A stretch of DNA of 64,000 nucleotides, from NCBI GenBank assembly GCA_002898215.1, contig BEIF01000001.1, positions 415,501 to 479,500 of the forward strand. The letters run 5' to 3'. The translations under genes were made by a program, and so were the position numbers. Origin of the DNA: a bacterium HR29. GTDB taxonomy: Bacteria > Chloroflexota > Dehalococcoidia > Tepidiformales > Tepidiformaceae. Positions 1 to 64,000 of the stretch are shown here, piece by piece (position 1 is the first letter of the stretch; each line of letters opens with the position of its first letter). The notes beneath the pieces were generated by a model. The model was not told the origin of the DNA. It was given only the letters and a program-made list of their open reading frames with translations, and made no database searches.

Positions 1-929
1 ATGCGGACGAATGTCGGCAGGGAGGTCGCCGACGCTGCTTCCCCCATCGCCCACCCCGGAGGTATCCGATTGGAAATCGTGGTCGCAGGCACGGTCCTGG
101 CGCGGCCTTACCAACCCAACCAGGGAAGCGTCGGAAGGCGGTAGGACAGTGAGCCAGCCGAGGCGTTCGCCGACGACTTTCCTGGACGAATGACTGCAGG
201 ACGCGGTCGCCTCCGCGCGGCCGGTCGGCACGTCTGTCGTCGTCGGGAAGACGGCCGGAGGGCGAGGATGGCGACGCGGCCTCCGGTGTCCGCCACAGGC
301 CCACGCCGAAGCCCGACCGGCAGCGGTAGGCGGGGAGCAGCGCCCCCGCGGGGTTCGTACGGCTCGAAAGGGGACGAGGACTGCTGCCGGGCCGAACGGA
401 TGCGCCAACCCGCCGACGCCGGCGGTCGTGAGCACCGTATCGCCCGCACGGGAGGGGGAGCGAGCCGAACGGAAGCGCCAACCCGCCGAGGCCAGCGGAG
501 GAGCGGTCGAGTCCGATCGCGGCTGTGGGCCGCTCGGGCCGCCACTGTCCTGAGCCCTGTTCCGCCGCGAACAGGATCGGCAAGGCGGACCGTTTCGCTC
601 CCGGCCGCGTTCGTTCAGCGGCCCCGGTGGCAGAGCGGTCGAGGCTGCAGGAGGGACTGAACGGAGCCTGGCCAGACGCGGCGGGCTCGCCCGGCGCTCG
701 GTGCCGCGTGGACGGCCATCCCGGCCGAGTTCGGGCTCGGGACGTGTCCGGTCGCCACCCGGCGGTCGGCGGCTCCCCGGCGTCGAGCCACGTGCCCGCC
801 GCCTTCTGGCGGGACTCGGTCGGGTGGGCTGCGGGGCCAACGAATCCCGGGACGCCCACCTTCGACGAAGCGGAAGTCACCTTCCCCGGGTTCGGCCCGG
901 CGGCTCCGGGAGCGGTTGGTGGGCGACGT
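1..929. other. Long stretch without a convincing gene
   Basis: No reading frame here encodes a protein I recognise. The longer open frames on both strands overlap each other, are rich in Arg, Pro and Gly, and look like random translation of G+C-rich DNA. I searched by eye for RNase P RNA, tmRNA, SRP RNA and rRNA core motifs and found none complete. It does contain a 35-base near-identical direct repeat (391-425 and 464-498) and a perfect 7-base-pair hairpin (556-562 with 569-575, loop of 6). It may be a structured RNA region, a decayed gene, or the leader or tail of a gene beyond the left edge. Confidence 0.5.
391..498. repeat. Two 35-base imperfect direct repeats, 73 bases apart
   Basis: Copies at 391-425 and 464-498 match at 32 of 35 positions; both begin GCCGAACGGA and contain GCGCCAACCCGCCGA. 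The flanks do not match. Each copy ends in a CCGCC...GGCGG type self-complementary part. Function unknown. Confidence 0.6.
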
Positions 930-2030
930 TCACCGTGCCAAGGCCGCCTCGATGGCGTCGCGCCACGCCGGGTAGAGCGCAGCGAACGCCCGCACGAGTC
1001 CGAAGCAGCCAGCCAGCATCATGTCGCCGTGAGGAACGGCCTCGTAGCGGGGAAGTGAGGAGGCTCGCAGCATCCCCCGCCTTGGGCCGAGCACTACCGT
1101 GAAGGGTTCGGGCGTTCCCAGCCTGTCGAAAGAGATGGCGCCGTGCCCGTGGTCGGCGAAGACCTCCTCGTTCGCGAGTTGACCGGCCGCCAAACGTCGA
1201 ATGAGGCGTTCCAGCTTGGCAGCGTCGACCAGTCCGGTGTGGTGCTCGAACAAACCCGCCACCTGGCCGTCGAGGAGGGCGAACGCCAGGGTGTGGAAGT
1301 TCCCCACGTTCACCACAATTTTGGCTCCTGCTTCGGCCACGCGCGGGTCGTCGAGGCTTCCGAGCACGGCTGCGGGGGCCGTGTCCATCACCGCCAGCGG
1401 GAGCCTCGACGGGGCGAGCGCCGCCACGGCGCGCAGGCGCGTCATCGACTCCGGAATCTCGTCGCCCCGGAAGGCGAACCCGGCCAGTCCGAGCCCGGCC
1501 TGTAGCCGGGACCGCAAATAGTCGAACCGGAAGGCACGGTCGCTCACGCCTCTGGGCGCGTTGCCGTGGTCGAAGACCGCCACGGCGAGGGCATCGAACT
1601 CGGGGCGCACGCCGCCAGCGGCGAGGGCAGCGCAGATCTCCGGCAGCATGAGGTCGCGGAGCTCGACCCTTTCCACGTCCTCGCGCCGGCCGAGCGAAGC
1701 TGCCTCGTCGTCGCTCACGACCTCCAGGCCAAGGTCAGCCGCGACCTGCTCCAGGTCGTCGTTGAAGGTCCGCGCAGCATCCGGGGTCGCCCAGAGGGGG
1801 AGGCCGGCTTTCCGGTGTGCCTCGGCTGCCCACGCTGACGGTCCGCCTCCCATCGTGACCCCCGTGAGCAGGACCCCCTTCCCCGCGGCCGTGGCAGCCC
1901 GAATCCGGTCGGCGACGATGACGGTGGGGGACGGCAGCACGAGCTGGACGCAGTTCTCCGGCTCCCGCTCGGTGTCGAAGAGGAGGATGTCCTGCGTCCC
2001 TGTGCCGACGTCGATGGCGAGGAGCTTCAT
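930..2030 (-). CDS. DUF1786 family protein (ASKHA-like)
   Basis: A 366-residue protein of the DUF1786 family, whose members are often labelled pyruvate formate-lyase activating enzyme-like although they lack the radical-SAM CxxxCxxC motif; none is seen here either. The N-terminus (LLAIDVGTGTQD) resembles a phosphate-1 loop of the ASKHA fold and VVNVGNFHTLAFAL near residue 240 resembles a phosphate-2 loop, so nucleotide or phosphate binding is an inference. I chose ATG at 2030 over the GTG one codon upstream because a TAGACT box lies 7 bases before it. It follows hemB by about 46 bases on the same strand but appears to have its own promoter. Biochemical role unknown. Confidence 0.7.
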   Translation of the reverse strand: MKLLAIDVGTGTQDILLFDTEREPENCVQLVLPSPTVIVADRIRAATAAGKGVLLTGVTMGGGPSAWAAEAHRKAGLPLWATPDAARTFNDDLEQVAADLGLEVVSDDEAASLGRREDVERVELRDLMLPEICAALAAGGVRPEFDALAVAVFDHGNAPRGVSDRAFRFDYLRSRLQAGLGLAGFAFRGDEIPESMTRLRAVAALAPSRLPLAVMDTAPAAVLGSLDDPRVAEAGAKIVVNVGNFHTLAFALLDGQVAGLFEHHTGLVDAAKLERLIRRLAAGQLANEEVFADHGHGAISFDRLGTPEPFTVVLGPRRGMLRASSLPRYEAVPHGDMMLAGCFGLVRAFAALYPAWRDAIEAALAR

Positions 2031-2037
2031 CACCCCC

Positions 2038-2043
2038 AGTCTA
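2038..2043 (-). promoter_or_regulatory. TAGACT -10-like box, leaderless spacing
   Basis: TAGACT on the minus strand lies 7 bases before the ATG of the DUF1786 gene, so transcription would begin at or beside the start codon. Same arrangement as at six other starts in this window. Confidence 0.4.
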
Positions 2044-2076
2044 GTGCGATCGGCCTCCTCGACGCCGGCGGCGGTG

Positions 2077-3051
2077 TTAGCTCCGGGAGCGCGCCCACTC
2101 CTTGGCGTGGTAGGTGATGACGATGTCCGCGCCTGCGCGGCGGATCGCGGTCAGCGCTTCGTGCACGGCTCGCTCGCGGTCGATCCAGCCCCGCTCGGCC
2201 GCTGCACAGAGCATCGCGTACTCGCCCGACACGTTGTAGGCGGCGAGCGGAAGCTCCGTCCGTTCCCGGACGGCGCGAATCACGTCGAGGTACGGCAGGG
2301 CAGGCTTCACCATCACCATGTCCGCCCCTTCGGCTACGTCGGTCAGGACCTCGTCGATCGCCATGCGGACGTTCGCCGGGTCCATCTGATACCCGCGACG
2401 ATCGCCGAAGGCGGGAGCGCTGTCCGCCGCCACCCGGAAGGGCCCGTAGAAGGCGCTGGCGAACTTCGCGGCGTACGAGAGGATGGCCACCTGCTCGAAT
2501 CCGGCGCTATCGAGGGCGTGGCGGATTGCCGCCACGCGGCCGTCCATCATGTCGCTGGGGGCGATGATGTCGCAGCCAGCCTCCGCCAGGCTCACCGCCA
2601 TCTGAGCGAGCAGCGGCAGCGTTCGGTCGTTGTCGACGGAGCCGTCGGGTGCAAGCACGCCGCAATGCCCGTGGGTGGTGTACTCGCAAAGGCAGACGTC
2701 GCCGATGGTGACCAGGTCCGGGTTCGCGTCCTTCATCCTGCGGATCGCCTCCTGGACCACCCCGTGGGGTTGCCAGGCGGAGCTTCCGGCCTCGTCCTTC
2801 GTCTCGGGAATGCCGAACAGGAGCACTGCCGGAATCCCGAGACGCCCGAGTTCACGCGCCTCTTCGCTGACGGCGTCGAGGCCGAGGCGGAACTGCCCCG
2901 GCATCGGCTCGATGGGCTCGCGCCCGGTGAGGCCCGCTTCCACGAAGATGGGGTAGACCAGGTGCGAGGGCGTGAGCTCGGTCTCGCGTACGAGGGCGCG
3001 GATGGTTTCGGATCGTCGGAGACGGCGATGACGGCGAACGGGCGCTTCCAT
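2077..3051 (-). CDS. hemB: Porphobilinogen synthase (delta-aminolevulinic acid dehydratase)
   Basis: Condenses two 5-aminolevulinate molecules to porphobilinogen, the first common step to heme, siroheme and cobalamin. With the ATG at 3051 the protein is 324 residues, normal for HemB. The zinc-site cysteines are present in DVCLCEYTTHGHCG (Cys120, Cys122, Cys130), marking a zinc-type enzyme, and both active-site lysines are seen in SYAAKFAS (Lys196) and MVKPALPYLD (Lys249). A GTG nine bases upstream is possible, but TAGAGT sits 7 bases before the ATG, which favours a leaderless start there. Siroheme made downstream of this step is the cofactor of the sulfite and nitrite reductases in this window. 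The gene is divergent from an unknown gene at 3115. Confidence 0.96.
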   Translation of the reverse strand: MEAPVRRHRRLRRSETIRALVRETELTPSHLVYPIFVEAGLTGREPIEPMPGQFRLGLDAVSEEARELGRLGIPAVLLFGIPETKDEAGSSAWQPHGVVQEAIRRMKDANPDLVTIGDVCLCEYTTHGHCGVLAPDGSVDNDRTLPLLAQMAVSLAEAGCDIIAPSDMMDGRVAAIRHALDSAGFEQVAILSYAAKFASAFYGPFRVAADSAPAFGDRRGYQMDPANVRMAIDEVLTDVAEGADMVMVKPALPYLDVIRAVRERTELPLAAYNVSGEYAMLCAAAERGWIDRERAVHEALTAIRRAGADIVITYHAKEWARSRS

Positions 3052-3058
3052 GGCTACC

Positions 3059-3064
3059 ACTCTA
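3059..3064 (-). promoter_or_regulatory. TAGAGT -10-like box before hemB
   Basis: TAGAGT read on the minus strand, 7 bases before the hemB ATG. It is back to back with a second such box at 3102-3107 for the divergent gene. Confidence 0.4.
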
Positions 3065-3101
3065 CTCCTCTCCCCCGATGCTCGCTCCGCGGCGGCCGCC
3101 G

Positions 3102-3107
3102 TATCCT
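3102..3107 (+). promoter_or_regulatory. TATCCT -10-like box, leaderless spacing
   Basis: TATCCT lies 7 bases before the ATG at 3115. No Shine-Dalgarno sequence precedes that ATG, which supports a leaderless transcript. Confidence 0.4.
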
Positions 3108-3114
3108 AGCGCCG

Positions 3115-3804
3115 ATGGACCGCCTCTTGCCGCCCGAGTACGAAGGCTGGGAGCGACACGAACCGGAGCTGCGGCGAATGACCACCGCCGAGCTCATCCA
3201 GGAGATCCAGGACGGCCCGCCCGACCGGCGGCTGGCAGCGCTTGCGGTCATCGACCTCGCCGAGGTGCCGCTCCCGCTCATAGAGGACTGGCTCCGGATT
3301 CTCCCCGACCCCGAGGTGAACGAACTCGCCGGTGCCATCCCGGTCCAGCGGCCCCACGCCTCGGCGCAGGAAGAAGCGAAGTGGGTGGAAGTGGCCCGCC
3401 AGGGGTACGAACGGCGCCGGCTGGCCACGTTCCTCGTCATGCTCGGTTCGGCTCTCGAGGGGCTCGAGGCGAAGGACGCCCTCCTCGCCGCCGAAACGTG
3501 GGGCATCATCGCCGGGTGGCTGGAGAACCTGTACGACCGGCTGGCGCTCGCGGGTGACCTCGAAGCCCTCGCCGACATCGAACTCTTCCTCTTCGAGAAC
3601 TACCTCGACCGCCGTCCCCTGCTCGACGTTTTCGTCCGCCTGGTCGAACGGCACGAGCGGCTCGCGCTGCGCGTCAGCACGGACCCGGCTACGTACCTTG
3701 CCAACGTTCCGGAGCAAGGACGGAGACGGGCCCTCGAGGCAGCCGAACGAGGCGGCGGCCTCGAGTTCGCCGAGAGCTGGGCAATCCTCGACGAATCTGC
3801 TTGA
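3115..3804 (+). CDS. Hypothetical protein, helical
   Basis: A 229-residue protein I do not recognise. It is acidic and rich in Leu, Ala and Glu with long predicted helices, and has no signal peptide, membrane segment or metal-binding cysteines. The first part (ELIQEIQDGPPDRRLAALAV) recalls HEAT-like helical pairs, which is only an impression. The frame is open far upstream, but the upstream part is antisense to hemB; I chose the ATG preceded by TATCCT because no ribosome-binding site is seen elsewhere. It is divergent from hemB and converges on the sulfite reductase gene, with 9 bases between the stops. Confidence 0.65.
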   Translation: MDRLLPPEYEGWERHEPELRRMTTAELIQEIQDGPPDRRLAALAVIDLAEVPLPLIEDWLRILPDPEVNELAGAIPVQRPHASAQEEAKWVEVARQGYERRRLATFLVMLGSALEGLEAKDALLAAETWGIIAGWLENLYDRLALAGDLEALADIELFLFENYLDRRPLLDVFVRLVERHERLALRVSTDPATYLANVPEQGRRRALEAAERGGGLEFAESWAILDESA

Positions 3805-3813
3805 GGCCCCGCC

Positions 3814-5583
3814 TCACACCGCACATTCGCCCTCGCCCCGCTGCATCCGGTACAGCTCCAGACGATCCCAGTCGATGAAGAGGGCCCGGTTCTCCTCGTC
3901 GAACTCTCCGGGGATGCACAGGTCTTCGATGAGGCGCTCGAACGGGGCGAGGCCCACGCGGTCGACGAACTCCTCGAACCGCTCTCCCTCGAGGCGCTGT
4001 GCCTGGTAGAACTCGATGAAGCGCTGGACGGCGTCGGGCGCGCGCTTGGCCGGCAGCCGCACCTTCAGCTGCTTCGCGTACTGCAGTTGCCCGTCTTCGT
4101 ACCGCCCGCCAAGGAAGACGAGGTAGGCCGGCATCTCGTGCTCGCCGACCTTGATGGTCGCCCCGTGGAAGCCGATGGAGGCGATGTGGTGCTGCCCACA
4201 GCTGTTGGGGCAGCCGCTCATCTTGATATGGATGCGCCGGGTGAGCTCGTCGGTGATGCCCAGCGCGGTCACCCGCTCTTCGATCGCCCGGTTGAGCCCC
4301 ATCGAGCTCGTGATTCCCAGCTTGCACGAGTCGGTGCCCGGGCAACTCACCACGTCGGTGATCTCGTGTGCGCCGGGATTCCCCAGCCCGAGCTCCTTCA
4401 GCCGGCACCAAACCTCGTAGAGGGACTCGTCGCGTACCCAGCGCAGGAGGACGTTCTGCTGGATGGTCGTGCGAGCCCGGCCGCCGGCGTACTCGCGCAT
4501 GATGGCTGCCAGGCCCCGGAACTGCTCCGGGGTGAGGTCGCCGCGGCTCACCTTCACCTCGACCGTGCTGAAGCCCTGCTGTTTCTGCGGACGGACGTTC
4601 GAGGCGACGAACTCGGTGAACTCCCGGAGATCCCCGTTCGGCTGGGCATAGGCGGGGCGCTTCGGCGGCGCGGTCGCCTCCTCGTCGTCGAGGAAGAGGA
4701 GGCGGTCCGGTCGGAAGTCCTTCTCCCGGGCCCACTCCCCTTTCAGCTCCTCTTCGATCATCTCGAGGAACGCCTCCGGACCGATACGAGCGACGAGGAA
4801 CTTCAGGCGAGCCTTGTTCCGGTTCTTCCGCAGCTCATCCGAACGGTTGAAGATGCGGAGGATCGCCTCCGAGACCTTCAGGTATTCGTTCACGGAGACG
4901 AAATCGCGCACCTTCACGGCGTACCGCGGCATCGTGCTCAGGCCGCCGGCTGCGTACATCTCGAAGCCGCGCTCCCCGTCGCGCATCCGTGGGATGAATC
5001 CCAGGTCGTGCATCCCCGTGATCGCCACGTCACGGTCGTTCGAGCTGAAGGCGACCTTGAACTTGCGCGGGAGCGCCTGGGTGAGCGGGTTGCGCAGGAA
5101 GTAGCGAGCGAACGCACCGGCGTACGGTGTGGGGTCGAACGGCTCGTCGGGGTTCACGCCCGCCCACGGGTCACCGGTTACGTTGCGGACCGTGTTGCCG
5201 CAGGCCTCGCGCGTGGTGAGGCCGGCCTTCGCCAGGAAGCGGAGCACCTCGGGGGCCCTCGGGAGCGGGACATGGTGGAACTGCACGTTCTGCCGGGTGG
5301 TGATGTGCCCCTTCCGCAGGGGCGCGTACCGTTCCGCCACCTCGGCAAGGGCTTCGAACTGCGATGCCGTCACGCCGCCGAAGGGCAGCTTCACGCGGAT
5401 CATCTGGACGCCCGGCTGACGCTGGCCGTAGACGCCCTGCTTCAGCCGGAAGGGGATGTAGGTGTCCTCTCCGATCTCTCCCCGAAGGAATCGCAAGGTC
5501 TCGGTTTCGAAATCCTCCAACTCCTCCTCGAGGATGGGGAGGACGCGGCCCGGTTCATTGAGGTGGACAACGGCGCTGGCCAT
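3814..5583 (-). CDS. Ferredoxin-type sulfite reductase (nitrite/sulfite reductase hemoprotein)
   Basis: A 589-residue siroheme/4Fe-4S reductase carrying the six-electron reduction of sulfite to sulfide. Two ferredoxin-like half domains are followed by siroheme domains: an arginine-rich segment near residues 91-100 (KGHITTRQNV) and the cluster ligands in SCPGTDSCKLGI (Cys414, Cys420) and SGCPNSCGQHH (Cys458, Cys462). There is no flavin domain, so electrons probably come from ferredoxin. The family also contains nitrite reductases; I assign sulfite because the gene is divergent from APS reductase, APS kinase and ATP sulfurylase, while a second family member (12965-14500) lies beside a nitrite channel. 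The ATG is preceded by GGAGG. Confidence 0.88.
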   Translation of the reverse strand: MASAVVHLNEPGRVLPILEEELEDFETETLRFLRGEIGEDTYIPFRLKQGVYGQRQPGVQMIRVKLPFGGVTASQFEALAEVAERYAPLRKGHITTRQNVQFHHVPLPRAPEVLRFLAKAGLTTREACGNTVRNVTGDPWAGVNPDEPFDPTPYAGAFARYFLRNPLTQALPRKFKVAFSSNDRDVAITGMHDLGFIPRMRDGERGFEMYAAGGLSTMPRYAVKVRDFVSVNEYLKVSEAILRIFNRSDELRKNRNKARLKFLVARIGPEAFLEMIEEELKGEWAREKDFRPDRLLFLDDEEATAPPKRPAYAQPNGDLREFTEFVASNVRPQKQQGFSTVEVKVSRGDLTPEQFRGLAAIMREYAGGRARTTIQQNVLLRWVRDESLYEVWCRLKELGLGNPGAHEITDVVSCPGTDSCKLGITSSMGLNRAIEERVTALGITDELTRRIHIKMSGCPNSCGQHHIASIGFHGATIKVGEHEMPAYLVFLGGRYEDGQLQYAKQLKVRLPAKRAPDAVQRFIEFYQAQRLEGERFEEFVDRVGLAPFERLIEDLCIPGEFDEENRALFIDWDRLELYRMQRGEGECAV

Positions 5584-5651
5584 CTCGCTTGCCTCCGCGG
5601 TGCTGTGGGGTAGACGATAGCACGCGCAAGCGATATTGTCGATCGCGAAAC

Positions 5652-5667
5652 TCGACTTTGGAGTCGA
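5652..5667 (+). promoter_or_regulatory. Hairpin overlapping the ribosome-binding site of the APS reductase gene
   Basis: TCGACT and AGTCGA form a perfect 6-base-pair stem with a TTGG loop, ending 2 bases before the GTG at 5670. The putative Shine-Dalgarno GGAG (5660-5663) lies in the loop and first stem bases. It could be an RNA switch or a DNA operator in the divergent sulfur promoter region. Confidence 0.45.
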
Positions 5668-5669
5668 CC

Positions 5670-6371
5670 GTGGCCGAAACCGCTGTCCGTCCGTCCGACG
5701 CCGAGCTCGCCGAGCTGAACGCGCGGTTCGAGACCGCCCCGGCCGAGGCGATCGTGGAGTGGGCCATCGAGCGCTTCGGCGACGGCCTCGCCGTTGGCGC
5801 CAGCTTCGGCGGCATCTCCGGGATGGCCATCCTCCACATGGTGGCGGCCCGGAAGCCGGACGTCTTCGTGTTCGTGCTCGATACCGATTACCTCTTCGAG
5901 GAGACGTACGAGACGATGCGCCGGGCGGTGCGGGAGCTCGGCCTCACCAACGTCCACGTGTTCAAGCCGAAGCTCTCCCACGAAGAGCAGGCGCGCCGGT
6001 ACGGCGCCGCGCTCTGGATGCGCGACCCGGACCTCTGCTGCGAGATCCGGAAGGTGGAGCCGAATCGGCGCGCCCTCGCGGGCCGCACGGCCTGGGTCGC
6101 CGGCTTGCGCCGTGACCAGTCCGAAGGGCGGGCGAGCGTGCCCATCGTTGCCTGGAACGAGAAGTTCGGCGTCGTGAAGATCAACCCCCTCGCCAATTGG
6201 ACGGAACAGCAGACCTGGGCGTACATCGTTCGCCACGGCGTGCCCTACAACCCGCTGCTCGACCGGGGGTACAGCAGCATTGGCTGTTACAACTGCACCG
6301 TGCCGGGCCTCCCCGGCCGGGCCGGGCGCTGGCAGGGGTTCCAGAAGGACGAGTGCGGGCTGCATACCTGA
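5670..6371 (+). CDS. cysH: Phosphoadenylyl/adenylyl-sulfate reductase, 4Fe-4S (APS) type
   Basis: Reduces activated sulfate to sulfite with thioredoxin or a similar thiol donor. The 233-residue protein has the cysteine pairs that bind a 4Fe-4S cluster in APS-type enzymes: DLCCEIRK (Cys123, Cys124) and GCYNC (Cys206, Cys209). The catalytic cysteine is in the C-terminal ECGLHT (Cys229). The start is GTG at 5670 with GGAG 6 bases upstream; in-frame codons farther upstream are poor in coding character. It opens the operon cysH, cysC, sat, transporter-like gene. The cluster cysteines suggest APS as preferred substrate, so co-occurrence with an APS kinase is notable: PAPS may serve sulfotransferases, or the reductase may use both. 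Confidence 0.93.
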   Translation: MAETAVRPSDAELAELNARFETAPAEAIVEWAIERFGDGLAVGASFGGISGMAILHMVAARKPDVFVFVLDTDYLFEETYETMRRAVRELGLTNVHVFKPKLSHEEQARRYGAALWMRDPDLCCEIRKVEPNRRALAGRTAWVAGLRRDQSEGRASVPIVAWNEKFGVVKINPLANWTEQQTWAYIVRHGVPYNPLLDRGYSSIGCYNCTVPGLPGRAGRWQGFQKDECGLHT

Positions 6372-6429
6372 GGGCCCGCTGCCCGTCCGCCGGCCCTCTC
6401 CGTAACACCCGACGAATGTTGGAGGCAGC

Positions 6430-6996
6430 ATGAACGAATCGCAGGGCTTCGTCGTGTGGTTCACCGGGCTCTCCGGCGCCGGAAAATCGACCCTCGCCGA
6501 ACGACTCGCACCCATCCTTCGCGAGCGGGGGAGGAAAGTCGAGGTGCTGGACGGCGACGTCGTCCGCACCAACCTCTCCAAGGGGCTCGGCTTCTCCAAA
6601 GAGGACCGCGACACCAACATCCGACGCATCGGCTTCGTGGCGAACCTCCTCGCCAGGAACGGCGTGGCGGTCATCACCGCGGCCATCTCGCCCTACCGCG
6701 AGGTTCGCGACGAGGTGCGGCGCCTCGTCGAGGGCGACGGCTCGGTGTTCGTCGAGGTGTACGCTGCGGCGACCCTCGAGGAGTGCGAAGCGCGCGATGT
6801 GAAGGGGCTGTATGCCGAGGCTCGCGCTGGCAAGCGCCCGGGGTTCACCGGCATCGATGACCCCTACGAGCCGCCCCTGGCGCCGGAGGTCGTCTGCCAC
6901 ACGGGCAAGGAGTCCGTCGAGGAATGCCTGGCGCGTATCGTCCGCTACCTCGAATCGCGCGGTCTCATCCCCGTCGCTGCCGAGGTGCGGTCATGA
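6430..6996 (+). CDS. cysC: Adenylylsulfate (APS) kinase
   Basis: Phosphorylates APS to PAPS with ATP. The 188-residue length is typical for a stand-alone CysC. The Walker A loop is GLSGAGKST (residues 13-21), followed by the family sequence [11 protein letters not shown] that binds APS, and [16 protein letters not shown] near the C-terminus that forms the mobile lid. The ATG is preceded by GGAGG at 6420-6424. It lies 58 bases after the APS reductase gene and overlaps sat by 4 bases (ATGA), so the last two are likely translationally coupled. Confidence 0.97.
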
Positions 6997-8174
6997 AACG
7001 CGCTCTCGGCGAACCGTACGGCGGCGAACTCGTCGACCTCCTCGTCGGCGATGAGGAGCGGGACGAACTGCTCGCCGAAGCGCTCCGGCTGCCCACCATC
7101 CGCCTCGATTCCCGCACGCTCAGCGACCTCGAGCTCCTGACCGTCGGGGGCTACAGCCCGCTGCGCGGATTCATGACGGAGACCGAGTACCATTCCGTGG
7201 TCGAGGAGATGGTGCTCCCCAGCGGCCTGCCGTGGTCGATCCCGATCACGTTGGCCGTCCCGGAGGAAGCCGCTGCGGGGCTCGGTGTCGGCCGCCGTGT
7301 GGCACTCTGCGATGCGGCCGGCGACCCCCTCGCGGTGATGGATGTCGAGGACATCTTTCGGCGTGACAAACGCCGCGAGGCCCGCCTGGTGTACCGCACG
7401 GAGGACGAAGCCCACCCGGGAGTGGCGGCGCTCTACGCCTCGGGCGAGGTTGTCCTCGGTGGGCCTGTACGGGCGCTCCGCTTGCCCGAGCATCGGGACT
7501 TCCTTCCGTACCGTCTGACGCCCCGCGAGACGCGCGCCGTCTTCCGCGAGCGGGGCTGGCGGACCATCGTCGGGTTCCAAACGCGTAACCCGATCCACCG
7601 CGCGCACGAGTACCTCATCAAGGTCGCCCTCGAAAGCGTCGATGGTGCGCTCATCCACCCCCTCGTCGGCGACACCAAGGAGGACGACATCCCCGCCTCC
7701 ATCCGGATGCGGTGCTACGAGGTGCTCATCGACCGCTACTTCGTCAAGGAGCGGGTGCTCCTCGCCGTGATGCCCGCCGCGATGCGCTACGCAGGTCCCC
7801 GTGAGGCGATCTTCCACGCCATCATCCGCAAGAACTACGGTTGCACGCACTTCATCGTCGGTCGGGACCACGCCGGCGTCGGCAACTACTACGGCACCTA
7901 CGACGCCCAGCGCATCTTCGACGAAATCGACCTCGACCTCCTCGGCATCGAGCCCGTCTTCTTCGAGCACGCCTTCTGGTGCACGCGCACGGGGGCGATG
8001 GCGACGTCGAAGACGAGCCCCGCCGGGCCGGACGAACGGATCGTCCTCTCGGGCACGAAGGTGCGTGAGCTCCTCCGCGCAGGCCTTCCGCTTCCTCCGG
8101 AGTTCACCCGGCCGGAAGTGGCGGAGATCCTGCGGGAAGGGTTTCGGAATGGCGGCGGGCGCGACGGAGCGTGA
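6993..8174 (+). CDS. sat: Sulfate adenylyltransferase (ATP sulfurylase)
   Basis: Activates sulfate with ATP to give APS, the entry step of sulfate assimilation. The 393-residue protein is the homo-oligomeric Sat type, not CysDN. Key motifs are [11 protein letters not shown] (residues 196-206), the nucleotide-binding HxxH-type loop, and GRDHAGVG (290-297). I chose the ATG that overlaps the cysC stop (ATGA). A longer reading is open upstream but would lie wholly inside cysC. The 3' end overlaps the next gene by 26 bases, tying the transporter-like protein to this pathway. Confidence 0.96.
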
Positions 8175-9291
8175 GGGCGAGTTCGGCGCCGAGGCGGCTG
8201 CGGCCGCGCTCCCGGCGGCCGTAGCCAAGCGCAGAGGCGCTCGTGCAGTCCGAATCGCGCGAGGCGGGGCCCGAGCGTTGCTGGTGGCAGCCGGCCTCGC
8301 CCTCTTCGTCATCGCCCTCGACGCAATGAAGACCGGCGCTGCGGGCGCCCGCCCCTACCTCGAGCGGCTCGACGTCGGAGGCCCGGTCAACGCCCTCGGC
8401 TTCGGCTGGCTCTTCGCCTACTTCGTGCTCAGCGGGTCGCCCGTCGCGGCCACGTCCGTCTCCTTGCTGGCGGGCGGAGCGTTCTCGCCCGAAGAGTCGT
8501 TCGCTGCCATCGCCGGCTCGCGACTCGGGGCCTCGTTCATCGTGCTTGCGGTAGGGTTCCTGCTCTACCTGCGGGGGCGCCGCTCCCCCGATGGCTTGGC
8601 GGTGGGCGTCATCGCCCTCCTCGTCACCTACACCACCCAAGGGCCGGCGCTCCTCCTGGGGCTGCTCTCCCTCGAGCGTGGCTGGCTCGACCCCATCCGG
8701 TTCGACACGCCTGCCTCGGTCACGTCGCTCGCCGACGCCGCGCTCGGGTGGGCGGCGGACGCCGTCGCGGCGCGACTACCGGACCTCGGGGTGTTGGTGG
8801 CGGGCGTCCTGCTCCTCCTGGCCAGCTTCTCCGTGTTCGACCGCGCCCTCCCCCAGCTCGAAGCCGAGGCGGAGGGGATCCGCCGCGTCTTCCGAGCCCT
8901 CGAACGCCGGCCTCTGATGTTCATCATGGGCGTCTTGGTGACGCTCACGACCATGAGCGTCTCCCTCTCGGTGACGGTGCTCGTCCCCCTCGCTCTCAAG
9001 GGATACATCCGGCGGGAGCACGTCATCCCCTACGTGATGGGGGCGAACATCGCCACCTTCATCGACACGCTCGTCGCCGCCGTGCTCCTCGGAGGCGACG
9101 TCGCGTTCATCGTCGTCCTCAACGAGATGGTTTGGGTGGCCGTGGTATCGCTCACGCTGCTTCTCGCCGCATACGGTCCCTACCGGACGCTCATCCTCGG
9201 CACGGCGCGCTGGGTGACCGCGCGGCCTTCGCACCTCGCAGCGTTCCTCGCCGCGATTGTGGCCGTCCCTCTCCTCTTCTTGGCGCTCTGA
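8149..9291 (+). CDS. Na/Pi-cotransporter-like membrane protein, candidate sulfate permease
   Basis: A 380-residue integral membrane protein with a basic cytosolic N-terminal region and about eight to nine hydrophobic segments. Two Ser/Thr/Gly-rich re-entrant-like stretches, [18 protein letters not shown] and [17 protein letters not shown], and [10 protein letters not shown] resemble the repeated QSSS/GANIGTT elements of the PF02690 Na-phosphate cotransporter family, though the classic QSSS is not kept. The ATG at 8149 lies 26 bases before the sat stop, in another frame, so the two are probably coupled. No sulfate ABC or SulP transporter is present in the window. Sulfate import is inferred from context; phosphate or another anion is possible. 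Confidence 0.65.
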
Positions 9292-9294
9292 ACG

Positions 9295-9771
9295 TCAGGC
9301 GTTCGGCTTGGGGCGAGCGAGGCTGGCCGGTCCCCGCCAGATTTCGCCGTTGTCCAAGAGCACAACGAGGCTCGTCCCGGTCTGCTGGACCGTGCCCGGG
9401 AGGAAGGGTCCCTGCGCCGGGAATCGCGGCTCGCGGGGCACCTCGACGCGCGTGCCCTCGGGCAGGGACGCCGATGCGACGATCTCCAAGGTTTCGATCC
9501 GGCGGCCGATGGCGCGAGTCAACGCCTGCAGCAGCGAAAAGTCACGCACCCGCTCCAGCGTCTGGATAGCCTCCTCCTCGGCGGCAGGCTCCCGTGCCGG
9601 CCCCACCTCGGCGGGTGCAGGGATGTCGTCCTCGCTCCCTCGGCGGATGTACTCGGCGACGATCCGCTTGATGCGCGGAGCAGCCTGGTCGAGGAGCTGA
9701 TGCAGGAGCCCTACGTCCTCGCAGCGCTCGAAGTAGGCGATAGCTCGCGCCGTGCGCTCCCGTTCGTTCAT
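9295..9771 (-). CDS. Hypothetical protein, third gene of the MaoC operon
   Basis: A 158-residue soluble protein I do not recognise. Residues 1-45 are helical and charged (ERERTARAIAYFERCEDVG), the middle is an acidic linker, and the C-terminal third (GTVQQTGTSLVVLLDNGEIW) looks like a small beta-barrel. Its ATG overlaps the stop of the upstream MaoC gene (ATGA), so it is the last gene of that operon and likely made with it. The stop is 3 bases from the convergent transporter gene. Confidence 0.65.
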   Translation of the reverse strand: MNERERTARAIAYFERCEDVGLLHQLLDQAAPRIKRIVAEYIRRGSEDDIPAPAEVGPAREPAAEEEAIQTLERVRDFSLLQALTRAIGRRIETLEIVASASLPEGTRVEVPREPRFPAQGPFLPGTVQQTGTSLVVLLDNGEIWRGPASLARPKPNA

Positions 9772-10211
9772 TCGGCTCGCTCGCGGGGCGGGAGCTCCAC
9801 CTGGACGGTGGCGTGCACCGACGGCTGGCCGTTGGCGAGGGTCGCCACTTCCAGGTCGACGACGCCGACGCCGTCTTCAATCCGCTTGTCGACCACGCGG
9901 CCGACGATGGTGAGCGGCCGCCCCGCGATGTCCGGTCGACGGTAGGCGGCCCGAACCATCCGTACGCGCCCGTTCGCGCCTGCCCAGCGCGATACGTACT
10001 GCGTGATCCAAGCCAGCTTCAGCAGGCCTGGGACGAGCGCACCGCCGAACCCCTGCCGTCGACCGACCTCCGCATCGCGGAAGGCCGGGTTCGTAGGGTT
10101 GTCGCGCCCGAAGAAGTCGACCGCGAGGTCCTCCGTGGGGAGCCGCTCGAGCGGCTCCAGCTCCTCGCCCACGGTGATGTCTTCGAAGTACTTCGCCGGC
10201 AGCCCGCTCAT
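9768..10211 (-). CDS. MaoC-like dehydratase domain protein
   Basis: A 147-residue hotdog-fold protein related to (R)-specific enoyl-CoA hydratases. It carries the loop FFGRDNPTNPAFRDAEVGRR followed by GFGGALVPGL, which corresponds to the hydratase-2 region. The usual catalytic pattern is D-x-N-P-x-H; here the stretch after DNP is longer and the His is not at its usual place, so activity or substrate may differ. Start and stop overlap the neighbours by 4 bases each, which suggests a complex with the upstream N-domain protein, a split hydratase arrangement known from steroid and acyl-CoA catabolism. The substrate cannot be read from sequence. Confidence 0.78.
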   Translation of the reverse strand: MSGLPAKYFEDITVGEELEPLERLPTEDLAVDFFGRDNPTNPAFRDAEVGRRQGFGGALVPGLLKLAWITQYVSRWAGANGRVRMVRAAYRRPDIAGRPLTIVGRVVDKRIEDGVGVVDLEVATLANGQPSVHATVQVELPPRERAE

Positions 10212-10675
10212 TCGCTCCCCCTCTCCCGTCGCTGTGCCGGGTCGAACTGCATGCTCGTCCGGAGGCTGGTGGCCACGAGCTCGCCCGCCTCGTCTCGGTA
10301 CTCGGTCATGACGTTCATAATCACCGAGTAGCCGTACTGCCCTCCCAGGCGATCGCGGATGTCCGCCAGCCGGTGCGTGGCGAAGATCCGCTCGCCGATG
10401 CGGAGCGGCCGCCGGAAGGTCCACTCCGTCTGGGTGAGAATCCCGCTGGGCAGGATGCGAGGAAGGAGCTGCCACGGCATCGCCGGCTCGATGACCGCCA
10501 GGATGTACGGCGGAGCGATCCCTGTCTCTTCGCCGTAACGAGGGTCGTCGTCGTCGAGGATGGCGCGTACCCGTTGCACGTCTTCGGCTCGAACGCGCAG
10601 TTCGACCGGCCCGGCGGTGCGGCCGATGGCAGCCCGGTGCTCCTCGGTGATGAGACTCTGTTCAGGACTCCCCAT
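10208..10675 (-). CDS. MaoC N-terminal-domain (FAS1-like) dehydratase
   Basis: A 155-residue protein of the MaoC_dehydrat_N type: ILDDDDPRYGEETGIAPPYI is the family signature, and the rest forms a second hotdog (TEWTFRRPLRIGERIFATHR). These domains usually lack the full catalytic pair and work as the non-catalytic half beside a MaoC partner, here the next gene, which overlaps by 4 bases. First gene of a three-gene operon; divergent from the dienelactone-hydrolase gene with 75 bases between. Likely role: hydration or dehydration of a CoA ester, substrate unknown. Confidence 0.78.
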   Translation of the reverse strand: MGSPEQSLITEEHRAAIGRTAGPVELRVRAEDVQRVRAILDDDDPRYGEETGIAPPYILAVIEPAMPWQLLPRILPSGILTQTEWTFRRPLRIGERIFATHRLADIRDRLGGQYGYSVIMNVMTEYRDEAGELVATSLRTSMQFDPAQRRERGSE

Positions 10676-10750
10676 GCGGTACCTCCGACGGCCGTTGACA
10701 ACCTCCGACGGGCAAAGATATCAGAAAGCAACCGACCGGGTGGGTGCGTG

Positions 10751-11488
10751 ATGACCGAAGGCGTGCGGGCTCAGCGCGTGCTCTTCCCCGCGGGCCGGCG
10801 CTCCTTGCGGGGCGTGTTGGCATGGCCGAATGCCGGCCCGAACCCCGGCGTCCTGGTCATCCACGAAGCATTCGGCCTCAACCAAGACATCGCCGACAAG
10901 TGCGAGCGACTCGCCGCCATGGGATACGTCGCCCTCGCGCCGGACCTGTACTCCGGGCGAGGTCCGAAGCCGTTCTGCGTGTTACGGGCGATGCGAGACC
11001 TTCGGGCAGGGAGGGGGCAGGCGTTCGATGACCTGGATGCGGCTCGAAGCTGGTTGGCGGCCCTTCCCCAAACCGACCCCTCACGCATCGGCGTGATCGG
11101 CTTCTGTATGGGCGGGGGCTTCGCGCTCCTCTACGCGGTTCGGGCGCCGGTCGGAGCGGCGGCCGTGTTCTATGGTGCCGTCCCCGACGATGCAGGAGAC
11201 CTCGCTGGCATTTGCCCCGTCGTGGCTAGTTACGGAGGCCGTGACCGCGTGTTCCGGCCCCACGGGGAACGGCTCGCCCGATACCTTCGGCAGCTCGGCG
11301 TCGACCACGATGTGAAGGTGTATCCGGAGGCCGGCCACAGCTTCATGAGCGACCATCGCGGGCTCGCCGTCCGGCTCCTCGCCGCGGGCCCGATGCGTAT
11401 CGGATACGACCCAGCCGCGGCTGAAGACGCTTGGCAGCGGGTGTCCGCCTTCTTCGCCCGCCACCTGCGCGGGAGTCCGGGCTCGTGA
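10751..11488 (+). CDS. Dienelactone hydrolase family protein
   Basis: A 245-residue alpha/beta hydrolase of the dienelactone-hydrolase family. The Cys-Asp-His triad is complete: GFCMGGG (Cys119), YGGRDRVF (Asp165) and GHSFM (His196). HEAFGLN (residues 38-44) is the conserved strand 3 loop. Family members open dienelactones in chlorocatechol breakdown, but many have other ester or thioester substrates and no catechol genes are nearby. The start is ATG at 10751, with GTG three bases upstream as an alternative. It overlaps the next gene by 4 bases (GTGA). Confidence 0.85.
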   Translation: MTEGVRAQRVLFPAGRRSLRGVLAWPNAGPNPGVLVIHEAFGLNQDIADKCERLAAMGYVALAPDLYSGRGPKPFCVLRAMRDLRAGRGQAFDDLDAARSWLAALPQTDPSRIGVIGFCMGGGFALLYAVRAPVGAAAVFYGAVPDDAGDLAGICPVVASYGGRDRVFRPHGERLARYLRQLGVDHDVKVYPEAGHSFMSDHRGLAVRLLAAGPMRIGYDPAAAEDAWQRVSAFFARHLRGSPGS

Positions 11489-12480
11489 GCGCCGAACTCG
11501 CCCTCTACCCTCGCGAGGTGGCCGAGTGGGCGCTCGACTACCCTTCGCTCATCGATCGGCTGCGGGTGGCGTTCGTGGAAGCGTCTGCCGGGAGGGCAGC
11601 CAGTCCCCCGCGGAACGCGGCTTCCCTTCCCCACCAAGGCGCGTACCTCGGTGCGATGCCCGTGTCGCTTCCTGCACTCCGGGTCCTCGGCGCGAAGCTC
11701 GTCTCCGTGTTCCCGGGGAATGCGGCTTCTGGGCTCCCCACCCACCACGCCGTGTTCGTGGCCTTCGACCCTGCCACCGGCGCGCCGCGGGCACTCCTCG
11801 ATGCCGAAGTCATAACCGAACGGCGGACGGCCGCTGCCTCTGCGCTGGCCACGGACCTTCTCGCCCGTCCGGAGGCCGAGGTTCTGGCCATCCTCGGGAC
11901 CGGAGTGCAGGCGCGGGCCCACGCCCGCGCTCTGGCGGGGATTCGCCGCTGGTCCGACATCCGGGTCTGGGGACGCCGCCCGGAGGCTGCGGCAGCGCTC
12001 GTGCGTGAGCTCTCTTCCGAGGACGCCTTCGTTGCGGTTCGGGTTTCGGTCGCCGGAAGCCCGACGGACGCCGTGGCTGACGCCGATGTCGTCTGTTTCG
12101 CGACCCACGCGGCTGAACCTCTCGTGCCGGCCGGCGCGTTCCCGCCTGGCTGCCACGTCGTCTCCGTCGGGGTGAACCCGGCCGGGCCCGAGGTCGACCC
12201 GGCCCTCGTGCGCACCTCCCGCGTTGCCGTCGAGCTCCGGAGCGCGGCATTCGCGGAGCCGCCGGGAGGCGCCCCCGACTTGCGGATCGCGCTGGAGCGC
12301 GGATGGCTCTTCCCCGACGACGCTGCCGAGCTCGGCGAGCTGCTGACAGGGGCGCGCTCGGGGCGTCGCTCCTCCCAGGATGTCACCTACTACCGGTCGG
12401 TGGGCGTGGCGGTCGAGGATGCCGCTGCCGCGTCGCTGGTGATCGAACGGGCCGCCCCGGCGGGCTCCGTCCGTCTCTGA
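11485..12480 (+). CDS. Ornithine cyclodeaminase / mu-crystallin family protein
   Basis: A 331-residue NAD(P)-binding protein. It has the family N-terminal domain with KLVSVFPGNA and DAEVITERRTAAASALATD, then a Rossmann loop ILGTGVQARAHARA, and ADVVCFATHA after the fold. The family includes ornithine cyclodeaminase, alanine dehydrogenase of the archaeal type, and imine reductases; the substrate cannot be decided here. The GTG start overlaps the stop of the dienelactone-hydrolase gene, so they are coupled, but the biochemical link is not evident. No nearby arginine or proline genes. Confidence 0.85.
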   Translation: MSAELALYPREVAEWALDYPSLIDRLRVAFVEASAGRAASPPRNAASLPHQGAYLGAMPVSLPALRVLGAKLVSVFPGNAASGLPTHHAVFVAFDPATGAPRALLDAEVITERRTAAASALATDLLARPEAEVLAILGTGVQARAHARALAGIRRWSDIRVWGRRPEAAAALVRELSSEDAFVAVRVSVAGSPTDAVADADVVCFATHAAEPLVPAGAFPPGCHVVSVGVNPAGPEVDPALVRTSRVAVELRSAAFAEPPGGAPDLRIALERGWLFPDDAAELGELLTGARSGRRSSQDVTYYRSVGVAVEDAAAASLVIERAAPAGSVRL

Positions 12481-12595
12481 GGCGTTTGCGGAGAATTTAC
12501 GAACCCTTCGCGGGCCGTTGTACGCCCTGCTTCCCGGCGTGCCGAACTTTGTGATCGGAACTAGGGCGAGCGAATCCGTGGAGGTGGAAGGGACG

Positions 12596-12832
12596 ATGCT
12601 GACGGAACACGAGGCCCGTAAGCTCGGCTACCGGCTCGTCGTGGGCGAAGGCACCGGCCCCGATGACATCCTCGGACGCTGGTACATCGAGCGCCGCGAC
12701 GGGAGCACGCTCAAGGGTTCGTTCCTCACCAAGGAGGCGGCGCTCCGCCATTTGAGCCAGCTCATCGCAGCGCGGAGCGAGCGCCCTCGTGAGTCCCGCT
12801 CCCCGTTCGTGACCGCTCGGGCGGCGCGCTAG
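12596..12832 (+). CDS. Small hypothetical protein
   Basis: A 78-residue protein starting at an ATG preceded by GGTGGAAGGGA. It contains RWYIERRDGSTLKGSFLTKEAALRHL, read as a strand-turn-strand then a helix, of the kind seen in small DUF2188-like or ISFET-type domains, with a basic tail rich in Arg. I do not recognise it with certainty. The frame is open to 12518, but no ribosome-binding site supports a longer form. It stands 133 bases before nirA and is unlikely to share that gene's leader. Confidence 0.5.
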   Translation: MLTEHEARKLGYRLVVGEGTGPDDILGRWYIERRDGSTLKGSFLTKEAALRHLSQLIAARSERPRESRSPFVTARAAR

Positions 12833-12873
12833 GCGGATTCCGACGCAACAACCCCGCAATCGAACCGTCATCG

Positions 12874-12908
12874 GGCGTTGACGGGCGCGAAATGGGGCCG
12901 TCAACGCC
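12874..12908 (+). promoter_or_regulatory. Strong hairpin or operator upstream of nirA
   Basis: GGCGTTGACGG (12874-12884) and CCGTCAACGCC (12898-12908) form a perfect 11-base-pair inverted repeat around a 13-base spacer. No T-run follows, so it is not a simple terminator. It may be an RNA stem in the nirA leader or a dyad bound by a nitrogen regulator. Confidence 0.6.
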
Positions 12909-12917
12909 GCTTTCTAC

Positions 12918-12958
12918 CCTCCTCGCCGAGGCGGCGATGCCGCCAACCCGCGAGGAGG
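12918..12958 (+). promoter_or_regulatory. Leader hairpin sequestering the nirA ribosome-binding site
   Basis: CCTCCTCGC (12918-12926) pairs perfectly with GCGAGGAGG (12950-12958), and within it GGCGGC (12930-12935) pairs with GCCGCC (12939-12944) around a GAT loop. The 3' arm contains the Shine-Dalgarno GAGGAGG of nirA, whose ATG is at 12965. Formation of the stem should block translation. Only 9 bases separate it from the hairpin at 12874-12908. Confidence 0.6.
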
Positions 12959-12964
12959 AGGCGG

Positions 12965-14500
12965 ATGAACAAGTTCGAAGCCATGAAGGCCGCGAAGGAC
13001 GGCCTCGACGTTTGGGAGGACATCCTCCGCTACGCCCGCGAACGAACACCCATCGAGGAAATTCCGCCCGACGACCTCGACCGGATGAAGTGGTACGGGG
13101 TCTTCCATCGGAGGCTCACCCCCGGCTTCTTCATGATGCGCCTGCGGATTTCCGGCGGCCGGCTCTTCGCCCACCAGGCGGAAGTGCTGGCCGATATCGC
13201 CCAGGCCTACGGCCGTGGGACCGTCGACATCACCACTCGGCAAAACATCCAGCTGCGCTGGCTCACCCTCGACGTCATCCCCGACATCATCGCCAGGCTC
13301 GAGACGGCAGGCATCTCGACGCTGCAGACGGGCATGGACAACCTCCGCAACTACGTGTCGTGCCCGCTGAACGGCGTCGATGCCGGGGAGGTAATCGACA
13401 CGAGGCCGATCCTCGAGGAACTCGCCGAGCTCCATCTGGGCCGGAAGGAGTACAGCAACCTGCCGCGTAAGTTCAATTTCTCCATCACCGGCTGCCGCGA
13501 GGACTGCGGGCAGGCGCAAACGCAGGACCTCGGGCTTCTGCCGGCCATCCGTGGGGCGGGTTCTGGGGCGGTGCTCGGGTTCAACGTGCTCGTCGGGGGA
13601 TCGCTCGGCGGCACATCGCCCAAGCTCGCCGAACCGATGGACGTCTTCGTCGAGCCCCACCAAGTCGCTCGCTTCGTCCTCGCCGTCCTGCGCGTCTTTC
13701 GCGACCACGGACCTCGCGAAGTGCGGACGAAGACACGCATCCGCTGGCTCATCGCTGAATGGGGCATGGAACGGTTTCGCGCCGCTGTCGAAGCTGCGTT
13801 CGGCGAACCGCTGCCGCGAGAGGGCCGCCACCTGACGGCGCGGGTGGCGGGTGACCACCTCGGCGTGCGGCCAGAACGGGTCCGGGGGATGTACTCCGTC
13901 GGGCTCCATGTGCCCGTCGGCCGAATGACCGCGGCGCAACTGCGCGAGCTCGCACGACTCGCGCGCCGCTACGGCACGGGCGAGATCCGCCTCACGAACG
14001 ACCAGAACGCCGTGCTGGTGCACGTCCACCGGCTGTACCTCGATCGGCTGCTCGCCGAGCCGCTGCTGGAGGAGCTTTCGCCCCGTCCCTCGCCCATCTG
14101 GAAGAACCTCGTGGTTTGTACCGGCAACGACTACTGCCACTTCTCACTCATCGATACGAAGAACCGGGCCGTGGAGCTCGCGCGACAGCTGGAGGCGCGG
14201 GGCATAACCCTCCCGGAAGGGACGAGGATCCATATCTCCGGCTGCATCAACGCTTGCGGGAAACACCCGGTCGCCGACATCGGTCTCGAAGGGACGAAGG
14301 TGCGGGTCGGCGACGAACAGGTCGAGGCGGCCCACGTCTTCGTCGGCGGGAAGCTCGGACTCGGCTGCGGCCGCATCGCGCGCACGTTCCGCAAGGACGT
14401 CACCTTCGATGAGCTACCTCTGGTCATCGCCGAAGCGCGGGATGAACTCCGCCGCCTCGATACGCAGCCTGCTCTCCAGGCGGGGGAGGTGGTGGCATGA
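12965..14500 (+). CDS. nirA: Ferredoxin-nitrite reductase
   Basis: Reduces nitrite to ammonia with six electrons from ferredoxin, using siroheme and a 4Fe-4S cluster. The 511-residue protein has the substrate-pocket segment TTRQNIQLRW (residues 90-99) and cluster cysteines in VCTGNDYCHFSLIDTK (Cys385, Cys391) and SGCINACGKH (Cys427, Cys431). The CTGNxxCxxxLxxTK form is that of NirA-type enzymes, and the gene overlaps a formate/nitrite transporter by 4 bases, so nitrite is favoured over sulfite. The ATG at 12965 follows GAGGAGGAGG, which is buried in a leader hairpin. No nitrate reductase gene is present in the window. Confidence 0.9.
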   Translation: MNKFEAMKAAKDGLDVWEDILRYARERTPIEEIPPDDLDRMKWYGVFHRRLTPGFFMMRLRISGGRLFAHQAEVLADIAQAYGRGTVDITTRQNIQLRWLTLDVIPDIIARLETAGISTLQTGMDNLRNYVSCPLNGVDAGEVIDTRPILEELAELHLGRKEYSNLPRKFNFSITGCREDCGQAQTQDLGLLPAIRGAGSGAVLGFNVLVGGSLGGTSPKLAEPMDVFVEPHQVARFVLAVLRVFRDHGPREVRTKTRIRWLIAEWGMERFRAAVEAAFGEPLPREGRHLTARVAGDHLGVRPERVRGMYSVGLHVPVGRMTAAQLRELARLARRYGTGEIRLTNDQNAVLVHVHRLYLDRLLAEPLLEELSPRPSPIWKNLVVCTGNDYCHFSLIDTKNRAVELARQLEARGITLPEGTRIHISGCINACGKHPVADIGLEGTKVRVGDEQVEAAHVFVGGKLGLGCGRIARTFRKDVTFDELPLVIAEARDELRRLDTQPALQAGEVVA

Positions 14501-15330
14501 ACGAGAGCGTCCGTGCCGCTGCCAATGCCGCCGCGGAGAAGGCCGCGCTATTGCGGCGAAACCCGCTCGGCTACTTCGTGCTGTCGCTTCTCGCCGGGGC
14601 GTATGTCGGGTTCGGCGTCGTGCTCATCTTCTCCATTGCCGCCCCGTTCGCGGCTGCCGAATCGCCGGCGCTCAAGTTGGTCCTCGGGGCGGCCTTCGGG
14701 GTCGCGCTCTCCCTGGTTCTCATGGCTGGTGCCGAACTGTTTACCGGCAACAACCTGGTGATGACGCTCGGCCTCGCCGAGCGAACCTGCGGATGGCGCG
14801 ACCTCGTCGTGGTCTGGGGAGTGAGCTACGCCGGCAACCTTGCCGGGTCGCTCCTTTTCGCGTGGCTCACGGCTCAGAGCGGCGTCCTCAGCGCCCCACC
14901 GCAGGCGGGGCTCGTCGAGCGCGTAGTCGGAACGAAGATGGCCCTCCCGTGGGACGAGCTCTTCATCCGCGGAGTCCTCGCGAACTGGCTCGTCTGTCTT
15001 GCGGTGTGGACCGCATTCCGCGCTGCGAGCGAGAGCGCCAAGCTGCTCATGGTGTGGTGGTGTCTCTTCGCCTTCGTCGCCCCGGGGTTCGAGCACTCGA
15101 TTGCGAACATGACCCTTCTCGGGGTCGGGCTCTTCCAGGCCCACGGCGATGCGGTGACGTGGGTCGGGTTCGTCCGCAACCTCGTGCCCGTCACGGTGGG
15201 GAACGTGGTCGGGGGAGCGGCGTTCGTGGCGCTGGCGTACCTGGCAGCGGTTCGGCCGCTCGAGGTTCCCATCCTGCGCGCTCGGGGCTCGGAGCGGGGG
15301 CCGCAGGCAGAGGCCGCCGGTGGGGAATGA
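14497..15330 (+). CDS. nirC: Formate/nitrite transporter family channel
   Basis: A 277-residue membrane protein of the FNT family, pentameric anion channels of the inner membrane. Six hydrophobic segments are seen, with the family motifs AGAELFTGNN, RGVLANWLVCLAVW, GFEHSIANM (the central His gate) and NLVPVTVGNVVGG. Its ATG overlaps the nirA stop (ATGA), so it most likely imports or exports nitrite for NirA (NirC/NasA-like role). Formate or hydrosulfide are other known substrates of the family. The C-terminal tail is short and polar. Confidence 0.88.
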   Translation: MNESVRAAANAAAEKAALLRRNPLGYFVLSLLAGAYVGFGVVLIFSIAAPFAAAESPALKLVLGAAFGVALSLVLMAGAELFTGNNLVMTLGLAERTCGWRDLVVVWGVSYAGNLAGSLLFAWLTAQSGVLSAPPQAGLVERVVGTKMALPWDELFIRGVLANWLVCLAVWTAFRAASESAKLLMVWWCLFAFVAPGFEHSIANMTLLGVGLFQAHGDAVTWVGFVRNLVPVTVGNVVGGAAFVALAYLAAVRPLEVPILRARGSERGPQAEAAGGE

Positions 15331-15349
15331 CGGACCCAGGGCGCACTCC

Positions 15350-15423
15350 TGGCTGCCGGGCAGGGATTCGAACCCCGACCAAAGGCTCCAAAGGCCCCTG
15401 TGCTACCGTTACACCACCCGGCA
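15350..15423 (-). tRNA. tRNA-Gln (anticodon TTG)
   Basis: Cloverleaf on the minus strand: acceptor TGCCGGG/CCCGGCA, anticodon stem GGGGC/GCCTT with loop CTTTGGA giving TTG, T arm CGGGG-TTCGAAT-CCCTG. The 3' CCA is encoded (15350-15352). Confidence 0.95.
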
Positions 15424-15435
15424 GCGACGCTGCGA

Positions 15436-15522
15436 TGGTGCCGAAGGTGGGATTCGAACCCACACGGGGGCGCTCCCCAGCGGTTTTTGAGACCGCCGCG
15501 TCTGCCGTTCCGCCACTTCGGC
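15436..15522 (-). tRNA. tRNA-Leu (anticodon CAA)
   Basis: Cloverleaf on the minus strand with acceptor GCCGAAG/CTTCGGC, anticodon stem GCGGT/ACCGC around loop CTCAAAA giving CAA, a long class II variable arm, and T arm GTGGG-TTCGAAT-CCCAC. CCA is encoded (15436-15438). It lies 12 bases upstream of tRNA-Gln in transcription order and may be co-transcribed. Confidence 0.95.
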
Positions 15523-15650
15523 GCCTTGCACCATCATACCCGGCCAGACCGTACGGGAGGGGCGCGGTTGGTGCGCCGGCACCGGCGCCGGCCCGACCGG
15601 CGGCGACGGTGCCCGGTCAAGGCCCCGACCGGTGCCGGGGCAGAAACGAA

Positions 15651-15686
15651 ACCCCGCGGCCGCCTCGGACAGCGCTGCCGCGGGGT
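15651..15686 (-). terminator. Probable rho-independent terminator after tRNA-Gly
   Basis: A 10-base-pair stem (15651-15660 with 15677-15686, loop of 16) is followed on the minus strand by TTCGTTTCTG. It lies 24 bases downstream of tRNA-Gly, separating it from the tRNA-Leu/tRNA-Gln pair. Confidence 0.6.
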
Positions 15687-15709
15687 GATTGCCGTGCCGA
15701 CGAACGGGC

Positions 15710-15784
15710 TGGAGCGGAAGACGGGGGTCGAACCCGCGACCTCCTCCTTGGCAAGGAGGCGCTCTACCACTGAGCTACTTCCGC
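15710..15784 (-). tRNA. tRNA-Gly (anticodon GCC)
   Basis: Minus-strand cloverleaf: acceptor GCGGAAG/CTTCCGC, D arm with AGCTCAGTGGTAGAGC, anticodon stem CCTCC/GGAGG with loop TTGCCAA giving GCC, T arm GCGGG-TTCGACC-CCCGT. CCA is encoded (15710-15712). Confidence 0.96.
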
Positions 15785-15834
15785 TCTCGCGGCCTCAGTA
15801 TAGCGCGAGCCCCTGGTTGCGGGGAACGCCAGGC

Positions 15835-16434
15835 TCAGTCGCCCAGGAGCGTCCGGTACCCGAGGGCGATGACGTCCTCGACATATTCGCTGCGCCAGCC
15901 GGGGTTCGGGATCCGCTTCCCGTGCTCCCGGAACCAGCGGTGGATCTGGAGGTACTCCTCTTCGAGCCGCATCCGCCAGGCGTCCTCCTCGCGGAAGAGC
16001 TCCGGGTCCACCTCCTCCAGCCGCTTCTGCATGTCCTCGTAATCGACGTCGAGCTCCTCTTTCCAGAAGGTCGAGAGGTAGTCGAGCGACTCCTCGAGGT
16101 TGTTCCGGCACTCCTCGAGGAACATGGTCATCATGCCCGTTTCGTCCATGAGCTCGCCGTTCACGCGGTACTTCGGAGCGCAGGCTTCGCAGACCACGAC
16201 GAGCTTCCGGGCGTCGCAGTTGGACTTGTCGGTGCAGTCGCGGCAGCGGGCGGCAAAGGCGGCGGCTTCGGGCGCACGGGTGTACCCCACGACCATCATG
16301 TCGCCCAGGGCACCGCACGCCTGGCACGACATCTTGTGGGCCAGGATCTCGTCCAGCGTTTTGTCCCAATCCACCTGCATGGGCTCCTCCGCCATGCGCC
16401 TGCCCCCAACGATGCGTTCTCCGCTATCGGACAC
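15835..16434 (-). CDS. Cys-rich hypothetical protein coupled to the PTPS gene
   Basis: A 199-residue protein, family unknown to me. Residues 35-85 hold four cysteine clusters (SCQACG, RCRDCTD, SNCDAR, VCEACAP), consistent with two zinc or Fe-S sites. The rest is acidic, helical and rich in aromatic residues and Met (LEESLDYLSTFWKEELDVDY), with no membrane segment. The GTG at 16434 overlaps the end of the upstream pterin gene by 11 bases, favouring translational coupling; an ATG at 16395 is a possible shorter start. The acidic helical tail may bind a partner protein, but this is only an inference. Confidence 0.65.
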   Translation of the reverse strand: MSDSGERIVGGRRMAEEPMQVDWDKTLDEILAHKMSCQACGALGDMMVVGYTRAPEAAAFAARCRDCTDKSNCDARKLVVVCEACAPKYRVNGELMDETGMMTMFLEECRNNLEESLDYLSTFWKEELDVDYEDMQKRLEEVDPELFREEDAWRMRLEEEYLQIHRWFREHGKRIPNPGWRSEYVEDVIALGYRTLLGD

Positions 16435-16912
16435 TCACAGTATACCAGCCGGCTTGCCCCGGCATCTCTTCGATTCCGACGGTTAGCCGCCGGACGTTCG
16501 AAGCTCCCCGCTCCTCCAGCGCCCGCAGCAGCCGAGCGGCGAACCACTCCGCCAGCCGCTCAGCCGTCGTGTTGTCGATGGGGAGGGGCGCCACGTCGGC
16601 CCTGGGGAAACGGTAGCGCCGGTCGCGGTAGCGGATTTCCCACCCGCTCCCGTCTTCGACGATGTCGAGGTGGGGCGAGCGGAGCTGAAGGAGGAACTTG
16701 TGGTCGAGCTCATCGGCGATCTCCTTTGCGATGCGCTTCAGCTCTCCGAAGTCCCAAACCCAGGACTCGGCCGTTAGCTCGCCCTCGACGTCCACGAAGA
16801 CGTCGTAGTTGTGGCCATGGAGCGGCTCGAGATCGTCGGCGAAGGTGGCCATGTGGGCCGCGGCGAAGCGCAGCCGGTTCCGTTCGACCGAAACGCGGAA
16901 CGTTCCATCCAT
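16424..16912 (-). CDS. 6-pyruvoyltetrahydropterin synthase family protein, PTPS-III-like
   Basis: A 162-residue T-fold enzyme. Zinc ligands are His20 (AAAHM) and His32 and His34 in LHGHNY. QueD and true PTPS enzymes carry a catalytic Cys four residues before the first His of HGH; here that position is Leu28, and Glu29 gives the pattern ExxHGH. This is the signature described for PTPS-III, which cleaves dihydroneopterin triphosphate to the folate precursor and replaces FolB. Queuosine or biopterin synthesis is therefore less likely. The ATG has TACCAT 6 bases upstream and no clear Shine-Dalgarno sequence. Divergent from the DRTGG gene, and coupled to the Cys-rich gene. Confidence 0.82.
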   Translation of the reverse strand: MDGTFRVSVERNRLRFAAAHMATFADDLEPLHGHNYDVFVDVEGELTAESWVWDFGELKRIAKEIADELDHKFLLQLRSPHLDIVEDGSGWEIRYRDRRYRFPRADVAPLPIDNTTAERLAEWFAARLLRALEERGASNVRRLTVGIEEMPGQAGWYTVSVR

Positions 16913-16918
16913 GCTGCC

Positions 16919-16924
16919 ATGGTA
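16919..16924 (-). promoter_or_regulatory. TACCAT -10-like box before the PTPS gene
   Basis: TACCAT on the minus strand lies 6 bases before the ATG at 16912, again a leaderless spacing. Confidence 0.35.
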
Positions 16925-17001
16925 TCGGTCCCGAACGTCGGGTTGCCGCAACTCGATGCCTTCGGAACAATGGCAACCGGACTTCTCCCCAGGAGCTGCC
17001 G

Positions 17002-17889
17002 GTGGCCATCGTCCTCGTCCACGGCCCGCGCGGCGCAGGCAAGACCGGCGTCGCAGCCGCCATCGCCCGGCATCTCGCCTACAGCGGGTCCGCGGTCCGC
17101 CTTCTGCGGTGCTCGGCCGACCCCGACGACCGCGCTCGGGCCGACGCCCGCTGGTTTGCCGCTTGCGACTTCGCCCCGGGTTCCCCCTCCGAGCCGGTGG
17201 CCTCGCCAACGGGGATCGCGGTGGGCACCTGGGTCGTGGCGGAGTGCGATCAGGTCCCGACGGACGAACTGGCCGACGCGATCCGCGTCCTCGTCGTCCG
17301 GGGCGAACCGCCCTCGGCCGATGCGGCTTCCGGCCAGGCGGCCTTGGTCGTGACGGCCGTCCCTGCGTATCGGCTCTCCTCCTTGCCCTCCGACGTCGGA
17401 GGCGTCCCCCTCATCGCAATTCCGGAAGACCGCACCCTCGCCGGCTTCGCCATCGACGAGCTTCAGCGGCACCTCGCCCTTCGGGTGCTTGTCGAAGGGG
17501 AGCTTCATCCCGACGCCACCTGCGATGAGCTGGTAATCGCTCCCATCGGTTCCGATGCCGGCCAGCCGTACCTCCGGCGGTTCGCGGCGCCGGCTGTGGT
17601 GGCACGGTTCGACCGGACGGACATGCACCTCGCCGCGTTGGCCGCCGACCCCGTCTGTCTCATCCTCACGGGCGGACGGATGCCCTCGGGCTATACGCTC
17701 GACGCTGCCCAGGCGAAGGGGGTTCCGGTACTCCTCGCGCCCACCGATACGGAGAGCACTATCCACCTGCTCGAGGATGTCTACGGAGATACGCGTTTCC
17801 GCGGGGAGCGGAAGCTCGAACGGATGAGCGCGCTGCTCGCTGCTGCCGGGCTGTTCGAACGGCTGCCGTTCCCGCAGGCCGTGGGCTGA
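17002..17889 (+). CDS. P-loop (BioD/Pta-N-like) protein with DRTGG domain
   Basis: A 295-residue protein. The N-terminus has a Walker A loop, VHGPRGAGKT, in a dethiobiotin-synthetase-like fold. The C-terminal half (from about residue 175, DELVIAPIGSDAGQ) matches a DRTGG domain with FDRTDMHLAAL and CLILTGGRMPSG. The same two-domain layout forms the regulatory N-terminus of long phosphotransacetylases, but no Pta catalytic domain follows. The GTG start has AGGAG 6 bases upstream; in-frame codons upstream run through the tRNA region and are not coding. Role unknown; an acetyl-phosphate or nucleotide-sensing regulator is a guess. Confidence 0.72.
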   Translation: MAIVLVHGPRGAGKTGVAAAIARHLAYSGSAVRLLRCSADPDDRARADARWFAACDFAPGSPSEPVASPTGIAVGTWVVAECDQVPTDELADAIRVLVVRGEPPSADAASGQAALVVTAVPAYRLSSLPSDVGGVPLIAIPEDRTLAGFAIDELQRHLALRVLVEGELHPDATCDELVIAPIGSDAGQPYLRRFAAPAVVARFDRTDMHLAALAADPVCLILTGGRMPSGYTLDAAQAKGVPVLLAPTDTESTIHLLEDVYGDTRFRGERKLERMSALLAAAGLFERLPFPQAVG

Positions 17890-17896
17890 CCGCTGC

Positions 17897-18562
17897 CTAT
17901 TCCGCGGTCGCGTCGATGACCGGTGGTTCATCGGCCGGGCGCTGCTGCGGCCGCGAGGCGAAGGGATCGCGGCGAGGCTGGGCTGCGGGTGCCGCGGCTG
18001 GCGCCCCGGGGTTCGCCGGATTCCCTCGGGGATGGGCGGCCGCGGCCGGCCGGCGCGATGGGGCGGCGCCGCTGCGAGGCGCACCCGCCGAGGCCCGCGG
18101 TGCCACTGGACGCTCGCGCGGGGGCTTGTCGAGGCCGCAGTACGGACAGGCCACCCAGGCGTACGCCAACGGCCGGCCGCAGCCGCGACATGGCTCCTTC
18201 AGTTGCGTGCGACAGGACGGGCAGATGAGGAAGTCGTCCTGTACGCGCCGCTTGCACGTCGGGCACGCCTTGTGGGCGTCCAGCTCTTGGAGGAGCGCCT
18301 CTTCCTCGAGCGACCGCTCGTAGAGCTCAGCGAGCGTGTACCGCGGTCGGAGGATGAGGTAGATCCAGTGTCCCGGCAGGAAGAGGAGGAGCACCAGCAG
18401 CACCGAGAGCGTCTGGGCGATAGGGTCTCGCGTCCGCTGCCGGATGTCCCGGTACGTCCAGACGACCAGGGCGAGCCATAACGCGCCGAGGTAGATTCCG
18501 ACAACCGTCAGAACGAGCCGAAGGGTGGCCTCCCACGACCCGCCTGGCCACTCGAGCAGCAT
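17897..18562 (-). CDS. Zinc-ribbon membrane protein
   Basis: A 221-residue protein with two membrane segments near the N-terminus (LVLTVVGIYLGALWLALVVW and LSVLLVLLLFLPGHWIYLIL), then a short acidic helix and two zinc ribbons: CPTCKRRVQDDFLICPSC and CRGCGRPLAYAWVACPYCG. The C-terminal 70 residues are Pro/Ala/Arg-rich and disordered. The ATG at 18562 is preceded by GAGG; a longer frame reaches into the helicase gene start but lacks support. A TATACT box lies upstream in the shared divergent region with the helicase. Such proteins may hold a cytosolic partner at the membrane, but the function is not known. Confidence 0.7.
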   Translation of the reverse strand: MLLEWPGGSWEATLRLVLTVVGIYLGALWLALVVWTYRDIRQRTRDPIAQTLSVLLVLLLFLPGHWIYLILRPRYTLAELYERSLEEEALLQELDAHKACPTCKRRVQDDFLICPSCRTQLKEPCRGCGRPLAYAWVACPYCGLDKPPRERPVAPRASAGAPRSGAAPSRRPAAAAHPRGNPANPGAPAAAPAAQPRRDPFASRPQQRPADEPPVIDATAE

Positions 18563-18665
18563 CTCCACCCTCGCAAGTTCGGGCCGCCGGGGCGGCCTTC
18601 CCGGGCAGTATACCGCTCGGGCGACGGCGGCGCGAAAACTGCTGAGCCGTGTGAGCAGTTGGTGG

Positions 18666-18671
18666 TAGACT
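18666..18671 (+). promoter_or_regulatory. TAGACT -10-like box before the helicase gene
   Basis: TAGACT lies 7 bases before the GTG at 18679. CGGGAG between them could act as a weak Shine-Dalgarno sequence only if transcription starts earlier. Confidence 0.35.
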
Positions 18672-18678
18672 CGGGAGC

Positions 18679-20859
18679 GTGACATCGCTGCCCGCCGCCG
18701 ACCTGCTCGCCGACCTGAACGAAGCCCAGCGCGCCGCCGTCACCCATCCGGGTGGCCCGGCGCTGGTGCTTGCTGGGCCCGGGAGCGGAAAGACGCGGGT
18801 CATCGCGCACCGGGTGGGCTTCGTCGTCCGGGAACTCGGTGCTGCGCCGTGGCAGGTGCTCGCCGTCACCTTCACCAACAAAGCCGCTCGCGAAATGCGC
18901 CAGCGGGTTGCCGGGCTCCTCGGCGAGGAGGCCGAGGGCGCGCACATCGGCACCTTCCACTCGATGTGCGCCCGTTGGCTTCGCATCGACGGCGGTCGCA
19001 TCGGCCTCGACCCGGATTTCACCATCTACGACGACGCCGACCAAGTCGCCCTGGTGAAATCGGTCCTCGCCGAACTCGGCATCGACCCTCGGCGCTTCTC
19101 CCCTCGCTCCCTCCTGGCGGTCATCTCGAAAGCGAAGAGCGAAATGCTGGGGCCGGAAGCCTTCGCCGAACGGACCGGAAGCTACGCCGAGGAGGTCGCC
19201 GCTCGCGTCTACCGCGCCTACCAACAAGCGCTTCGGGCGAGCTCCGCCCTCGATTTCGACGACCTCCTCCTCGAAGCGGTGCGACTCCTCCGGAGCGACG
19301 AGGCGATCCGGGCGAAGTACGCCCGCCGCTACGCCTACATCCTCGTCGACGAATTCCAGGACACGAACCCCGCCCAGTACGCCCTCTGTCGACTCCTCGC
19401 CGAAGGCCACCGCCAGCTCTTCGTTGTCGGCGACCCCGACCAGAGCATCTACGCCTGGCGGTCGGCCGACCGTCGGAACGTGGAGTACTTCCAACGGGAC
19501 TTTCCCGAGTGCCATATCTACCCATTGGAGCAGAACTACCGCTCCACGGCGCCGATCCTGGCCGCCGCCGACGCCGTCATCGCCAAGAACCCCGGGCGCT
19601 TCCCTCGGCGGCTCTGGACGGAGCGGCAGGGAGGAGAGGCGGTCCTTCTCTACGAGGCGTACAGCGACGAGGACGAGGCCGAGTTCGTTGCGAACGAGGT
19701 CGGTCGCCTCGTGCTCCAGGGGCGCCGATACGGCGACTTCGCCGTCATGTACCGCATCAACGCCCAGTCGCGCGCAATCGAGGAGGCGCTGGTCCGCCAC
19801 CGCATCCCGTACCGCATCGTCGGCGGCATCCGCTTCTACCAGCGCCGGGAGATCAAGGACATCCTGGCTTACCTCCGCCTCGTCCACAACCGGTACGACG
19901 AGGCGAGCCTCCTCCGCGTCGTCAACGTGCCGCCCCGCGGCCTCGGGGTGCGGACCGTCGACCGGCTTCGCGCATGGGCGCGCGAGCGGGGGCTCCCGGT
20001 CTGGGCCGCCTTCGAATCGGCCGCTCGCGGAGAAGCTCCCGGCGGTGTCGCCGGCCGGCAGGCGGCGGCGGTGCGGGAGTTCGTCGAGCTGATCGAGGGC
20101 CTCCGCGCCCGCCGCGAGGCCCCTCTCGCCGAACTCCTCGATGCCGTCCTGGAGGCGACGGGCTATCTGCGCCATTTGCGGGAGGAGGATGAGCAGGAGG
20201 CCATCGAGCGAGCCGAGAACATCGACCAGTTGCGCTCGGTGATGGCGCAGTACGAGGACTTCGGCGGGACGGGAGAGTTGGCGGCCTTTCTGCAGGATGT
20301 GTCCCTCGTCGCCGATGTGGACGAGCTCGAGGAGGGCGTCCAGGCTGTCACCCTCATCACGCTCCACGCCGCCAAGGGGCTCGAATTCCCGGTCGTCTTC
20401 ATGGTGGGCATGGAGGAAGGGCTTTTGCCGCACATCCGTGCGTTCGAAAGCCCCGAGGAGCTGGAGGAAGAGCGCCGACTGGCCTACGTGGGCATTACCC
20501 GCGCCAAGGACCTCCTGTACCTCACGCGTGCCCAGCGCCGCGCGGGCTACGGGGGCTTCACCGCGAACCCCCCGTCGCGCTTCCTCCGCGACCTCCCGCA
20601 AGGGGTCGTGCGTCCGTGGAGGGCCGGTGCCGACCGCAGGCCGGAGGCCGCCCTCTTCCAGCCGGCGCCAGTACCGCCGTCGGCGGCAGAGCCGCGCTGG
20701 CGCCCCGGCGACAAGGTCGTCCACGAGAAGTTCGGCGTCGGCACGGTCGTGAGCACGCAACCCCATCGTGGCGACATCGAGGTCGTGGTCGCCTTCGAGG
20801 GCGCGGGCGTGCGCCGCCTGCTCCAAAGCTTCGCTCCGCTGCGGAGGGCCGAGGCGTGA
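18679..20859 (+). CDS. pcrA: UvrD/PcrA-type superfamily 1 DNA helicase
   Basis: A 726-residue 3'-5' helicase acting in nucleotide excision repair, mismatch repair or replication-fork clearance. Motifs in order: Q-motif LNEAQRAAV (13-21), Walker A AGPGSGKT (32-39), TFTNKAAREM motif Ia, LVDEFQDTNPAQY motif II, VGDPDQSIYAWRSA motif III, QNYRSTAPIL motif IV, VTLITLHAAKGLEFPVVF motif V and EERRLAYVGITRAK motif VI. The C-terminal 50 residues (GDKVVHEKFGVGTVV) form the Tudor-like RNA-polymerase-binding domain seen in PcrA and UvrD. GTG start. The stop overlaps the MscS gene (GTGA). Confidence 0.95.
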   Translation: MTSLPAADLLADLNEAQRAAVTHPGGPALVLAGPGSGKTRVIAHRVGFVVRELGAAPWQVLAVTFTNKAAREMRQRVAGLLGEEAEGAHIGTFHSMCARWLRIDGGRIGLDPDFTIYDDADQVALVKSVLAELGIDPRRFSPRSLLAVISKAKSEMLGPEAFAERTGSYAEEVAARVYRAYQQALRASSALDFDDLLLEAVRLLRSDEAIRAKYARRYAYILVDEFQDTNPAQYALCRLLAEGHRQLFVVGDPDQSIYAWRSADRRNVEYFQRDFPECHIYPLEQNYRSTAPILAAADAVIAKNPGRFPRRLWTERQGGEAVLLYEAYSDEDEAEFVANEVGRLVLQGRRYGDFAVMYRINAQSRAIEEALVRHRIPYRIVGGIRFYQRREIKDILAYLRLVHNRYDEASLLRVVNVPPRGLGVRTVDRLRAWARERGLPVWAAFESAARGEAPGGVAGRQAAAVREFVELIEGLRARREAPLAELLDAVLEATGYLRHLREEDEQEAIERAENIDQLRSVMAQYEDFGGTGELAAFLQDVSLVADVDELEEGVQAVTLITLHAAKGLEFPVVFMVGMEEGLLPHIRAFESPEELEEERRLAYVGITRAKDLLYLTRAQRRAGYGGFTANPPSRFLRDLPQGVVRPWRAGADRRPEAALFQPAPVPPSAAEPRWRPGDKVVHEKFGVGTVVSTQPHRGDIEVVVAFEGAGVRRLLQSFAPLRRAEA

Positions 20860-21812
20860 GCCCATTCCTCTTCGACCCCACGAAGTTGTCGGATTGGCGA
20901 GGGCTGTTCGCGAACGAGGAGGGACAGCTCACCGAGGCGGCCGAGCGGCTCCTCACGATCATCGGTATCGTCGCTGGACTCGTCATCCTCGACCTGGTCG
21001 TCCGTTGGTTCATCCGGCGAGCGAAGAACCGCGTCGTGGCGCGCATGGTGGCGGCCCGACCGGCGGAGGCGGTCGCCATCCGAGGTCGTCTCGACACCAT
21101 CGCCGCCACCGTCAATTGGGGTATCTCCATCTTCCTCGTCTTCCTTGGCGCTGGGCTCGTGCTGGGAGCCCTCGGACTCGATGTAACCACACTTGTCGCC
21201 GGCGTCGGCGTCGTGGGCGTCGCGCTGGGGCTCGGAGCCCAGATGCTCGTTCGGGACGTCATCAACGGGCTGTTCATCCTGCTCGAGAACCAGTACCAGG
21301 TCGGCGATGTCGTTCAGGTCGCGGGAGTCTCGGGGCAAGTCATCGAAATCAACCCGCGACGGACCGTTCTTCGGGACCTGGACGGCAACGTCCACAGCGT
21401 CCCCAACAGCGCCATCACCGTGGCCACGAACATGACCCCGGGGACCAGCCGCATCAACCTCAACATCAGCGTTGCTTACGAAGAGGACGTCGACCGGGCC
21501 ATCCGCATCATCAACGAAGAGTGCGCTCGCCTCGCCGAGGAGCGCCGGGCGGACATCATCGAAGCGCCGCGCGTGCTGCGGGTCGATGACTTGGGGGAGA
21601 GCGGGGTTGTCATCAAGGTGCTCGGCGACGTGCGCAGCTTTACCCAATGGGAGCTCGCGGGCGAACTCCGGCGGCGCATCAAGAAACGGTTCGACGCCGA
21701 GGGGATCGAAATTCCCTACCCCCACCGGATGGTCATCCACAAGCACGTCGCAGGTCGAACCGACGAGCGCCCGCCGGACGCCGTTCCACCTGAGCAGGAC
21801 GGTGAGTCGTGA
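20856..21812 (+). CDS. mscS: Mechanosensitive channel, MscS family
   Basis: A 318-residue inner-membrane channel that opens on membrane tension to release solutes. Three hydrophobic segments are followed by the pore helix with the Ala/Gly pattern GLDVTTLVAGVGVVGVALGL and ALGLGAQMLVRDVINGLFIL. The soluble beta domain follows: FILLENQYQVGDVVQV and INPRRTVLRDLDGNVHSVPNS. The C-terminal alpha/beta cytosolic domain is complete. The GTG overlaps the helicase stop, so they form one transcript with the two unknown genes downstream. The functional link to the helicase is not evident and is probably just operon packing. Confidence 0.92.
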   Translation: MSPFLFDPTKLSDWRGLFANEEGQLTEAAERLLTIIGIVAGLVILDLVVRWFIRRAKNRVVARMVAARPAEAVAIRGRLDTIAATVNWGISIFLVFLGAGLVLGALGLDVTTLVAGVGVVGVALGLGAQMLVRDVINGLFILLENQYQVGDVVQVAGVSGQVIEINPRRTVLRDLDGNVHSVPNSAITVATNMTPGTSRINLNISVAYEEDVDRAIRIINEECARLAEERRADIIEAPRVLRVDDLGESGVVIKVLGDVRSFTQWELAGELRRRIKKRFDAEGIEIPYPHRMVIHKHVAGRTDERPPDAVPPEQDGES

Positions 21813-22252
21813 GCGCCGAGCTTCGTGCCGCTGCAGACCGCCTGCTCTACGACGCCGCTCACGTCCTACGCTTGGCTGACCTGACCGGGGCCACCGGCGC
21901 TGCCGCGGCCAGCTTGCGGCGGGCGGCTGAGGTCGTGGGCCGACTCGCTCCGAACGGCCCCTTGCCCGACGACCCTGTCGAGGCATTCCGTACTGCGAGG
22001 TGGCGCGCTTGGGAGCGGCTCGCGGAGCTGGCCCGGGCCGCTGGCCCTCCTCCAGAGGAGCTTGCCCCCGCCCTCGGAGCGGTTGCGGAGGCCGGGCTGG
22101 CGTTGGCGGCCCACCACCCCGACCTCGCCCGCGATGCCCTCGCGCTCGACTGGCTTCGGACGCTCCCCCTCCCTGAGCGGCTCGAACCCGAGCGTGAGCG
22201 GCTCCTGCGCGCGGCCCGGCAAAGGACACGCCGGCTGCGCGCGCTGCGTTAA
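21809..22252 (+). CDS. Hypothetical helical protein
   Basis: A 147-residue Ala/Leu/Arg-rich protein, probably an all-helical bundle; no signal peptide, metal site or known motif is seen. The GTG overlaps the mscS stop by 4 bases, so it is translated with the channel. It ends in a basic Arg-rich tail (RAARQRTRRLRAL). I do not recognise a family. Confidence 0.6.
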   Translation: MSAELRAAADRLLYDAAHVLRLADLTGATGAAAASLRRAAEVVGRLAPNGPLPDDPVEAFRTARWRAWERLAELARAAGPPPEELAPALGAVAEAGLALAAHHPDLARDALALDWLRTLPLPERLEPERERLLRAARQRTRRLRALR

Positions 22253-22277
22253 CCTTCTCGATCGCAGGCATCGAACG

Positions 22278-23123
22278 ATGCGCATCGCACCGCCCCGCGT
22301 TACCGCTCAACCCAGCCCCGCTCCGCGGCCGCCCGCGGGCGCGCCGGAGGCGGATGCGTTCCGCCAGACGGCCTTCGTGCTCGGCCAAGAGGTCGAGGCG
22401 GTGCTCGACCTGCTCGCCTTGGAGGGCGCCTGCGCCGAGGCGTCCTCCGCGGCGAAGTACCGCAAGCCGGCGACCGCGCTGGCTCTCGCCCTCTGGTCCC
22501 AAAGTTGGCTCTGCCGCCTCGATGCCCTCCACGCCATCCAGTGGGGGCGGTACGCGGCCGCACCGGTGCTCGTCCGTGCTGCCGCCGATGCCCAAGCCGC
22601 GATGGAGGCTGTCCTGGCGGCGGGCGATGATGCGACCACCGAGTGGTCAGCGCGTGCCATCGCCTTACGGCCCGAAGTGCACGCTCTCGAGGTGCGCCTC
22701 GAGCCGGCGCGGTCGGGCGAGACGCTCGCCCGAAACGAAGAGTTGGGCGAGGTGTATCGGCAGGCTACGGCCTTGGCGGTACCTTCGTTCGCTGCGGCCC
22801 TGCTGCTCGAAGGGGGAGACACGAATACGGAGCGGATCGCCGTCGCCTTCGGGGAGCGAACCTTCCATCTCGGCCTCGCCGAACTGCAGCTCGGGTGGCT
22901 CCTTCACCTCTCGTTGTGTCAAGTCGCCGCCGCCGAAGGCACCGGTCGCTTCGCGCCCTTCGATGCCGAACGGCGGGCGGCGGCGGAGTCGGCTGCCCGT
23001 GCCACCCTCGCCCGCGAGGACCGCTGCCGAATGGAGCGGATTCTCCACGGCGACACCGAACGGTGGCTCGTGCGGAACTGGCGCCGGCTGCCTGGCGCGG
23101 CGCCGAAGCGCTTCTTACTGTAG
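22278..23123 (+). CDS. Hypothetical protein
   Basis: A 281-residue protein, not recognised. After a Pro-rich 25-residue N-terminus it is Ala- and Leu-rich with long helices; AALALWSQSWLCRLDALHAIQWGRYAAAPVLV-like content around residues 65-100 suggests a helical bundle similar to proteins that carry an N-terminal four-helix fold. No membrane segment is convincing. It lies 25 bases after the previous gene, so it is probably the last gene of the helicase operon. The ATG at 22278 has no strong ribosome-binding site. Confidence 0.6.
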   Translation: MRIAPPRVTAQPSPAPRPPAGAPEADAFRQTAFVLGQEVEAVLDLLALEGACAEASSAAKYRKPATALALALWSQSWLCRLDALHAIQWGRYAAAPVLVRAAADAQAAMEAVLAAGDDATTEWSARAIALRPEVHALEVRLEPARSGETLARNEELGEVYRQATALAVPSFAAALLLEGGDTNTERIAVAFGERTFHLGLAELQLGWLLHLSLCQVAAAEGTGRFAPFDAERRAAAESAARATLAREDRCRMERILHGDTERWLVRNWRRLPGAAPKRFLL

Positions 23124-23148
23124 GGGCGACCGTTCGACCCCTGCCGTG

Positions 23149-23154
23149 TACCAT
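23149..23154 (+). promoter_or_regulatory. TACCAT -10-like box before a lipoprotein gene
   Basis: TACCAT lies 6 bases before the ATG at 23161 with no Shine-Dalgarno sequence between, a leaderless arrangement. Confidence 0.35.
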
Positions 23155-23160
23155 GCCGCC

Positions 23161-23607
23161 ATGCGGCGCTGGTTCCTCGGAGTTGTTGGCGCGGCCATGC
23201 TCGGTTCCGCAGCCTGTGGCGGGGGCCCCTCGTCCACGCCCCTCCCGACTGCGGCCGGCACGCCGTACACCGACGAGCAGTACCTCGCCGTCATGTGCCG
23301 GGACCTCGACCATCTGACCGACGTTCTCGTGACGGCGACGAACGCGGACGATGTTCGCCAGGCGTTGCAGCGGTTCATCGATGACTTGCGGAGCGTCGTG
23401 CCCCCGGCCGACCTGGCAGCCTTCCATGCCGCCTTCATCGCCTATCTGGAGGAGGCGCTCGCCCAACCGCTCGACGTCATCACGCGCAAGCCCCCACTTC
23501 CCGAGGAGGAGGTGCGCCGCCGTCTCGCGGCCAAGGAACCCACGGTTCCGGAGTGCCGGCGGCCGACCTTCTTCAGCGTCGAGCCAGCGGCTACTCCGAC
23601 GCCGTGA
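23161..23607 (+). CDS. Hypothetical lipoprotein
   Basis: A 148-residue exported protein. A short basic n-region (MRRW), hydrophobic core (FLGVVGAAMLG) and lipobox SAAC give a lipid-anchored Cys19. A Ser/Thr/Pro linker follows, then a helical domain with one cysteine near each end (VMCRDLDHL and VPECRRP) that may form a disulfide. Family not recognised. It stands alone between the unknown gene at 22278 and ilvE. Confidence 0.7.
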   Translation: MRRWFLGVVGAAMLGSAACGGGPSSTPLPTAAGTPYTDEQYLAVMCRDLDHLTDVLVTATNADDVRQALQRFIDDLRSVVPPADLAAFHAAFIAYLEEALAQPLDVITRKPPLPEEEVRRRLAAKEPTVPECRRPTFFSVEPAATPTP

Positions 23608-23639
23608 GGCTCCACCGGGCTTCAGCCGCGACCCCCGGG

Positions 23640-23645
23640 TATAAT
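23640..23645 (+). promoter_or_regulatory. TATAAT -10 box of ilvE
   Basis: A perfect TATAAT lies 39 bases before the ATG of ilvE. No good TTGACA is seen 16-18 bases upstream. The leader carries GGAGGGAG for ribosome binding. Confidence 0.55.
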
Positions 23646-23684
23646 CGCCTCACGCCTGCCACAGCCGAAGGAGGGAGTCCTGCG

Positions 23685-24620
23685 ATGCCCACGCCCTACG
23701 CCTACTTCCGCGGGGAAATCGTGCCGTTGAGCGAGGCGAAGATCGGCATCATGACGCACGCCTTCAACTACGGCACGGCCGTGTTCGAGGGCATCCGCGG
23801 GAATTGGAACGCCGACGAGCACACCATCTACCTCTTCCGGATGCGGGAGCACTTCGAGCGCCTCGCCCGCAGCTGCAAAATCCTGATGCTCGACCTTCAC
23901 GAGTCCATCGACCGGCTCTGCGAAATCGCTGTCGAAATCGTCGAGCGCAGCGGCTACGAGGAGGACGTCTACCTGCGGCCGATGGTCTACAAGAGCAGCG
24001 AGGCGGTGGGCGTGCGGCTCCACGATCTCGAATCCCAGACGCTCATGTTCATCACCCCGTTCGGCCCTTACCTGGACATCGAAAAGGGCGCCCGCTGCCA
24101 CACCAGCACGTGGCGTCGAGTCGACGATACCGGCATCCCCCCGCGGGCGAAGGTGACCGGAATCTACGTGAACAGCGCTCTCGCCAAGACGGAGGCCCAG
24201 CTGAACGGCTTCGATGAGGCCATCATGCTCAACGCCGACGGGCACGTCTCCGAGGGCAGCGGGGAAAACATCTTCATCGTGCGCGACGGGATGCTCCACA
24301 CGCCGACGCCGGCTGACAACATCCTGGAGGGCATCACCGCCCAAACGGTGGTGCAGCTCGCGAAGGAAGAGCTCGGCATCCCCACCATCCAGCGCGTCAT
24401 CGACCGCACCGAGCTCTACATCGCCGACGAGATCTTCATGACGGGGACTGCCGCCCACGTCACGCCGGTCATCGAGGTGGACCGCCGGCCGGTGGGCGAT
24501 GGGAAGCCCGGCCCCATCACCCGGAAGTTGATGGCCCTCTACTTCGACGTCATCCGGGGGAAACACCCCAAGTACAAGCACTGGTGCACGCCGGCACGCG
24601 TGCGCGTGGCGCAGGGATGA
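23685..24620 (+). CDS. ilvE: Branched-chain amino acid aminotransferase
   Basis: Class IV PLP enzyme that transfers the amino group between glutamate and the 2-oxo acids of Leu, Ile and Val. The 311-residue length is typical. By alignment with E. coli IlvE the PLP lysine is Lys156 in PPRAKVTGIYVNS, and the phosphate-binding and C-terminal signatures EGSGENIFIV and ILEGITAQTV are present. FNYGTAVFEGIR near residues 27-38 is the substrate-loop signature. A good ribosome-binding site (GGAGGGAG) fixes the ATG. It overlaps the PH-domain gene by 4 bases. Confidence 0.95.
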   Translation: MPTPYAYFRGEIVPLSEAKIGIMTHAFNYGTAVFEGIRGNWNADEHTIYLFRMREHFERLARSCKILMLDLHESIDRLCEIAVEIVERSGYEEDVYLRPMVYKSSEAVGVRLHDLESQTLMFITPFGPYLDIEKGARCHTSTWRRVDDTGIPPRAKVTGIYVNSALAKTEAQLNGFDEAIMLNADGHVSEGSGENIFIVRDGMLHTPTPADNILEGITAQTVVQLAKEELGIPTIQRVIDRTELYIADEIFMTGTAAHVTPVIEVDRRPVGDGKPGPITRKLMALYFDVIRGKHPKYKHWCTPARVRVAQG

Positions 24621-25513
24621 CCGTCCGGCCTCCCCGGGCGCTCGGGGTGATCGTCGGCGGCTTTTTCACCGCGTGGGCGGCACTCGTTGCCTTCCTCGCC
24701 CTCGGCCTCGCATGGGGGTCGCCCCCCGAATGGAAAACGTTCCTCGCCTGGTCGGCAGCAGGTGCCGCCTTCGGTCTGGGCGCCCTCTTCCTCTCCTGGA
24801 CCCTCTCGCTCGCGTCCCTTGCCTACGAGCTCTCCGACGATGCGTTGACGATTCGCTGGGGCCTCCGGCGCGTCGTCGTGCCCTTGGATTCCGTACAGCG
24901 GCTCATTCCCGGACGCACGCTCGAGTCCCCGAGGATCGAAGGGCTGAACTGGTGGGGCTGCCACGTGGGCCACGCCGAGGTGCCGCGGGTCGGCTACGTC
25001 CTTTTCTTCTCCACCCACTCCTCGCCGGACGAGCTCCTCTACGTCGTGACCGACGGGGAGTGCTACGGCCTCACCGTTGCCGACCAGGCCGCTTTCGCCG
25101 AAGCGGTCGAATCGCGACGGGCGTTGGCGCCCGTGGGTGAGGTGAGCCACCGAGCGGTCGCCACTGGGATGGCGGCGATGCCGTTCTGGCGCGACCGTGC
25201 CGCTCTGATGTGGGCGGGGGTGCTCCTCGCCGCCGCCGCCGGAGTCGCCGGCTACGTGTTCGCACGGTACCCCTCGTTGCCGGACGTGGTGCGGCTCGGC
25301 TTTCCCGACGCCGGCGGCGTCGTGCGGGTGGGCCCGAAGGAGGAGCTGCTGCGCATCGCCTACCTCGCCGCGGCGATCGGCACGGCGAACGCGGCCCTCG
25401 GAGCGCTGGTCCATGCCCGAGAGCGCGCCTCTGGCCTCTGGCTCCTCGCCGGTGGAGCGATGCTGCAGGGGGTTCTCGCCGCGGCCGCGGTCGTGGCCAT
25501 CGAGCGCGTGTGA
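24617..25513 (+). CDS. Membrane protein with bacterial PH domain
   Basis: A 298-residue integral membrane protein. Two hydrophobic segments (residues 10-32 and 40-62) precede a bacterial PH-like domain of about 100 residues (LAYELSDDALTIRWGLRRVV, then VPLDSVQRL). Two more pairs of membrane segments follow at about 195-215 and 245-295. The PH part typically packs at the membrane surface; related proteins with a PF10882 domain have no agreed function. The ATG overlaps the ilvE stop, but a metabolic link is not evident. Confidence 0.7.
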   Translation: MTVRPPRALGVIVGGFFTAWAALVAFLALGLAWGSPPEWKTFLAWSAAGAAFGLGALFLSWTLSLASLAYELSDDALTIRWGLRRVVVPLDSVQRLIPGRTLESPRIEGLNWWGCHVGHAEVPRVGYVLFFSTHSSPDELLYVVTDGECYGLTVADQAAFAEAVESRRALAPVGEVSHRAVATGMAAMPFWRDRAALMWAGVLLAAAAGVAGYVFARYPSLPDVVRLGFPDAGGVVRVGPKEELLRIAYLAAAIGTANAALGALVHARERASGLWLLAGGAMLQGVLAAAAVVAIERV

Positions 25514-25517
25514 TGCG

Positions 25518-26162
25518 TTAGTCGAGCGTGCGGGAGGCCGCTGCCGTGCGCACCGCGAGCGAGTCGCCGCTCGCCGGCCCCAAATACTGAACGATGACGA
25601 CGACCGTCCCCGCCCGGTAGATGTCGGTCCAAACGGTGTTTCCCTGGCTGTCGGGGTCACGTGCGCGGTAGCTTCGGCGCTCCTCGCCCAGCGGGGGCGA
25701 AGCTTCGTCGACCATCGCTGTGGGTGCGCCGAACACCGTCGGCGGGGGCGTGCGCAGCGCTTCGGCCAAGGTCGCGAACTGTCGGGCAGCGAAGGCAGGG
25801 TCGGACGCCACGTAGGCGATGACCATCACTTGCTCACCGCTCGCCTGGCGAAGGTACAACGTCCGGTGTCCCTCCCATCCTGGGCTGGCGAACGGTTCGG
25901 GCGCCGATTGGACCGGCTCGAAGCCGAGGTCCGAGAGGTCCGGCATCCGCTGTTCGGCCGTCCGTGGGGGCGCGTGTTCCGTCGGCGATTTTGGGGGCGT
26001 TTCCGACGCACCGCCACACGCGCCGAAGGCTGCGGTCAGCAGCGCGAGAGCCGCCGCCGCGGCTACCGTGCGCGCGCCGCCGCGCAGATGACGTCCGCCG
26101 CCTGGCTCGGCGTGAACTGATCGGTGGAGACCGTGAGGTCGTAGGTCCAAGGATCGAGCCAT
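25518..26162 (-). CDS. Hypothetical lipoprotein with uncertain start
   Basis: The supported part is a lipoprotein: basic RGGAR, hydrophobic VAAAAALALLTAAF, lipobox FGAC, then a linker and a domain of about 150 residues (GFEPVQSAPEPFASPGWEGH, VVVIVQYLGPASGD) of unknown family. No ATG, GTG or TTG lies close before the signal peptide. The nearest standard start, ATG at 26162, gives a 31-residue extension and overlaps the upstream kinase-like gene by 100 bases; a CTG at 26087 would give a normal signal peptide. It follows the kinase-like gene on the same strand. Confidence 0.6.
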   Translation of the reverse strand: MARSLDLRPHGLHRSVHAEPGGGRHLRGGARTVAAAAALALLTAAFGACGGASETPPKSPTEHAPPRTAEQRMPDLSDLGFEPVQSAPEPFASPGWEGHRTLYLRQASGEQVMVIAYVASDPAFAARQFATLAEALRTPPPTVFGAPTAMVDEASPPLGEERRSYRARDPDSQGNTVWTDIYRAGTVVVIVQYLGPASGDSLAVRTAAASRTLD

Positions 26163-26698
26163 CCGGTGTTGTAGAAGCGCTCGAAGTAGTCGAGCCGCTC
26201 CCGGTCGGTGCGTTCCACCGTCTTGAGCGCCTCCTTCTCGTCGACGCCCATCCCCGCCATGATGCGCCGGGCGCGAGCTTCGGGCGAGCCCGTGACCAAC
26301 ACCTTCAGGGTGTCGGGGCGCTTCCGCAGGATCACCTGGGCGGCGTGTCCGACGATGACGCAGTTTCCTTCCTGGGCGAGGTCCCGGATGACCTGCTCGA
26401 TGAACTGCCGGTAGTCGGTCGAGGTGAACAGGGGGCTCGTGGCGAGCGGCACCGGGTCGGCCCAAGCCGCCGCCGGCGTGGACGGCGTGCGGGCGAGCGC
26501 CTCCAGGATGCGCGTGAGCAGCGAGGGCGTGTGCTCCGCTTCGGAAACGGTATCGGGCGAAACCCCCGCCTCCCGCGCAGCCTGCTGGACGATCTGGTAA
26601 TCGACGTACCGGAAATGCAGCCGCTCGGCGACGAGCCGGGCGACCTCTTCCCCGGCGGTGCCGACCTGACGGGCAACGGTGACGACGCGGATGTTCAT
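26063..26698 (-). CDS. Cytidylate kinase-like family protein
   Basis: A 211-residue P-loop protein of the cytidylate-kinase-like family (PF13189). The N-terminus VVTVARQVGTAGEEVARLVA has the family's altered phosphate-binding loop instead of GxxGxGKS, followed by FRYVDYQIVQQAA. The lid-like region holds GSPEARARRIM and ERTDRERLDYFERFY, where Arg and Asp residues bind phosphates in related enzymes. Known members are annotated as kinases without a defined substrate. It lies upstream of a lipoprotein gene and 70 bases from the HD-protein stop. Confidence 0.8.
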   Translation of the reverse strand: MNIRVVTVARQVGTAGEEVARLVAERLHFRYVDYQIVQQAAREAGVSPDTVSEAEHTPSLLTRILEALARTPSTPAAAWADPVPLATSPLFTSTDYRQFIEQVIRDLAQEGNCVIVGHAAQVILRKRPDTLKVLVTGSPEARARRIMAGMGVDEKEALKTVERTDRERLDYFERFYNTGWLDPWTYDLTVSTDQFTPSQAADVICAAARAR

Positions 26699-26768
26699 GA
26701 CGCCCTCGTGGCGGTTGGTGCGGGCGCCATTGTACTCGCTTTCCGCGAACGGATGGTGAATCCGCCCC

Positions 26769-28055
26769 TCAGTGGAGACCGGCCATGGCGTCGTGGACGG
26801 CGTCGACCAGATGCTCGAGCAGGGCGCCGTCGAAGCGGCTGCCCGCCTGCCCTTCGAGGACGAGGAAGGCCTCCTCCGGCGGCATGGCCTTCCGGTAGGG
26901 CCGTTCGCTCGTGAGTGCCAGGTACGCCTCGGCCAGGCCGATGATCTGCGACTCGATGGGGACCTCTGCCCCTTCGAGCATTCCCGGATACCCCTTGCCG
27001 TCGATACGTTCGTGGTGGCACCCCACCCACCAGGCGATGGCCCCGAAGCCGGGCACCTCCGAGAGGATGTCGCGGGCGTACACCGGGTGGAGCTGCACCG
27101 CCGTCAGTTCGTGCACGGTGAGGATGTCCGGCTTGGCCAGGAACTGGACGGGGACGCCTAGCGTGCCGATGTCGTGGAGGAGCGCGGCGGCGTGGACGAG
27201 CTTGGCGCGCTCTTCGGGCATCCCCCACCGCCGGGCGATCTCGTAGGCGAGGCGCGCCACCCGTCGGCCGGAGTCCTGCGGCCGCTGGTTGCGCAGGTCG
27301 ACCAAGTCGGCGATCACGCCGAGCGTTTCGAACAGCTCCTTCTCGGAGAGGATCCCGCCGTAATTCAACGCCATCAGGCTCGTCGCCAGGTCGTTGTCGA
27401 ACAGCCGCAGCCAGAAGTCGTCCTCGCTCACGATCCGAGCCAGCACCTCGGCCAGGTCGGGGTCGACCTCGTTCCCCGCCATGTCGCGGAGCAGCCTCGG
27501 GGCTTCCTTACGGAGGAAGAGCGGCGACCTCGCCTGCTCCAGCAGCGCGTCGAAGCGGTCGGCAAGGGCGGCGATGCGGCCTGCGATGGGGAAGTGCTGT
27601 TCGGGGAGGGCGGGCTGGCCGTCCGCGACCCGCCAGCAGTGGTGGTGCGTCGCAATCCCTTCGGCGACGCTCTCGGAAAGCCCCAGACGGCGGGCGAACC
27701 GCGCGCCCAGGGCCGCGTGGGCAGTCATCAGCTCCAGCTTCGAACGCCAGGGGGCCTGACCGACGTCTGGGGGCACCCGTCCGGCCGCCATCCCCAAGTC
27801 GTGGAGAAGGCAGGCGAAGAACGATGCTTCCACCAGGGAGGGTTCGAGCTCGATGGCCGCGGCGACGGTAAGGCCAACGAAGGCCAGCCGCTGGGCGTGC
27901 CCCGGGCGCCGCCCTTCGGCCAGGTCGAAGGCGCGGCTCAGCCCGGTCAGCAACGTGGCGCGCGAAAGCGCCCCGTTCAACGCCGGCGCGGGCTCCTCGT
28001 AGAGAATGGGGTCGAGAAACTCGGCGCCGAGCGCCTCGATCGGGGAAGTCGTCAT
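26769..28055 (-). CDS. Double HD-domain protein, second domain HD-GYP-like
   Basis: A 428-residue cytosolic protein with two metal-dependent phosphohydrolase domains. Domain 1 (about 50-170) has His53, His85-Asp86 (LLHDLGM) and the THHH stretch near 137. Domain 2 (about 262-400) has LLHDIGTLGVP (His294-Asp295), HPVYARDIL and HHERIDGKGYP (347-357), the HD-GYP signature of c-di-GMP phosphodiesterases. The first metal ligand of an HD-GYP, the His of HSxRV, is Ser here (DSGRRVARLA), and the Lys of HDIGK is Thr, so domain 2 may be weakened. Domain 1 looks intact. The gene is divergent from the crotonase gene at 28251. Confidence 0.85.
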   Translation of the reverse strand: MTTSPIEALGAEFLDPILYEEPAPALNGALSRATLLTGLSRAFDLAEGRRPGHAQRLAFVGLTVAAAIELEPSLVEASFFACLLHDLGMAAGRVPPDVGQAPWRSKLELMTAHAALGARFARRLGLSESVAEGIATHHHCWRVADGQPALPEQHFPIAGRIAALADRFDALLEQARSPLFLRKEAPRLLRDMAGNEVDPDLAEVLARIVSEDDFWLRLFDNDLATSLMALNYGGILSEKELFETLGVIADLVDLRNQRPQDSGRRVARLAYEIARRWGMPEERAKLVHAAALLHDIGTLGVPVQFLAKPDILTVHELTAVQLHPVYARDILSEVPGFGAIAWWVGCHHERIDGKGYPGMLEGAEVPIESQIIGLAEAYLALTSERPYRKAMPPEEAFLVLEGQAGSRFDGALLEHLVDAVHDAMAGLH

Positions 28056-28250
28056 GGGTGGCGGCCCTTGCTCCGCGTGCAGGTCTCGATCGTTCCTTCG
28101 GCGGTGGGGTGCCTCTTCCCCAGGGTCAAAACGGCTGCCGGTCGGTAACCTGGGGGAATTCCCGACCGTTCGGCTCACTCCCCGCGGTTGTCGTGCTCCT
28201 TGCTGGCGCGTACGATTCCGCCGCACCGACAACGACCCGGGAGTCATGGC

Positions 28251-29099
28251 ATGACAGCCTACGAAACCATCCTCACCGAAGTGCGCGGCCGCGTGGCCAT
28301 CATCACGTTGAACCGCCCCGAGAAGCTCAACGCCCTCAGCGCCCGGATGAGCGAGGAGCTGCGCGAGGCGGTCCTGGCCTTCGACGCAGACGACGAGATC
28401 GGCGCGATTGTGCTCACCGGTGCAGGCCGCGGGTTCTGCTCCGGCGCCGACGTGACAGGCTGGGGGCGCGCGCTCGAGAGCGAGGCGGACCCCGGCCGTC
28501 GGATGGAGCAGGCCGCCGCCCAGGCCACGGAGACGTGGACCGACCTCTGGGCGCGAGTGAAGCCCACGGTGGTGGCGATGAACGGCGACGCCATCGGCGC
28601 TGGGCTCACGATCACCCTCGGCTGCGATTACCGCATCGCCGCCGAACATGCGCGCATCTCCATGCGCTTCGCCGCCATGGGGGTGATGCCGGAGCTCGAA
28701 AGCACGCGGCTTTTGCCCCATATCATCGGCCTGTCGCGCGCTCTCGACGTGATGCTTACGGGAGAGCTCATCCCGGCTCCCCGTGCCGCCGAGCTCGGCA
28801 TCGTCAACGAGTGCGTTCCTGCCGCCCGCCTCATGGAGCGGGCGCTGGAGAAGGCGAACCAGTACGCCCGCCTCCATCCCCAGACCACGCGGGCCGTGAA
28901 GCAGCTCGTGTGGGCGAACGTCTTCGAATCCGACACGGAGGCCGTGAAGCGGCGGGAGCGGCTCGCCTTCGCTGAAGCGCAGCGGCGTCCCTCCCACCGC
29001 GAGGCCGTCCGGGCGTTCCTCGAGAAGCGGGAGCCGGACTTCTACCGTGCCGTGCGGGAAGCGGCTGCCGGCGGTGCGGCGGAACGGAACGGAGGATAG
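28251..29099 (+). CDS. Enoyl-CoA hydratase/isomerase (crotonase) family protein
   Basis: A 282-residue crotonase-fold protein acting on an acyl-CoA. The oxyanion-hole segments are GRGFCSGADV (about 62-71) and NGDAIGAGLTITLGCD. The two catalytic Glu residues of hydratases are not at their usual places: the first position is Thr in GLTITLGCD, and the second is not kept, while PELEST offers a Glu farther on, as in isomerases. The reaction is therefore open: isomerase, hydratase of unusual type or hydrolase. The upstream ATG at 28245 is in another frame. The gene precedes the kor operon. Confidence 0.85.
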   Translation: MTAYETILTEVRGRVAIITLNRPEKLNALSARMSEELREAVLAFDADDEIGAIVLTGAGRGFCSGADVTGWGRALESEADPGRRMEQAAAQATETWTDLWARVKPTVVAMNGDAIGAGLTITLGCDYRIAAEHARISMRFAAMGVMPELESTRLLPHIIGLSRALDVMLTGELIPAPRAAELGIVNECVPAARLMERALEKANQYARLHPQTTRAVKQLVWANVFESDTEAVKRRERLAFAEAQRRPSHREAVRAFLEKREPDFYRAVREAAAGGAAERNGG

Positions 29100-29149
29100 C
29101 GAAGCGCAAACGGCCGGTCGTCCGGGGTGCGTGGCCGGATTCACCAGGG

Positions 29150-29155
29150 TACACT
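29150..29155 (+). promoter_or_regulatory. TACACT -10-like box for the CBS-kor operon
   Basis: TACACT lies 41 bases before the ATG of the first CBS gene. No clear -35 box was found. Confidence 0.3.
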
Positions 29156-29196
29156 GAAGGTGCCGGCAGCTTCGACGCTTGCCGTGCGAGACACGG

Positions 29197-29673
29197 ATGG
29201 ACAGGTCTCGGCTGCAACGGTTCTTCAACACCCCAGTTGGCGAGCTCGAGCTCGTAACTCCTCCGTTGGTAGCGCCCGAGACCCCGGTGCGAGACGCCGT
29301 CGCAGCGATGGCCGAGGGTGCCCAGTCGTGCGTCTTGGCGGTGCGCGACGGCGAGCTCGTGGGCATCTTCACCGAGCGCGATGTCCTGACGAAATGCATG
29401 GGGGAGGGGTTCGATTGGAGCCAACCCCTCGCCCAGGTGATGGCTCCGGGCGCGCCCCTCGTCATTCAGCGGAGCCGGCCCATCGGCGAGGCCGTGGCCC
29501 TGATGCGGAAGCACCGCTACCGCACGCTGCCGGTGGTCGACGAGTCGCGGAGGCTCGTCGGTCTGCTTCGCCTGCAGGAGCTGCTCCACTACCTGGCAGA
29601 GGCGTACCCCGAAGAGGTACTGAACATCCCTCCACGGCCGCACCAGGTCATGGAGACGCGGGAAGGTGGATAG
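29197..29673 (+). CDS. CBS-pair domain protein leading the kor operon
   Basis: A 158-residue protein made of two CBS motifs: VRDAVAAMAEGAQSCVLAVR with GIFTERDVLTK, then IGEAVALMRKHRYRTLPVVD with GLLRLQELL. CBS pairs bind adenosine nucleotides such as AMP, ATP or SAM and report energy state. The GIFTERDVLxK stretch is close to that of the CBS protein that closes the operon (32685-33245). The stop is 8 bases before korA, so it is likely co-transcribed. I chose the ATG over a TTG six codons upstream. An effect on Kor is inferred from context. Confidence 0.82.
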   Translation: MDRSRLQRFFNTPVGELELVTPPLVAPETPVRDAVAAMAEGAQSCVLAVRDGELVGIFTERDVLTKCMGEGFDWSQPLAQVMAPGAPLVIQRSRPIGEAVALMRKHRYRTLPVVDESRRLVGLLRLQELLHYLAEAYPEEVLNIPPRPHQVMETREGG

Positions 29674-29681
29674 CGAGGGCT

Positions 29682-31604
29682 ATGACGACCGAATCTCCCA
29701 CACGCCGCGAGGTCCGCATCGAAGAACGCGACCGGATGACCGTCCGTTTCGCGGGCGACTCCGGCGACGGGATGCAGCTCACCGGCACCCAGTTCACCCG
29801 AACGACGGTCATCTACGGCAACGACATCGCGACGCTCCCGGATTTCCCCGCTGAGATCCGCGCACCCCAGGGTTCGCTCCCCGGCGTTTCCGGGTTCCAG
29901 CTCTCCTTCGCCAGCACCGACATCAAGACGCCCGGCGACCAGCCCGATGCCCTGGTTGCCCTGAACCCCGCGGCGCTGCGCGTCAACATCGGCGACCTGA
30001 AGCCGGGCGGCCTCATCATCGTCGACGAAGCCGAGTTCACCCCCCAGAACCTGAAGAAGGCGGGCTACGAGTCGAACCCCCTCGAGGATGGCTCCCTCTC
30101 CGGGTACCAGGTCTTCAGGGTGAACATCACGAAGCAAACGGAAGAGGCGTTGGAGGGGCTCGACCTCCCGCCCAACCGGCGGTACCAGTCGCGCAACTTC
30201 TACGCCCTCGGGCTGGTGCTCTGGCTCTTCGACCGCACGCTCGACACGACGATCAAGTGGGCAACGGACCGCTTCAAGCGGAACCCCGAGATCCTGGAAG
30301 CCAATCTCCGCGCCCTGAAGGCGGGCTACGCCTTCGGCGAAACGACGGAGATGTTCCACGTCCGCTACGAAGTCCCGCCTGCCAAGGTCCAGCCCGGCCT
30401 CTACCGCCACATCAGCGGCAACGAGGCGACAGCGCTCGGCTTCCTCGCTGCCTCCGTGCTCTCCGGGCTCCCGCTCGTCTACGCCAGTTACCCGATCACG
30501 CCCGCCTCGGACATCCTGCACGAGCTCTCCAAGCTGAAGGCTTTCGGTGTGAAGACAATCCAGGCCGAAGACGAAATCGCGGCCATGTGCATGGCTATCG
30601 GGGCGGCGTACGCCGGCCACCTCGGCCTCACCGGCACGAGCGGGCCGGGCCTGGCGTTGAAGAGCGAGGCGCTGAACCTCGCGGTGATGGCCGAGCTGCC
30701 CGTGGTGGTGATCGACGTACAGCGCGCCGGCCCGAGCACGGGCATGCCCACGAAGACCGAGCAGGCCGACCTCCTCCAGGCGATGTTCGGTCGGAACGGG
30801 GACTCGCCCGTCGCCGTGGTCGCGCCGGCGACCCCCTCCGACTGCTTCACCATGGCCATCGAGGCCTTCCGCATCGCCCTGAAGTACATGGTTCCCGTTG
30901 TCTTCCTGAGCGAGGGCTACCTGGCGAACGGCTCCGAGCCCTGGCGGATCCCGTCGCTCGACGAGCTACCGCGAATCGAGTGGCACTACGCCGCCGAGCG
31001 TACGGATGGCGCCGATGGCAAGTTCAACCCGTACCAGCGCGACCCGGTGACCTTGGCGCGGCCGTGGGCGGTGCCCGGACAGCGGGGTCTCCAGCACCGC
31101 ATCGGCGGATTGGAAAAGTCCGGCGAGACGGGGGACATCAGCTACGACCCGGGCAACCACCACCGGATGACGCTGGCCCGGAAGGCAAAGGTGGAACGCA
31201 TCGTCCAGGACATCCCTCCCGCAAGCGTGGAGGGGCCGGAGGAGGGCGACCTCCTCGTCGTGGGGTGGGGCGGCACGTACGGTGCCATCAGCACGGCCGC
31301 GGAGAACGCCCGGAAGGCGGGAAAGAGCGTCGCGCACCTGCACCTCCGCTATTTGAACCCGATGCCGGCGAACGTCGGTGAGATCCTGAAGCGGTATCGG
31401 AAGGTGCTCGTGCCGGAGTTGAACACCGGCCAGCTCTGCTTGCTTCTGCGGGCGAAGTACCTGGTGGACGCGATTCCCTTCAACAAGATCGCCGGCCAGC
31501 CGTTCAAGATTGCGGAGATCGAGGCGAAGATCGACGAGGTCCTCGGGCTTCGTGGCCCCTACGAGCTCGAATTCGGCCCGGCCTCGGTGCTGGGTGGAGG
31601 GTGA
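29682..31604 (+). CDS. korA: 2-oxoacid:ferredoxin oxidoreductase, alpha subunit (fused gamma-alpha)
   Basis: Part of an enzyme that oxidises a 2-oxoacid (2-oxoglutarate or pyruvate) with CoA to acyl-CoA, reducing ferredoxin. The 640-residue form has the gamma domain first (RFAGDSGDGMQLTG, residues 22-35) and the alpha domain from about 245, with YPITPASDILHE (270-281) that binds the substrate, and GTSGPGLALKSEAL. The ATG lies 8 bases after the CBS gene. KorB follows after 3 bases. It probably feeds the ferredoxin pool that could also serve the sulfite and nitrite reductases. The 2-oxoglutarate type is favoured by similarity to two-subunit KorAB enzymes; specificity is not proven. Confidence 0.93.
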   Translation: MTTESPTRREVRIEERDRMTVRFAGDSGDGMQLTGTQFTRTTVIYGNDIATLPDFPAEIRAPQGSLPGVSGFQLSFASTDIKTPGDQPDALVALNPAALRVNIGDLKPGGLIIVDEAEFTPQNLKKAGYESNPLEDGSLSGYQVFRVNITKQTEEALEGLDLPPNRRYQSRNFYALGLVLWLFDRTLDTTIKWATDRFKRNPEILEANLRALKAGYAFGETTEMFHVRYEVPPAKVQPGLYRHISGNEATALGFLAASVLSGLPLVYASYPITPASDILHELSKLKAFGVKTIQAEDEIAAMCMAIGAAYAGHLGLTGTSGPGLALKSEALNLAVMAELPVVVIDVQRAGPSTGMPTKTEQADLLQAMFGRNGDSPVAVVAPATPSDCFTMAIEAFRIALKYMVPVVFLSEGYLANGSEPWRIPSLDELPRIEWHYAAERTDGADGKFNPYQRDPVTLARPWAVPGQRGLQHRIGGLEKSGETGDISYDPGNHHRMTLARKAKVERIVQDIPPASVEGPEEGDLLVVGWGGTYGAISTAAENARKAGKSVAHLHLRYLNPMPANVGEILKRYRKVLVPELNTGQLCLLLRAKYLVDAIPFNKIAGQPFKIAEIEAKIDEVLGLRGPYELEFGPASVLGGG

Positions 31605-31607
31605 CAG

Positions 31608-32648
31608 ATGAGCACGACATCGGCAAAGCCTGCTGCCATCGTCGGAGAGGAGCTGCCTGTTCTCACTCGGAAGGATTTCGTCTCCGACCAAGAGGTGCGC
31701 TGGTGCCCGGGCTGCGGGGATTACGCCATCCTCGCCCAGATGCAGAAGATGCTTCCCGAGCTGCGGATCCCGCGGGAGAACATCGTCTTCATCAGCGGCA
31801 TCGGCTGCTCCAGCCGCTTCCCCTACTACGTGGAGACGTTCGGCTTCCACACCATCCACGGCCGGGCGCCGGCCATCGCCACGGGTGTGAAGACGGCGCG
31901 CCCGGAGCTCACGGTCTTCGTCGTCACGGGCGATGGCGACGGCCTCAGCATCGGCGGCAACCACCTGCTCCACGTGATGCGGCGCAACGTCGACGTCACG
32001 ATCGTGCTCTTCAACAACCGCATCTACGGCCTCACGAAAGGCCAGTACTCGCCGACATCGGAATTCGGGAAGATCACCAAATCATCCCCGTTCGGCACGA
32101 CGGAGCGTCCGCTCAACCCCATCAAGATCGCCCTTGCAGCAGGCGCCACGTTCGTTGCCCGCTCCGTGGACCGCGACACGAAGCACTTGGAGGAGATGCT
32201 CTACCTGGCGGCGACGCATAAAGGGGTCTCCTTCGTCGAAGTCTTCCAGAATTGCAACATCTTCAACGATGGTGCCTTTGCCGCCTTCGCTGAGAAGGAA
32301 GTTCGCCAGGACCGGATGCTGTACCTCGAGCATGGAAAGCCGCTCCGCTTCGGCAAGGAGCGCCAGCACGGTATCCGCCTGAATGGCTTCAAGCCCGAAA
32401 TCGTCGAGAACGCACAGAGCGACGAGGGTCTTTGGGTCCACGACGCCAAGTCAGCATCCATCGCTGCGGCGATGGCCCTCGCGGAGATGGACTATCCGGA
32501 GTACCCGGTGCCGGTGGGCGTGTTCCGCGACGTCGACGCGCCGACCTACGAGGAGCTCGTCGCCAAGCAGATCGAGGACGCCCGTGCTCGCGGAGAGCCG
32601 GACTTCGCCGCGGTGCTGCAAGGGCCGGAGACCTGGCAGGTGGAGTGA
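31608..32648 (+). CDS. korB: 2-oxoacid:ferredoxin oxidoreductase, beta subunit
   Basis: The thiamine-diphosphate- and 4Fe-4S-binding partner of KorA. The 346-residue protein has cluster cysteines in WCPGCGDYA (Cys33, Cys36), GIGCSSR (Cys67) and a later QNCNIFND. The thiamine motif is GDGDG (108-112) followed by FNNRIYGLTKGQ (135-146). Both are complete, and the length matches two-subunit bacterial and archaeal enzymes. It starts 3 bases after korA and is followed 36 bases later by the zinc-ribbon/CBS gene. Confidence 0.93.
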   Translation: MSTTSAKPAAIVGEELPVLTRKDFVSDQEVRWCPGCGDYAILAQMQKMLPELRIPRENIVFISGIGCSSRFPYYVETFGFHTIHGRAPAIATGVKTARPELTVFVVTGDGDGLSIGGNHLLHVMRRNVDVTIVLFNNRIYGLTKGQYSPTSEFGKITKSSPFGTTERPLNPIKIALAAGATFVARSVDRDTKHLEEMLYLAATHKGVSFVEVFQNCNIFNDGAFAAFAEKEVRQDRMLYLEHGKPLRFGKERQHGIRLNGFKPEIVENAQSDEGLWVHDAKSASIAAAMALAEMDYPEYPVPVGVFRDVDAPTYEELVAKQIEDARARGEPDFAAVLQGPETWQVE

Positions 32649-32684
32649 CGGGACTGCAGCCACACTCGGGCGGAAGGAGACGCC

Positions 32685-33245
32685 ATGGCTGACACGGAGC
32701 CTGTGAAGGCTGGCAACCTGGTCGCCTGCCCGCTCTGCGGGGAGTGGAACATCGAGGGGGCGGACCACTGCGAAAACTGCCTCGCCGATTTGGCGGCCCT
32801 CGACGTCCCCGTCACCGCTCAACCGGGCGCCGAGACCGAGTTCAACACGCCCCTCACGTCCCTCCGTGTGCTGCGGCCGGTCGTCGTCGCACCGGAAACC
32901 CCCGTCCGTGACGTCGTCGCCCGCCTCCGCGACGAGCCCGACACCGCGGCCGTCGTGATGCGCGGGAGCACGGTCGTGGGCATCTTCACCGAACGGGATG
33001 TCCTGAAGCGCATCGTCGGCCGACCGGAGCGGCTCGACGACCCGGTGGAGCGGTGGATGACCCCCGACCCCGTCATCCTGCGCGACTCCGACACCATCGC
33101 TGTGGGCCTCCACAAGATGGCCGTGGGAGGGTTCCGCCATCTCCCGCTGGTGCACGGCGACGAGTTGGTAGGCGTCGTTTCCGGGAGCGACTTGCTCATT
33201 TGGTTCCTCATCCACTACTTCGAGGGCGTCCCCGCCGGCTCGTAG
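32685..33245 (+). CDS. Zinc-ribbon and CBS-pair protein closing the kor operon
   Basis: A 186-residue protein with an N-terminal zinc ribbon (CPLCGEWNIEGADHCENC, residues 15-32) and two CBS motifs (VRDVVARLRDEPDTAAVVMR with GIFTERDVLKR, then HKMAVGGFRHLPLV). The ATG at 32685 has GGAAGGAGA upstream. The first CBS half is very like that of the operon's opening gene, differing by the added zinc ribbon. This zinc-ribbon/CBS layout is seen in unnamed proteins of several phyla. Position after korAB suggests adenylate control or assembly help for Kor, but this is inference. Confidence 0.82.
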   Translation: MADTEPVKAGNLVACPLCGEWNIEGADHCENCLADLAALDVPVTAQPGAETEFNTPLTSLRVLRPVVVAPETPVRDVVARLRDEPDTAAVVMRGSTVVGIFTERDVLKRIVGRPERLDDPVERWMTPDPVILRDSDTIAVGLHKMAVGGFRHLPLVHGDELVGVVSGSDLLIWFLIHYFEGVPAGS

Positions 33246-33353
33246 CGCCCGCTTCGGCCGCAATAAGGCTGGATACATCTCTCGGGCTCGCCTATACTTC
33301 CCCGATGCCGTATCGTTGGCAATAGATGTACGCTATGGCTCGGGGGTAAGCTC

Positions 33354-34256
33354 GTGGAGCTGGCGCAGATCGAAGCGTTTCTGGCCGCCGCCGAATGCGG
33401 CAGCTTCAGCCGCGCCGCCGAGATGCTGCACGTCGCCCAGCCCTCCCTCTCGAACCGCATCCAGTCCCTCGAGCGCGAAGTTGGCCAAGTCCTCTTCGAG
33501 CGCATGGGCCGTGGCGTCCGCCTTACCGACGCGGGGAGGTGGTTCCTCCCCTACGCCCAGCGCGCCAAGCGCTCGCTCGAAGATGGCCTCCGTGTCCTTC
33601 AGGGCGCGCGCGAAGGCACCGCCGGCCGGCTCTCCATCGGAACCGCTCCGGCGGTCGGCACCTACGTACTCCCCCGGCTCCTGAAGGTGTTCTGCGACCG
33701 GCACCCCGGGGTCGACGTGAGTGTGCGCACGGGCCACTCCGACGAAGTGCTGCAAATGGTGCTCGAAGATGACGTCCAGATGGGGTTCGGGCGGCCCATC
33801 TCCCATCCCGACGTGCACACGGTCACCCTCTTCCGCGACGAGCTGGTGCTCGTCGTCTCCTCGCACCACCGGTACGCGAAGCGGGGTCAAGTGACGGTCG
33901 AAGAGCTGGCCAAAGAGTCCCTCATCCTCTTCGACCGAGACTCCAGCTACTATTCGATGATCCTCAACCTCTTCCGCGATGTGGGCATGGTGCCCGAGCA
34001 GCGCATGCAGCTCGATTCCATCGAGGCGACCAAGAAGATGGTGGAAGCGAACCTCGGCGTTGCGCTTCTCCCCGAGGTCTCCGTGGACCGTGAGATCAAG
34101 CTGGGAACCCTGCACAAGGTCCACATCGCTGCTGCCGAGCCGGTGACCCGCGAGATCGCCGTCATGTATCGGCGGCACAAGCCGCAGACGGGCCTCATGT
34201 CCGCCTTCCTCGACTTGCTTTCGCAGGTGTACCGCGTCCAGCTCCCCGCAGCCTGA
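33354..34256 (+). CDS. LysR family transcriptional regulator
   Basis: A 300-residue LysR-type protein with an N-terminal winged helix (residues 1-60: AECGSFSRAAEMLHVAQPSL is the recognition region) and a two-lobe effector domain (GTAPAVGTYVLPRLLKVF, then LVLVVSSHHRY). The ligand is not known. GTG start with GGGGGT upstream. It lies 108 bases after the kor operon on the same strand; the intergenic stretch contains the dyad-like ATACAT (33270s) and ATGTAC, a possible self-operator. It could control kor or its neighbours, but LysR proteins most often control divergent genes and none is present here. Confidence 0.9.
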   Translation: MELAQIEAFLAAAECGSFSRAAEMLHVAQPSLSNRIQSLEREVGQVLFERMGRGVRLTDAGRWFLPYAQRAKRSLEDGLRVLQGAREGTAGRLSIGTAPAVGTYVLPRLLKVFCDRHPGVDVSVRTGHSDEVLQMVLEDDVQMGFGRPISHPDVHTVTLFRDELVLVVSSHHRYAKRGQVTVEELAKESLILFDRDSSYYSMILNLFRDVGMVPEQRMQLDSIEATKKMVEANLGVALLPEVSVDREIKLGTLHKVHIAAAEPVTREIAVMYRRHKPQTGLMSAFLDLLSQVYRVQLPAA

Positions 34257-34260
34257 AGCG

Positions 34261-34785
34261 TTACTCCTTCGGGGCGGCCACGGTGCCTTGGCGCCACCGC
34301 TCCGCCTGGAGCGCCTCGAACCGCCCGTGCAGGTCGATGAGCGCCTGGAAGTGGTACAGGGCCTGCCAGAGCGCCCGTTCGGCCATCCATGCCACGTCGA
34401 CCGTGCGGCCGTCGGGCCAAACGGCCGTGCGGAACCACTGCTCAGGGGCGAGTTGCCGCAGCAGCTCGAAGGTCCTTCCCCGTTCGGCCATCACTTCGTC
34501 GGCGAGGAGGGTGATGTCGGGCTCCGGGCGGTGCGTAGCCATGTAGCCGGCCTCGTCCCATTCGGGGAATCGCGGCTGATCCTCCCGCAGTGCCTCTTCG
34601 ATGCGCCCCCGAAGAATCCGCTCCACGCCCAGGAGGTGGTACACGTGCTGATGAGCCGACCAGCGGCCATCCGGTTGGTGGTGCTGGTAGGGCTGGACGA
34701 GCGAGGCGGCCCAGTCGAGCCCTTTGACGCTGAGCTGGAGCCGGGCCATCAGCGTGGGGTCGGGAATGCGGGCGGTGGTGCTCAT
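34261..34785 (-). CDS. DinB-like domain protein
   Basis: A 174-residue four-helix-bundle protein of the DinB/DUF664 type. SAHQHVYHLLGVERILRGRI and ALYHFQALIDLHGRFEAL are helices that carry His residues able to bind a divalent metal. Such proteins are often thiol transferases or of unknown role. The ATG is preceded by GGAGG. It is convergent with the LysR gene (5 bases between stops) and divergent from the lysozyme-like gene. Confidence 0.8.
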   Translation of the reverse strand: MSTTARIPDPTLMARLQLSVKGLDWAASLVQPYQHHQPDGRWSAHQHVYHLLGVERILRGRIEEALREDQPRFPEWDEAGYMATHRPEPDITLLADEVMAERGRTFELLRQLAPEQWFRTAVWPDGRTVDVAWMAERALWQALYHFQALIDLHGRFEALQAERWRQGTVAAPKE

Positions 34786-34869
34786 GCCGAACCTCCGGGT
34801 GCTCGTGCGCGCCCTCTCGGACATTCCCCGATGGCGGCGTGCCACCAACGTACTACGGTGGGCCACAGG

Positions 34870-35478
34870 ATGGCGATTCCTCCCACGGGCTTGGGCGCGC
34901 GTGGGCTCGAGCACGTCCCGCTTCCCGAGGCAGGGCGTGCGGCGTCCTTCGTGCGAGGCGACGGTGTGCGCCCCGGCATCGCGAGGCCTGATCCCCGGCC
35001 CGCGTTCCCGCGTTCCGACCTCCGCAGCGCACCGCGCATCGAACGCCAGCCGTTGCCTGCACGGCCCGCTGTTTCGAACCGCGACCGGTGGGACGAGCTG
35101 TTGAACCGGCTGGGCGAGAAGTACAACGTGCCGCCCATCTTCCTGAAGGCCGTGATGCTGGCAGAGAGCGGGGGCGACCCGTATGCCATCGGCGATGACG
35201 GCCACTCGGTGGGCCTCTTCCAGCTTCACGACCAGGGGTACGGGTACGGGATGGGGGACCTCCGCTTCGACCCGGAGGCGAACGCCGATCGCGCCGCTCG
35301 CGGCCTCGCCGAGGCCTGGCGCGCGTGCGTCGCCGCGGGGTACACCGGCGAGTATCTCGTCCGTGCTGCCTACGACTACTCTTTCAACCCCGGCGGCGGC
35401 TTCTCCTGGCAGGGCGACCGCGTCGTGGCCTACATGAACGAACTCCTCGCCGAGGCTGGTCTTCCTCCGCTTTCCTGA
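34870..35478 (+). CDS. Lysozyme-like (SLT/transglycosylase fold) protein
   Basis: About 202 residues. The C-terminal 130 residues form a lysozyme-like domain: KYNVPPIFLKAVMLAESGGDP holds the candidate catalytic Glu, followed by SVGLFQLHDQG and AAYDYSFNPGG. The N-terminal 75 residues are Pro/Arg-rich with no signal peptide, so export is unclear. Start uncertain: ATG at 34870 or 34831; the frame also stays open upstream through antisense of the DinB gene. Peptidoglycan cleavage is likely from the family. Alone on its strand. Confidence 0.65.
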   Translation: MAIPPTGLGARGLEHVPLPEAGRAASFVRGDGVRPGIARPDPRPAFPRSDLRSAPRIERQPLPARPAVSNRDRWDELLNRLGEKYNVPPIFLKAVMLAESGGDPYAIGDDGHSVGLFQLHDQGYGYGMGDLRFDPEANADRAARGLAEAWRACVAAGYTGEYLVRAAYDYSFNPGGGFSWQGDRVVAYMNELLAEAGLPPLS

Positions 35479-35577
35479 CATCAGACATCCGCTGGTCCGG
35501 AGAGCGCCCCTGGTGCCGGGTGGTATCATCGTCGGGCGAGGGCGGGGGCCGTTCCCCTGCGGAAGGAGGTTTCCAAG

Positions 35578-37011
35578 ATGACCACCGCCGGGTACCTCGA
35601 ACGGGATGTGCAGGCGGGCGACATCAAGCTCCACTACCAGGAATGGGGGTCCGAATCCGCGCCCGTCATCCTCATGCTCCACGGGTTCGGCCTCTCCGGC
35701 CACATGTTCGACGAGTTCGCCGAGCGCGCCCAGCATCGGTACCGCCTCATCGCGCTCGACCAGCGTGGCCACGGCGATAGCGAATGGGCGAAGGATGGCG
35801 ATTACTCCCGCGAGGCCTTCGTTCGCGACCTCGAGCACTTCCGGGAGGCGCTCGGCCTCGACCGGTTCGTCCTGATGGGCCACAGCATGGGCGGTCTGAA
35901 CGCGGTGGCCTATACCGCCAAGCACCCGGACCACGTTCGCGCCCTCATCCTCGTCGACGTCGGTCCGGAAGCGGCTCGGGAGGGGGTCGACAATATCCGG
36001 CGCTTCGTCCAGGGTCCCGACGAGCTCGAGTTCGAAGAGTTCGTCCAGATGGCGCACCGTTTCAATCCCCGGCGGTCGCTCGAGAACATTCGCCAGCGCA
36101 TGCGCCACCGGCTGCGGCAGACTGAATCGGGCAAGTGGACCTGGAAGTTCGACAAGCGGTTCCGCGACCCGAACGCCCAGCTCCGGGTGGGCAGCGACCT
36201 CTCGAACGACGAGATGTGGCAGCTCTTCCGCTCGATCCAGGTGCCGACCCTGCTCGTCCGCGGTGCCGAGAGCGACGTCCTGACCCAGGAGGTCGCGGAA
36301 CGCACCGTGCGGGAAATGCCGAAGGCGAGGCTTGCCGTGGTGCCCGGGGCTGGCCACAGCGTCCCCGGCGATAACCCCGATGCCTTCACCGAAGCCGTGC
36401 TCTCGTTCCTCGACGATGTCGAATCCGGGCGATTCCAGGGCGAGGCGGGGCCTCGGGCGGCGCTCGCCGAGCAGGCGAGTGCGACGCCCGTGGCAGGACG
36501 CCGACGGTATCGGGTGCTCGCAGCCGTCCTTGCCGGTGTGGCCGTCGTCGTGGTCGGTGGGGGAGCGGCACTCTACGCCGCGCGCCGTGTGCGCCGACGG
36601 CGCTCGCGCCGCGAGCGGCTCCTCGCCCAAGCCCGGCGCCCGCTCGAGGCCGTCCAGCAGCTCGAAGCCGACCGCATCGCGCGGCGCATCGAAGAGGTCG
36701 CCGACGAGCTGGCCGACGTGGGGCGTCGGGCCGCCCGCCAGGCGCAGCGCCGGCTGCACGAGGTCGACGCGGACCGCGCGCGCCAACTCGCCGCCGAGCT
36801 CATCCGCCTCGTCGAGGAGCAGTCGCGGGAGGTGCCGAGGCGGGCCCGGAGCCTGGCCGAGCGGGCCGACGGCGCTCGGCTGCGCCGGAGCGGCAGCGGG
36901 GCACTACGGCTAGCAGGGCGTGCAGGAGGAGCGGCTGGCCGCTTCGCCATCCGCTCGCTCGTTCGTGGCACTGTGGGCACCGTCCGGAGGGCCGGGGCGT
37001 GGCGACAGTAA
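35578..37011 (+). CDS. Alpha/beta hydrolase fused to a membrane anchor and basic coiled tail
   Basis: A 477-residue protein with an unusual layout. Residues 10-280 form an alpha/beta hydrolase with the nucleophile elbow GHSMGG (Ser103), Asp233 (GAESDV) and His260 (GAGHS). Residues 312-335 are one hydrophobic segment (VLAAVLAGVAVVVVGGGAAL). The last 140 residues are an Arg-rich helical tail (EAVQQLEADRIARRIEEVAD and ERADGARLRRSGSG). A single anchor after a cytosolic domain suggests a membrane-tethered esterase whose basic tail may touch phospholipid or nucleic acid; I know no close named family. The ATG has AGGAGG 7 bases upstream. The stop lies inside the next hydrolase gene (13-base overlap). 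Confidence 0.78.
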   Translation: MTTAGYLERDVQAGDIKLHYQEWGSESAPVILMLHGFGLSGHMFDEFAERAQHRYRLIALDQRGHGDSEWAKDGDYSREAFVRDLEHFREALGLDRFVLMGHSMGGLNAVAYTAKHPDHVRALILVDVGPEAAREGVDNIRRFVQGPDELEFEEFVQMAHRFNPRRSLENIRQRMRHRLRQTESGKWTWKFDKRFRDPNAQLRVGSDLSNDEMWQLFRSIQVPTLLVRGAESDVLTQEVAERTVREMPKARLAVVPGAGHSVPGDNPDAFTEAVLSFLDDVESGRFQGEAGPRAALAEQASATPVAGRRRYRVLAAVLAGVAVVVVGGGAALYAARRVRRRRSRRERLLAQARRPLEAVQQLEADRIARRIEEVADELADVGRRAARQAQRRLHEVDADRARQLAAELIRLVEEQSREVPRRARSLAERADGARLRRSGSGALRLAGRAGGAAGRFAIRSLVRGTVGTVRRAGAWRQ

Positions 37012-37799
37012 CCATCCGCGGTATCCGCTTCGGCTGCGAAGAGCGAGGTAGGGGACGCCCGGCGTTCGTGTTCATTCACGGCTGGGCGTGCGACCGGAGC
37101 GTGTGGGCACCGCAGCTCGAGGACCTCTCTCGGGATTACCGCTGCCTCGCCGTCGACCTCCGCGGGCGGGGCGAAACGGAGGCCCAGCCGCCCTACGACG
37201 TCACCACCGCTGCGGACGACGTCGCCGCGCTCGTCCGCACGTTCGAGCTGGCGCCAGTGATTGCGGTGGGCCATAGCCTCGGAGGGCTGGTGGCGCTTCT
37301 TCTTAACCATCGCCACCCCGAGCTCGTGTGCGGCGTCGTCATCGGCGATTCCCCGCTCACGGCCGCGGCGCAGGGCTTCGACCGAACCATCGCCGCCCTC
37401 CGTGCCGCTGGCAGCATGGAGCCGGTTCGGAGCTTCATCGAGAGCTTCTTCGGCGAGGCGACGCCACCCGAGGTGCGGCAATCCGTGCTCGACCTGATGT
37501 TGGGGTGTCCAGCCGATGTTGCGGCAGGGATGCTCGAAGAAGCCGACTTCCTCAAGGCCGAACTTCCGTCCCTCCTACGGGAAGCCGACGAGAAGCCGTT
37601 CATGGCCATTTGGGCAGCTCGGCCGCTGGGGGACCCATCCAGGCTCCGCGAGCTCACACGGTTCGTCCGCCAGGAAATGGTGCCCGCCGGCCACTTCTTC
37701 CAGCTCGAACAGCCCGCGATGACGAACGCGCTCCTGCGTGCCTTCGTGGACGACGTGCGCCGCGACCCTCGCCTCGAACGGCGCGGTATCGTCGTCTGA
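36999..37799 (+). CDS. Alpha/beta hydrolase
   Basis: A 266-residue soluble hydrolase: oxyanion strand FIHGWACDRS, nucleophile elbow VGHSLGG (Ser93) and C-terminal PAGHFFQLEQP with the His. The Asp of the triad is not clear from sequence alone. It has no membrane segment. Its GTG starts 13 bases inside the upstream hydrolase gene, so the two are translated together; they are not close copies of each other. Substrate unknown (ester, lactone or thioester). Confidence 0.82.
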   Translation: MATVTIRGIRFGCEERGRGRPAFVFIHGWACDRSVWAPQLEDLSRDYRCLAVDLRGRGETEAQPPYDVTTAADDVAALVRTFELAPVIAVGHSLGGLVALLLNHRHPELVCGVVIGDSPLTAAAQGFDRTIAALRAAGSMEPVRSFIESFFGEATPPEVRQSVLDLMLGCPADVAAGMLEEADFLKAELPSLLREADEKPFMAIWAARPLGDPSRLRELTRFVRQEMVPAGHFFQLEQPAMTNALLRAFVDDVRRDPRLERRGIVV

Positions 37800-37832
37800 A
37801 CCACCGATCTCGGCCGGAAGCTCCCTCCTCGG

Positions 37833-37838
37833 TACAGT
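37833..37838 (+). promoter_or_regulatory. TACAGT -10-like box before a VanY-like gene
   Basis: TACAGT lies 7 bases before the GTG at 37846, matching the leaderless spacing seen elsewhere. Confidence 0.35.
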
Positions 37839-37845
37839 GGGGGAC

Positions 37846-38628
37846 GTGCGTCCGCTGCCCTTCACGGTCTCGGCGCTCGTCCTCCTGCTGGCGGCCTGCT
37901 CCCGGGCAGGGGGAGGCGTGGAGGTCGAGCCCGTCGGCACGTCCTCGCCCGCTTCCGGAGGGACGACGTTGACCGCCGATGCGTCGCCTAGCCCGACCGC
38001 CGGCTCCGGCACCCTCGTTCCGCCTTCGCCCACGCCGCCGGTTCCCGATCCGCTCCCCTGCGGCGACATCCTCGTCCCCATCGACAAGGAGCACGCGCTC
38101 GAACCCGATTGCGAACCGGGCGACCTCGTGCCACTGCCAGCCGAGGCGACGGATGGCGGCAGCCATCTCCTCCGTCGCGAGGCTGCGGACGCCTTGCTGC
38201 GGATGCTGGATGCTGCCCGCGCCGAAGGCCACGACCTCTACGTCGTCAGTGCGTACCGCAGCTACCGACAGCAGGAGCAGACGTTCCAGTACTGGGTTTC
38301 GGTCTTGGGCGAAACCGAGGCTCGCCGGACGAGCGCCGAGCCGGGTCACAGCGAACACCAGCTCGGCACGACGGTGGACCTCTCCAGCGCGACGGTCGGC
38401 GGGCAGCTGGTGGAGGAGTTCGGCGACACGCCCGAAGGGCGCTGGCTCGAGCAGAACGCCTGGCGTTTCGGCTTCGCGCTCAGCTACCCGCGCGGCGCGG
38501 AAGGCGTGACGGGGTACGCGTACGAGCCGTGGCACTGGCGGTATATCGGCCCCGAAGTGGCGGCGCGCTGGCGCGCGAGCGGGCTCACCCTCCGCGAGTT
38601 CCTCCTCCGGGAGTGGCAAGGACGCTGA
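37846..38628 (+). CDS. VanY-type D-Ala-D-Ala carboxypeptidase lipoprotein
   Basis: A 260-residue exported zinc peptidase. The signal peptide PFTVSALVLLLAAC places the lipid-anchored Cys near residue 17, followed by a Ser/Thr/Pro linker. The catalytic domain shows SAYRSYRQQEQTF, GHSEHQLGTTVDLSS (zinc ligands His and Asp of SxHxxGxAxD) and EPWHWRYIG (third ligand His). It trims the terminal D-Ala of peptidoglycan; in this context it is cell-wall housekeeping rather than vancomycin resistance, since no vanHAX genes are present. GTG start; a GTG 9 bases upstream is possible. Confidence 0.88.
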   Translation: MRPLPFTVSALVLLLAACSRAGGGVEVEPVGTSSPASGGTTLTADASPSPTAGSGTLVPPSPTPPVPDPLPCGDILVPIDKEHALEPDCEPGDLVPLPAEATDGGSHLLRREAADALLRMLDAARAEGHDLYVVSAYRSYRQQEQTFQYWVSVLGETEARRTSAEPGHSEHQLGTTVDLSSATVGGQLVEEFGDTPEGRWLEQNAWRFGFALSYPRGAEGVTGYAYEPWHWRYIGPEVAARWRASGLTLREFLLREWQGR

Positions 38629-38674
38629 GGGGCGGTAAGCTGGGGCGGAACGTCTGACTTGAAGGGAGTGTCCC

Positions 38675-39460
38675 ATGTCGGAGGAACACCTCCTGGCCAC
38701 TCGCGAGGGCCACGTTCTCATCCTCACGATGAACCGACCCGACCGCCTCAACGCCATCAGCGGCCCGATGCTCGCCGCCCTTTCGCGCGAGCTGCAGCAA
38801 GCGAACATCGACCCCGACGTTCGTGTCGTCGTCCTCACGGGGGCAGGCCGCGGGTTCTGTTCCGGGCTCGACCTGAAGGACTTCGGCGGCCTCGGCGTCG
38901 GGGGCGACGGCGCGTACCGCCTCTTCGACCTCCAGAACAGCCCACCGGTCGTCCTTCATCGGATGGACAAGCCCGTGATCGCCGCCATCAACGGACCTGC
39001 CGCTGGCTACGGCATGGACCTGGCCTTGGGCTGCGACATCCGCATCGCCGCCGAAAGCGCGAAGCTCGGGGCGGTGTTCGTCCGTCGCGGCGTCCTCCCC
39101 GAGTCCGGGGGCTGCTGGTACCTGCCGAGGCTTATCGGCTGGGCCCGAGCCGCGGAAGTCGCCTTCCTCGGCGAGGTGCTCGATGCCCAGCGAGCCCTGG
39201 AGCTGGGTCTGGTGAACCGCGTGGTGCCCGACGACCGCCTGATGGACGAGGCCCTCGCCTGGGCGCGGCGCATCGCGTCGAACGCCCCCCTCAGCGTCCA
39301 GGCCACGAAGCGGATGATGCGCCTTGGGCTGGACGAGACGTTCGAGGCGACGGTCGACCACACCTACCTGCAGCTCCTCCCTCTCTTCCGTACCAAAGAC
39401 TTCGAAGAGGGCGTCCGCGCTTTCGCCGAAAGGCGCGAGCCCAGCTTTCAGGGCCGCTGA
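38675..39460 (+). CDS. Enoyl-CoA hydratase/isomerase (crotonase) family protein
   Basis: A 261-residue crotonase. The oxyanion segments are GRGFCSGLDLKDFGG and NGPAAGYGMDLALGCD, and RRGVLPESGGCWYLPRLIG holds a Glu at the place used by isomerases and many broad hydratases. The first hydratase Glu position is Asp in MDLALGCD. It acts on an unknown acyl-CoA. The ATG has GGGAG upstream. Same strand as the VOC gene 26 bases downstream. Not a close copy of the crotonase at 28251. Confidence 0.86.
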   Translation: MSEEHLLATREGHVLILTMNRPDRLNAISGPMLAALSRELQQANIDPDVRVVVLTGAGRGFCSGLDLKDFGGLGVGGDGAYRLFDLQNSPPVVLHRMDKPVIAAINGPAAGYGMDLALGCDIRIAAESAKLGAVFVRRGVLPESGGCWYLPRLIGWARAAEVAFLGEVLDAQRALELGLVNRVVPDDRLMDEALAWARRIASNAPLSVQATKRMMRLGLDETFEATVDHTYLQLLPLFRTKDFEEGVRAFAERREPSFQGR

Positions 39461-39485
39461 CAGGCGCCCTTCAGGGGAGGAAGCC

Positions 39486-39866
39486 ATGAACCTCGGTGTT
39501 CGCAGCGTCAGCCTTTACGTCAGCGACCAGGAGCATGCCAAGCGCTTCTGGACCGAGACGATGGGGTTCGAACTCGTGCGAGAGATGCCGCTCGGTGACG
39601 ACCCGAACGGGCCGCGCTGGATCGAGGTTGCCCCGCCCGACCGTTCGGTGCTTCTCGTCTTGTACACGCCCCCCGAGCACGCCGACCGCGTCGGGACGTT
39701 CTCGAACGTGATCTTCCATTGCGACGATGTGGAAGCGGCCTTCCGGGAGCTCACTGCCAGAGGGGTGGAGTTCGCAGAGCCGCCGACCCGGCAGTTCTGG
39801 GGGTGGTGGTCGGTGTTCCGCGATCCCGACGGAAACCTGTACGGGCTCGGCAAGCGGGGAGAGTAG
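39486..39866 (+). CDS. VOC (glyoxalase/bleomycin-resistance) family protein
   Basis: A 126-residue protein with one paired beta-alpha-beta-beta-beta motif each half: VRSVSLYVSDQEHAKRFW and FSNVIFHCDDVEAAFREL, ending with FRDPDGNLYGL. These are metal-dependent folds; the metal pattern is partial (a candidate His is FHCDD, Glu is in the N-terminal half). Function cannot be assigned: lyase, dioxygenase or sequestration protein. The ATG has GGGGAGGAAG upstream. Likely co-transcribed with the crotonase gene. Confidence 0.78.
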   Translation: MNLGVRSVSLYVSDQEHAKRFWTETMGFELVREMPLGDDPNGPRWIEVAPPDRSVLLVLYTPPEHADRVGTFSNVIFHCDDVEAAFRELTARGVEFAEPPTRQFWGWWSVFRDPDGNLYGLGKRGE

Positions 39867-39888
39867 TGAGCGGCGGGATAGCTCGTGC

Positions 39889-40218
39889 TCAGCTCGGGCT
39901 CGTTCCTGACGGCGCGCCGAGAGCCGTGGCGAGCCCGCCGAGGTCCGCGGGGAGCTCGGTCACCGGCCGCGTCGCCCGGCACACGGTGATGTCGAAGAGG
40001 TCGCCCCACGCTGCCTCGTAGTAATCGCCGGGTCCGTCGTCGTCCGCTTCCCAGACGAGCACTACCTGGGGCTTGTCCGGAGGCGCGGCTACCCAATACT
40101 CGCCGAGAAGTCGGGCGCGGGGCGGGTGCTGGAAGGTTTTGCGGCGTTCGAAGGCCGCCATCCCTTGCGCCAACGAGCTCCCCGGCTTGAAGGAAAGGAA
40201 GGCCACAAAGAGCGGCAT
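39889..40218 (-). CDS. Small hypothetical protein (DUF3303-like)
   Basis: A 109-residue protein starting MPLFVAFLSFKPG and continuing ERRKTFQHPPRARLLGEYWV and VVLVWEADDDGP. The pattern of strands and helices fits a dimeric alpha/beta barrel like the DUF3303 domain or related small proteins. A Shine-Dalgarno sequence (GGGGGAGGG) lies upstream. It is divergent from the duplicated-barrel gene at 40357, and the two share the same fold style, which may reflect a common ancestor or just context. Confidence 0.65.
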   Translation of the reverse strand: MPLFVAFLSFKPGSSLAQGMAAFERRKTFQHPPRARLLGEYWVAAPPDKPQVVLVWEADDDGPGDYYEAAWGDLFDITVCRATRPVTELPADLGGLATALGAPSGTSPS

Positions 40219-40356
40219 GTCGCGATCCCTCCCCCGTAAGCTCCGCCGCAATCGTATCGCGGTCGGGCTCTCCTTGGGGAGATGCCCGATACCCGCTCCC
40301 TGGTAGACTGTTGCCGCCGGCGTGCCGGCGAACTGCGATTCCCTCGGGGGTTGTTC

Positions 40357-41010
40357 GTGTACCGACGCATCATCACCGGCATCGTCGAACGCGGACGCAC
40401 GCGCGAATTCCTCGAAGCGATGAGGGCCGCTCGCGACCATCAGACCCAGCGGGGCATCCGTGCCCGAACGGCGGTCTGGAGCGCTCTCACCGGGCCGACG
40501 AACTTCGTCCTCATCACCAGCGACTTCAACACGCTGGAGGAACTGGAGAAGTTCACCGAGCTCTCCGCGCTCGACCACCAGTTCGCGGAGATTCGCCGGG
40601 CCGTCCGCTCCAACATGGTGTACGAGGCGTCGCAAGTTTCCATCCATCGGCTGGCGTATCACTCCGAGGGGCTGATCTCGAGCGAGGACGCGACCGCGCC
40701 CCGGCGGTACATGCGCACCCTCTCCGGCGATGTGCAACCTGGCAAGCATCGTGAGTTCGTGATGTCGATCTCCCAGGCGCTGGAGTACCAGAAGCAGCGC
40801 GGCATCGATGCGACGACGAGCGTCTGGTCGGCCGTCACCGGTTCTACGAACGGAGTCACGATCGTGGCCGAATTCGACTCGTTCTCCGAGTTGGAGAAGT
40901 TCGAAGAGATGGCCGCACAGGATGCGCAGTTCGCCGCGCTGCGCCGCGCGACCCGGGAAACGATGGTGTTCCTCACCAGCCAGGTGCAGCTCTACCGCAA
41001 CCTGCTCTGA
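40357..41010 (+). CDS. Tandem-duplicated barrel-like protein
   Basis: A 217-residue protein built of two homologous halves of about 100 residues. Half 1 has VWSALTGPTNFVLITSDFNT and TLEELEKF; half 2 has VWSAVTGSTNGVTIVAEFDS and SFSELEKFEEM. Both begin with a strand around YRRIITG or YMRTLSG. The fold resembles the NIPSNAP or antibiotic-monooxygenase (ferredoxin-like dimer) type, so the two halves would pseudo-dimerise within one chain. No catalytic motif is evident. GTG start with GGGGG upstream; a TAGACT box lies at 40303-40308. Function unknown. Confidence 0.68.
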   Translation: MYRRIITGIVERGRTREFLEAMRAARDHQTQRGIRARTAVWSALTGPTNFVLITSDFNTLEELEKFTELSALDHQFAEIRRAVRSNMVYEASQVSIHRLAYHSEGLISSEDATAPRRYMRTLSGDVQPGKHREFVMSISQALEYQKQRGIDATTSVWSAVTGSTNGVTIVAEFDSFSELEKFEEMAAQDAQFAALRRATRETMVFLTSQVQLYRNLL

Positions 41011-41037
41011 GGCTTCGCTCGCATCGTTGGTGGCGAC

Positions 41038-41064
41038 GAAGGGCGGCCGCCAGGGCCGCCCTTC
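41038..41064. terminator. Hairpin terminator between convergent genes
   Basis: GAAGGGCGGC (41038-41047) and GCCGCCCTTC (41055-41064) form a perfect 10-base-pair stem with a 7-base loop, sitting between the duplicated-barrel gene and erpA. Its position suggests a bidirectional terminator. Confidence 0.7.
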
Positions 41065-41089
41065 TCACTCCTCTCCGATGGTCGGAACG

Positions 41090-41476
41090 CTAGCAGCAGG
41101 GCCGCGGCGTCCCGCTTCCGTCGGCCGTCTGGAAGCTCGAGCCGCAGGCGCAGCTTCGCACCGCGTTCGGGTTGAAGATGCTGAAGCCGCTCTTCATGAC
41201 GTCTTCGACGTAGTCGATCTCGGCGCCCTTCAGGTAGACGGCGCTTTCGGGGTCGATGACGATGCGGACTCCGTGCTGCTCGAGGACGATGTCGTCCTCC
41301 TCCGTCGTCCGGGCGAGCGCCATGCCGTACTGGTATCCGGAGCAGCCGCCGCCCGCCACGAAGACGCGCAGCGCCCCTTCGGGAAGCTGTCGCGACTCGA
41401 GAAGGGCCTTCGCCTTGGCGGCCGCCTTCTCGGTGATCGTCACAAGGGGAGTGTCGGTCTGCACGAAGTCGGTCAT
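41090..41476 (-). CDS. erpA: Iron-sulfur cluster insertion protein ErpA/IscA family
   Basis: A-type carrier delivering Fe-S clusters to apo-enzymes. The 128-residue protein has the three family cysteines in GGGCSGYQYGM (Cys45) and SCACGSSF (Cys109, Cys111). A second Cys pair ends the protein (PCC), beyond the usual end of the family, and is notable. GGAGG precedes the ATG. It is divergent from the cysteine desulfurase gene with 103 bases between starts, so both may be controlled together. Confidence 0.92.
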   Translation of the reverse strand: MTDFVQTDTPLVTITEKAAAKAKALLESRQLPEGALRVFVAGGGCSGYQYGMALARTTEEDDIVLEQHGVRIVIDPESAVYLKGAEIDYVEDVMKSGFSIFNPNAVRSCACGSSFQTADGSGTPRPCC

Positions 41477-41579
41477 TTCGCCTCCAGCTCCGGAAATCCG
41501 GGTTCGCCCCCGCGTTGCTACGAAAAGCGTAGCAGAGCTCGGGGGAGGGCGTCTATCTTGGTAGCAGCGGAGGAGAGCT

Positions 41580-42749
41580 ATGGGGCGTATCTACCTCGAC
41601 CACGCCGCCACCACGCCCGTCGACCCTCGCGTGCTGGAGGCGATGTGGCCGTACTACACCAAGTACTGGGGCAATCCGTCGAGCATCTACCTCGAAGGTC
41701 AGGAGGCACGTCGCGCGCTCGACGAGGCTCGGAAGCAGTGCGCCGACCTCCTCGAGGCGTCGCCGAAGGAGATCGTGTTCACCAGCGGCGGTACCGAGTC
41801 CGACAACGCCGCCATTCGGGGGGCCGCCTTCGCCCAGCGCGCCCTCGGGCGAGGGAACCATATCGTGACCAGTGCCATCGAACACCACGCGGTGCTCCAC
41901 ACGGTCGAGCAGCTCGAGCGCGAGGGCTTCCGCGCGACCTACCTGCCGGTGGACGAGGAAGGAGTGGTTGACCTCGAGGCGCTGGCCAACGCGGTGGGAC
42001 CCGAAACGGTCGTCGTCAGCATCATGGCCGCCAACAATGAGGTCGGGACTATCGAACCGATCGCGGAAGCGGTCCGCATCGCCAAGCAGCGGAACCCCCG
42101 CGTGGTCTTCCACACGGATGCGGTTCAGGCGGCCGGTGCGATCGACATCACTCCCTCGAAGCTCGGTGTCGACCTGTTGAGCATCGCCGCCCACAAGCTC
42201 TACGGCCCGAAGGGGGTCGGGCTCCTCTACATCAAGAATCGAACACCGTGGCAGCCGATGCTGTTGGGCGGTGGACAGGAGCGCGAGCGGCGCGCTGGGA
42301 CGGAGAACGTCCCCGGAATCGTCGGCCTCGCAGCCGCTATGAAGCTTGCCTGGGAGGAGATGCCGGAACGGAACGCCCACGCTCGCCGGCTCCGCGACCG
42401 GCTCTTCTACGGCCTCCCGGAGCGCATACCCGACACCGTCATCACCGGACCTAAGGACCCGGAGAGGCGCCTGCCGAACAACTTCAGCTGCTGCTTCCGC
42501 AACGTCGAAGGAGAAAGCGTCCTGCTCGCCCTCGACATGGCCGACATCGCCGCGAGCTCGGGGAGCGCCTGCTCTACCGGCTCCGTCGAACCTTCGCACG
42601 TGCTCACGGCCATGGGTATCGACCGTGACCTCGCCCATGCCTCGTTGCGACTCACCGTCGGAAAGGGGAACACCGACGAGGATATCGACCGGGTGCTGGA
42701 GGTCCTGCCCGGCATCGTGCAGCGGCTGCGTGCCCTCGCCGGCCGGTAG
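41580..42749 (+). CDS. iscS: Cysteine desulfurase (NifS/IscS family)
   Basis: Takes sulfur from cysteine as persulfide for Fe-S assembly, tRNA thiolation or cofactors. The 389-residue PLP enzyme has HTDAVQAAG (Asp180 binds PLP), SIAAHKLYGPKG with PLP Lys206, and SSGSACSTG with Cys331, the persulfide carrier. HRLDHAATTPVDP-type N-terminus (YLDHAATTPVD) is typical. The short active-site loop marks the NifS/IscS type rather than SufS. GCGGAGGAG precedes the ATG. No IscU gene is found in the window. Confidence 0.93.
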   Translation: MGRIYLDHAATTPVDPRVLEAMWPYYTKYWGNPSSIYLEGQEARRALDEARKQCADLLEASPKEIVFTSGGTESDNAAIRGAAFAQRALGRGNHIVTSAIEHHAVLHTVEQLEREGFRATYLPVDEEGVVDLEALANAVGPETVVVSIMAANNEVGTIEPIAEAVRIAKQRNPRVVFHTDAVQAAGAIDITPSKLGVDLLSIAAHKLYGPKGVGLLYIKNRTPWQPMLLGGGQERERRAGTENVPGIVGLAAAMKLAWEEMPERNAHARRLRDRLFYGLPERIPDTVITGPKDPERRLPNNFSCCFRNVEGESVLLALDMADIAASSGSACSTGSVEPSHVLTAMGIDRDLAHASLRLTVGKGNTDEDIDRVLEVLPGIVQRLRALAGR

Positions 42750-42759
42750 GGACGGTCGG

Positions 42760-43017
42760 TCAGTCGCCGGGGACGCCTTTCTCCCGCAGGAAGTCGATGA
42801 TGTCTTGCACGGTGCGGATGTTTTCCGCGTCCTCTTCGGTGATTTCGAACTCGGCGTCGCCGGAGAAGGCCTCCTCCAGGGCGATGGTGAGGTCCACGAT
42901 GTCGAGCGAGTCTGCCCGCAGGTCGTCGATGAGGTGCGACTCCGGCGTCACTTCCTCGGGCTTCACCTTCAGCTGTGCCACGATCACGTCGCGCACGCGT
43001 TCGAAGAGGGTGGGCAT
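42760..43017 (-). CDS. acpP: Acyl carrier protein
   Basis: An 85-residue acidic four-helix carrier of fatty acid synthesis. RADSLDIVDLTIALEE contains the serine that receives the 4'-phosphopantetheine (DSL). The ATG at 43017 is the usual start; an in-frame upstream extension is not supported. It is the last gene of the fabD-fabF-fabF-acpP operon, 62 bases after the second fabF. No acpS gene is in the window. Confidence 0.95.
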   Translation of the reverse strand: MPTLFERVRDVIVAQLKVKPEEVTPESHLIDDLRADSLDIVDLTIALEEAFSGDAEFEITEEDAENIRTVQDIIDFLREKGVPGD

Positions 43018-43079
43018 GCAGGCCTCCGCAGGGAGAGTCGGGCGGACGGCTGGTACCGCGCCCCGTCCGCGAGGGTACG

Positions 43080-44318
43080 TCACCGCCGGTACTTGCGGAA
43101 GACAACGCAGGCGTTCTGCCCGCCGAAGCCGAAGCCGTTGGCCAACGCCGCCCGCACCTCGCGCGGCCGAGCCCGGAGCGGCGTGTAGTCGAGATCGCAG
43201 TCGGGGTCGGGGTGTTCGAGGTTGATGGTCGGCGGGACCACGTCCTCGGCGCAGGCCATGACCGCCACCAGCGCGCCGAGCGCCCCCGCCGCCCCCAGCA
43301 GGTGGCCGGCCATCGACTTCGGCGCCGTGACCGAGATGCCGCGCGCTGCCTCGCCCAGCGCCGTCTTGATGGCCACGGTCTCGGCGACGTCGTTCAGGGG
43401 AGTGCCGGTCCCGTGGGCCACGATGCAGTCGACCTCACGGGGCTCGATGCCGGCGTCGGCTAGTGCGGCGGCCATTGCGTGGGCCGCGCCGCTCCCGTCC
43501 TCGAGCGGTGCGGTGATGTGGTAGGCGTCGCACGACAGACCCCCGCCGGCCAGTTCGGCGTAGATGTGGGCACCCCGGCGGAGGGCTCGCTCTTCGCTCT
43601 CGATGGCGAGCACGACCGCCCCTTCCGAGAAGACGAAGCCGTCCCGGTCCCGGTCGAACGGCCGGCTCGCTGCCTCCGGTGCGTCGTTGCGGCGGCTGAG
43701 GGCGCGCATGTTCGCCAGCGCGGCGATAGGAAGCGGGTGGAGCGCGGCTTCCGTGCCGCCGGCGAAGACGACGTCGGCGATGCCCCGTTCGATGAGCTGC
43801 TTCGCCTCGATGAAGGAGTAGAGCCCGCTGGCGCAGGCGGCGACGCTCGCCATGGCGGGACCGCGGAGCCCCAGGCGCATCGCGACCTGGCAGGCCCCCA
43901 TGTTGGGAGCCATGGTTGGGATGAAGAACGCGCTGATCCGCTCCGGCCCGCGTTCCAGGAGGACCTGCGTTTCGGCGATGGTGTCCAGCACCCCGCCGGC
44001 GCCGGTCGCGATGGCAGCCGCTGCTCGCTCGCGCTCGTCGTCGGCGATGACGACCCCGGCGTCCGCGGCGGCCTGAACCGCCGCTGCCACGGCGAGCTGG
44101 GCGAAGCGGGACATCCGTCGGGCGGCTTTCGTATCCATGTAGCGGGTCGGCTCGAAGCCCTTCACCTCCCCTGCGATGCGCACGGGGAGGTTCGAGGCAT
44201 CGAAGCGCGTGATCGGACCGATGCCGGAGCGCCCAGCGAGGAGGTTCTCCCACGTTTCACGGCCACTCAGCCCCACAGGGGTCACCGCGCCGATGCCGGT
44301 CACCACAGCCCGTCGCAC
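43080..44318 (-). CDS. fabF: 3-oxoacyl-ACP synthase II (FabF), downstream copy
   Basis: Condenses acyl-ACP with malonyl-ACP to lengthen fatty acids. The 412-residue thiolase-fold enzyme has the Cys-His-His triad: VAACASG (Cys162), AHGTGTPLND (His302) and SMAGHLLGAAG (His339). GTG start, with GAGGAG 8 bases upstream. It is one of two adjacent fabF genes that share the triad but differ along their length, so the two may take different chain lengths. 40 bases separate it from the first copy. acpP follows. Confidence 0.93.
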   Translation of the reverse strand: MRRAVVTGIGAVTPVGLSGRETWENLLAGRSGIGPITRFDASNLPVRIAGEVKGFEPTRYMDTKAARRMSRFAQLAVAAAVQAAADAGVVIADDERERAAAAIATGAGGVLDTIAETQVLLERGPERISAFFIPTMAPNMGACQVAMRLGLRGPAMASVAACASGLYSFIEAKQLIERGIADVVFAGGTEAALHPLPIAALANMRALSRRNDAPEAASRPFDRDRDGFVFSEGAVVLAIESEERALRRGAHIYAELAGGGLSCDAYHITAPLEDGSGAAHAMAAALADAGIEPREVDCIVAHGTGTPLNDVAETVAIKTALGEAARGISVTAPKSMAGHLLGAAGALGALVAVMACAEDVVPPTINLEHPDPDCDLDYTPLRARPREVRAALANGFGFGGQNACVVFRKYRR

Positions 44319-44358
44319 GTCCGTTCGCTCCTCGTTCGGGATGTTCGAGCGGTGGGGC

Positions 44359-45597
44359 TCATTCGACCGCGCGGAAGATGATGGCGGCGTTGTGGCCCCC
44401 CAGCCCCACCGAGGTCGAGATGGCAACCCGCACGGGGCGACGTCGCGCCTCGTTCGGGACGTAGTCGAGGTCGCACTCCGGGTCGGGGGTCGTGTAGTTG
44501 ATGGTCGGCGGCACCACCTGGTCGCGGATGGCCATCACGCAGGCGAGGGCCTCCACGGAGCCGGAGGCGCCCATGCAATGCCCCGTGATGGGCTTCACCG
44601 AGCTGATGGCGCACCGGTAGGCAGCCTCGCCCAGCACCTCCTTGAACACGCGCGTCTCGACTCGGTCGTTCAACGGCGTGCCCGACCCGTGGGGGTTGAT
44701 GTAGTCGACCTCATCCGGGCGGATGCCGGCCTTCCGGATCGCCGCCTCGAGGGCTCGACGCAGCCCTCGTCCCGTTTCGTGGAGGGCGATCATGTCGTAG
44801 GCGTCGTTCGAAGAGCCGTAGCCGATGACCTCGCAGTAGATGCGCGCACCCCGGGCCACCGCGTGTTCGTACTCCTCGAAGATGAAGGCCGCGGCACCTT
44901 CCCCGGCCACGAAACCGTCGCGGTTCAAGTCGAACGGCTTCAGCGCGCGCTCGGGGTGCTCGTTATCGGAAGCGAGGGCGCGCATCGAGCACCAGGTGGC
45001 GTGGAAGATGGGGAGCAGCACCGCGTCGCAGGCGCCGGTGATGACCGCCGTTGCATCACCCCGGCGGATCGTCTCGAACGCTTCGCCGAGGGCGCCGGTG
45101 CCGGTGGCGCAGGCGGAGACGACGGCCATGTTCGGCCCCCGCGCGCCCGTGGCGATGGCGATATGTCCGCTGGCGGCATCGTCGATGAAGTTCGCCACCA
45201 GGAACGGCGTCACCCTCCGTGGGCCTTTCTCCTCGAGCACCTTCTGCCACTCGACCACGAGGTCGATGCCGCCACCACCCGAGGAGAAGATGACGCCCAC
45301 GTCGTCGGCGTTCTCCTCGGTGATCGCCAGCCCTGAATCCTCGAGCGCCTCCAGCGCCGCGGCCAATCCGAACTTCACACCCCGGCTCATGTACCGCTGC
45401 TGGCGAGGGTCGACCCGCTCTCCGAGGTCGAAGTTCTTCACCTCGGCCTGGATGCGAACCGGGTACGGCTCGGGATCGAAGAGCGTGATGGGCCCGATGC
45501 CGCTTCGGCCCTCAACCATCGCTCGCCACGTATCTTCGGCGGTATTGCCGGCAGCGGTGACCGCTCCGACGCCCGTCACCACCACGCGACGGCTCAT
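44359..45597 (-). CDS. fabF: 3-oxoacyl-ACP synthase II (FabF), upstream copy
   Basis: A 412-residue condensing enzyme with an intact triad: VSACATGTGAL (Cys163), NPHGSGTPLND (His303) and ITGHCMGASG (His340). It differs from the downstream copy in the first half and in the loop VVEWQKVLEEKGPRR, so the pair is not a recent duplication. The ATG overlaps the fabD stop (ATGA), suggesting coupling. Because both copies keep catalytic residues, neither looks like a chain-length factor of the polyketide kind. Confidence 0.92.
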   Translation of the reverse strand: MSRRVVVTGVGAVTAAGNTAEDTWRAMVEGRSGIGPITLFDPEPYPVRIQAEVKNFDLGERVDPRQQRYMSRGVKFGLAAALEALEDSGLAITEENADDVGVIFSSGGGGIDLVVEWQKVLEEKGPRRVTPFLVANFIDDAASGHIAIATGARGPNMAVVSACATGTGALGEAFETIRRGDATAVITGACDAVLLPIFHATWCSMRALASDNEHPERALKPFDLNRDGFVAGEGAAAFIFEEYEHAVARGARIYCEVIGYGSSNDAYDMIALHETGRGLRRALEAAIRKAGIRPDEVDYINPHGSGTPLNDRVETRVFKEVLGEAAYRCAISSVKPITGHCMGASGSVEALACVMAIRDQVVPPTINYTTPDPECDLDYVPNEARRRPVRVAISTSVGLGGHNAAIIFRAVE

Positions 45598-46589
45598 TGG
45601 GCGGCGGCCTCCACGAGCCGGAAGTTCTCGCTCAGGAGCCCCTCGTGCTCGTCGCTGATGGATACCGCGTTCGCCTCGTAATCGATACGGCGAATGAGCC
45701 GCGTGAGCACGTTGCCGGGGCCCACTTCGATGAACATGTCCGCCCCGTGGCGGCGCATCTCCTCCACGGCACGCTGCCACATCACGCCCATCGTGAGCTG
45801 GTCGCGCAGCTCCTGGACGACCGCTGGCTGAGTTCGGAGCAAGCGTGCGTCGATGTTGCTCACGAGCGGCTGTCGGGGGTCCCTCACGTGGAGCGCCTGG
45901 AGCAGGCGGCTCATGCCTTCGCTCGCTTTCGCCATGAGCGGTGAATGCGAAGCGATGGAGATGGGCAGCCGGATGACGCGGCGCGCTCCCGCCTTCTCCG
46001 CGAGCTCCATGGCACGGCGGAGGGGCTTCAAGGCGCCCGAAATGACGTTCTGCCCTTCGCAGTTGTTGGTGGCCACGCCGACGTAGTCGCCTTCCTCTTC
46101 GGAGGCCGTGAGGCAGATTTCGATGACCCGCTCCGTCGACAGTCCGAGGATGGAGGCCATGCCGCCGGGCCGCTCGCGGCCTGCTTCATCCATCAGCCGG
46201 CCTCGCTCCCGAACGGCCAGCAGCCCTTCTTCGAAGGTGAGCGACCCCGCCGCCACCGCGGCGGTGTATTCGCCCATGGAATGCCCGGCGATGATGAACG
46301 GCTCGAGCTTCCGGTCGAGCGCCTCCCACCGCTCGCGCAGCGCCGCCAGCCACGCCATGGATGTGACGAAGGTCGCCGGCTGCTGGATGGCCGTCTGTTC
46401 GAGCTCTTCGGCCGTGCCCTCGAAGCAGAGGCGGGAGATCTTCTGCTCCAGCACCTCGTCGGCCCGGCGAAAGACCTCTCTCGCTGCGCGCGAAATCTTC
46501 GCGATGCGCTCGCCCATCCCCGGGTGCTGAGAACCTTGGCCAGGGAAGACGAGCGCGAGCCTCCGCCACGGCTTGATCTCTTGGTCCAT
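45594..46589 (-). CDS. fabD: Malonyl-CoA:ACP transacylase
   Basis: Moves malonyl from CoA to ACP for fatty acid elongation. The 331-residue protein has VFPGQGSQHPGM (residues 14-25), the nucleophile elbow IIAGHSMGEYTA (Ser104) and SIASHSPLMA (His215). The ATG at 46589 fits the family length; an ATG-independent upstream reading is possible but unsupported. GGAGTGGGG lies upstream. First gene of the fab operon. fabG, fabH and fabZ genes are not in the window. Confidence 0.93.
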   Translation of the reverse strand: MDQEIKPWRRLALVFPGQGSQHPGMGERIAKISRAAREVFRRADEVLEQKISRLCFEGTAEELEQTAIQQPATFVTSMAWLAALRERWEALDRKLEPFIIAGHSMGEYTAAVAAGSLTFEEGLLAVRERGRLMDEAGRERPGGMASILGLSTERVIEICLTASEEEGDYVGVATNNCEGQNVISGALKPLRRAMELAEKAGARRVIRLPISIASHSPLMAKASEGMSRLLQALHVRDPRQPLVSNIDARLLRTQPAVVQELRDQLTMGVMWQRAVEEMRRHGADMFIEVGPGNVLTRLIRRIDYEANAVSISDEHEGLLSENFRLVEAAAQ

Positions 46590-46679
46590 GGGCCGCTGCC
46601 CCACTCCGCTCTGCGAAGTCTCCGGCGCGCGTGCGCCGATGCCTGAGCATACCACGCCGGGCTGGCGTTGAAGAGGTGC

Positions 46680-49115
46680 TCAAACGAGCGAAACGGGGTC
46701 GACATCGACGGACCACGCGGTACCGAGCGGGACGTCCCTGAGCAGCGATGCCGGGTCCCGGCCCCGGAGCAGGATCGTCCAGCGGTACAAGCCGCGCCAG
46801 CGGTGAACGTACGCGGGAGAAGGGCCGAGGATTTCCGGCTCGGTGTGGCCGGCAGCGTCCCTCCGGAGTCGGAGCTCGTTGGCGACGGCGATGGCGTGCC
46901 GAAGGCCCCGCTCGCGGTTGGCATGCCGGAACTCCAGCCTCACGAGCCGGGCGAACGGCGGATAACCTGCGGTCCGACGGTGCGCCACCTCGTGCTCGTA
47001 GAAGGCGAGATAATCGTGGGCGGCCGCGGCCTGGATGGGCGGCGCCTCCGGCTGGTACGTCTGCACGAAGACCTGCCCCCGGGCGAACCGCCGTCCCGCG
47101 CGCCCGGCGACCTGCTCGATGAGCTGGTACGTGCGCTCGTGTGCGGTGTACACGGGGAGGTTGAGCGCGACGTCGGCGTCGACCACGCCGACGACCGAGA
47201 CGGCGGGTAAGTCGAGCCCCTTCGCCAGGACCTGCGTCCCCACCAGGATGTCGAGTTCGCCGCTGGTCATCTGCTGCAGCAGCCGTTCGTGAGCGCCCTT
47301 CCGGCGCGCCGTGTCGCTGTCCCAGCGGGCCACGCGGGCGTTCGGGAACGTTGCCCGTGCTTCGCGCTCGATGCGCTGCGTTCCGACGCCGAAGGGCCGG
47401 CAGCGCGGGCCGCCGCAGGAAGGACAGAGGAGGGGCACGCGGGTCCGGCGGCCGCAGTGGGTGCAGCGGAGGCGGAGAGCGCCGCTCTCTTCGGCCATCA
47501 ACGCCATCGCCACCCGGCAGGAGGGGCACTGGGGGACGAAGCCGCAATCCCTGCAAAGGAGGAACCTCGCCAAGCCCAATCGGTTCGTGAACAGGATCAC
47601 CTGCTCGCCCGAATCCAAAGCGCCGCGGATCGCCTCCTGGAGGGCGCGGCTGAAGACGGAGCGGTTGCCGGCCGCCAGCTCCGCCCGCATGTCCACCACC
47701 GTCACCTCGGGCAATGGAAGTGGGACAGGGCCGGCCTCGCCGGGGGCGAGTCGCTCGCCGAGCTCGACGAGCCGGTATTCGCCTCGCCGAGCGGCGTGGT
47801 AGGTGCAGACGTCCGGGGTGGCGCTCCCGAGGACCAGCGTCGCTCCCGTGCGCTCGGCGAGGAAGCGCGCTACCTCTCTCGCGTGGTAGCGGGGAGGTGG
47901 TTCCGATTGCTTGAAGGAGGGCTCGTGCTCTTCGTCCACGATGATGAGGCGCAGGTTCGGCACCGGAGCGAAGACGGCGGACCGTGAACCGACCACCAGC
48001 CGCGCCGCTCCGGCCCGCACGCGGAACCACTGGTCGAACCGCTCCCCGAGCGAGAGCTGAGAATGGAAGACGGCGAGGCTGCGGCCGAAGTGCCGCCCGA
48101 ACCGCTCGATGACCTGCGGGGTGAGGGAGATTTCGGGAACGAGGACGATGACGCCGCCCCCATCCGCCAGAGCCCGTTCGGCCAGCCGAAGGTACACCTC
48201 GGTCTTTCCCGAGCCCGTCACGCCGTGCAACAGGTAACGGCCCGGGGCGGAGACGATCGTTTCGAACGCGGCCTGCTGGGCCGGGGAGAGAACGGCGGAA
48301 AGCGGCTCGGAGCCCTCGGGAACGGCAGGCTGCCGCCAGACGCGGACGGCCGTCTCCTCCAGCAGACCGGCGCTGGCGAGGCGCTGCAGGTGGGCGCGTT
48401 CGGCCCCGAGGGCCCGGACTTCCGACAGAGGGAGCTCGCCTCCGGCATCGGCGAGCGCAGCGAGGACGCGCGCCTCGACGCCGCGCCGTTGGCCGGCTTC
48501 GCGTCGCGCGGCCGCCGAGTCGACGGTGAGGCGCACGCGTCGCTCGAACTTCGGCCGGCCGCCGGGGAGCCGGAGCCCGGTGGCGACGGAGAGGAGGCCG
48601 CGCTCCTGAAGGGACCGCAGCCGCGCCTCGGTAGCCTCAGGCACGGCCTGCCGCAGCTCCGCCAGGGACACCTGCCCCCGCGAACTCACGAACTGGAGGA
48701 TGCGCCGTTCGCTCGCATCCCCCGGGTAGAGCGCCGGCACATTTCTCGCGGTCACCATCGTGACAGGGGTTTGCGAGTACCCCGGCGGAAGGCAGACCGC
48801 TACGGCATCCCACAAGGGAGCCAGGTACTCCTCGGTCAACCATTCAGCGAGGGCGATGTGAGCGGCATCGAGGAGGGGCTCCGGTTCGGCGGGAGCGGTG
48901 ATCTCCTTGATTTCTGCCCCGCCGACGCTGGGCTCGTCGGCCGTTCGGAGTACGACGCCCTGGAGGACCTGGGAGCCGAACGGCACGAAGACTGGCTGGC
49001 CGGGCAGCACGCGCATCCCGGGCGGAATTCGATAGGTGTACGGCCGCCGCGCCGGGATGGGGCTATTGACCGCGACCTCGGCGTACCGCGCTGCGCCCAA
49101 ACCCATGGCTGGCAT
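46680..49115 (-). CDS. priA: Primosomal protein N' (PriA helicase)
   Basis: Restarts stalled replication forks by unwinding DNA and loading the replisome. About 811 residues: an N-terminal DNA-binding domain, Walker A GVTGSGKTEVYLRLAE, motif II VDEEHEPSFK, and a zinc-binding segment with CRDCGFVPQCPSC and CTHCGRRTRVPLLCPSCG, then VAGRAGRRFARGQV. The start is uncertain between ATG at 49115, ATG at 49106 and TTG at 49142. It ends 90 bases before fabD in the same direction. Divergent from the amidohydrolase gene. Confidence 0.93.
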   Translation of the reverse strand: MPAMGLGAARYAEVAVNSPIPARRPYTYRIPPGMRVLPGQPVFVPFGSQVLQGVVLRTADEPSVGGAEIKEITAPAEPEPLLDAAHIALAEWLTEEYLAPLWDAVAVCLPPGYSQTPVTMVTARNVPALYPGDASERRILQFVSSRGQVSLAELRQAVPEATEARLRSLQERGLLSVATGLRLPGGRPKFERRVRLTVDSAAARREAGQRRGVEARVLAALADAGGELPLSEVRALGAERAHLQRLASAGLLEETAVRVWRQPAVPEGSEPLSAVLSPAQQAAFETIVSAPGRYLLHGVTGSGKTEVYLRLAERALADGGGVIVLVPEISLTPQVIERFGRHFGRSLAVFHSQLSLGERFDQWFRVRAGAARLVVGSRSAVFAPVPNLRLIIVDEEHEPSFKQSEPPPRYHAREVARFLAERTGATLVLGSATPDVCTYHAARRGEYRLVELGERLAPGEAGPVPLPLPEVTVVDMRAELAAGNRSVFSRALQEAIRGALDSGEQVILFTNRLGLARFLLCRDCGFVPQCPSCRVAMALMAEESGALRLRCTHCGRRTRVPLLCPSCGGPRCRPFGVGTQRIEREARATFPNARVARWDSDTARRKGAHERLLQQMTSGELDILVGTQVLAKGLDLPAVSVVGVVDADVALNLPVYTAHERTYQLIEQVAGRAGRRFARGQVFVQTYQPEAPPIQAAAAHDYLAFYEHEVAHRRTAGYPPFARLVRLEFRHANRERGLRHAIAVANELRLRRDAAGHTEPEILGPSPAYVHRWRGLYRWTILLRGRDPASLLRDVPLGTAWSVDVDPVSLV

Positions 49116-49186
49116 GGTGAAGGGGGCCAGCGCCTTCGCCAAGCGCCGGCGGCTTCGGATGGTACACTGCGCCGGAGGGTCCGCCG

Positions 49187-50074
49187 ATGCCGAGACGGAT
49201 ATTCGACGTGCACATGCACTTCCCCCGCATGTGGGAGAACCCGGGGGCCGACCCGCGCCCGATGGTCGAACAGCTCGCGGAAGCTGCCGTGCGTGCGGGG
49301 ATCACGAAGGCGTGCATGCTCACCGGAGGGCGATTCGGGCCTTCGTACGAGCGCGGGATCGAAATCCTACGGGAGTATGCGGACCTCTTCGTCCCCGTGG
49401 CCGTCGTCGACCCGGAGGAGGTGGATGCGGAGGCGGTGCATTGGTTGCACAGCTTGGGGTACCGGGGCCTGAAGCTCATCGGCGTGGCGAGGCCGTACGA
49501 CGAGCCCGACTACCTCCCCACCTACGCAGCTGCCGAGGAACTGGGAATGCCTATCCTCTTCCACCTCGGTGTCATCGGCGGGCCAGTCGACTACTCCATC
49601 ACCCATCCCCGGCGCGATGCGGCGGCCGCCCAAGCGTACCAGCGGATGCTCGTCCTGCAGGACCGCATGCCGCGGCGAGACGTTTCCGCTGTCCGGATGA
49701 GCCCGCTCCATCTCGACACCATCGCCAACCGCTTCCCCCGCCTGAAGATCATCGGCGCTCACCTCGGCAACCAGGGGAATTATCAATACTGCGCCTCCGT
49801 GGCGCGGTGGCGACATAACGTGTGGTTCGATATGAGCGGCGGCCATACCATCGAACGGCACGCGATGGAGTTGGGCCTCATCGGCAAGGAGATCGGGATC
49901 GAGAAGCTTGTCTGGGGGAGCGATTGCGCCCCGGAGGCCATCGCGCAGCACATCGAGCGTTTCGAAGCGATGTTCGACATGCTGGAGCTGGACGACGAGG
50001 CCCGAGATCGACTGTGGTGGCGAAACGCCGCCGAAATCTACGGCCTCGAAGAGCCGCAGGTTGCGAGGGAGTAG
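49187..50074 (+). CDS. Amidohydrolase family 2 protein
   Basis: A 295-residue metal-dependent TIM-barrel protein. FDVHMHFPRMW is the metal-binding HxH of strand 1; later ligands are likely in ILFHLGVIG, HLGNQGN and VWGSDCAPEA. The family includes decarboxylases and hydrolases with substrates from aminocarboxymuconate to salicylate types; none can be fixed here. Possible -10 box TACACT at 49163-49168. The gene is followed by a membrane protein gene 34 bases later. No aromatic catabolism genes adjoin. Confidence 0.82.
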   Translation: MPRRIFDVHMHFPRMWENPGADPRPMVEQLAEAAVRAGITKACMLTGGRFGPSYERGIEILREYADLFVPVAVVDPEEVDAEAVHWLHSLGYRGLKLIGVARPYDEPDYLPTYAAAEELGMPILFHLGVIGGPVDYSITHPRRDAAAAQAYQRMLVLQDRMPRRDVSAVRMSPLHLDTIANRFPRLKIIGAHLGNQGNYQYCASVARWRHNVWFDMSGGHTIERHAMELGLIGKEIGIEKLVWGSDCAPEAIAQHIERFEAMFDMLELDDEARDRLWWRNAAEIYGLEEPQVARE

Positions 50075-50108
50075 CCTGTCCCGGGACGCAGGGAGGACGA
50101 CGCCTGCC

Positions 50109-50876
50109 GTGCGGCTGGCGCCGGCGGTCCGCGCGGCCCTGACCGGGCTCATCGCCGGCGCGGGGCTGGTCGCCTTCGTCGGCATCCGACCGGAGCAGGA
50201 GTGGATTCTCTGGCTCACGGCTGGGCTCGTCGCGCTCTCGGTCGACGGCCTCGTGCGGAGCCACCACCGCTGGTCGGCGGGTGGCTTCTGGAGCACCTGG
50301 GTGTACCTGGTCCTGCCGTTCCTGGGCGTCTTGGCGGCGGGCTTCTTCGTCGACGAAGCGCTGGAGGGATACGCGCGGCCCGCGGCGGCTGCATTCGGCG
50401 GCGTGCTGGTCGGCCTGGCCGCTTTCGCCGAATATCACACCGCCGACGTCGGCTCGCGGGCCTACGGTCCGATGCGGCTCTTCCTCGCCGTCGAAACGTA
50501 CCTGACGGCGTTCGCGCTCTTCACGGTCGTCTTCGCTCGCGACGTGGACGTGCCGTTGGCGAGCCTCATCGTCGGTGGGGTGGCTGCCGCACTCGCCGTG
50601 GAACTGCTCCGCGAGAGCCAGCTCCTTGGAACCGCCTCGTTCCTCGCCGGCGTCTCGGTGGGGATCACCCTGGGGGAGCTGCGCGCTGTCCTCTACTTCT
50701 TCCCGCTCGATGCGTTGCTTGCCGGCGCGCTCTTAATCATCGGCTTCTATCTCGCTACGGGCATCGTTCACCACCTGCTGGACCACGACCTCACGCCCGT
50801 CAACCTCGCTGAATACCTCCTCGTGGCCGCGGTCAGCACCGGCGCAGTGATCGCGGCCCGGCTCGTCACTTCCTGA
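50109..50876 (+). CDS. Hypothetical multi-pass membrane protein
   Basis: A 255-residue protein of about eight hydrophobic segments separated by short loops (VRAALTGLIAGAGLVAFVG, WVYLVLPFLGVLAAGFFVDE, LLAGALLIIGFYLATGIV, and others). I know no family match. GTG start with GGGAGG upstream at a longer spacing than usual. It lies on the same strand as the amidohydrolase and the SDR genes. Function unknown. Confidence 0.65.
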   Translation: MRLAPAVRAALTGLIAGAGLVAFVGIRPEQEWILWLTAGLVALSVDGLVRSHHRWSAGGFWSTWVYLVLPFLGVLAAGFFVDEALEGYARPAAAAFGGVLVGLAAFAEYHTADVGSRAYGPMRLFLAVETYLTAFALFTVVFARDVDVPLASLIVGGVAAALAVELLRESQLLGTASFLAGVSVGITLGELRAVLYFFPLDALLAGALLIIGFYLATGIVHHLLDHDLTPVNLAEYLLVAAVSTGAVIAARLVTS

Positions 50877-50918
50877 CGGGCGGTATCCTGGATATCGACC
50901 CGTCGGAGGGGGTTGTCC

Positions 50919-51605
50919 ATGCAGGGGTTCCGAGTGGTCGTCACCGGGGCCGCTGGGGCGCTCGGGGCGGCGGTGACCGCCGAGCTCGCAGGGCAGGGTG
51001 CGCGCTTGGCAGCCATCGACCGGCCCGGGGGGCTCGCCCTGCGGGCCGGCCCCTGGGAGTTGGCCCTGGAGTGCGACCTCGCGAACGAAGCGGAGGCGGC
51101 GCGAGCAGTGAACGCGGCGGCGGAGCGGCTGGAAGGGCTCGACGGGCTCGTTTGCCTCGCGGGGGGCTTCGCGGGCGACCGTCTCGTTCACGAAACGTCC
51201 CTCGCCATGGTGAAGCAGCAGTTCGAGCTGAACTTCGTCACGGCGTTCAATGCGGTGCGCGCCGCCTTGCCCATCTTCGTGGCTGCTCAGGGTGGGTCCA
51301 TCGTCTGCGTTGCCTCGCGACCGGCGCTGCGCCCGGTCCGGGGGTCAGTGGCCTACGCCGTGTCGAAGCTGGCGGTGGTGAAGCTCGTCGAACTCGTGGC
51401 CGAGGAGTACCGTGAGCGCGGCATCCGCGCGAACGCCGTCGCGCCATCGATCGTCGACACGCCCGCGAACCGGGCCGCGATGCCGGGGGTGGATTTCAGC
51501 CGTTGGGTCGCCCCCGAAGAGGTAGCGCGGACCATCGCGTTCCTGCTCGGACCGGAATCCTCGGCGGTCTCCGGAGCGGTGGTCCCGGTGTACGGCCGGG
51601 CGTGA
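50919..51605 (+). CDS. Short-chain dehydrogenase/reductase
   Basis: A 228-residue Rossmann-fold oxidoreductase. The dinucleotide-binding loop is TGAAGALG (residues 9-16), and the catalytic Ser, Tyr and Lys are in VASRPALR (Ser133) and VAYAVSKLA (Tyr146, Lys150). The family acts on alcohols, ketones or acyl-ACP; with FabG-like length it could be a 3-oxoacyl reductase, but the fab operon is elsewhere and the family is too wide to call. ATG at 50919 with GGAGGGGG upstream. tRNA-Pro follows 39 bases downstream. Confidence 0.85.
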   Translation: MQGFRVVVTGAAGALGAAVTAELAGQGARLAAIDRPGGLALRAGPWELALECDLANEAEAARAVNAAAERLEGLDGLVCLAGGFAGDRLVHETSLAMVKQQFELNFVTAFNAVRAALPIFVAAQGGSIVCVASRPALRPVRGSVAYAVSKLAVVKLVELVAEEYRERGIRANAVAPSIVDTPANRAAMPGVDFSRWVAPEEVARTIAFLLGPESSAVSGAVVPVYGRA

Positions 51606-51644
51606 GCGTTCGCGGGCCGTGCGGTACGATGGTGCTGGACCGGT

Positions 51645-51721
51645 CGGGGCGTGGCGCAGCCTGGTAGCGCACCTGAATGGGGTTCAGGAGGTCCCGCGTT
51701 CGAATCGCGGCGCCCCGACCA
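51645..51721 (+). tRNA. tRNA-Pro (anticodon GGG)
   Basis: Cloverleaf: acceptor CGGGGCG/CGCCCCG, D arm GCGCAGCCTGGTAGCGC, anticodon stem CCTGA/TCAGG with loop ATGGGGT giving GGG, T arm CGCGT-TCGAATC type. CCA is encoded (51719-51721). Confidence 0.96.
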
Positions 51722-51754
51722 TCGGTAGCGAGCTGCACGACGGGAGAAGAGCAT

Positions 51755-51779
51755 GCGGGGAGGCAGCGAGCCTCCCCGC
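51755..51779. terminator. Hairpin terminator between tRNA-Pro and acsA
   Basis: GCGGGGAGGC (51755-51764) and GCCTCCCCGC (51770-51779) form a perfect 10-base-pair stem with loop AGCGA. It separates the plus-strand tRNA-Pro from the minus-strand acsA stop. Confidence 0.65.
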
Positions 51780-51803
51780 TCTCCGTCTCAGCCGGGACTC
51801 GCC

Positions 51804-53786
51804 TCAGTACACGTGGGCCTGCGCCTTGATCCCTTCCACCACGCCAGGGTCGGCGAGGGTCGTCGTATCGCCGAGGTTGCTGGGGTCTCCCTCGGCGATC
51901 TTCCGCAGGATGCGCCGCATGATCTTCCCCGAACGCGTCTTCGGGAGCCCCTCCACGAACTGGATCTTGTCGGGGGTGGCGATGGGGCTGATGGTGCGGC
52001 GAACCTCCTCCCGCAGCCGCTGGGCGAGCTCGGCCGAAGGCTGGAAGCCCTCCTTCAGGACCACGTACGCGTAGATGCCCTGCCCCTTGATGGGGTGCGG
52101 GAAGCCCACGACCGCCGCTTCGGCGCAGCCTTCGTGTCCGACGAGCGCCCCTTCGACCTCGGCCGTGCCGATGCGGTGCCCGGCGACGTTGAGAACGTCG
52201 TCCACCCGGCCCGTGATCCAGTAATAGCCGTCCTTGTCGCGGTAGCAGCCGTCACCGGTGAAGTACATCCCCGGGTACTGCGTCAGGTAGGTGTCGATGA
52301 AGCGCTGGTGGTCGCCGAAGACGGTCCGCATCATGCCCGGCCACGACGACTTCATGCAGAGCCGGCCGCTCACGCCGTTCCCTTCCAGCACCGTGCCGTC
52401 TTCGGCGACGACGGCCGGTTGGACACCGAAGAACGGTAAGGTCGCCGACCCTGGCTTCTGCGGCGTCGCGCCGGCGAGCGGGGTGATGATGATGCCCCCG
52501 GTCTCCGTCTGCCAGTAGGTGTCGACGATGGAGCAGCGACCCTCGCCAACGACGTGGTAGTACCACCGCCAGGCCTCGGGGTTGATGGGCTCCCCGACCG
52601 TCCCAAGCACGCGGAGGGTCGTCCGCTTATACCGCTTCACGAAGTCGTCGCCCTCGCGCATGAGGGCTCGGATAGCCGTCGGCGCCGTGTAGAACACGGT
52701 GATGCCGAGTCGGTCCACCATGTCCCAGTACCGGCCGGCGTCGGGGTAGGTAGGGACCGACTCGAACACGGTGGTCGTCGCGCCGTTGGCGAGCGGGCCG
52801 TAGACGATGTAGGAGTGCCCCGTCACCCAGCCGATGTCGGCCGCGCAGCAGTAGACGTCGTCCTCGTGGATATCGAAGACGAGTTGGTGCGTCAGCTTCG
52901 TGAAGAGGAGGTACCCGGCTTGGGTGTGGAGCACGCCCTTCGGTTTCCCCGTCGACCCCGAGGTGTAGAGGATGAAGAGCGGGTCCTCGGCGTCCATCAC
53001 CTCGGGCGGACACTCGGCCGGTTGCGCGGCGAGTTCGTCGTGCCACCAGAAGTCCCGGCCTGGCGTCATGGGGACATCGGCCCCGGTGCGGCGCAGGACG
53101 ATGGTGAACTCCACCGACTTCGCGCCCATGCGGAGCGCTTCGTCGACGTTCCGCTTCAGGGGTACGGGACGTCCTCCACGGCGGCCTTCGTCCTGGGTGA
53201 TGATGGCTCTGCAGCCCGAATCTTCCACCCGGTCGACGATGGACCGGGGGCTGAATCCCCCGAAGATGACCGAATGGATGGCGCCGATTCGGGCGCAGGC
53301 GAGCATCGCGGCCGGCAGCTCGGGGACCATCCCCATGTAGATGGCGACGCGGTCCCCCTTCCGGATTCCGCGCGCCTTCAGGGCGTTCGCCAGTCGGCAG
53401 ACGGTCTCGTACAGCTCGCGGTAGGTGACGAAGCGGTTCTCTCCCGGCTCGTCCCCCTCCCAGACGATGGCGACCTTGTCGGGCTGGGTGCGGACCCAGC
53501 GGTCGAGGCAGTTGACCGAGACGTTCAGTTTGCCGCCCAGGAACCAGGCGACCTTCCCCTCGGCGAGGTTCTCCTCGCGGACGGTATGGAACGGCTCGAA
53601 CCACTCGAGGTGCTCGCGGGCGAGCGCTCCCCAGAACCCTTCGGGGTCCTCGATGGAGCGTCGGTACCGTTCCCGGTACTCCTCGAGCGAGCGGATGTGG
53701 GCCCGCTCCCGAACTCGGGCCGGCGGCTCGTACACCTCGTCGACGGGAAGTCCGATCTCGGCGGGCCGGTCTTCGGTGGCGGTCAT
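51804..53786 (-). CDS. acsA: Acetyl-CoA synthetase (AMP-forming)
   Basis: Activates acetate with ATP and CoA to acetyl-CoA. The 660-residue ANL-superfamily enzyme has the AMP-binding P-loop [15 protein letters not shown], the A5 motif [11 protein letters not shown], and the C-terminal [11 protein letters not shown] with the acylatable Lys621. The length and the full ACS/Acs N-terminal cap ([14 protein letters not shown], then [12 protein letters not shown]) distinguish it from medium-chain ligases. ATG preceded by GGAGG. It sits downstream of two CoA-transferase genes in the same direction, so they may share a transcript. Acetate use, or recycling of acetate from acyl-CoA turnover, fits. Confidence 0.95.
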
Positions 53787-53854
53787 GTGCGTCCCTCCGG
53801 GGTTCGGTGGAGTCCCTCTATCTTACCTTGCGGTAGTCAACTCGCTCCTTCGTC

Positions 53855-55180
53855 TCACGGGATGCTCGGGTCGAAGTCGCGGGCGATGTGCCCCAGGGCC
53901 TCGAAACGGGCGTACTCCTCGTCGCTGAAGCCGAGGAGCTGCTTGTAGACGTACTCGTTGTGCTCTCCCAGGGTCACGGGCGGCTGATAGAACTCCACCG
54001 GCGTCTCAGGGAACTGCCAGAGCGGTCCCACGTACTCGTGCGTCCCAGCGCCCTCCACGGTCTGCGTCCGGAAGAAGTTGCGCGCGCGAAGGTGTGGGTC
54101 ATCGAACATGCGCGACGCTTCGAGCACCGGTGCCGCCGGAACTCCGTGGGCCTGGAGGAGATGCATGAGCTCGTAGTCGTCCCGTTCGCGGGTGAATTCC
54201 GCGATGCGGGCGTCGATTTCGGCCGCGTGAGCCGCTCGTCCTTCGTTCGTCGCGAAGCGGGGGTCGCGCGCCCACTCGGGATTCCCCATGGCTTCCACCA
54301 GTCCCTGCCATTGTTCGTCGTTCTCGACGGAGATGGCGACCCAGCGGTCGTCGCAGGTTTCGGCTGTGCCGGGCGACTTCGCCGGATAGACGTTGCAGGG
54401 GTACCGTCCGAAGATGTCGCGGTTGCCGATGGGCGTGAGGAGGCGGCCGTTCATGGTGTACTCCATGATGGCCTGCGTGAACATGGCGGCCGCATTTTCG
54501 GCCTGGGCGATCTCAATGAGCTGGCCCTCGCCCGTCTTCTCACGGTGCCAGAGTGCCGCCATGACGGCGAAGGCTCCCTGGGCTCCCGCTAGGTAGTCCC
54601 CGGAATAGATAGCCGTGTTGGAAGAGGGGTCGGCGTCTTCGTAGCCGCGGAGGAGCGTGTGTCCCATCACGGCTTCGAGGTGAATCCCAAGGGCCCGTGC
54701 CTCCGCGTACGGCCCGCTACTCCCGTAGGCCGGCACGCGCACGAAGATGATCCGCTCGTTCGCTTCGCGCAGCCAGTCGTAGGTGATGCCGAGCTTCTCC
54801 AGCGTCCCCGTGGCGTTGTTCTCGTAGACGACGTCGGAGATGGCCACGAGCCGCCGGAGCACGTCTTTCCCTTCCGGGGTCCGGAGGTCGACCGTGAAGC
54901 TCTTCTTGTTTCGGTAGAGCGAGACGAAGGTCGGGCAGTAGTTCCAAGGACGTTCGCCGGGGACGTTATTGGGGTAGCCGCCGCCCCAGGCCGGAGCCAG
55001 CATCAGGTAGGCCTGGGGCGGACGTGCCATGGCCCCTCGCGTCATTGGCTGCCACACGTGCGGGTTTTCGGGCTTGATGACTTCGGCGCCGAGGTCGGCG
55101 AGCAGCATGGTGGCGAAGGGGCCTGCCCACACCACGCAGAGGTCGATGACGCGGATTCCCTCGAGCGGTTTCCGGCTCAT
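53855..55180 (-). CDS. Class III (CaiB/BaiF) CoA-transferase, second of a pair
   Basis: A 441-residue enzyme of the family III CoA-transferases, which move CoA between carboxylic acids without covalent acetyl intermediates in the way of class I. It opens with GIRVIDLCVVWAGPFATMLL, and the CoA/anhydride loop is in GTLEKLGITYDWLREANERI and YGSSGPYAE. Its ATG overlaps the stop of the first pair member (ATGA). Two different transferases in tandem suggest a two-substrate system or a heteromer like Mct or Bai; the substrate is not readable. acsA follows 68 bases later. Confidence 0.87.
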   Translation of the reverse strand: MSRKPLEGIRVIDLCVVWAGPFATMLLADLGAEVIKPENPHVWQPMTRGAMARPPQAYLMLAPAWGGGYPNNVPGERPWNYCPTFVSLYRNKKSFTVDLRTPEGKDVLRRLVAISDVVYENNATGTLEKLGITYDWLREANERIIFVRVPAYGSSGPYAEARALGIHLEAVMGHTLLRGYEDADPSSNTAIYSGDYLAGAQGAFAVMAALWHREKTGEGQLIEIAQAENAAAMFTQAIMEYTMNGRLLTPIGNRDIFGRYPCNVYPAKSPGTAETCDDRWVAISVENDEQWQGLVEAMGNPEWARDPRFATNEGRAAHAAEIDARIAEFTRERDDYELMHLLQAHGVPAAPVLEASRMFDDPHLRARNFFRTQTVEGAGTHEYVGPLWQFPETPVEFYQPPVTLGEHNEYVYKQLLGFSDEEYARFEALGHIARDFDPSIP

Positions 55181-56394
55181 GGCACGCCTCCCTTCTGAGC
55201 GGCGGTCACGACTTCGGCGATGATGGCTTCGGGGAGGTTACATTCGCGCAGCACCTCCTCGGTGTGCTGTCCGAGGAGCGGAGCCGGCCGGCGCAGCTGC
55301 CAGCCTCCCTTCGGCATGATGAACGGCCGCCCGGGGATGGTGACCTTCCCCATCACCGGATGTTCCACCGTTGTCCAGAAGCCGCGGCCGCGGAAGTGGT
55401 CGTCGTTGACGAGGTCCTCCATGGTGAAGAGCGGACCGCACAACACTTTGGCTCGTCGCGCCTCTTCCCAAATCTCCCGCTTGGTGCGCTGCAGGCACCA
55501 CTCGAGGAAGTGGACGTTCCACTCCTCGACGATCTGAGGGTTCAGCCGCGTCGCCGGGTCGGTGTACTTCGGGTCGGTGGCCCACTCCGGATAGCCGAGC
55601 ATCTCGAGGACTCGGTCGTAACGGATGCTCGCGTTGGTGAAGTCGACATACCCGTCGGCGCAGGGGTAGATGCCACCGGGCATCCCGCTGCTACGGGAGG
55701 CAGCGCGCAGCGTCTTCCGCTTCGAATACTGGTAGGCGATGGCCGTGGCGTGCCGGCGGTCGACTCCCCCGAAGTGCGTTTCGGCGAGGGAGACGTCGAC
55801 GCGCTGAGCGATGCCGAATCGCTTCGCCGCCCACAGGGCACCCATGCAGGCAGCGGCGATGGCCGAGCCCGATTCGAACAGGGCGGCAGTTCCGAACATC
55901 TTCACCGGCTCGCGATCCGTCTCGCCCATCGAATACATCTCGCCGGCGAAGCCGTAGATCACCAGCTCCGAAGCCAGGTAGTCGCGGTAGGGACCGGTCT
56001 GCCCGAAGTTCGAAACGGAGACCATCGGCGCGCGCGGATTCACCCGCTGGAAGAAGTCCCAGCCGATGCCGAGCTTTTCGATGGTGCCCGGTTTGAAGCT
56101 CTCCACGACGAGGTGAGCGCGGGCGGCGATGGAGGCGAGCGCCTCGCGGCCTGCTTCGGTCCGGAGGTCGAGCACCACGGAGCGCTTGTTGCAGTTGAGG
56201 TAGAAGAACGTCCCGGATTTCTCCGGGTGGGGATCGTCGCCCAGGAACGGGCCGAGTCGTCGCGCCGGGTCACCCCAAGGCGGCTCGATCTTGATGACGT
56301 CGGCGCCGAAATCCGCCAATAACTTGGTCGCGTACGGCCCAGCGATGTGCTGGGTCAGGTCGAGGACGACGACGTCGTCGAGCGCTTGGACCAC
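55177..56394 (-). CDS. Class III (CaiB/BaiF) CoA-transferase, first of a pair
   Basis: A 405-residue class III CoA-transferase: DVVVLDLTQHIAGPYATKLL, EPPWGDPARRL, FKPGTIEKLGIGWD and NFGQTGPYRD are the usual segments. The start is GTG at 56394, with GGGAGGGG 7 bases upstream; a longer frame begins 69 bases earlier but lacks a site. It is only distantly like the next gene. Coupled by ATGA. With acsA the set can make and swap CoA esters. Confidence 0.87.
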   Translation of the reverse strand: MVQALDDVVVLDLTQHIAGPYATKLLADFGADVIKIEPPWGDPARRLGPFLGDDPHPEKSGTFFYLNCNKRSVVLDLRTEAGREALASIAARAHLVVESFKPGTIEKLGIGWDFFQRVNPRAPMVSVSNFGQTGPYRDYLASELVIYGFAGEMYSMGETDREPVKMFGTAALFESGSAIAAACMGALWAAKRFGIAQRVDVSLAETHFGGVDRRHATAIAYQYSKRKTLRAASRSSGMPGGIYPCADGYVDFTNASIRYDRVLEMLGYPEWATDPKYTDPATRLNPQIVEEWNVHFLEWCLQRTKREIWEEARRAKVLCGPLFTMEDLVNDDHFRGRGFWTTVEHPVMGKVTIPGRPFIMPKGGWQLRRPAPLLGQHTEEVLRECNLPEAIIAEVVTAAQKGGVP

Positions 56395-56546
56395 TGGCAG
56401 CCCCTCCCGTACGGTCGCTCTGCAGGCAGGCACTGTATACCAGATTCCGTCCGCTCGCCGCACCCCCGAGGGCGTTGCCGGCCCTTGCGCGTGGCGACGG
56501 GTGGGGAGAGAGTGGAGGTCGTAACCCCGAGGAAGGGGCGAGGGCG

Positions 56547-57500
56547 ATGGAGCGAGAGGTGCGCTTGCTCCAGGGCGAGCGCTGGGCGAACTTCCGGCGA
56601 CCTTCGGCGCTGCTCTTCGGCTTCCAGGTCTCGCTCCTCGTGGCGATGGTCGCCAGCATCGCCAGTCGTGCCTGGTACGAACACCTCTGGGTGGCGGTGC
56701 TGCTCACCGCGGTGACCGTCGCCGCCTTCGCGCCGGCCGTCCTCCGCCGCCAGGAGCGGCGCTGGTGGTTCTACTACGTGGCCGGCATCTACGCCTACAC
56801 GATCGCGCGCTCCTTCGCCGACAACGCGGGCTTCGCTGTCCGGACGGAGTACGCGGCGGAATTCGACCGCTGGCTCTTCCTCGGCCTCCAGCCTGTCACG
56901 TTCCTCCAGCAGCGCTTCTTCGACCCGACGAACGTTTCCCTGCTGGACTGGTCCGCCGTCTGGGTGCACTGGTCCTTCTTCGTCGTACCCCACGTGTTGG
57001 CAGTGGCGATTTTCGTGCGCTGGCGGCGGTGGTTCCCCGAGTACGTGATGATCATCGTCGGCACCATGTGGTTGGGGCTGGTGTTCTTCTTTCTCGTGCC
57101 GACCGCGCCGCCATGGCTCGCCAGCCAGCTCGGCGCCCTGGACCAGGTGTACCGGATCATGGACTTCGTCGGGGGAAGGGTGAGCCTGGCGACCTATCGC
57201 CACTTCTACGCCTCACTGGGCGAACCGAACTCGGTGGCCGCCGTGCCTTCCATCCATATGGCGACGACCTACGGGCTCTACCTCTGGGCGCGCTACCGCC
57301 TTCCCGCGGTGGCGCCGGCCCTGCTTGTCTACTCGGGAATCATGGCCCTCGCCTTGGTCTACCTCGGCGAGCACTTCGTGTTCGACTTGCTGGTGGGCAT
57401 CGCCTGCGCGACCGCAGTCGCGGTCTCCGTCGAAAGCGTGGCCCCGCGGGTCGTTCGGCGTCCGGTCCCCGAACCAGCCCTCGCGCCGGTGGATGCCTGA
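56547..57500 (+). CDS. PAP2-family (inositol phosphotransferase/Aur1-like) membrane protein
   Basis: A 317-residue membrane protein with about six to seven hydrophobic segments. The PAP2 motif parts are PSIHMATTYG (active His) and GEHFVFDLLVG (second His). The layout, with a long N-terminal membrane region and GLQPVTFLQQRFFD, resembles inositolphosphotransferase Aur1/Ipt1-like PAP2 proteins rather than simple lipid phosphatases, so a phosphoinositol or phosphoglycerol lipid could be made; that is inference. ATG preceded by GAGG. Divergent from the CoA-transferase gene, and convergent with cheR, 6 bases between stops. Confidence 0.8.
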   Translation: MEREVRLLQGERWANFRRPSALLFGFQVSLLVAMVASIASRAWYEHLWVAVLLTAVTVAAFAPAVLRRQERRWWFYYVAGIYAYTIARSFADNAGFAVRTEYAAEFDRWLFLGLQPVTFLQQRFFDPTNVSLLDWSAVWVHWSFFVVPHVLAVAIFVRWRRWFPEYVMIIVGTMWLGLVFFFLVPTAPPWLASQLGALDQVYRIMDFVGGRVSLATYRHFYASLGEPNSVAAVPSIHMATTYGLYLWARYRLPAVAPALLVYSGIMALALVYLGEHFVFDLLVGIACATAVAVSVESVAPRVVRRPVPEPALAPVDA

Positions 57501-57506
57501 CGGGAG

Positions 57507-58319
57507 CTAGGCGGCCCGCTGGTAGAAGTTCACGGCGCTTGGTACGAGCCCCAGGTCGCGCGGGCGCATGATCATCTCGCTGCCGCCGACGAAGAGCAGC
57601 CCACCGGGCCGCAAAGCGTGGGCGAAGCCGTGGAAGACATGCTGCTTGGCCGCCTCGGTGAAGTAGATGATGACGTTGCGGCAGACGATCAGGTCGCAGT
57701 CCGTCGGATACGGGTCCTTCAGCAGGTCGTGGTGTCGAAACGTCACCAGGCGCTTCACTTCCTCGCGAACGGAGTAGGTCCCGTCCGGTTCGGCGACGAA
57801 GTACTTCTCCAAGTACGGCCGCGGCACGCTCCGGACCTCGTTGGACAGGTAGCGGCGGCCCTCCCTGGCGCGGGCAAGGGCGCCGAAATCCACGTCGGTG
57901 GCCAGCAGCAGATGCCGGCGAGGATTCGGGTCCAGCTCCAGCAGCAGCATAGCGAGGGAGTATGGTTCGCAGCCGATGGAGCAGCCGGCGCTCCAGATGC
58001 GCAGGCGCGGGCGTTCGGCCATCAGTCGGGGGAGGTGGACGTCCCGCAGCTCGAGGAACCGGTCGGGCTGCCGGAAGAACTCGGAGACGTTGATCGTCAG
58101 GGTATCCCGCACGCGCTCCAGGATGGCGGGTCGCTCCAGCGCCCGTGCGAAGGCATCCCAGTTGGCGAGTCCCTCTCGCTGCATCAGGGCGCCGAGCCGG
58201 CGCTTCATCTGGGGCTCCTTGTACTGATGGAGGGGGATGCCGAGTGCCCGTTCGAGGGCGCTGCGGAAACGCTCCCACGCAGGGTCGGGCAGGGATTCCG
58301 GGGGCCTCTGCGGGCTCAT
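57507..58319 (-). CDS. cheR: Chemotaxis protein methyltransferase CheR
   Basis: Methylates glutamates of chemoreceptors with SAM. The 270-residue protein has an N-terminal helical domain (YKEPQMKRRLGALMQREGL), TINVSEFFRQPDRF and the SAM loop IWSAGCSIGCEPYSLAML. No C-terminal receptor-binding pentapeptide domain is needed at this length. Last gene of the che operon; ATG overlaps the cheB stop (ATGA). No chemoreceptor gene is in the window. Confidence 0.95.
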   Translation of the reverse strand: MSPQRPPESLPDPAWERFRSALERALGIPLHQYKEPQMKRRLGALMQREGLANWDAFARALERPAILERVRDTLTINVSEFFRQPDRFLELRDVHLPRLMAERPRLRIWSAGCSIGCEPYSLAMLLLELDPNPRRHLLLATDVDFGALARAREGRRYLSNEVRSVPRPYLEKYFVAEPDGTYSVREEVKRLVTFRHHDLLKDPYPTDCDLIVCRNVIIYFTEAAKQHVFHGFAHALRPGGLLFVGGSEMIMRPRDLGLVPSAVNFYQRAA

Positions 58320-59404
58320 CGGCGAATACCCACCCGTACTGCCGTATCGATGGCCTGGGCCACCGCCTGCAGGGGCACTTCCACCGGCCGCGTGACGGCT
58401 TCCTTCGCCGCCTTCGGCATGCCGTAGATGACGGAGGTCCGCTCGTCCTGCACGATGACGACGCCGCCCGCCTCCTCCACCAGGCGCGCGCCGGCGGCAC
58501 CGTCGCGTCCCATCCCCGTAAGCACGACTGCCACGGTGTTCCGGCCGAAAACAGGCGGGGCCGACTCCAGCGTGACATCGACCGAGGGTCGGACGCCGTG
58601 TCGGGGCGGGCTCTGCTCCAGCCTCACCGTCCGGTCGCTGCTCACCCGGAGGTGGAAATCGCCCGGGGCCACCAGCACGCGCCGTTCGGCGATGATGTCT
58701 CCTTCCTCGGCCTCTTTTACCGATAGGGGCGTGAGGCTATCGAGGCGATGCGCGAGCGCTGCTGTGAAGTGGGGAGGCATGTGCTGGACGATGATGTAGC
58801 CGGCAGGGGTCTCCGGGCTGAGGTGCGAGACGACCTCGGTCAGCGCGGGTGGCCCTCCCGTTGAGGACCCGATGACGACCAGGGTGCGTGCAGGTTGGCC
58901 CTCGGATGGGGGCTCCAGGGCCGCTCCGCGCGCGGAGGCCGGGGCCGGTATCGGCGTGCCCCGGCCGTTCCGGCGGGTGAGCCGCGCCCCGGCGGCCCGC
59001 TGCACGGCCGCAGTGAGGCTCTCGGCGAGGCTGTACAGGTCCTGCGAGTCGGCGGAGGGCTTCGTCACGTAGTCGACGGCTCCGGCCTCCAACGCCTCGA
59101 GGGTGACCTCGGCGCCGCGACGGGTGAGGGTCGAGACCATCACGACGGGCGTGGGAAGGCTCGCCATGAGCTCTCGGACGGCCTGGACACCGTCCATCCG
59201 CGGCATCTCCACGTCCATCGTGATGACGTCAGGGCGGAGGGCGAGGGCCTGGCGCAGGCCATCGAGGCCGTCGACGGCGGTCCCCACGACCTCGAACCCT
59301 CCCGCCGCAGTCAGGATCCGCCGGATGGCGTGACGCATGAACGGGGAGTCGTCGACGATAAGCACGCGGATAGGACGGGACACGCTCGCCGGTGCCGCCG
59401 TCAT
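58316..59404 (-). CDS. cheB: Chemotaxis protein-glutamate methylesterase CheB
   Basis: Removes methyl groups from receptors. The 362-residue protein has an N-terminal receiver domain (phospho-acceptor Asp64 in TMDVEMPRMDG), a linker, and the esterase domain with GSSTGGPP (Ser181), VQHMPPHF (His208) and GMGRDGAAG (Asp301). The ATG at 59404 starts right at the first receiver strand; a longer frame is possible. Follows cheY. Confidence 0.96.
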   Translation of the reverse strand: MTAAPASVSRPIRVLIVDDSPFMRHAIRRILTAAGGFEVVGTAVDGLDGLRQALALRPDVITMDVEMPRMDGVQAVRELMASLPTPVVMVSTLTRRGAEVTLEALEAGAVDYVTKPSADSQDLYSLAESLTAAVQRAAGARLTRRNGRGTPIPAPASARGAALEPPSEGQPARTLVVIGSSTGGPPALTEVVSHLSPETPAGYIIVQHMPPHFTAALAHRLDSLTPLSVKEAEEGDIIAERRVLVAPGDFHLRVSSDRTVRLEQSPPRHGVRPSVDVTLESAPPVFGRNTVAVVLTGMGRDGAAGARLVEEAGGVVIVQDERTSVIYGMPKAAKEAVTRPVEVPLQAVAQAIDTAVRVGIRR

Positions 59405-59408
59405 GACG

Positions 59409-59768
59409 TCACCGCCCGCAGAGCTTCGCGACCGCGGCCAGGACTCGCTCGGCATCCGCCGGCTTCACGAGGAAGTCCTTGGCGCCCGCCTTCACCGCTT
59501 CGAGCACGATCTGCTGCTGCCCGAGCGCCGTGAGCATGGCCACCTTGGCGTTCGCGTCGATCGCTTTAATCTCCTTCAACGCGGTGAGCCCGTCCATTTC
59601 CGGCATGGTGATATCGAGCAGCACGGCATCGGGCCGTGCCTCGCGGTATTTCTGGATGGCCTCGAGGCCGTTTTCGGCCTGGATGACCTCGTACCCCGCT
59701 TCCATGAGCAGCTTCGAGGTCCGCATCCGCATGAAGGCTGCATCGTCGACGATGAGTACCTTCGGCAT
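59409..59768 (-). CDS. cheY: Chemotaxis response regulator CheY
   Basis: A 119-residue single receiver domain that signals to the flagellar switch. Asp8 and Asp9, phospho-acceptor Asp52 (LLDITMPEMDG), Thr80 and Lys102 (VKPA) are all present. The absence of an output domain, and its position between cheD and cheB, mark it as CheY. FliM, whose N-terminus binds CheY-P, is encoded at the right edge of the window. Confidence 0.95.
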   Translation of the reverse strand: MPKVLIVDDAAFMRMRTSKLLMEAGYEVIQAENGLEAIQKYREARPDAVLLDITMPEMDGLTALKEIKAIDANAKVAMLTALGQQQIVLEAVKAGAKDFLVKPADAERVLAAVAKLCGR

Positions 59769-59785
59769 CGTTTCGCTTCCTCGCC

Positions 59786-60289
59786 TCAGAATTCCCGCGC
59801 GGGGGCGGTCGCCGTGCGCACGTACGATTTCCCGGTTCCGATGTGCAGCTCGAGCGTTCGGCCCGCAGTTCCGCCGAGGTCCGTGGCTGCCGGACGCAGG
59901 CCGAATCGGTCGAGCTGCCTGTAGATGGCTTCGGCATTCCGCTCGCCGATCTTGAACCGCTGCGAGTGGTTGCGACCGAGCACCATGGCGCCGCCAGCCA
60001 GCTTCAGGACGAGTTCACGGGGTTCTCCCCGGGTTCCGAAGCGGCGGAGCAGCTCCTCGAAGGCGTGGTCGGCGTACCGGGCCGGCTCGTCGGTTCGGAA
60101 GGGCGCCCCGTTCGAGTCGGGGAGGAGGATGTGCAGGAGGGCACCCCACCGCGTACGGGGGTGCCACACCGTCACCCCCACGCACGAGCCGAGGCCGTAG
60201 GCGACGAGGATGATACCTGGGTCGTCGGCGGTGGCGAGCTGGCCGATGCCGACCGAGATGCGGGTCTGCGAGGTGGTGAGGGCCGTCAT
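59786..60289 (-). CDS. cheD: Chemoreceptor glutamine deamidase CheD
   Basis: A 167-residue enzyme that deamidates receptor glutamines and binds CheC. AYGLGSCVGV holds catalytic Cys36 and LLHILLPD holds His53; the spacing of 17 residues matches that between Cys27 and His44 in Thermotoga CheD. Its ATG overlaps the cheC stop by 4 bases, in keeping with the CheC-CheD complex. Confidence 0.95.
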   Translation of the reverse strand: MTALTTSQTRISVGIGQLATADDPGIILVAYGLGSCVGVTVWHPRTRWGALLHILLPDSNGAPFRTDEPARYADHAFEELLRRFGTRGEPRELVLKLAGGAMVLGRNHSQRFKIGERNAEAIYRQLDRFGLRPAATDLGGTAGRTLELHIGTGKSYVRTATAPAREF

Positions 60290-60876
60290 GCTGCCAGCTC
60301 CTCCAGCCGAGCCAGAGCCGGCGGGTCCGGCGCGAGGATGAGCAGCCCGGCCGTTTCGCCCCGGGTGTCCTCGAAGACGGTGTCGATGATGACTACCGGG
60401 CCGTCCTGGGCCATCACCTCGGCGTAGACGGACTCGACCAGCGCCATCGCCAGATCCCGCACGACCACCGGAGGCGACGGGTGGAGCGAGAGGTTCGTCG
60501 CGTCGGCGAGAGCGTTCACGAAGGCCGACCCGACGATGTTCCCCAGCTCCGCGATGGCCGATTGGGCGAAGTCATCGGCTTCGGTGGTGGTACCAGGCGG
60601 CTGCCCGCACATCAGGTCGACGCACTCCAGGGCCCGAGCCTCGGGGAAAAGGAGCATCACGTGACCGGAGACGTCGCCGGAGACGCCGAGGTACGCCCCG
60701 AGCACGAGCGCGTCGTCCCCTCCCACGGCCGCGCAAACATCGAGGCGCGTTCCGAGCCGTACTTCCGGAATTCGGATGAGGATTTCCTCGCCGATGAGAC
60801 CGGAGAGCCCTCGTCCGGCCCGAAAGGCTCCGTCGTTGGCGATTTCGGTCAACCGTTGCGTCATCGGCACCGACAT
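60286..60876 (-). CDS. cheC: CheY-phosphate phosphatase CheC
   Basis: A 196-residue CheC. It has two active-site ExxN patterns: TEIANDGAF (Glu11, Asn14) in helix 1 and SAIAELGNIVGSAF (Glu110, Asn113) in helix 1', a spacing almost equal to that of Thermotoga CheC, where both sites are used. Single-site CheX is therefore less likely. The start overlaps the cheA stop by 1 base. CheC lowers CheY-P and is stimulated by CheD, the next gene. Confidence 0.93.
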   Translation of the reverse strand: MSVPMTQRLTEIANDGAFRAGRGLSGLIGEEILIRIPEVRLGTRLDVCAAVGGDDALVLGAYLGVSGDVSGHVMLLFPEARALECVDLMCGQPPGTTTEADDFAQSAIAELGNIVGSAFVNALADATNLSLHPSPPVVVRDLAMALVESVYAEVMAQDGPVVIIDTVFEDTRGETAGLLILAPDPPALARLEELAA

Positions 60877-62978
60877 CAGGCGACCCTCGCCAGCTGGGTC
60901 TCGCGGGACTCCCGTGCGGCGCCCCCGACCAGACTCGGCGTATCGACGATGAGGCCGAGCGTGCCGTCGCCGAGGATGGTCGCGCCGCCGATTCCGGGTC
61001 GCGCGCCAAGCAGCTCCCCGAGCGACTTCACCACCACGTCCTGCTCACCGAGGACGTGATCGACGAGGAGGGCGACCTGACGCCCCGCGTGCTGAGCTGC
61101 CACGATGTACGCCGGCTCGGCCACGGCCGGCCGCCGGTCGCCGAGGGCGGCGGCGAGCTCGAGAACGGGCAGCAGGGCATCGCGCAGCCGAAGGAGGCGC
61201 CGGCCGCCGACGGAGTGAATGTCGGCGCCGCGCACCGGAAGCGTCTCGGTCACCGAGACGAGCGGGATGGCGTAGACGATGCCCCTTGCCACCACCATCA
61301 GCGCCTTCGTGGTGGCCAGGGTGAGCGGCAGCTGGATGATGAACTCCGTCCCTTTCCCCCGTTCGCTATGGACGGAAATGCTGCCGTTCAGGCGCTCGAT
61401 GTTCGTGCGCACGATGTCGAGCCCGACGCCGCGCCCGGAGACGTCCGACACCTGCTTCGCCGTCGAGAGGCCAGGCAGGAAGATGTACTGGAGCACCTCG
61501 TCGGGCGGTGCGGCGGCCGCAGCCTCGGCCGATACGAGCCCCCGCTCGACCGCTTTCGCGCGGATGGCCTCGAAGTCGAGCCCCCGGCCGTCGTCCTTCA
61601 CGGAGATGTAGATCGAAGCCTCCTGGTTCCAGGCGGTGACGGTCACGGTGCCGGTTTCGGGCTTGCCCGCTCGGCGGCGCTCCTCCGGCGTTTCGATACC
61701 GTGGTCGACGGCATTGCGCAGGATGTGGACGAGCGGGTCGGTAATCACCTCGATGACCGAGCGGTCGAGCTCCGTCTCCTCGCCGGCCGTGACGAGCTCG
61801 ACCTTCTTGCCCGAACGCGTCGCCACGTCGCGGACGATGCGTGGCAGCCGCGCGAGCACGGAGCGGATGGGCAGCATCCGCGTCCGCATGATGGCGTCCT
61901 GCAGTTCGTCGGTGATGCGGCCCAGATGGGCGGTCGTCTCTTCGAGGTTTTCGGCGAGCTCGGCGAGCTCGGAGCCGGAGAGGACCGCCGCGAGCTGGTC
62001 CTTGATGCGAATCAGGCGGGCACGGTCGATGACGAGCTCGCCGACAAGGTTCATGAGGCCGTCGAGTCGCTCTACGTCGATGCGGATGGAGCCTGCGCCG
62101 GCCCGCCTGCTCGCGGAGGCTGCGTTTCCCGGCTCGCCGGCGCTCGGGGCAGCACCGGGTCGGAGCGGCCGCGGTTCGCTGGCCGGAGCCGGCGCTCCCA
62201 GGGGCTCGTCCTCCCCGATCTCCCGCACCTCGGCCCCCGCCACCTCGGAGATGTCGGCGAGCGCCGCCTGTAGCTGGGCCGGGGGCAGCGTTGCTGCCAC
62301 CACGGCGCGCACCACGTAGTCGGCCTCTCCCGCCTCGATCACCTGGCGCGGCGGGTCCGTGGCGACGACGGTACCGGCGGCGTCGAGCTCCTGCAACACC
62401 TGGAAGCAGCGGATGCCGGGCAGCGGCGAGTCGTCCCGGATGCGGACCGAGACGGCGAGGATGCTCTTTCCCGACGCCCGATGGGCGGCGATATCCGCGC
62501 GGGCTTGTGCGGCGAAACCGAAGTCCGCGCCGTCGCCGTGGCCGGGCCCGGCGTTCGCAGGCTCCTCCCCGGCGTTCTCCAGCAGGGCCAGCAGCTCCTC
62601 CTCGAGGCTCTGGGTCTCGATGCCGGAGTCCTGGCGCGTCACGACCTCGTTCGCCAGGACGCGGAGTGCATCGAGCGCGTTCAACAGGGCGTCGACAACC
62701 TCCGAGCTCGGGCGCAGGCGACGCTGCCGAAGCGCATCCAGCACGCTCTCCATCGCGTGCGTGAGGCTGGCCATCTTCTTGTGCCCGATGGCCGCCGACG
62801 AGCCCTTGAGCGTGTGGGCCGCTCGGAAGATGCGCTGAAGGAGCTCGTCGTCGGCGTCGGCCTCCAGCTGCACGAGCGCCACGTCGAGGACCTCGATCTG
62901 CTCCGCGGCCTCCTCGGAGAAGAGCTTCAGGTCCTCGTCATCGAGTTCGAACTCCAGCCGCTTGCCCTCCTCGGCCAT
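60876..62978 (-). CDS. cheA: Chemotaxis histidine kinase CheA
   Basis: A 700-residue kinase. P1 has the phosphorylated His55 in FRAAHTLKGSSAAIG. A less conserved region follows (170-280, a likely CheY-binding P2). The dimer helix region holds ERLDGLMNLVGELVI, the ATPase domain holds NAVDHGIETP, KDDGRGLD and GRGVGLDI, and the C-terminal CheW-like domain is present with YIVAAQHAGRQVALLVDHVL. It follows cheW by 10 bases. Transmits receptor signals to CheY and CheB. Confidence 0.97.
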   Translation of the reverse strand: MAEEGKRLEFELDDEDLKLFSEEAAEQIEVLDVALVQLEADADDELLQRIFRAAHTLKGSSAAIGHKKMASLTHAMESVLDALRQRRLRPSSEVVDALLNALDALRVLANEVVTRQDSGIETQSLEEELLALLENAGEEPANAGPGHGDGADFGFAAQARADIAAHRASGKSILAVSVRIRDDSPLPGIRCFQVLQELDAAGTVVATDPPRQVIEAGEADYVVRAVVAATLPPAQLQAALADISEVAGAEVREIGEDEPLGAPAPASEPRPLRPGAAPSAGEPGNAASASRRAGAGSIRIDVERLDGLMNLVGELVIDRARLIRIKDQLAAVLSGSELAELAENLEETTAHLGRITDELQDAIMRTRMLPIRSVLARLPRIVRDVATRSGKKVELVTAGEETELDRSVIEVITDPLVHILRNAVDHGIETPEERRRAGKPETGTVTVTAWNQEASIYISVKDDGRGLDFEAIRAKAVERGLVSAEAAAAAPPDEVLQYIFLPGLSTAKQVSDVSGRGVGLDIVRTNIERLNGSISVHSERGKGTEFIIQLPLTLATTKALMVVARGIVYAIPLVSVTETLPVRGADIHSVGGRRLLRLRDALLPVLELAAALGDRRPAVAEPAYIVAAQHAGRQVALLVDHVLGEQDVVVKSLGELLGARPGIGGATILGDGTLGLIVDTPSLVGGAARESRETQLARVA

Positions 62979-62988
62979 GCGAGTCCTC

Positions 62989-63498
62989 CTACGCGGCTGC
63001 GTCGAGCGCCTCTTGTGCCTCGTCGACGGCGGCGGCAGTCGCCTCGTCGAGGCCGAGGAGAGCGTCCAGGTTCACGAGCGAGACGAGGCGGTCGGGAAGC
63101 TTCGCGACGGCACGCAGGTAGCCGTTCGCAGCGCTTTGCGAAAGGGCGTTCGGCGGTTCGATGGCGCTGGCGGGAATCCGCAGCACTTCGGTGACGGCGT
63201 CGACGATGAGGCCGACAGTTCCCGCCGAGCAGTGCACCACGACGATGCGGGTCTCGGAGGTGTGCTCCGATTCGGGAATGCCGCACCGCCGGCGCAAGTC
63301 AACCACCGGCACGACCCGTCCCCGGAGATTCGTAATTCCCTCGACCCAGGGGTCGGACCCGGGGATCGCAGTGATAGGCTGCAGGCGGACGATCTCCTGC
63401 ACCGAATGGATATCGATGGCGTAGAACTCCCGGTCGAGCCGGAAGATGACGACGTGCTCTTCGGCTGCGGGCGATTCGGCCGGGTTGCGCGCAGACAC
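62989..63498 (-). CDS. cheW: Chemotaxis coupling protein CheW
   Basis: A 169-residue adaptor that links receptors to CheA. HVVIFRLDREFYAIDIHSVQ and IPGSDPWVEGITNLRGRVVP are the core of the two SH3-like subdomains. The C-terminal 40 residues are Ala/Asp/Glu-rich. First gene of the che operon, divergent from fliM with 213 bases between. The frame is clean from the ATG. Confidence 0.94.
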   Translation of the reverse strand: MSARNPAESPAAEEHVVIFRLDREFYAIDIHSVQEIVRLQPITAIPGSDPWVEGITNLRGRVVPVVDLRRRCGIPESEHTSETRIVVVHCSAGTVGLIVDAVTEVLRIPASAIEPPNALSQSAANGYLRAVAKLPDRLVSLVNLDALLGLDEATAAAVDEAQEALDAAA

Positions 63499-63666
63499 GG
63501 TTCACCTCCAGTGGGTCAGCGTTGGTCTCCTCGGCCGAAGCTACGGCCTCTCCGTGGGGCTCTCGTATCGGGAAAAGCCACCATTTCCCCTCGGGGCCGG
63601 CCTGACGCAGCCGTTGCGAAATGGGGGAGCTTGCGGGGCCAGGCCTAGGGATGCTGCCGATGCCCC

Positions 63667-63674
63667 GCCGATAG
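63667..63674 (+). promoter_or_regulatory. Possible sigma-28-like -10 box before fliM
   Basis: GCCGATAG matches 7 of 8 bases of the flagellar sigma-28 -10 element GCCGATAA. A matching -35 (TAAA) at the usual distance is not clear. It lies 37 bases before the fliM ATG. Confidence 0.25.
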
Positions 63675-63711
63675 TCGTTGTAGGACCCTGGCGGTGCGGA
63701 GACGATTCGGT

Positions 63712-64000
63712 ATGGCTGCAGAGCGAGCCACCCTCAGCCAACGGGAAATCGACGCACTGCTCAGCGCGGGCCTCGAAGGGCTCGACCTCGAGAAGGTGGA
63801 GGAGGTCGTAGCGGCGCGGAGGCCGCCTCGCGAGGCCGAGCGCCGGGTGAAGCTGTACGACTTCCGCCATCCCGAGAAGCTCTCGAAGGAGCAGCTCAGA
63901 GGCCTTCAGGTCATTCAGCAAAGCGTCGCCAGTTCGCTGGCAGCCATCCTCAGCGGGCGCCTTCGCCTCAGCGTGGAAGCACGGTTGGGTGCCCTTGAGC
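63712..64000 (+). CDS. fliM: Flagellar motor switch protein FliM, 5' part
   Basis: The first 96 residues of a protein that runs past the right edge. ATLSQREIDALLSAGLEG is the FliM N-terminal signature that binds CheY-P. VKLYDFRHPEKLSKEQLRGL and VIQQSVASSLAAILSGRLRL match the start of the FliM middle domain. GGAG lies 11 bases before the ATG. Its divergent position to cheW suggests a motility locus continuing rightward. FliN or other motor genes are not visible. Confidence 0.9.
   Translation, partial: MAAERATLSQREIDALLSAGLEGLDLEKVEEVVAARRPPREAERRVKLYDFRHPEKLSKEQLRGLQVIQQSVASSLAAILSGRLRLSVEARLGALE

Follow-up and report, generated by a model that had tools for sequence, protein, structure and literature searches.

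In the genome of bacterium HR29, the korA and korB genes of a 2-oxoacid:ferredoxin oxidoreductase (Kor) are flanked by genes encoding two small CBS-pair proteins, CBS1 and CBS2. The association of korAB with both genes is strong, and CBS1 and CBS2 are two separate orthologous families. The data as a whole are best explained, with reasonable probability, if the two proteins constitute a dedicated two-protein adenylate-sensing module on a 2-oxoglutarate:ferredoxin oxidoreductase. That this CBS pair is Kor-dedicated and previously undescribed is strongly supported by conservation across phyla and identical presence/absence of CBS1 and CBS2, and also by gene fusions and by unlinked partner genes retained in the same genome. 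The strongest evidence has been provided by the C-terminal tail of CBS1, the KorB-CBS2 fusions and the linkage to sucCD in other genomes.

The kor gene cluster and the KorAB substrate

The window analysed is a stretch of 64,000 nucleotides of the HR29 genome, and the cluster includes the following genes:

29197..29673, + strand: CBS1, opening gene of the cluster, encoding a stand-alone CBS pair of 158 aa (Pfam PF00571, twice)
29682..31604, + strand: korA, encoding the gamma-alpha fusion subunit (640 aa) of 2-oxoacid:ferredoxin oxidoreductase, YPITP motif (TIGR03710)
31608..32648, + strand: korB, TPP / [4Fe-4S] beta subunit, 346 aa (TIGR02177)
32685..33245, + strand: CBS2, zinc ribbon and CBS pair, 186 aa (Pfam CBS, twice)

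The four open reading frames are all on the + strand and are separated by 8, 3 and 36 bases, exactly the gene order and gaps described in an earlier note on this DNA. About nine CBS-domain open reading frames were found in the HR29 genome, and the pair flanking korAB (open frames of 171 and 198 aa) are the only short stand-alone ones, the rest being at least 388 aa long. Together with the recurrence of the arrangement across phyla, this indicates that the flanking of korAB by the CBS pair is not due to chance.

The korA product contains the Pfam domains POR, POR_N and PFOR_II and scored 659.4 bits against TIGR03710 (NCBIfam curated cut-off 482.75), and the korB product, with a TPP_enzyme_C domain, reached 264.5 bits against TIGR02177, narrowly above the curated cut-off of 261.9. 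The nearest solved structure to KorA by sequence was 6n2n_A, according to its entry title the 2-oxoglutarate:ferredoxin oxidoreductase of M. marinus, and the KorB portion of a modelled natural KorB-CBS2 fusion had 6n2n_B as top match (E 2e-31). The sucCD genes adjoin the cluster in two Elusimicrobiota loci (L044, L228) and one of Planctomycetota (L245), which points to 2-oxoglutarate/succinyl-CoA as the Kor reaction; at a Pirellulales locus (L192) CBS2 is found alone, directly after sucD. No sucA-type 2-oxoglutarate dehydrogenase scored above the cut-off in the HR29 genome. The KorAB enzyme of M. tuberculosis converts 2-oxoglutarate into succinyl-CoA (PMC2773412). HR29 KorAB is very likely also a 2-oxoglutarate:ferredoxin oxidoreductase yielding this product.

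Like HR29 KorAB, the known enzymes (M. marinus 6n2n, M. tuberculosis Rv2455c-Rv2454c and S. tokodaii OFOR) are composed of a gamma-alpha and a beta subunit, and they share with it the YPITP motif, the TPP domains and the WCPGCG and GIGCS cysteine motifs. However, no CBS protein was present in the solved structures met, whereas two CBS proteins are co-encoded with, or fused to, KorAB of the HR29 type. In the described kor operon of M. tuberculosis, Rv2453c/Rv2452c occupy the place of the CBS genes (PMC2773412).

Conservation, gene fusions and co-occurrence

The neighbourhood work was based on fetched loci, and the KorA-clade loci (n=101) were gathered by KorA similarity alone. The full order CBS1-korA-korB-CBS2 was present at 22 of these 101 loci and at least one CBS gene at 30, which belong to seven phyla. 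Loci with this order come from Chloroflexota, Acidobacteriota, Omnitrophota, Planctomycetota, Elusimicrobiota and Bdellovibrionota, and a single CBS gene was found at the kor locus of Neomarinimicrobiota and at several Planctomycetota loci. Of ten further regions, all from the phylum to which the Omnitrophota locus belongs, nine had the full order and the tenth finished at a contig end within korB, and additional CBS-kor loci were found in Acidobacteriota, Planctomycetota and Elusimicrobiota. The neighbourhood is kept in at least seven phyla, so the possibility raised in the earlier note that it is not conserved beyond close relatives does not hold. Many KorAB of the same clade, in Actinomycetota, most Bacteroidota and most Ignavibacteriota, have no CBS neighbours, which indicates that the CBS module is optional, and the presence of one CBS gene at the Neomarinimicrobiota locus suggests that a CBS1-CBS2 heteromer is not obligatory. 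KorA itself has been transferred between phyla. The residue Tyr267 of KorA, located beside YPITP, was considered as a marker of CBS linkage (Tyr in 39/40 CBS-linked versus 20/64 CBS-less KorA) and was dropped because the independent tree pairs (about three for, none against, seven equal) give no support for a link that goes further than common descent.

In-frame fusion of CBS2 to the C-terminus of KorB was found in Anaerolineae (Anaerolineae-type loci L048, L063, L121 and L195), Planctomycetota (L237, L244 and L245) and Acidobacteriota (L223), with five changes of the fusion state on the KorA tree. The zinc ribbon of CBS2 has been lost from most of these fusions and is retained in the Acidobacteriota one, which suggests that covalent tethering can replace the ribbon. 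In the AlphaFold model of a KorB-CBS2 fusion the domains were confident and their mutual orientation was not; with a disordered linker and a pTM of 0.65, no defined docking of CBS2 is predicted.

Among 301 Chloroflexota genomes, CBS1 with its tail and CBS2 were present in the identical 13, with scores of 161-197 bits for CBS1 and 178-226 bits for CBS2 (107-136 when fused to KorB), and a clear score gap separated them from other CBS proteins. The CBS-less KorA relatives had neither CBS1 nor CBS2. Genomes in which CBS1 or CBS2 was unlinked from korAB had a same-clade korA at another place in four cases (G883, G888, G651 and G673) and in pieces in a fifth (G459); G511, in which it was not found, was the sole exception among the genomes checked. 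In three genomes (G940, G982 and G913) CBS2 is 48-91 kb away from CBS1-korAB. The distance-matrix correlations, which still include shared species history, were 0.90 for CBS1-CBS2 and for KorA-KorB, 0.84 for KorB-CBS1 and 0.85 for KorB-CBS2.

Ligand sites, tail and zinc ribbon of the CBS proteins

The following features of CBS1 and CBS2 were defined by ortholog conservation, in families of 41 rows from seven phyla (CBS1, A4) and 31 rows (CBS2, A5):

29362..29382, + strand: CBS1 site 1, ligand motif GIFTERD, residues 56-62
29608..29670, + strand: CBS1 C-terminal tail, residues 138-158, PEEVLNIPPRPHQVMETREGG-COOH
32727..32780, + strand: CBS2 zinc ribbon, residues 15-32, CPLCGEWNIEGADHCENC
32979..32999, + strand: CBS2 site 1, ligand motif GIFTERD, residues 99-105
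33171..33191, + strand: CBS2 site 2, ligand motif GVVSGSD, residues 163-169

Both proteins contain two tandem CBS domains (76.7 bits, E 1.7e-21 for CBS1 and 61.4 bits, E 1e-16 for CBS2, with a PF00571 cut-off of 24), show 36% identity over 132 aa (E 4e-22) and have no ACT domain according to Pfam. The similar GIFTERDVLxK segments highlighted in the earlier note are indeed common to CBS1 and CBS2, but they carry little weight, because GIFTERD corresponds to the generic CBS ligand motif G-h-x-[ST]-x-x-[DN] and is not by itself evidence of a special relation. This motif was found at CBS1 site 1 and at both CBS2 sites, and not at CBS1 site 2 (GLLRLQE), which is degenerate and has the canonical form in only 2/41 orthologs. 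At CBS1 site 1, G and S/T are each conserved in 41/41 orthologs and S/T plus D/N in 36/41; the corresponding residues of CBS2 are S/T and D at site 1 (30/31) and S/T and D/N at site 2 (23/31). The AlphaFold model of CBS1 (pLDDT 93, pTM 0.82) matched CBS-pair crystal structures with TM 0.6-0.77, AMP-bound pairs such as 2rif and CBSX2-AMP among them.

We propose that CBS1 and CBS2 would be dedicated accessory subunits of KorAB, which together would form a heteromeric CBS (Bateman) module for sensing adenine nucleotides. A physical complex with KorAB is highly probable, with the natural KorB-CBS2 fusions as indirect support, and adenylate is probably the ligand, as suggested by the conserved predicted sites. 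Kor activity would be tuned by ligand occupancy of the canonical sites that have been retained, of which CBS1 has one and CBS2 two, and the conservation of adenylate-type sites is consistent with a gating of Kor by energy state. The AMP/ADP-loaded module would let the conversion of 2-oxoglutarate to succinyl-CoA proceed and the ATP-loaded module would hold it back, a direction that is put forward as a tentative guess. The chances seem evenly balanced that an undescribed energy-charge gate, in which a two-CBS heteromer on KorAB sets rate or direction by adenylate occupancy, operates in at least seven phyla.

The same architecture and gating could respond to another ligand (SAM/MTA, Ap4A, c-di-AMP, NAD(P)(H) or acyl-CoA) and report methylation, stress or the CoA pool. 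Several adenosyl ligands are bound by CBS pairs, the structural neighbours MJ0100 (with SAM/MTA) and AcuB (with Ap4A) among them, and the motif indicates only an adenosine/ribose site. Nothing specific speaks against these ligands, but AMP/ATP are the commonest ligand class and Kor plus succinyl-CoA synthetase is an ATP-yielding node, and this alternative is considered unlikely. Still less probable is a role of CBS1 and CBS2 in KorAB assembly or stability (cluster or TPP loading, oxygen protection) with structural or vestigial nucleotide sites. The degenerate second site of CBS1, the dispensability of the module in many lineages and the flexible CBS2-KorB tether would agree with such a role, whereas the maintenance of the other ligand motifs across phyla speaks against it and a permanent fusion to KorB would be more expected of a subunit than of a chaperone that binds transiently.

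In the adenylate-sensing module preferred here, the conserved tail of CBS1 would be an arm touching Kor or CBS2. It displays the pattern NLPPRPHQ...EG[GA], with P138 and N143 conserved in 38/41 orthologs, P145 and P146 in 36/41, G157 in 41/41 and a final G or A throughout, and it is the low-confidence end (about 72) of the AlphaFold model. In many Chloroflexota the CBS1 stop overlaps the korA start (GCATGA, GTGA; checked at the DNA level), so part of the E-G-[GA] conservation may be translational, through overlap with the korA ribosome-binding region or start. The Gly-[Gly/Ala] end is kept where no korA is located downstream (L062, L065) or korA is distant (L121, L081).

The N-terminal ribbon (CxxC-x10-CxxC) was found in CBS2 only, in agreement with the earlier note, and C15, C18, C29 and C32 are invariant in 31/31 orthologs. 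CBS1 and CBS2 may heteromerise, and the ribbon would dock CBS2 near the KorB C-terminus, a tether that several lineages would have swapped for the KorB-CBS2 fusion. Four invariant cysteines beside a ferredoxin-dependent enzyme could also suggest an electron-transfer or ferredoxin-docking subunit, but this is very improbable, given that the cysteine spacing fits a short zinc ribbon, the spacer of rubredoxins being much longer, and that most fusions lack these cysteines. Incidental hitch-hiking of common CBS genes with korAB, conceivable with abundant CBS genes and a KorA that has moved between phyla, can practically be dismissed in view of the identical presence/absence, the several fusions, the unlinked partners still accompanied by same-clade korA and the family-specific tail and ribbon.

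Comparison with known CBS systems

In the searchable literature, outside which most subscription journals lie, no earlier description of CBS proteins with Kor/OFOR, no allosteric regulator of Kor and, as the earlier note had stated, no Kor regulator pair were found, nor was a solved structure in which a CBS module is joined to an oxidoreductase of this type. Kor is a meeting point of the TCA cycle and low-potential electron flow and may in principle work in either direction. If the proposal is correct, the CBS pair would provide an energy-state control point for a ferredoxin-based TCA cycle in largely uncultured phyla. Two protein families that had no name also receive an annotation that can be tested, and the natural KorB-CBS2 fusion offers a version that can be directly purified and assayed.

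The Bacillus acu operon encodes AcuB, a CBS-pair protein that senses energy charge and, by binding to a partner protein, influences a step in which an acyl-CoA is formed (PMC13121692). It is a stand-alone CBS-pair protein and a structural neighbour of the CBS1/CBS2-type module, but its N-terminal Bateman domain is combined with an ACT domain at the C-terminus and its action is indirect, by way of the deacetylase AcuC, whereas CBS1 and CBS2 are two different proteins, one with a tail and the other with a ribbon, without ACT domain and encoded beside an oxidoreductase. The plant chloroplast proteins CBSX1/CBSX2, whose partners are thioredoxins, are likewise small CBS-pair-only proteins with AMP-bound structures among the matches, but unlike CBS1/CBS2 they have neither ribbon nor Kor linkage. 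In IMPDH, AMPK-gamma/Snf4, CBS-PPase and MgtE, allostery by adenosine nucleotides is exerted by a CBS module within the enzyme or complex partner, to which the KorB-CBS2 fusions are the nearest analogue; to our knowledge, none of these acts on a 2-oxoacid:ferredoxin oxidoreductase. An archaeal CBS domain fused to a Zn-ribbon-like domain (PDB 3ghd) was a weak sequence match of CBS2, over one CBS domain only (E 7.5e-6).

The CBS1-korA-korB-CBS2 cluster and its two CBS families

The four open reading frames proposed in an earlier note on this DNA were borne out in both position and order, with agreement from domain searches; all lie on the + strand and are separated by gaps of 8, 3 and 36 bases:

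29197-29673, +, CBS1, stand-alone CBS-pair protein (158 aa)
29682-31604, +, korA, fused gamma-alpha subunit of the 2-oxoacid:ferredoxin oxidoreductase Kor (640 aa)
31608-32648, +, korB, beta subunit of Kor (346 aa)
32685-33245, +, CBS2, zinc-ribbon CBS-pair protein (186 aa)

A LysR-type regulator gene (33354-34256, +) begins 108 bases past CBS2 on the same strand. The window genome (2.34 Mb, 97% complete), placed by its named relatives in Chloroflexota and probably in the class Dehalococcoidia, contains about nine CBS-domain ORFs, and the only short stand-alone ones are the two flanking korAB. The likeness of both proteins stressed in that note stands in that they share GIFTERD and 36% identity, but this segment is a generic CBS ligand motif.

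CBS1 and CBS2 are two separate families. The CBS1 tail is conserved among 41 aligned orthologs, with P138, N143, P145 and P146 each present in 36-38 rows, G157 in all 41 and a final residue that is always G or A. The CBS2 N-terminus (31 orthologs) shows four invariant cysteines, CxxC-x10-CxxC, and CBS2 also has a nearly invariant R-H-x-P motif. Tailed CBS1 scored 161-197 bits and CBS2 178-226 bits (107-136 bits as a KorB fusion), clearly apart from every other CBS protein, and the two were found in exactly the same 13 of 301 Chloroflexota genomes; both are absent from the surveyed genomes with CBS-less KorA relatives (e.g. G292, G219, G067 and G271). No family-level NCBIfam model was found for either protein.

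Distribution and rearrangement of the neighbourhood

The neighbourhood survey suggested in the earlier note has been carried out with KorA relatives gathered on KorA similarity alone (80 named loci out of 590 candidate stretches, plus genomes of the window's phylum), so that the sample was not chosen for CBS genes, for which the surroundings were scanned. A CBS gene was present at 30 of 101 same-clade KorA loci, in Chloroflexota, Acidobacteriota, Omnitrophota, Planctomycetota, Elusimicrobiota, Bdellovibrionota and Neomarinimicrobiota (Fidelibacterota), seven phyla. CBS genes lie on both sides of korAB in 22 of these loci, three have an upstream CBS1 and a KorB-fused CBS2, and the remainder are partial or truncated by contig ends. 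None of the 24 Actinomycetota rows has a CBS gene, nor do most Bacteroidota and Ignavibacteriota. At least 13 changes are needed on the KorA tree (17 on a larger tree), so gain or loss of the trait has happened repeatedly.

Within the phylum to which the Omnitrophota locus L046 belongs, full-length CBS1 occurs in 23 of 145 genomes, with a second CBS gene 3.4-3.6 kb beyond it wherever the contig permits; nine of ten fetched regions have CBS1-korA-korB-CBS2 and the tenth ends inside korB. CBS1 relatives above the search threshold were detected in 36/246 Planctomycetota, 3/120 Elusimicrobiota and 22/199 Acidobacteriota genomes, a few being CBS proteins away from korAB.

Fusions and REARRANGEMENTS occur among the loci. 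CBS2 forms an in-frame fusion with the C-terminus of KorB in Anaerolineae-type Chloroflexota (L048, L063, L121, L195), Planctomycetota (L237, L244, L245) and Acidobacteriota (L223), five changes by parsimony on the KorA tree, and the zinc ribbon is missing in all these fusions except L223. Other orders, with the members still together, are CBS2-CBS1-korA-korB (L229, L230) and korA-korB-CBS1-type (L233-L235, L238, L240, L241, L243, L218). In three related Acidobacteriota, CBS2 lies 48-91 kb away from CBS1-korAB. Where CBS1 or a CBS1-CBS2 tandem is apart from korAB, a same-clade korA is found elsewhere in the genome, genome G511 being the exception. Tandem CBS1-CBS2-like pairs of this kind (L191:4426-5851 in G309, L222:4481-5495 in G888, L246 and L248) suggest that CBS1 and CBS2 function as a unit. 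Raw distance-matrix correlations, which include shared species history, were 0.90 for CBS1-CBS2 and KorA-KorB, 0.84 for KorB-CBS1, 0.85 for KorB-CBS2, 0.76 for KorA-CBS1 and 0.80 for KorA-CBS2. The association of both CBS families with korAB is strong.

Among the same-clade loci, korA and korB are about 1.2-1.4 kb apart, apparently with an inserted gene, in L037:7824-9010, L091:7824-9233 and L226:7339-8552; a Bacteroidetes MAG carries two complete tandem korAB copies without CBS genes (L052:1005-7060), and another oxidoreductase from this superfamily, more distantly related and with KorA/KorB-like matches, directly adjoins the CBS-korAB cluster in L204:6426-8499 and L195:2520-4499.

Predicted reaction of Kor

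Kor likely converts 2-oxoglutarate to succinyl-CoA, since the solved structures that KorA and KorB match best are the two chains of the M. marinus 2-oxoglutarate:ferredoxin oxidoreductase, Elusimicrobiota (L044, L228) and Planctomycetota (L245, sucC-sucD-CBS1-korA-korB.CBS2) have succinyl-CoA synthetase genes bordering the cluster, no 2-oxoglutarate dehydrogenase E1 scored above the curated cut-off in the window genome, and the two-subunit M. tuberculosis KorAB, left out of the KorA tree built here, is experimentally a 2-oxoglutarate enzyme yielding succinyl-CoA (PMC2773412). In the Pirellulales genome G310, a CBS2 ortholog lies about 120 bases 3' of sucD in a sucC-sucD cluster (L192:1401-4925) and korAB (L193) has CBS1 only, the two sensor genes being divided between two consecutive TCA cycle steps.

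Ligand sites and proposed control

The G-h-x-[ST]-x-x-[DN] ligand motif is conserved at site 1 of CBS1 (36/41) and at sites 1 (30/31) and 2 (23/31) of CBS2, but degenerate at site 2 of CBS1 (2/41). In the AlphaFold model of CBS1 (pLDDT 93) the CBS pair is predicted confidently and the tail less so; AMP-bound CBS structures are among its matches. In the model of a natural KorB-CBS2 fusion, the two domains are each confident and a disordered linker connects them, while their mutual orientation is of low confidence (pTM 0.65). Because the zinc ribbon is lost in most fusions, its simplest role would be to tether CBS2 to KorB. In our working model, CBS1 and CBS2 would bind Kor together as a module that reads adenylates and adjusts Kor flux; the sign, with AMP permissive and ATP restraining, is a guess.

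A close working precedent is AcuB, a CBS protein that stands alone, is encoded in an operon, senses energy charge and, via a partner protein, controls a step forming an acyl-CoA (PMC13121692). Unlike AcuB, CBS1 and CBS2 have no ACT domain, which rules them out as members of its family. In line with the earlier note, no regulator pair of this kind for Kor was found described, nor any CBS protein with Kor or related oxidoreductases, in the searchable full-text literature, which covers few subscription journals, and structure searches returned no solved structure joining such an oxidoreductase to a CBS module. Allosteric control by CBS domains is in itself well known.

Elsewhere in the window, nitrite/sulfite reductase (3814-5583, -) and ATP sulfurylase (6924-8174, +) genes lie close by each other in a likely sulfate-assimilation region, and two adjacent CoA-transferase family III genes are located at 53855-56463 (-).
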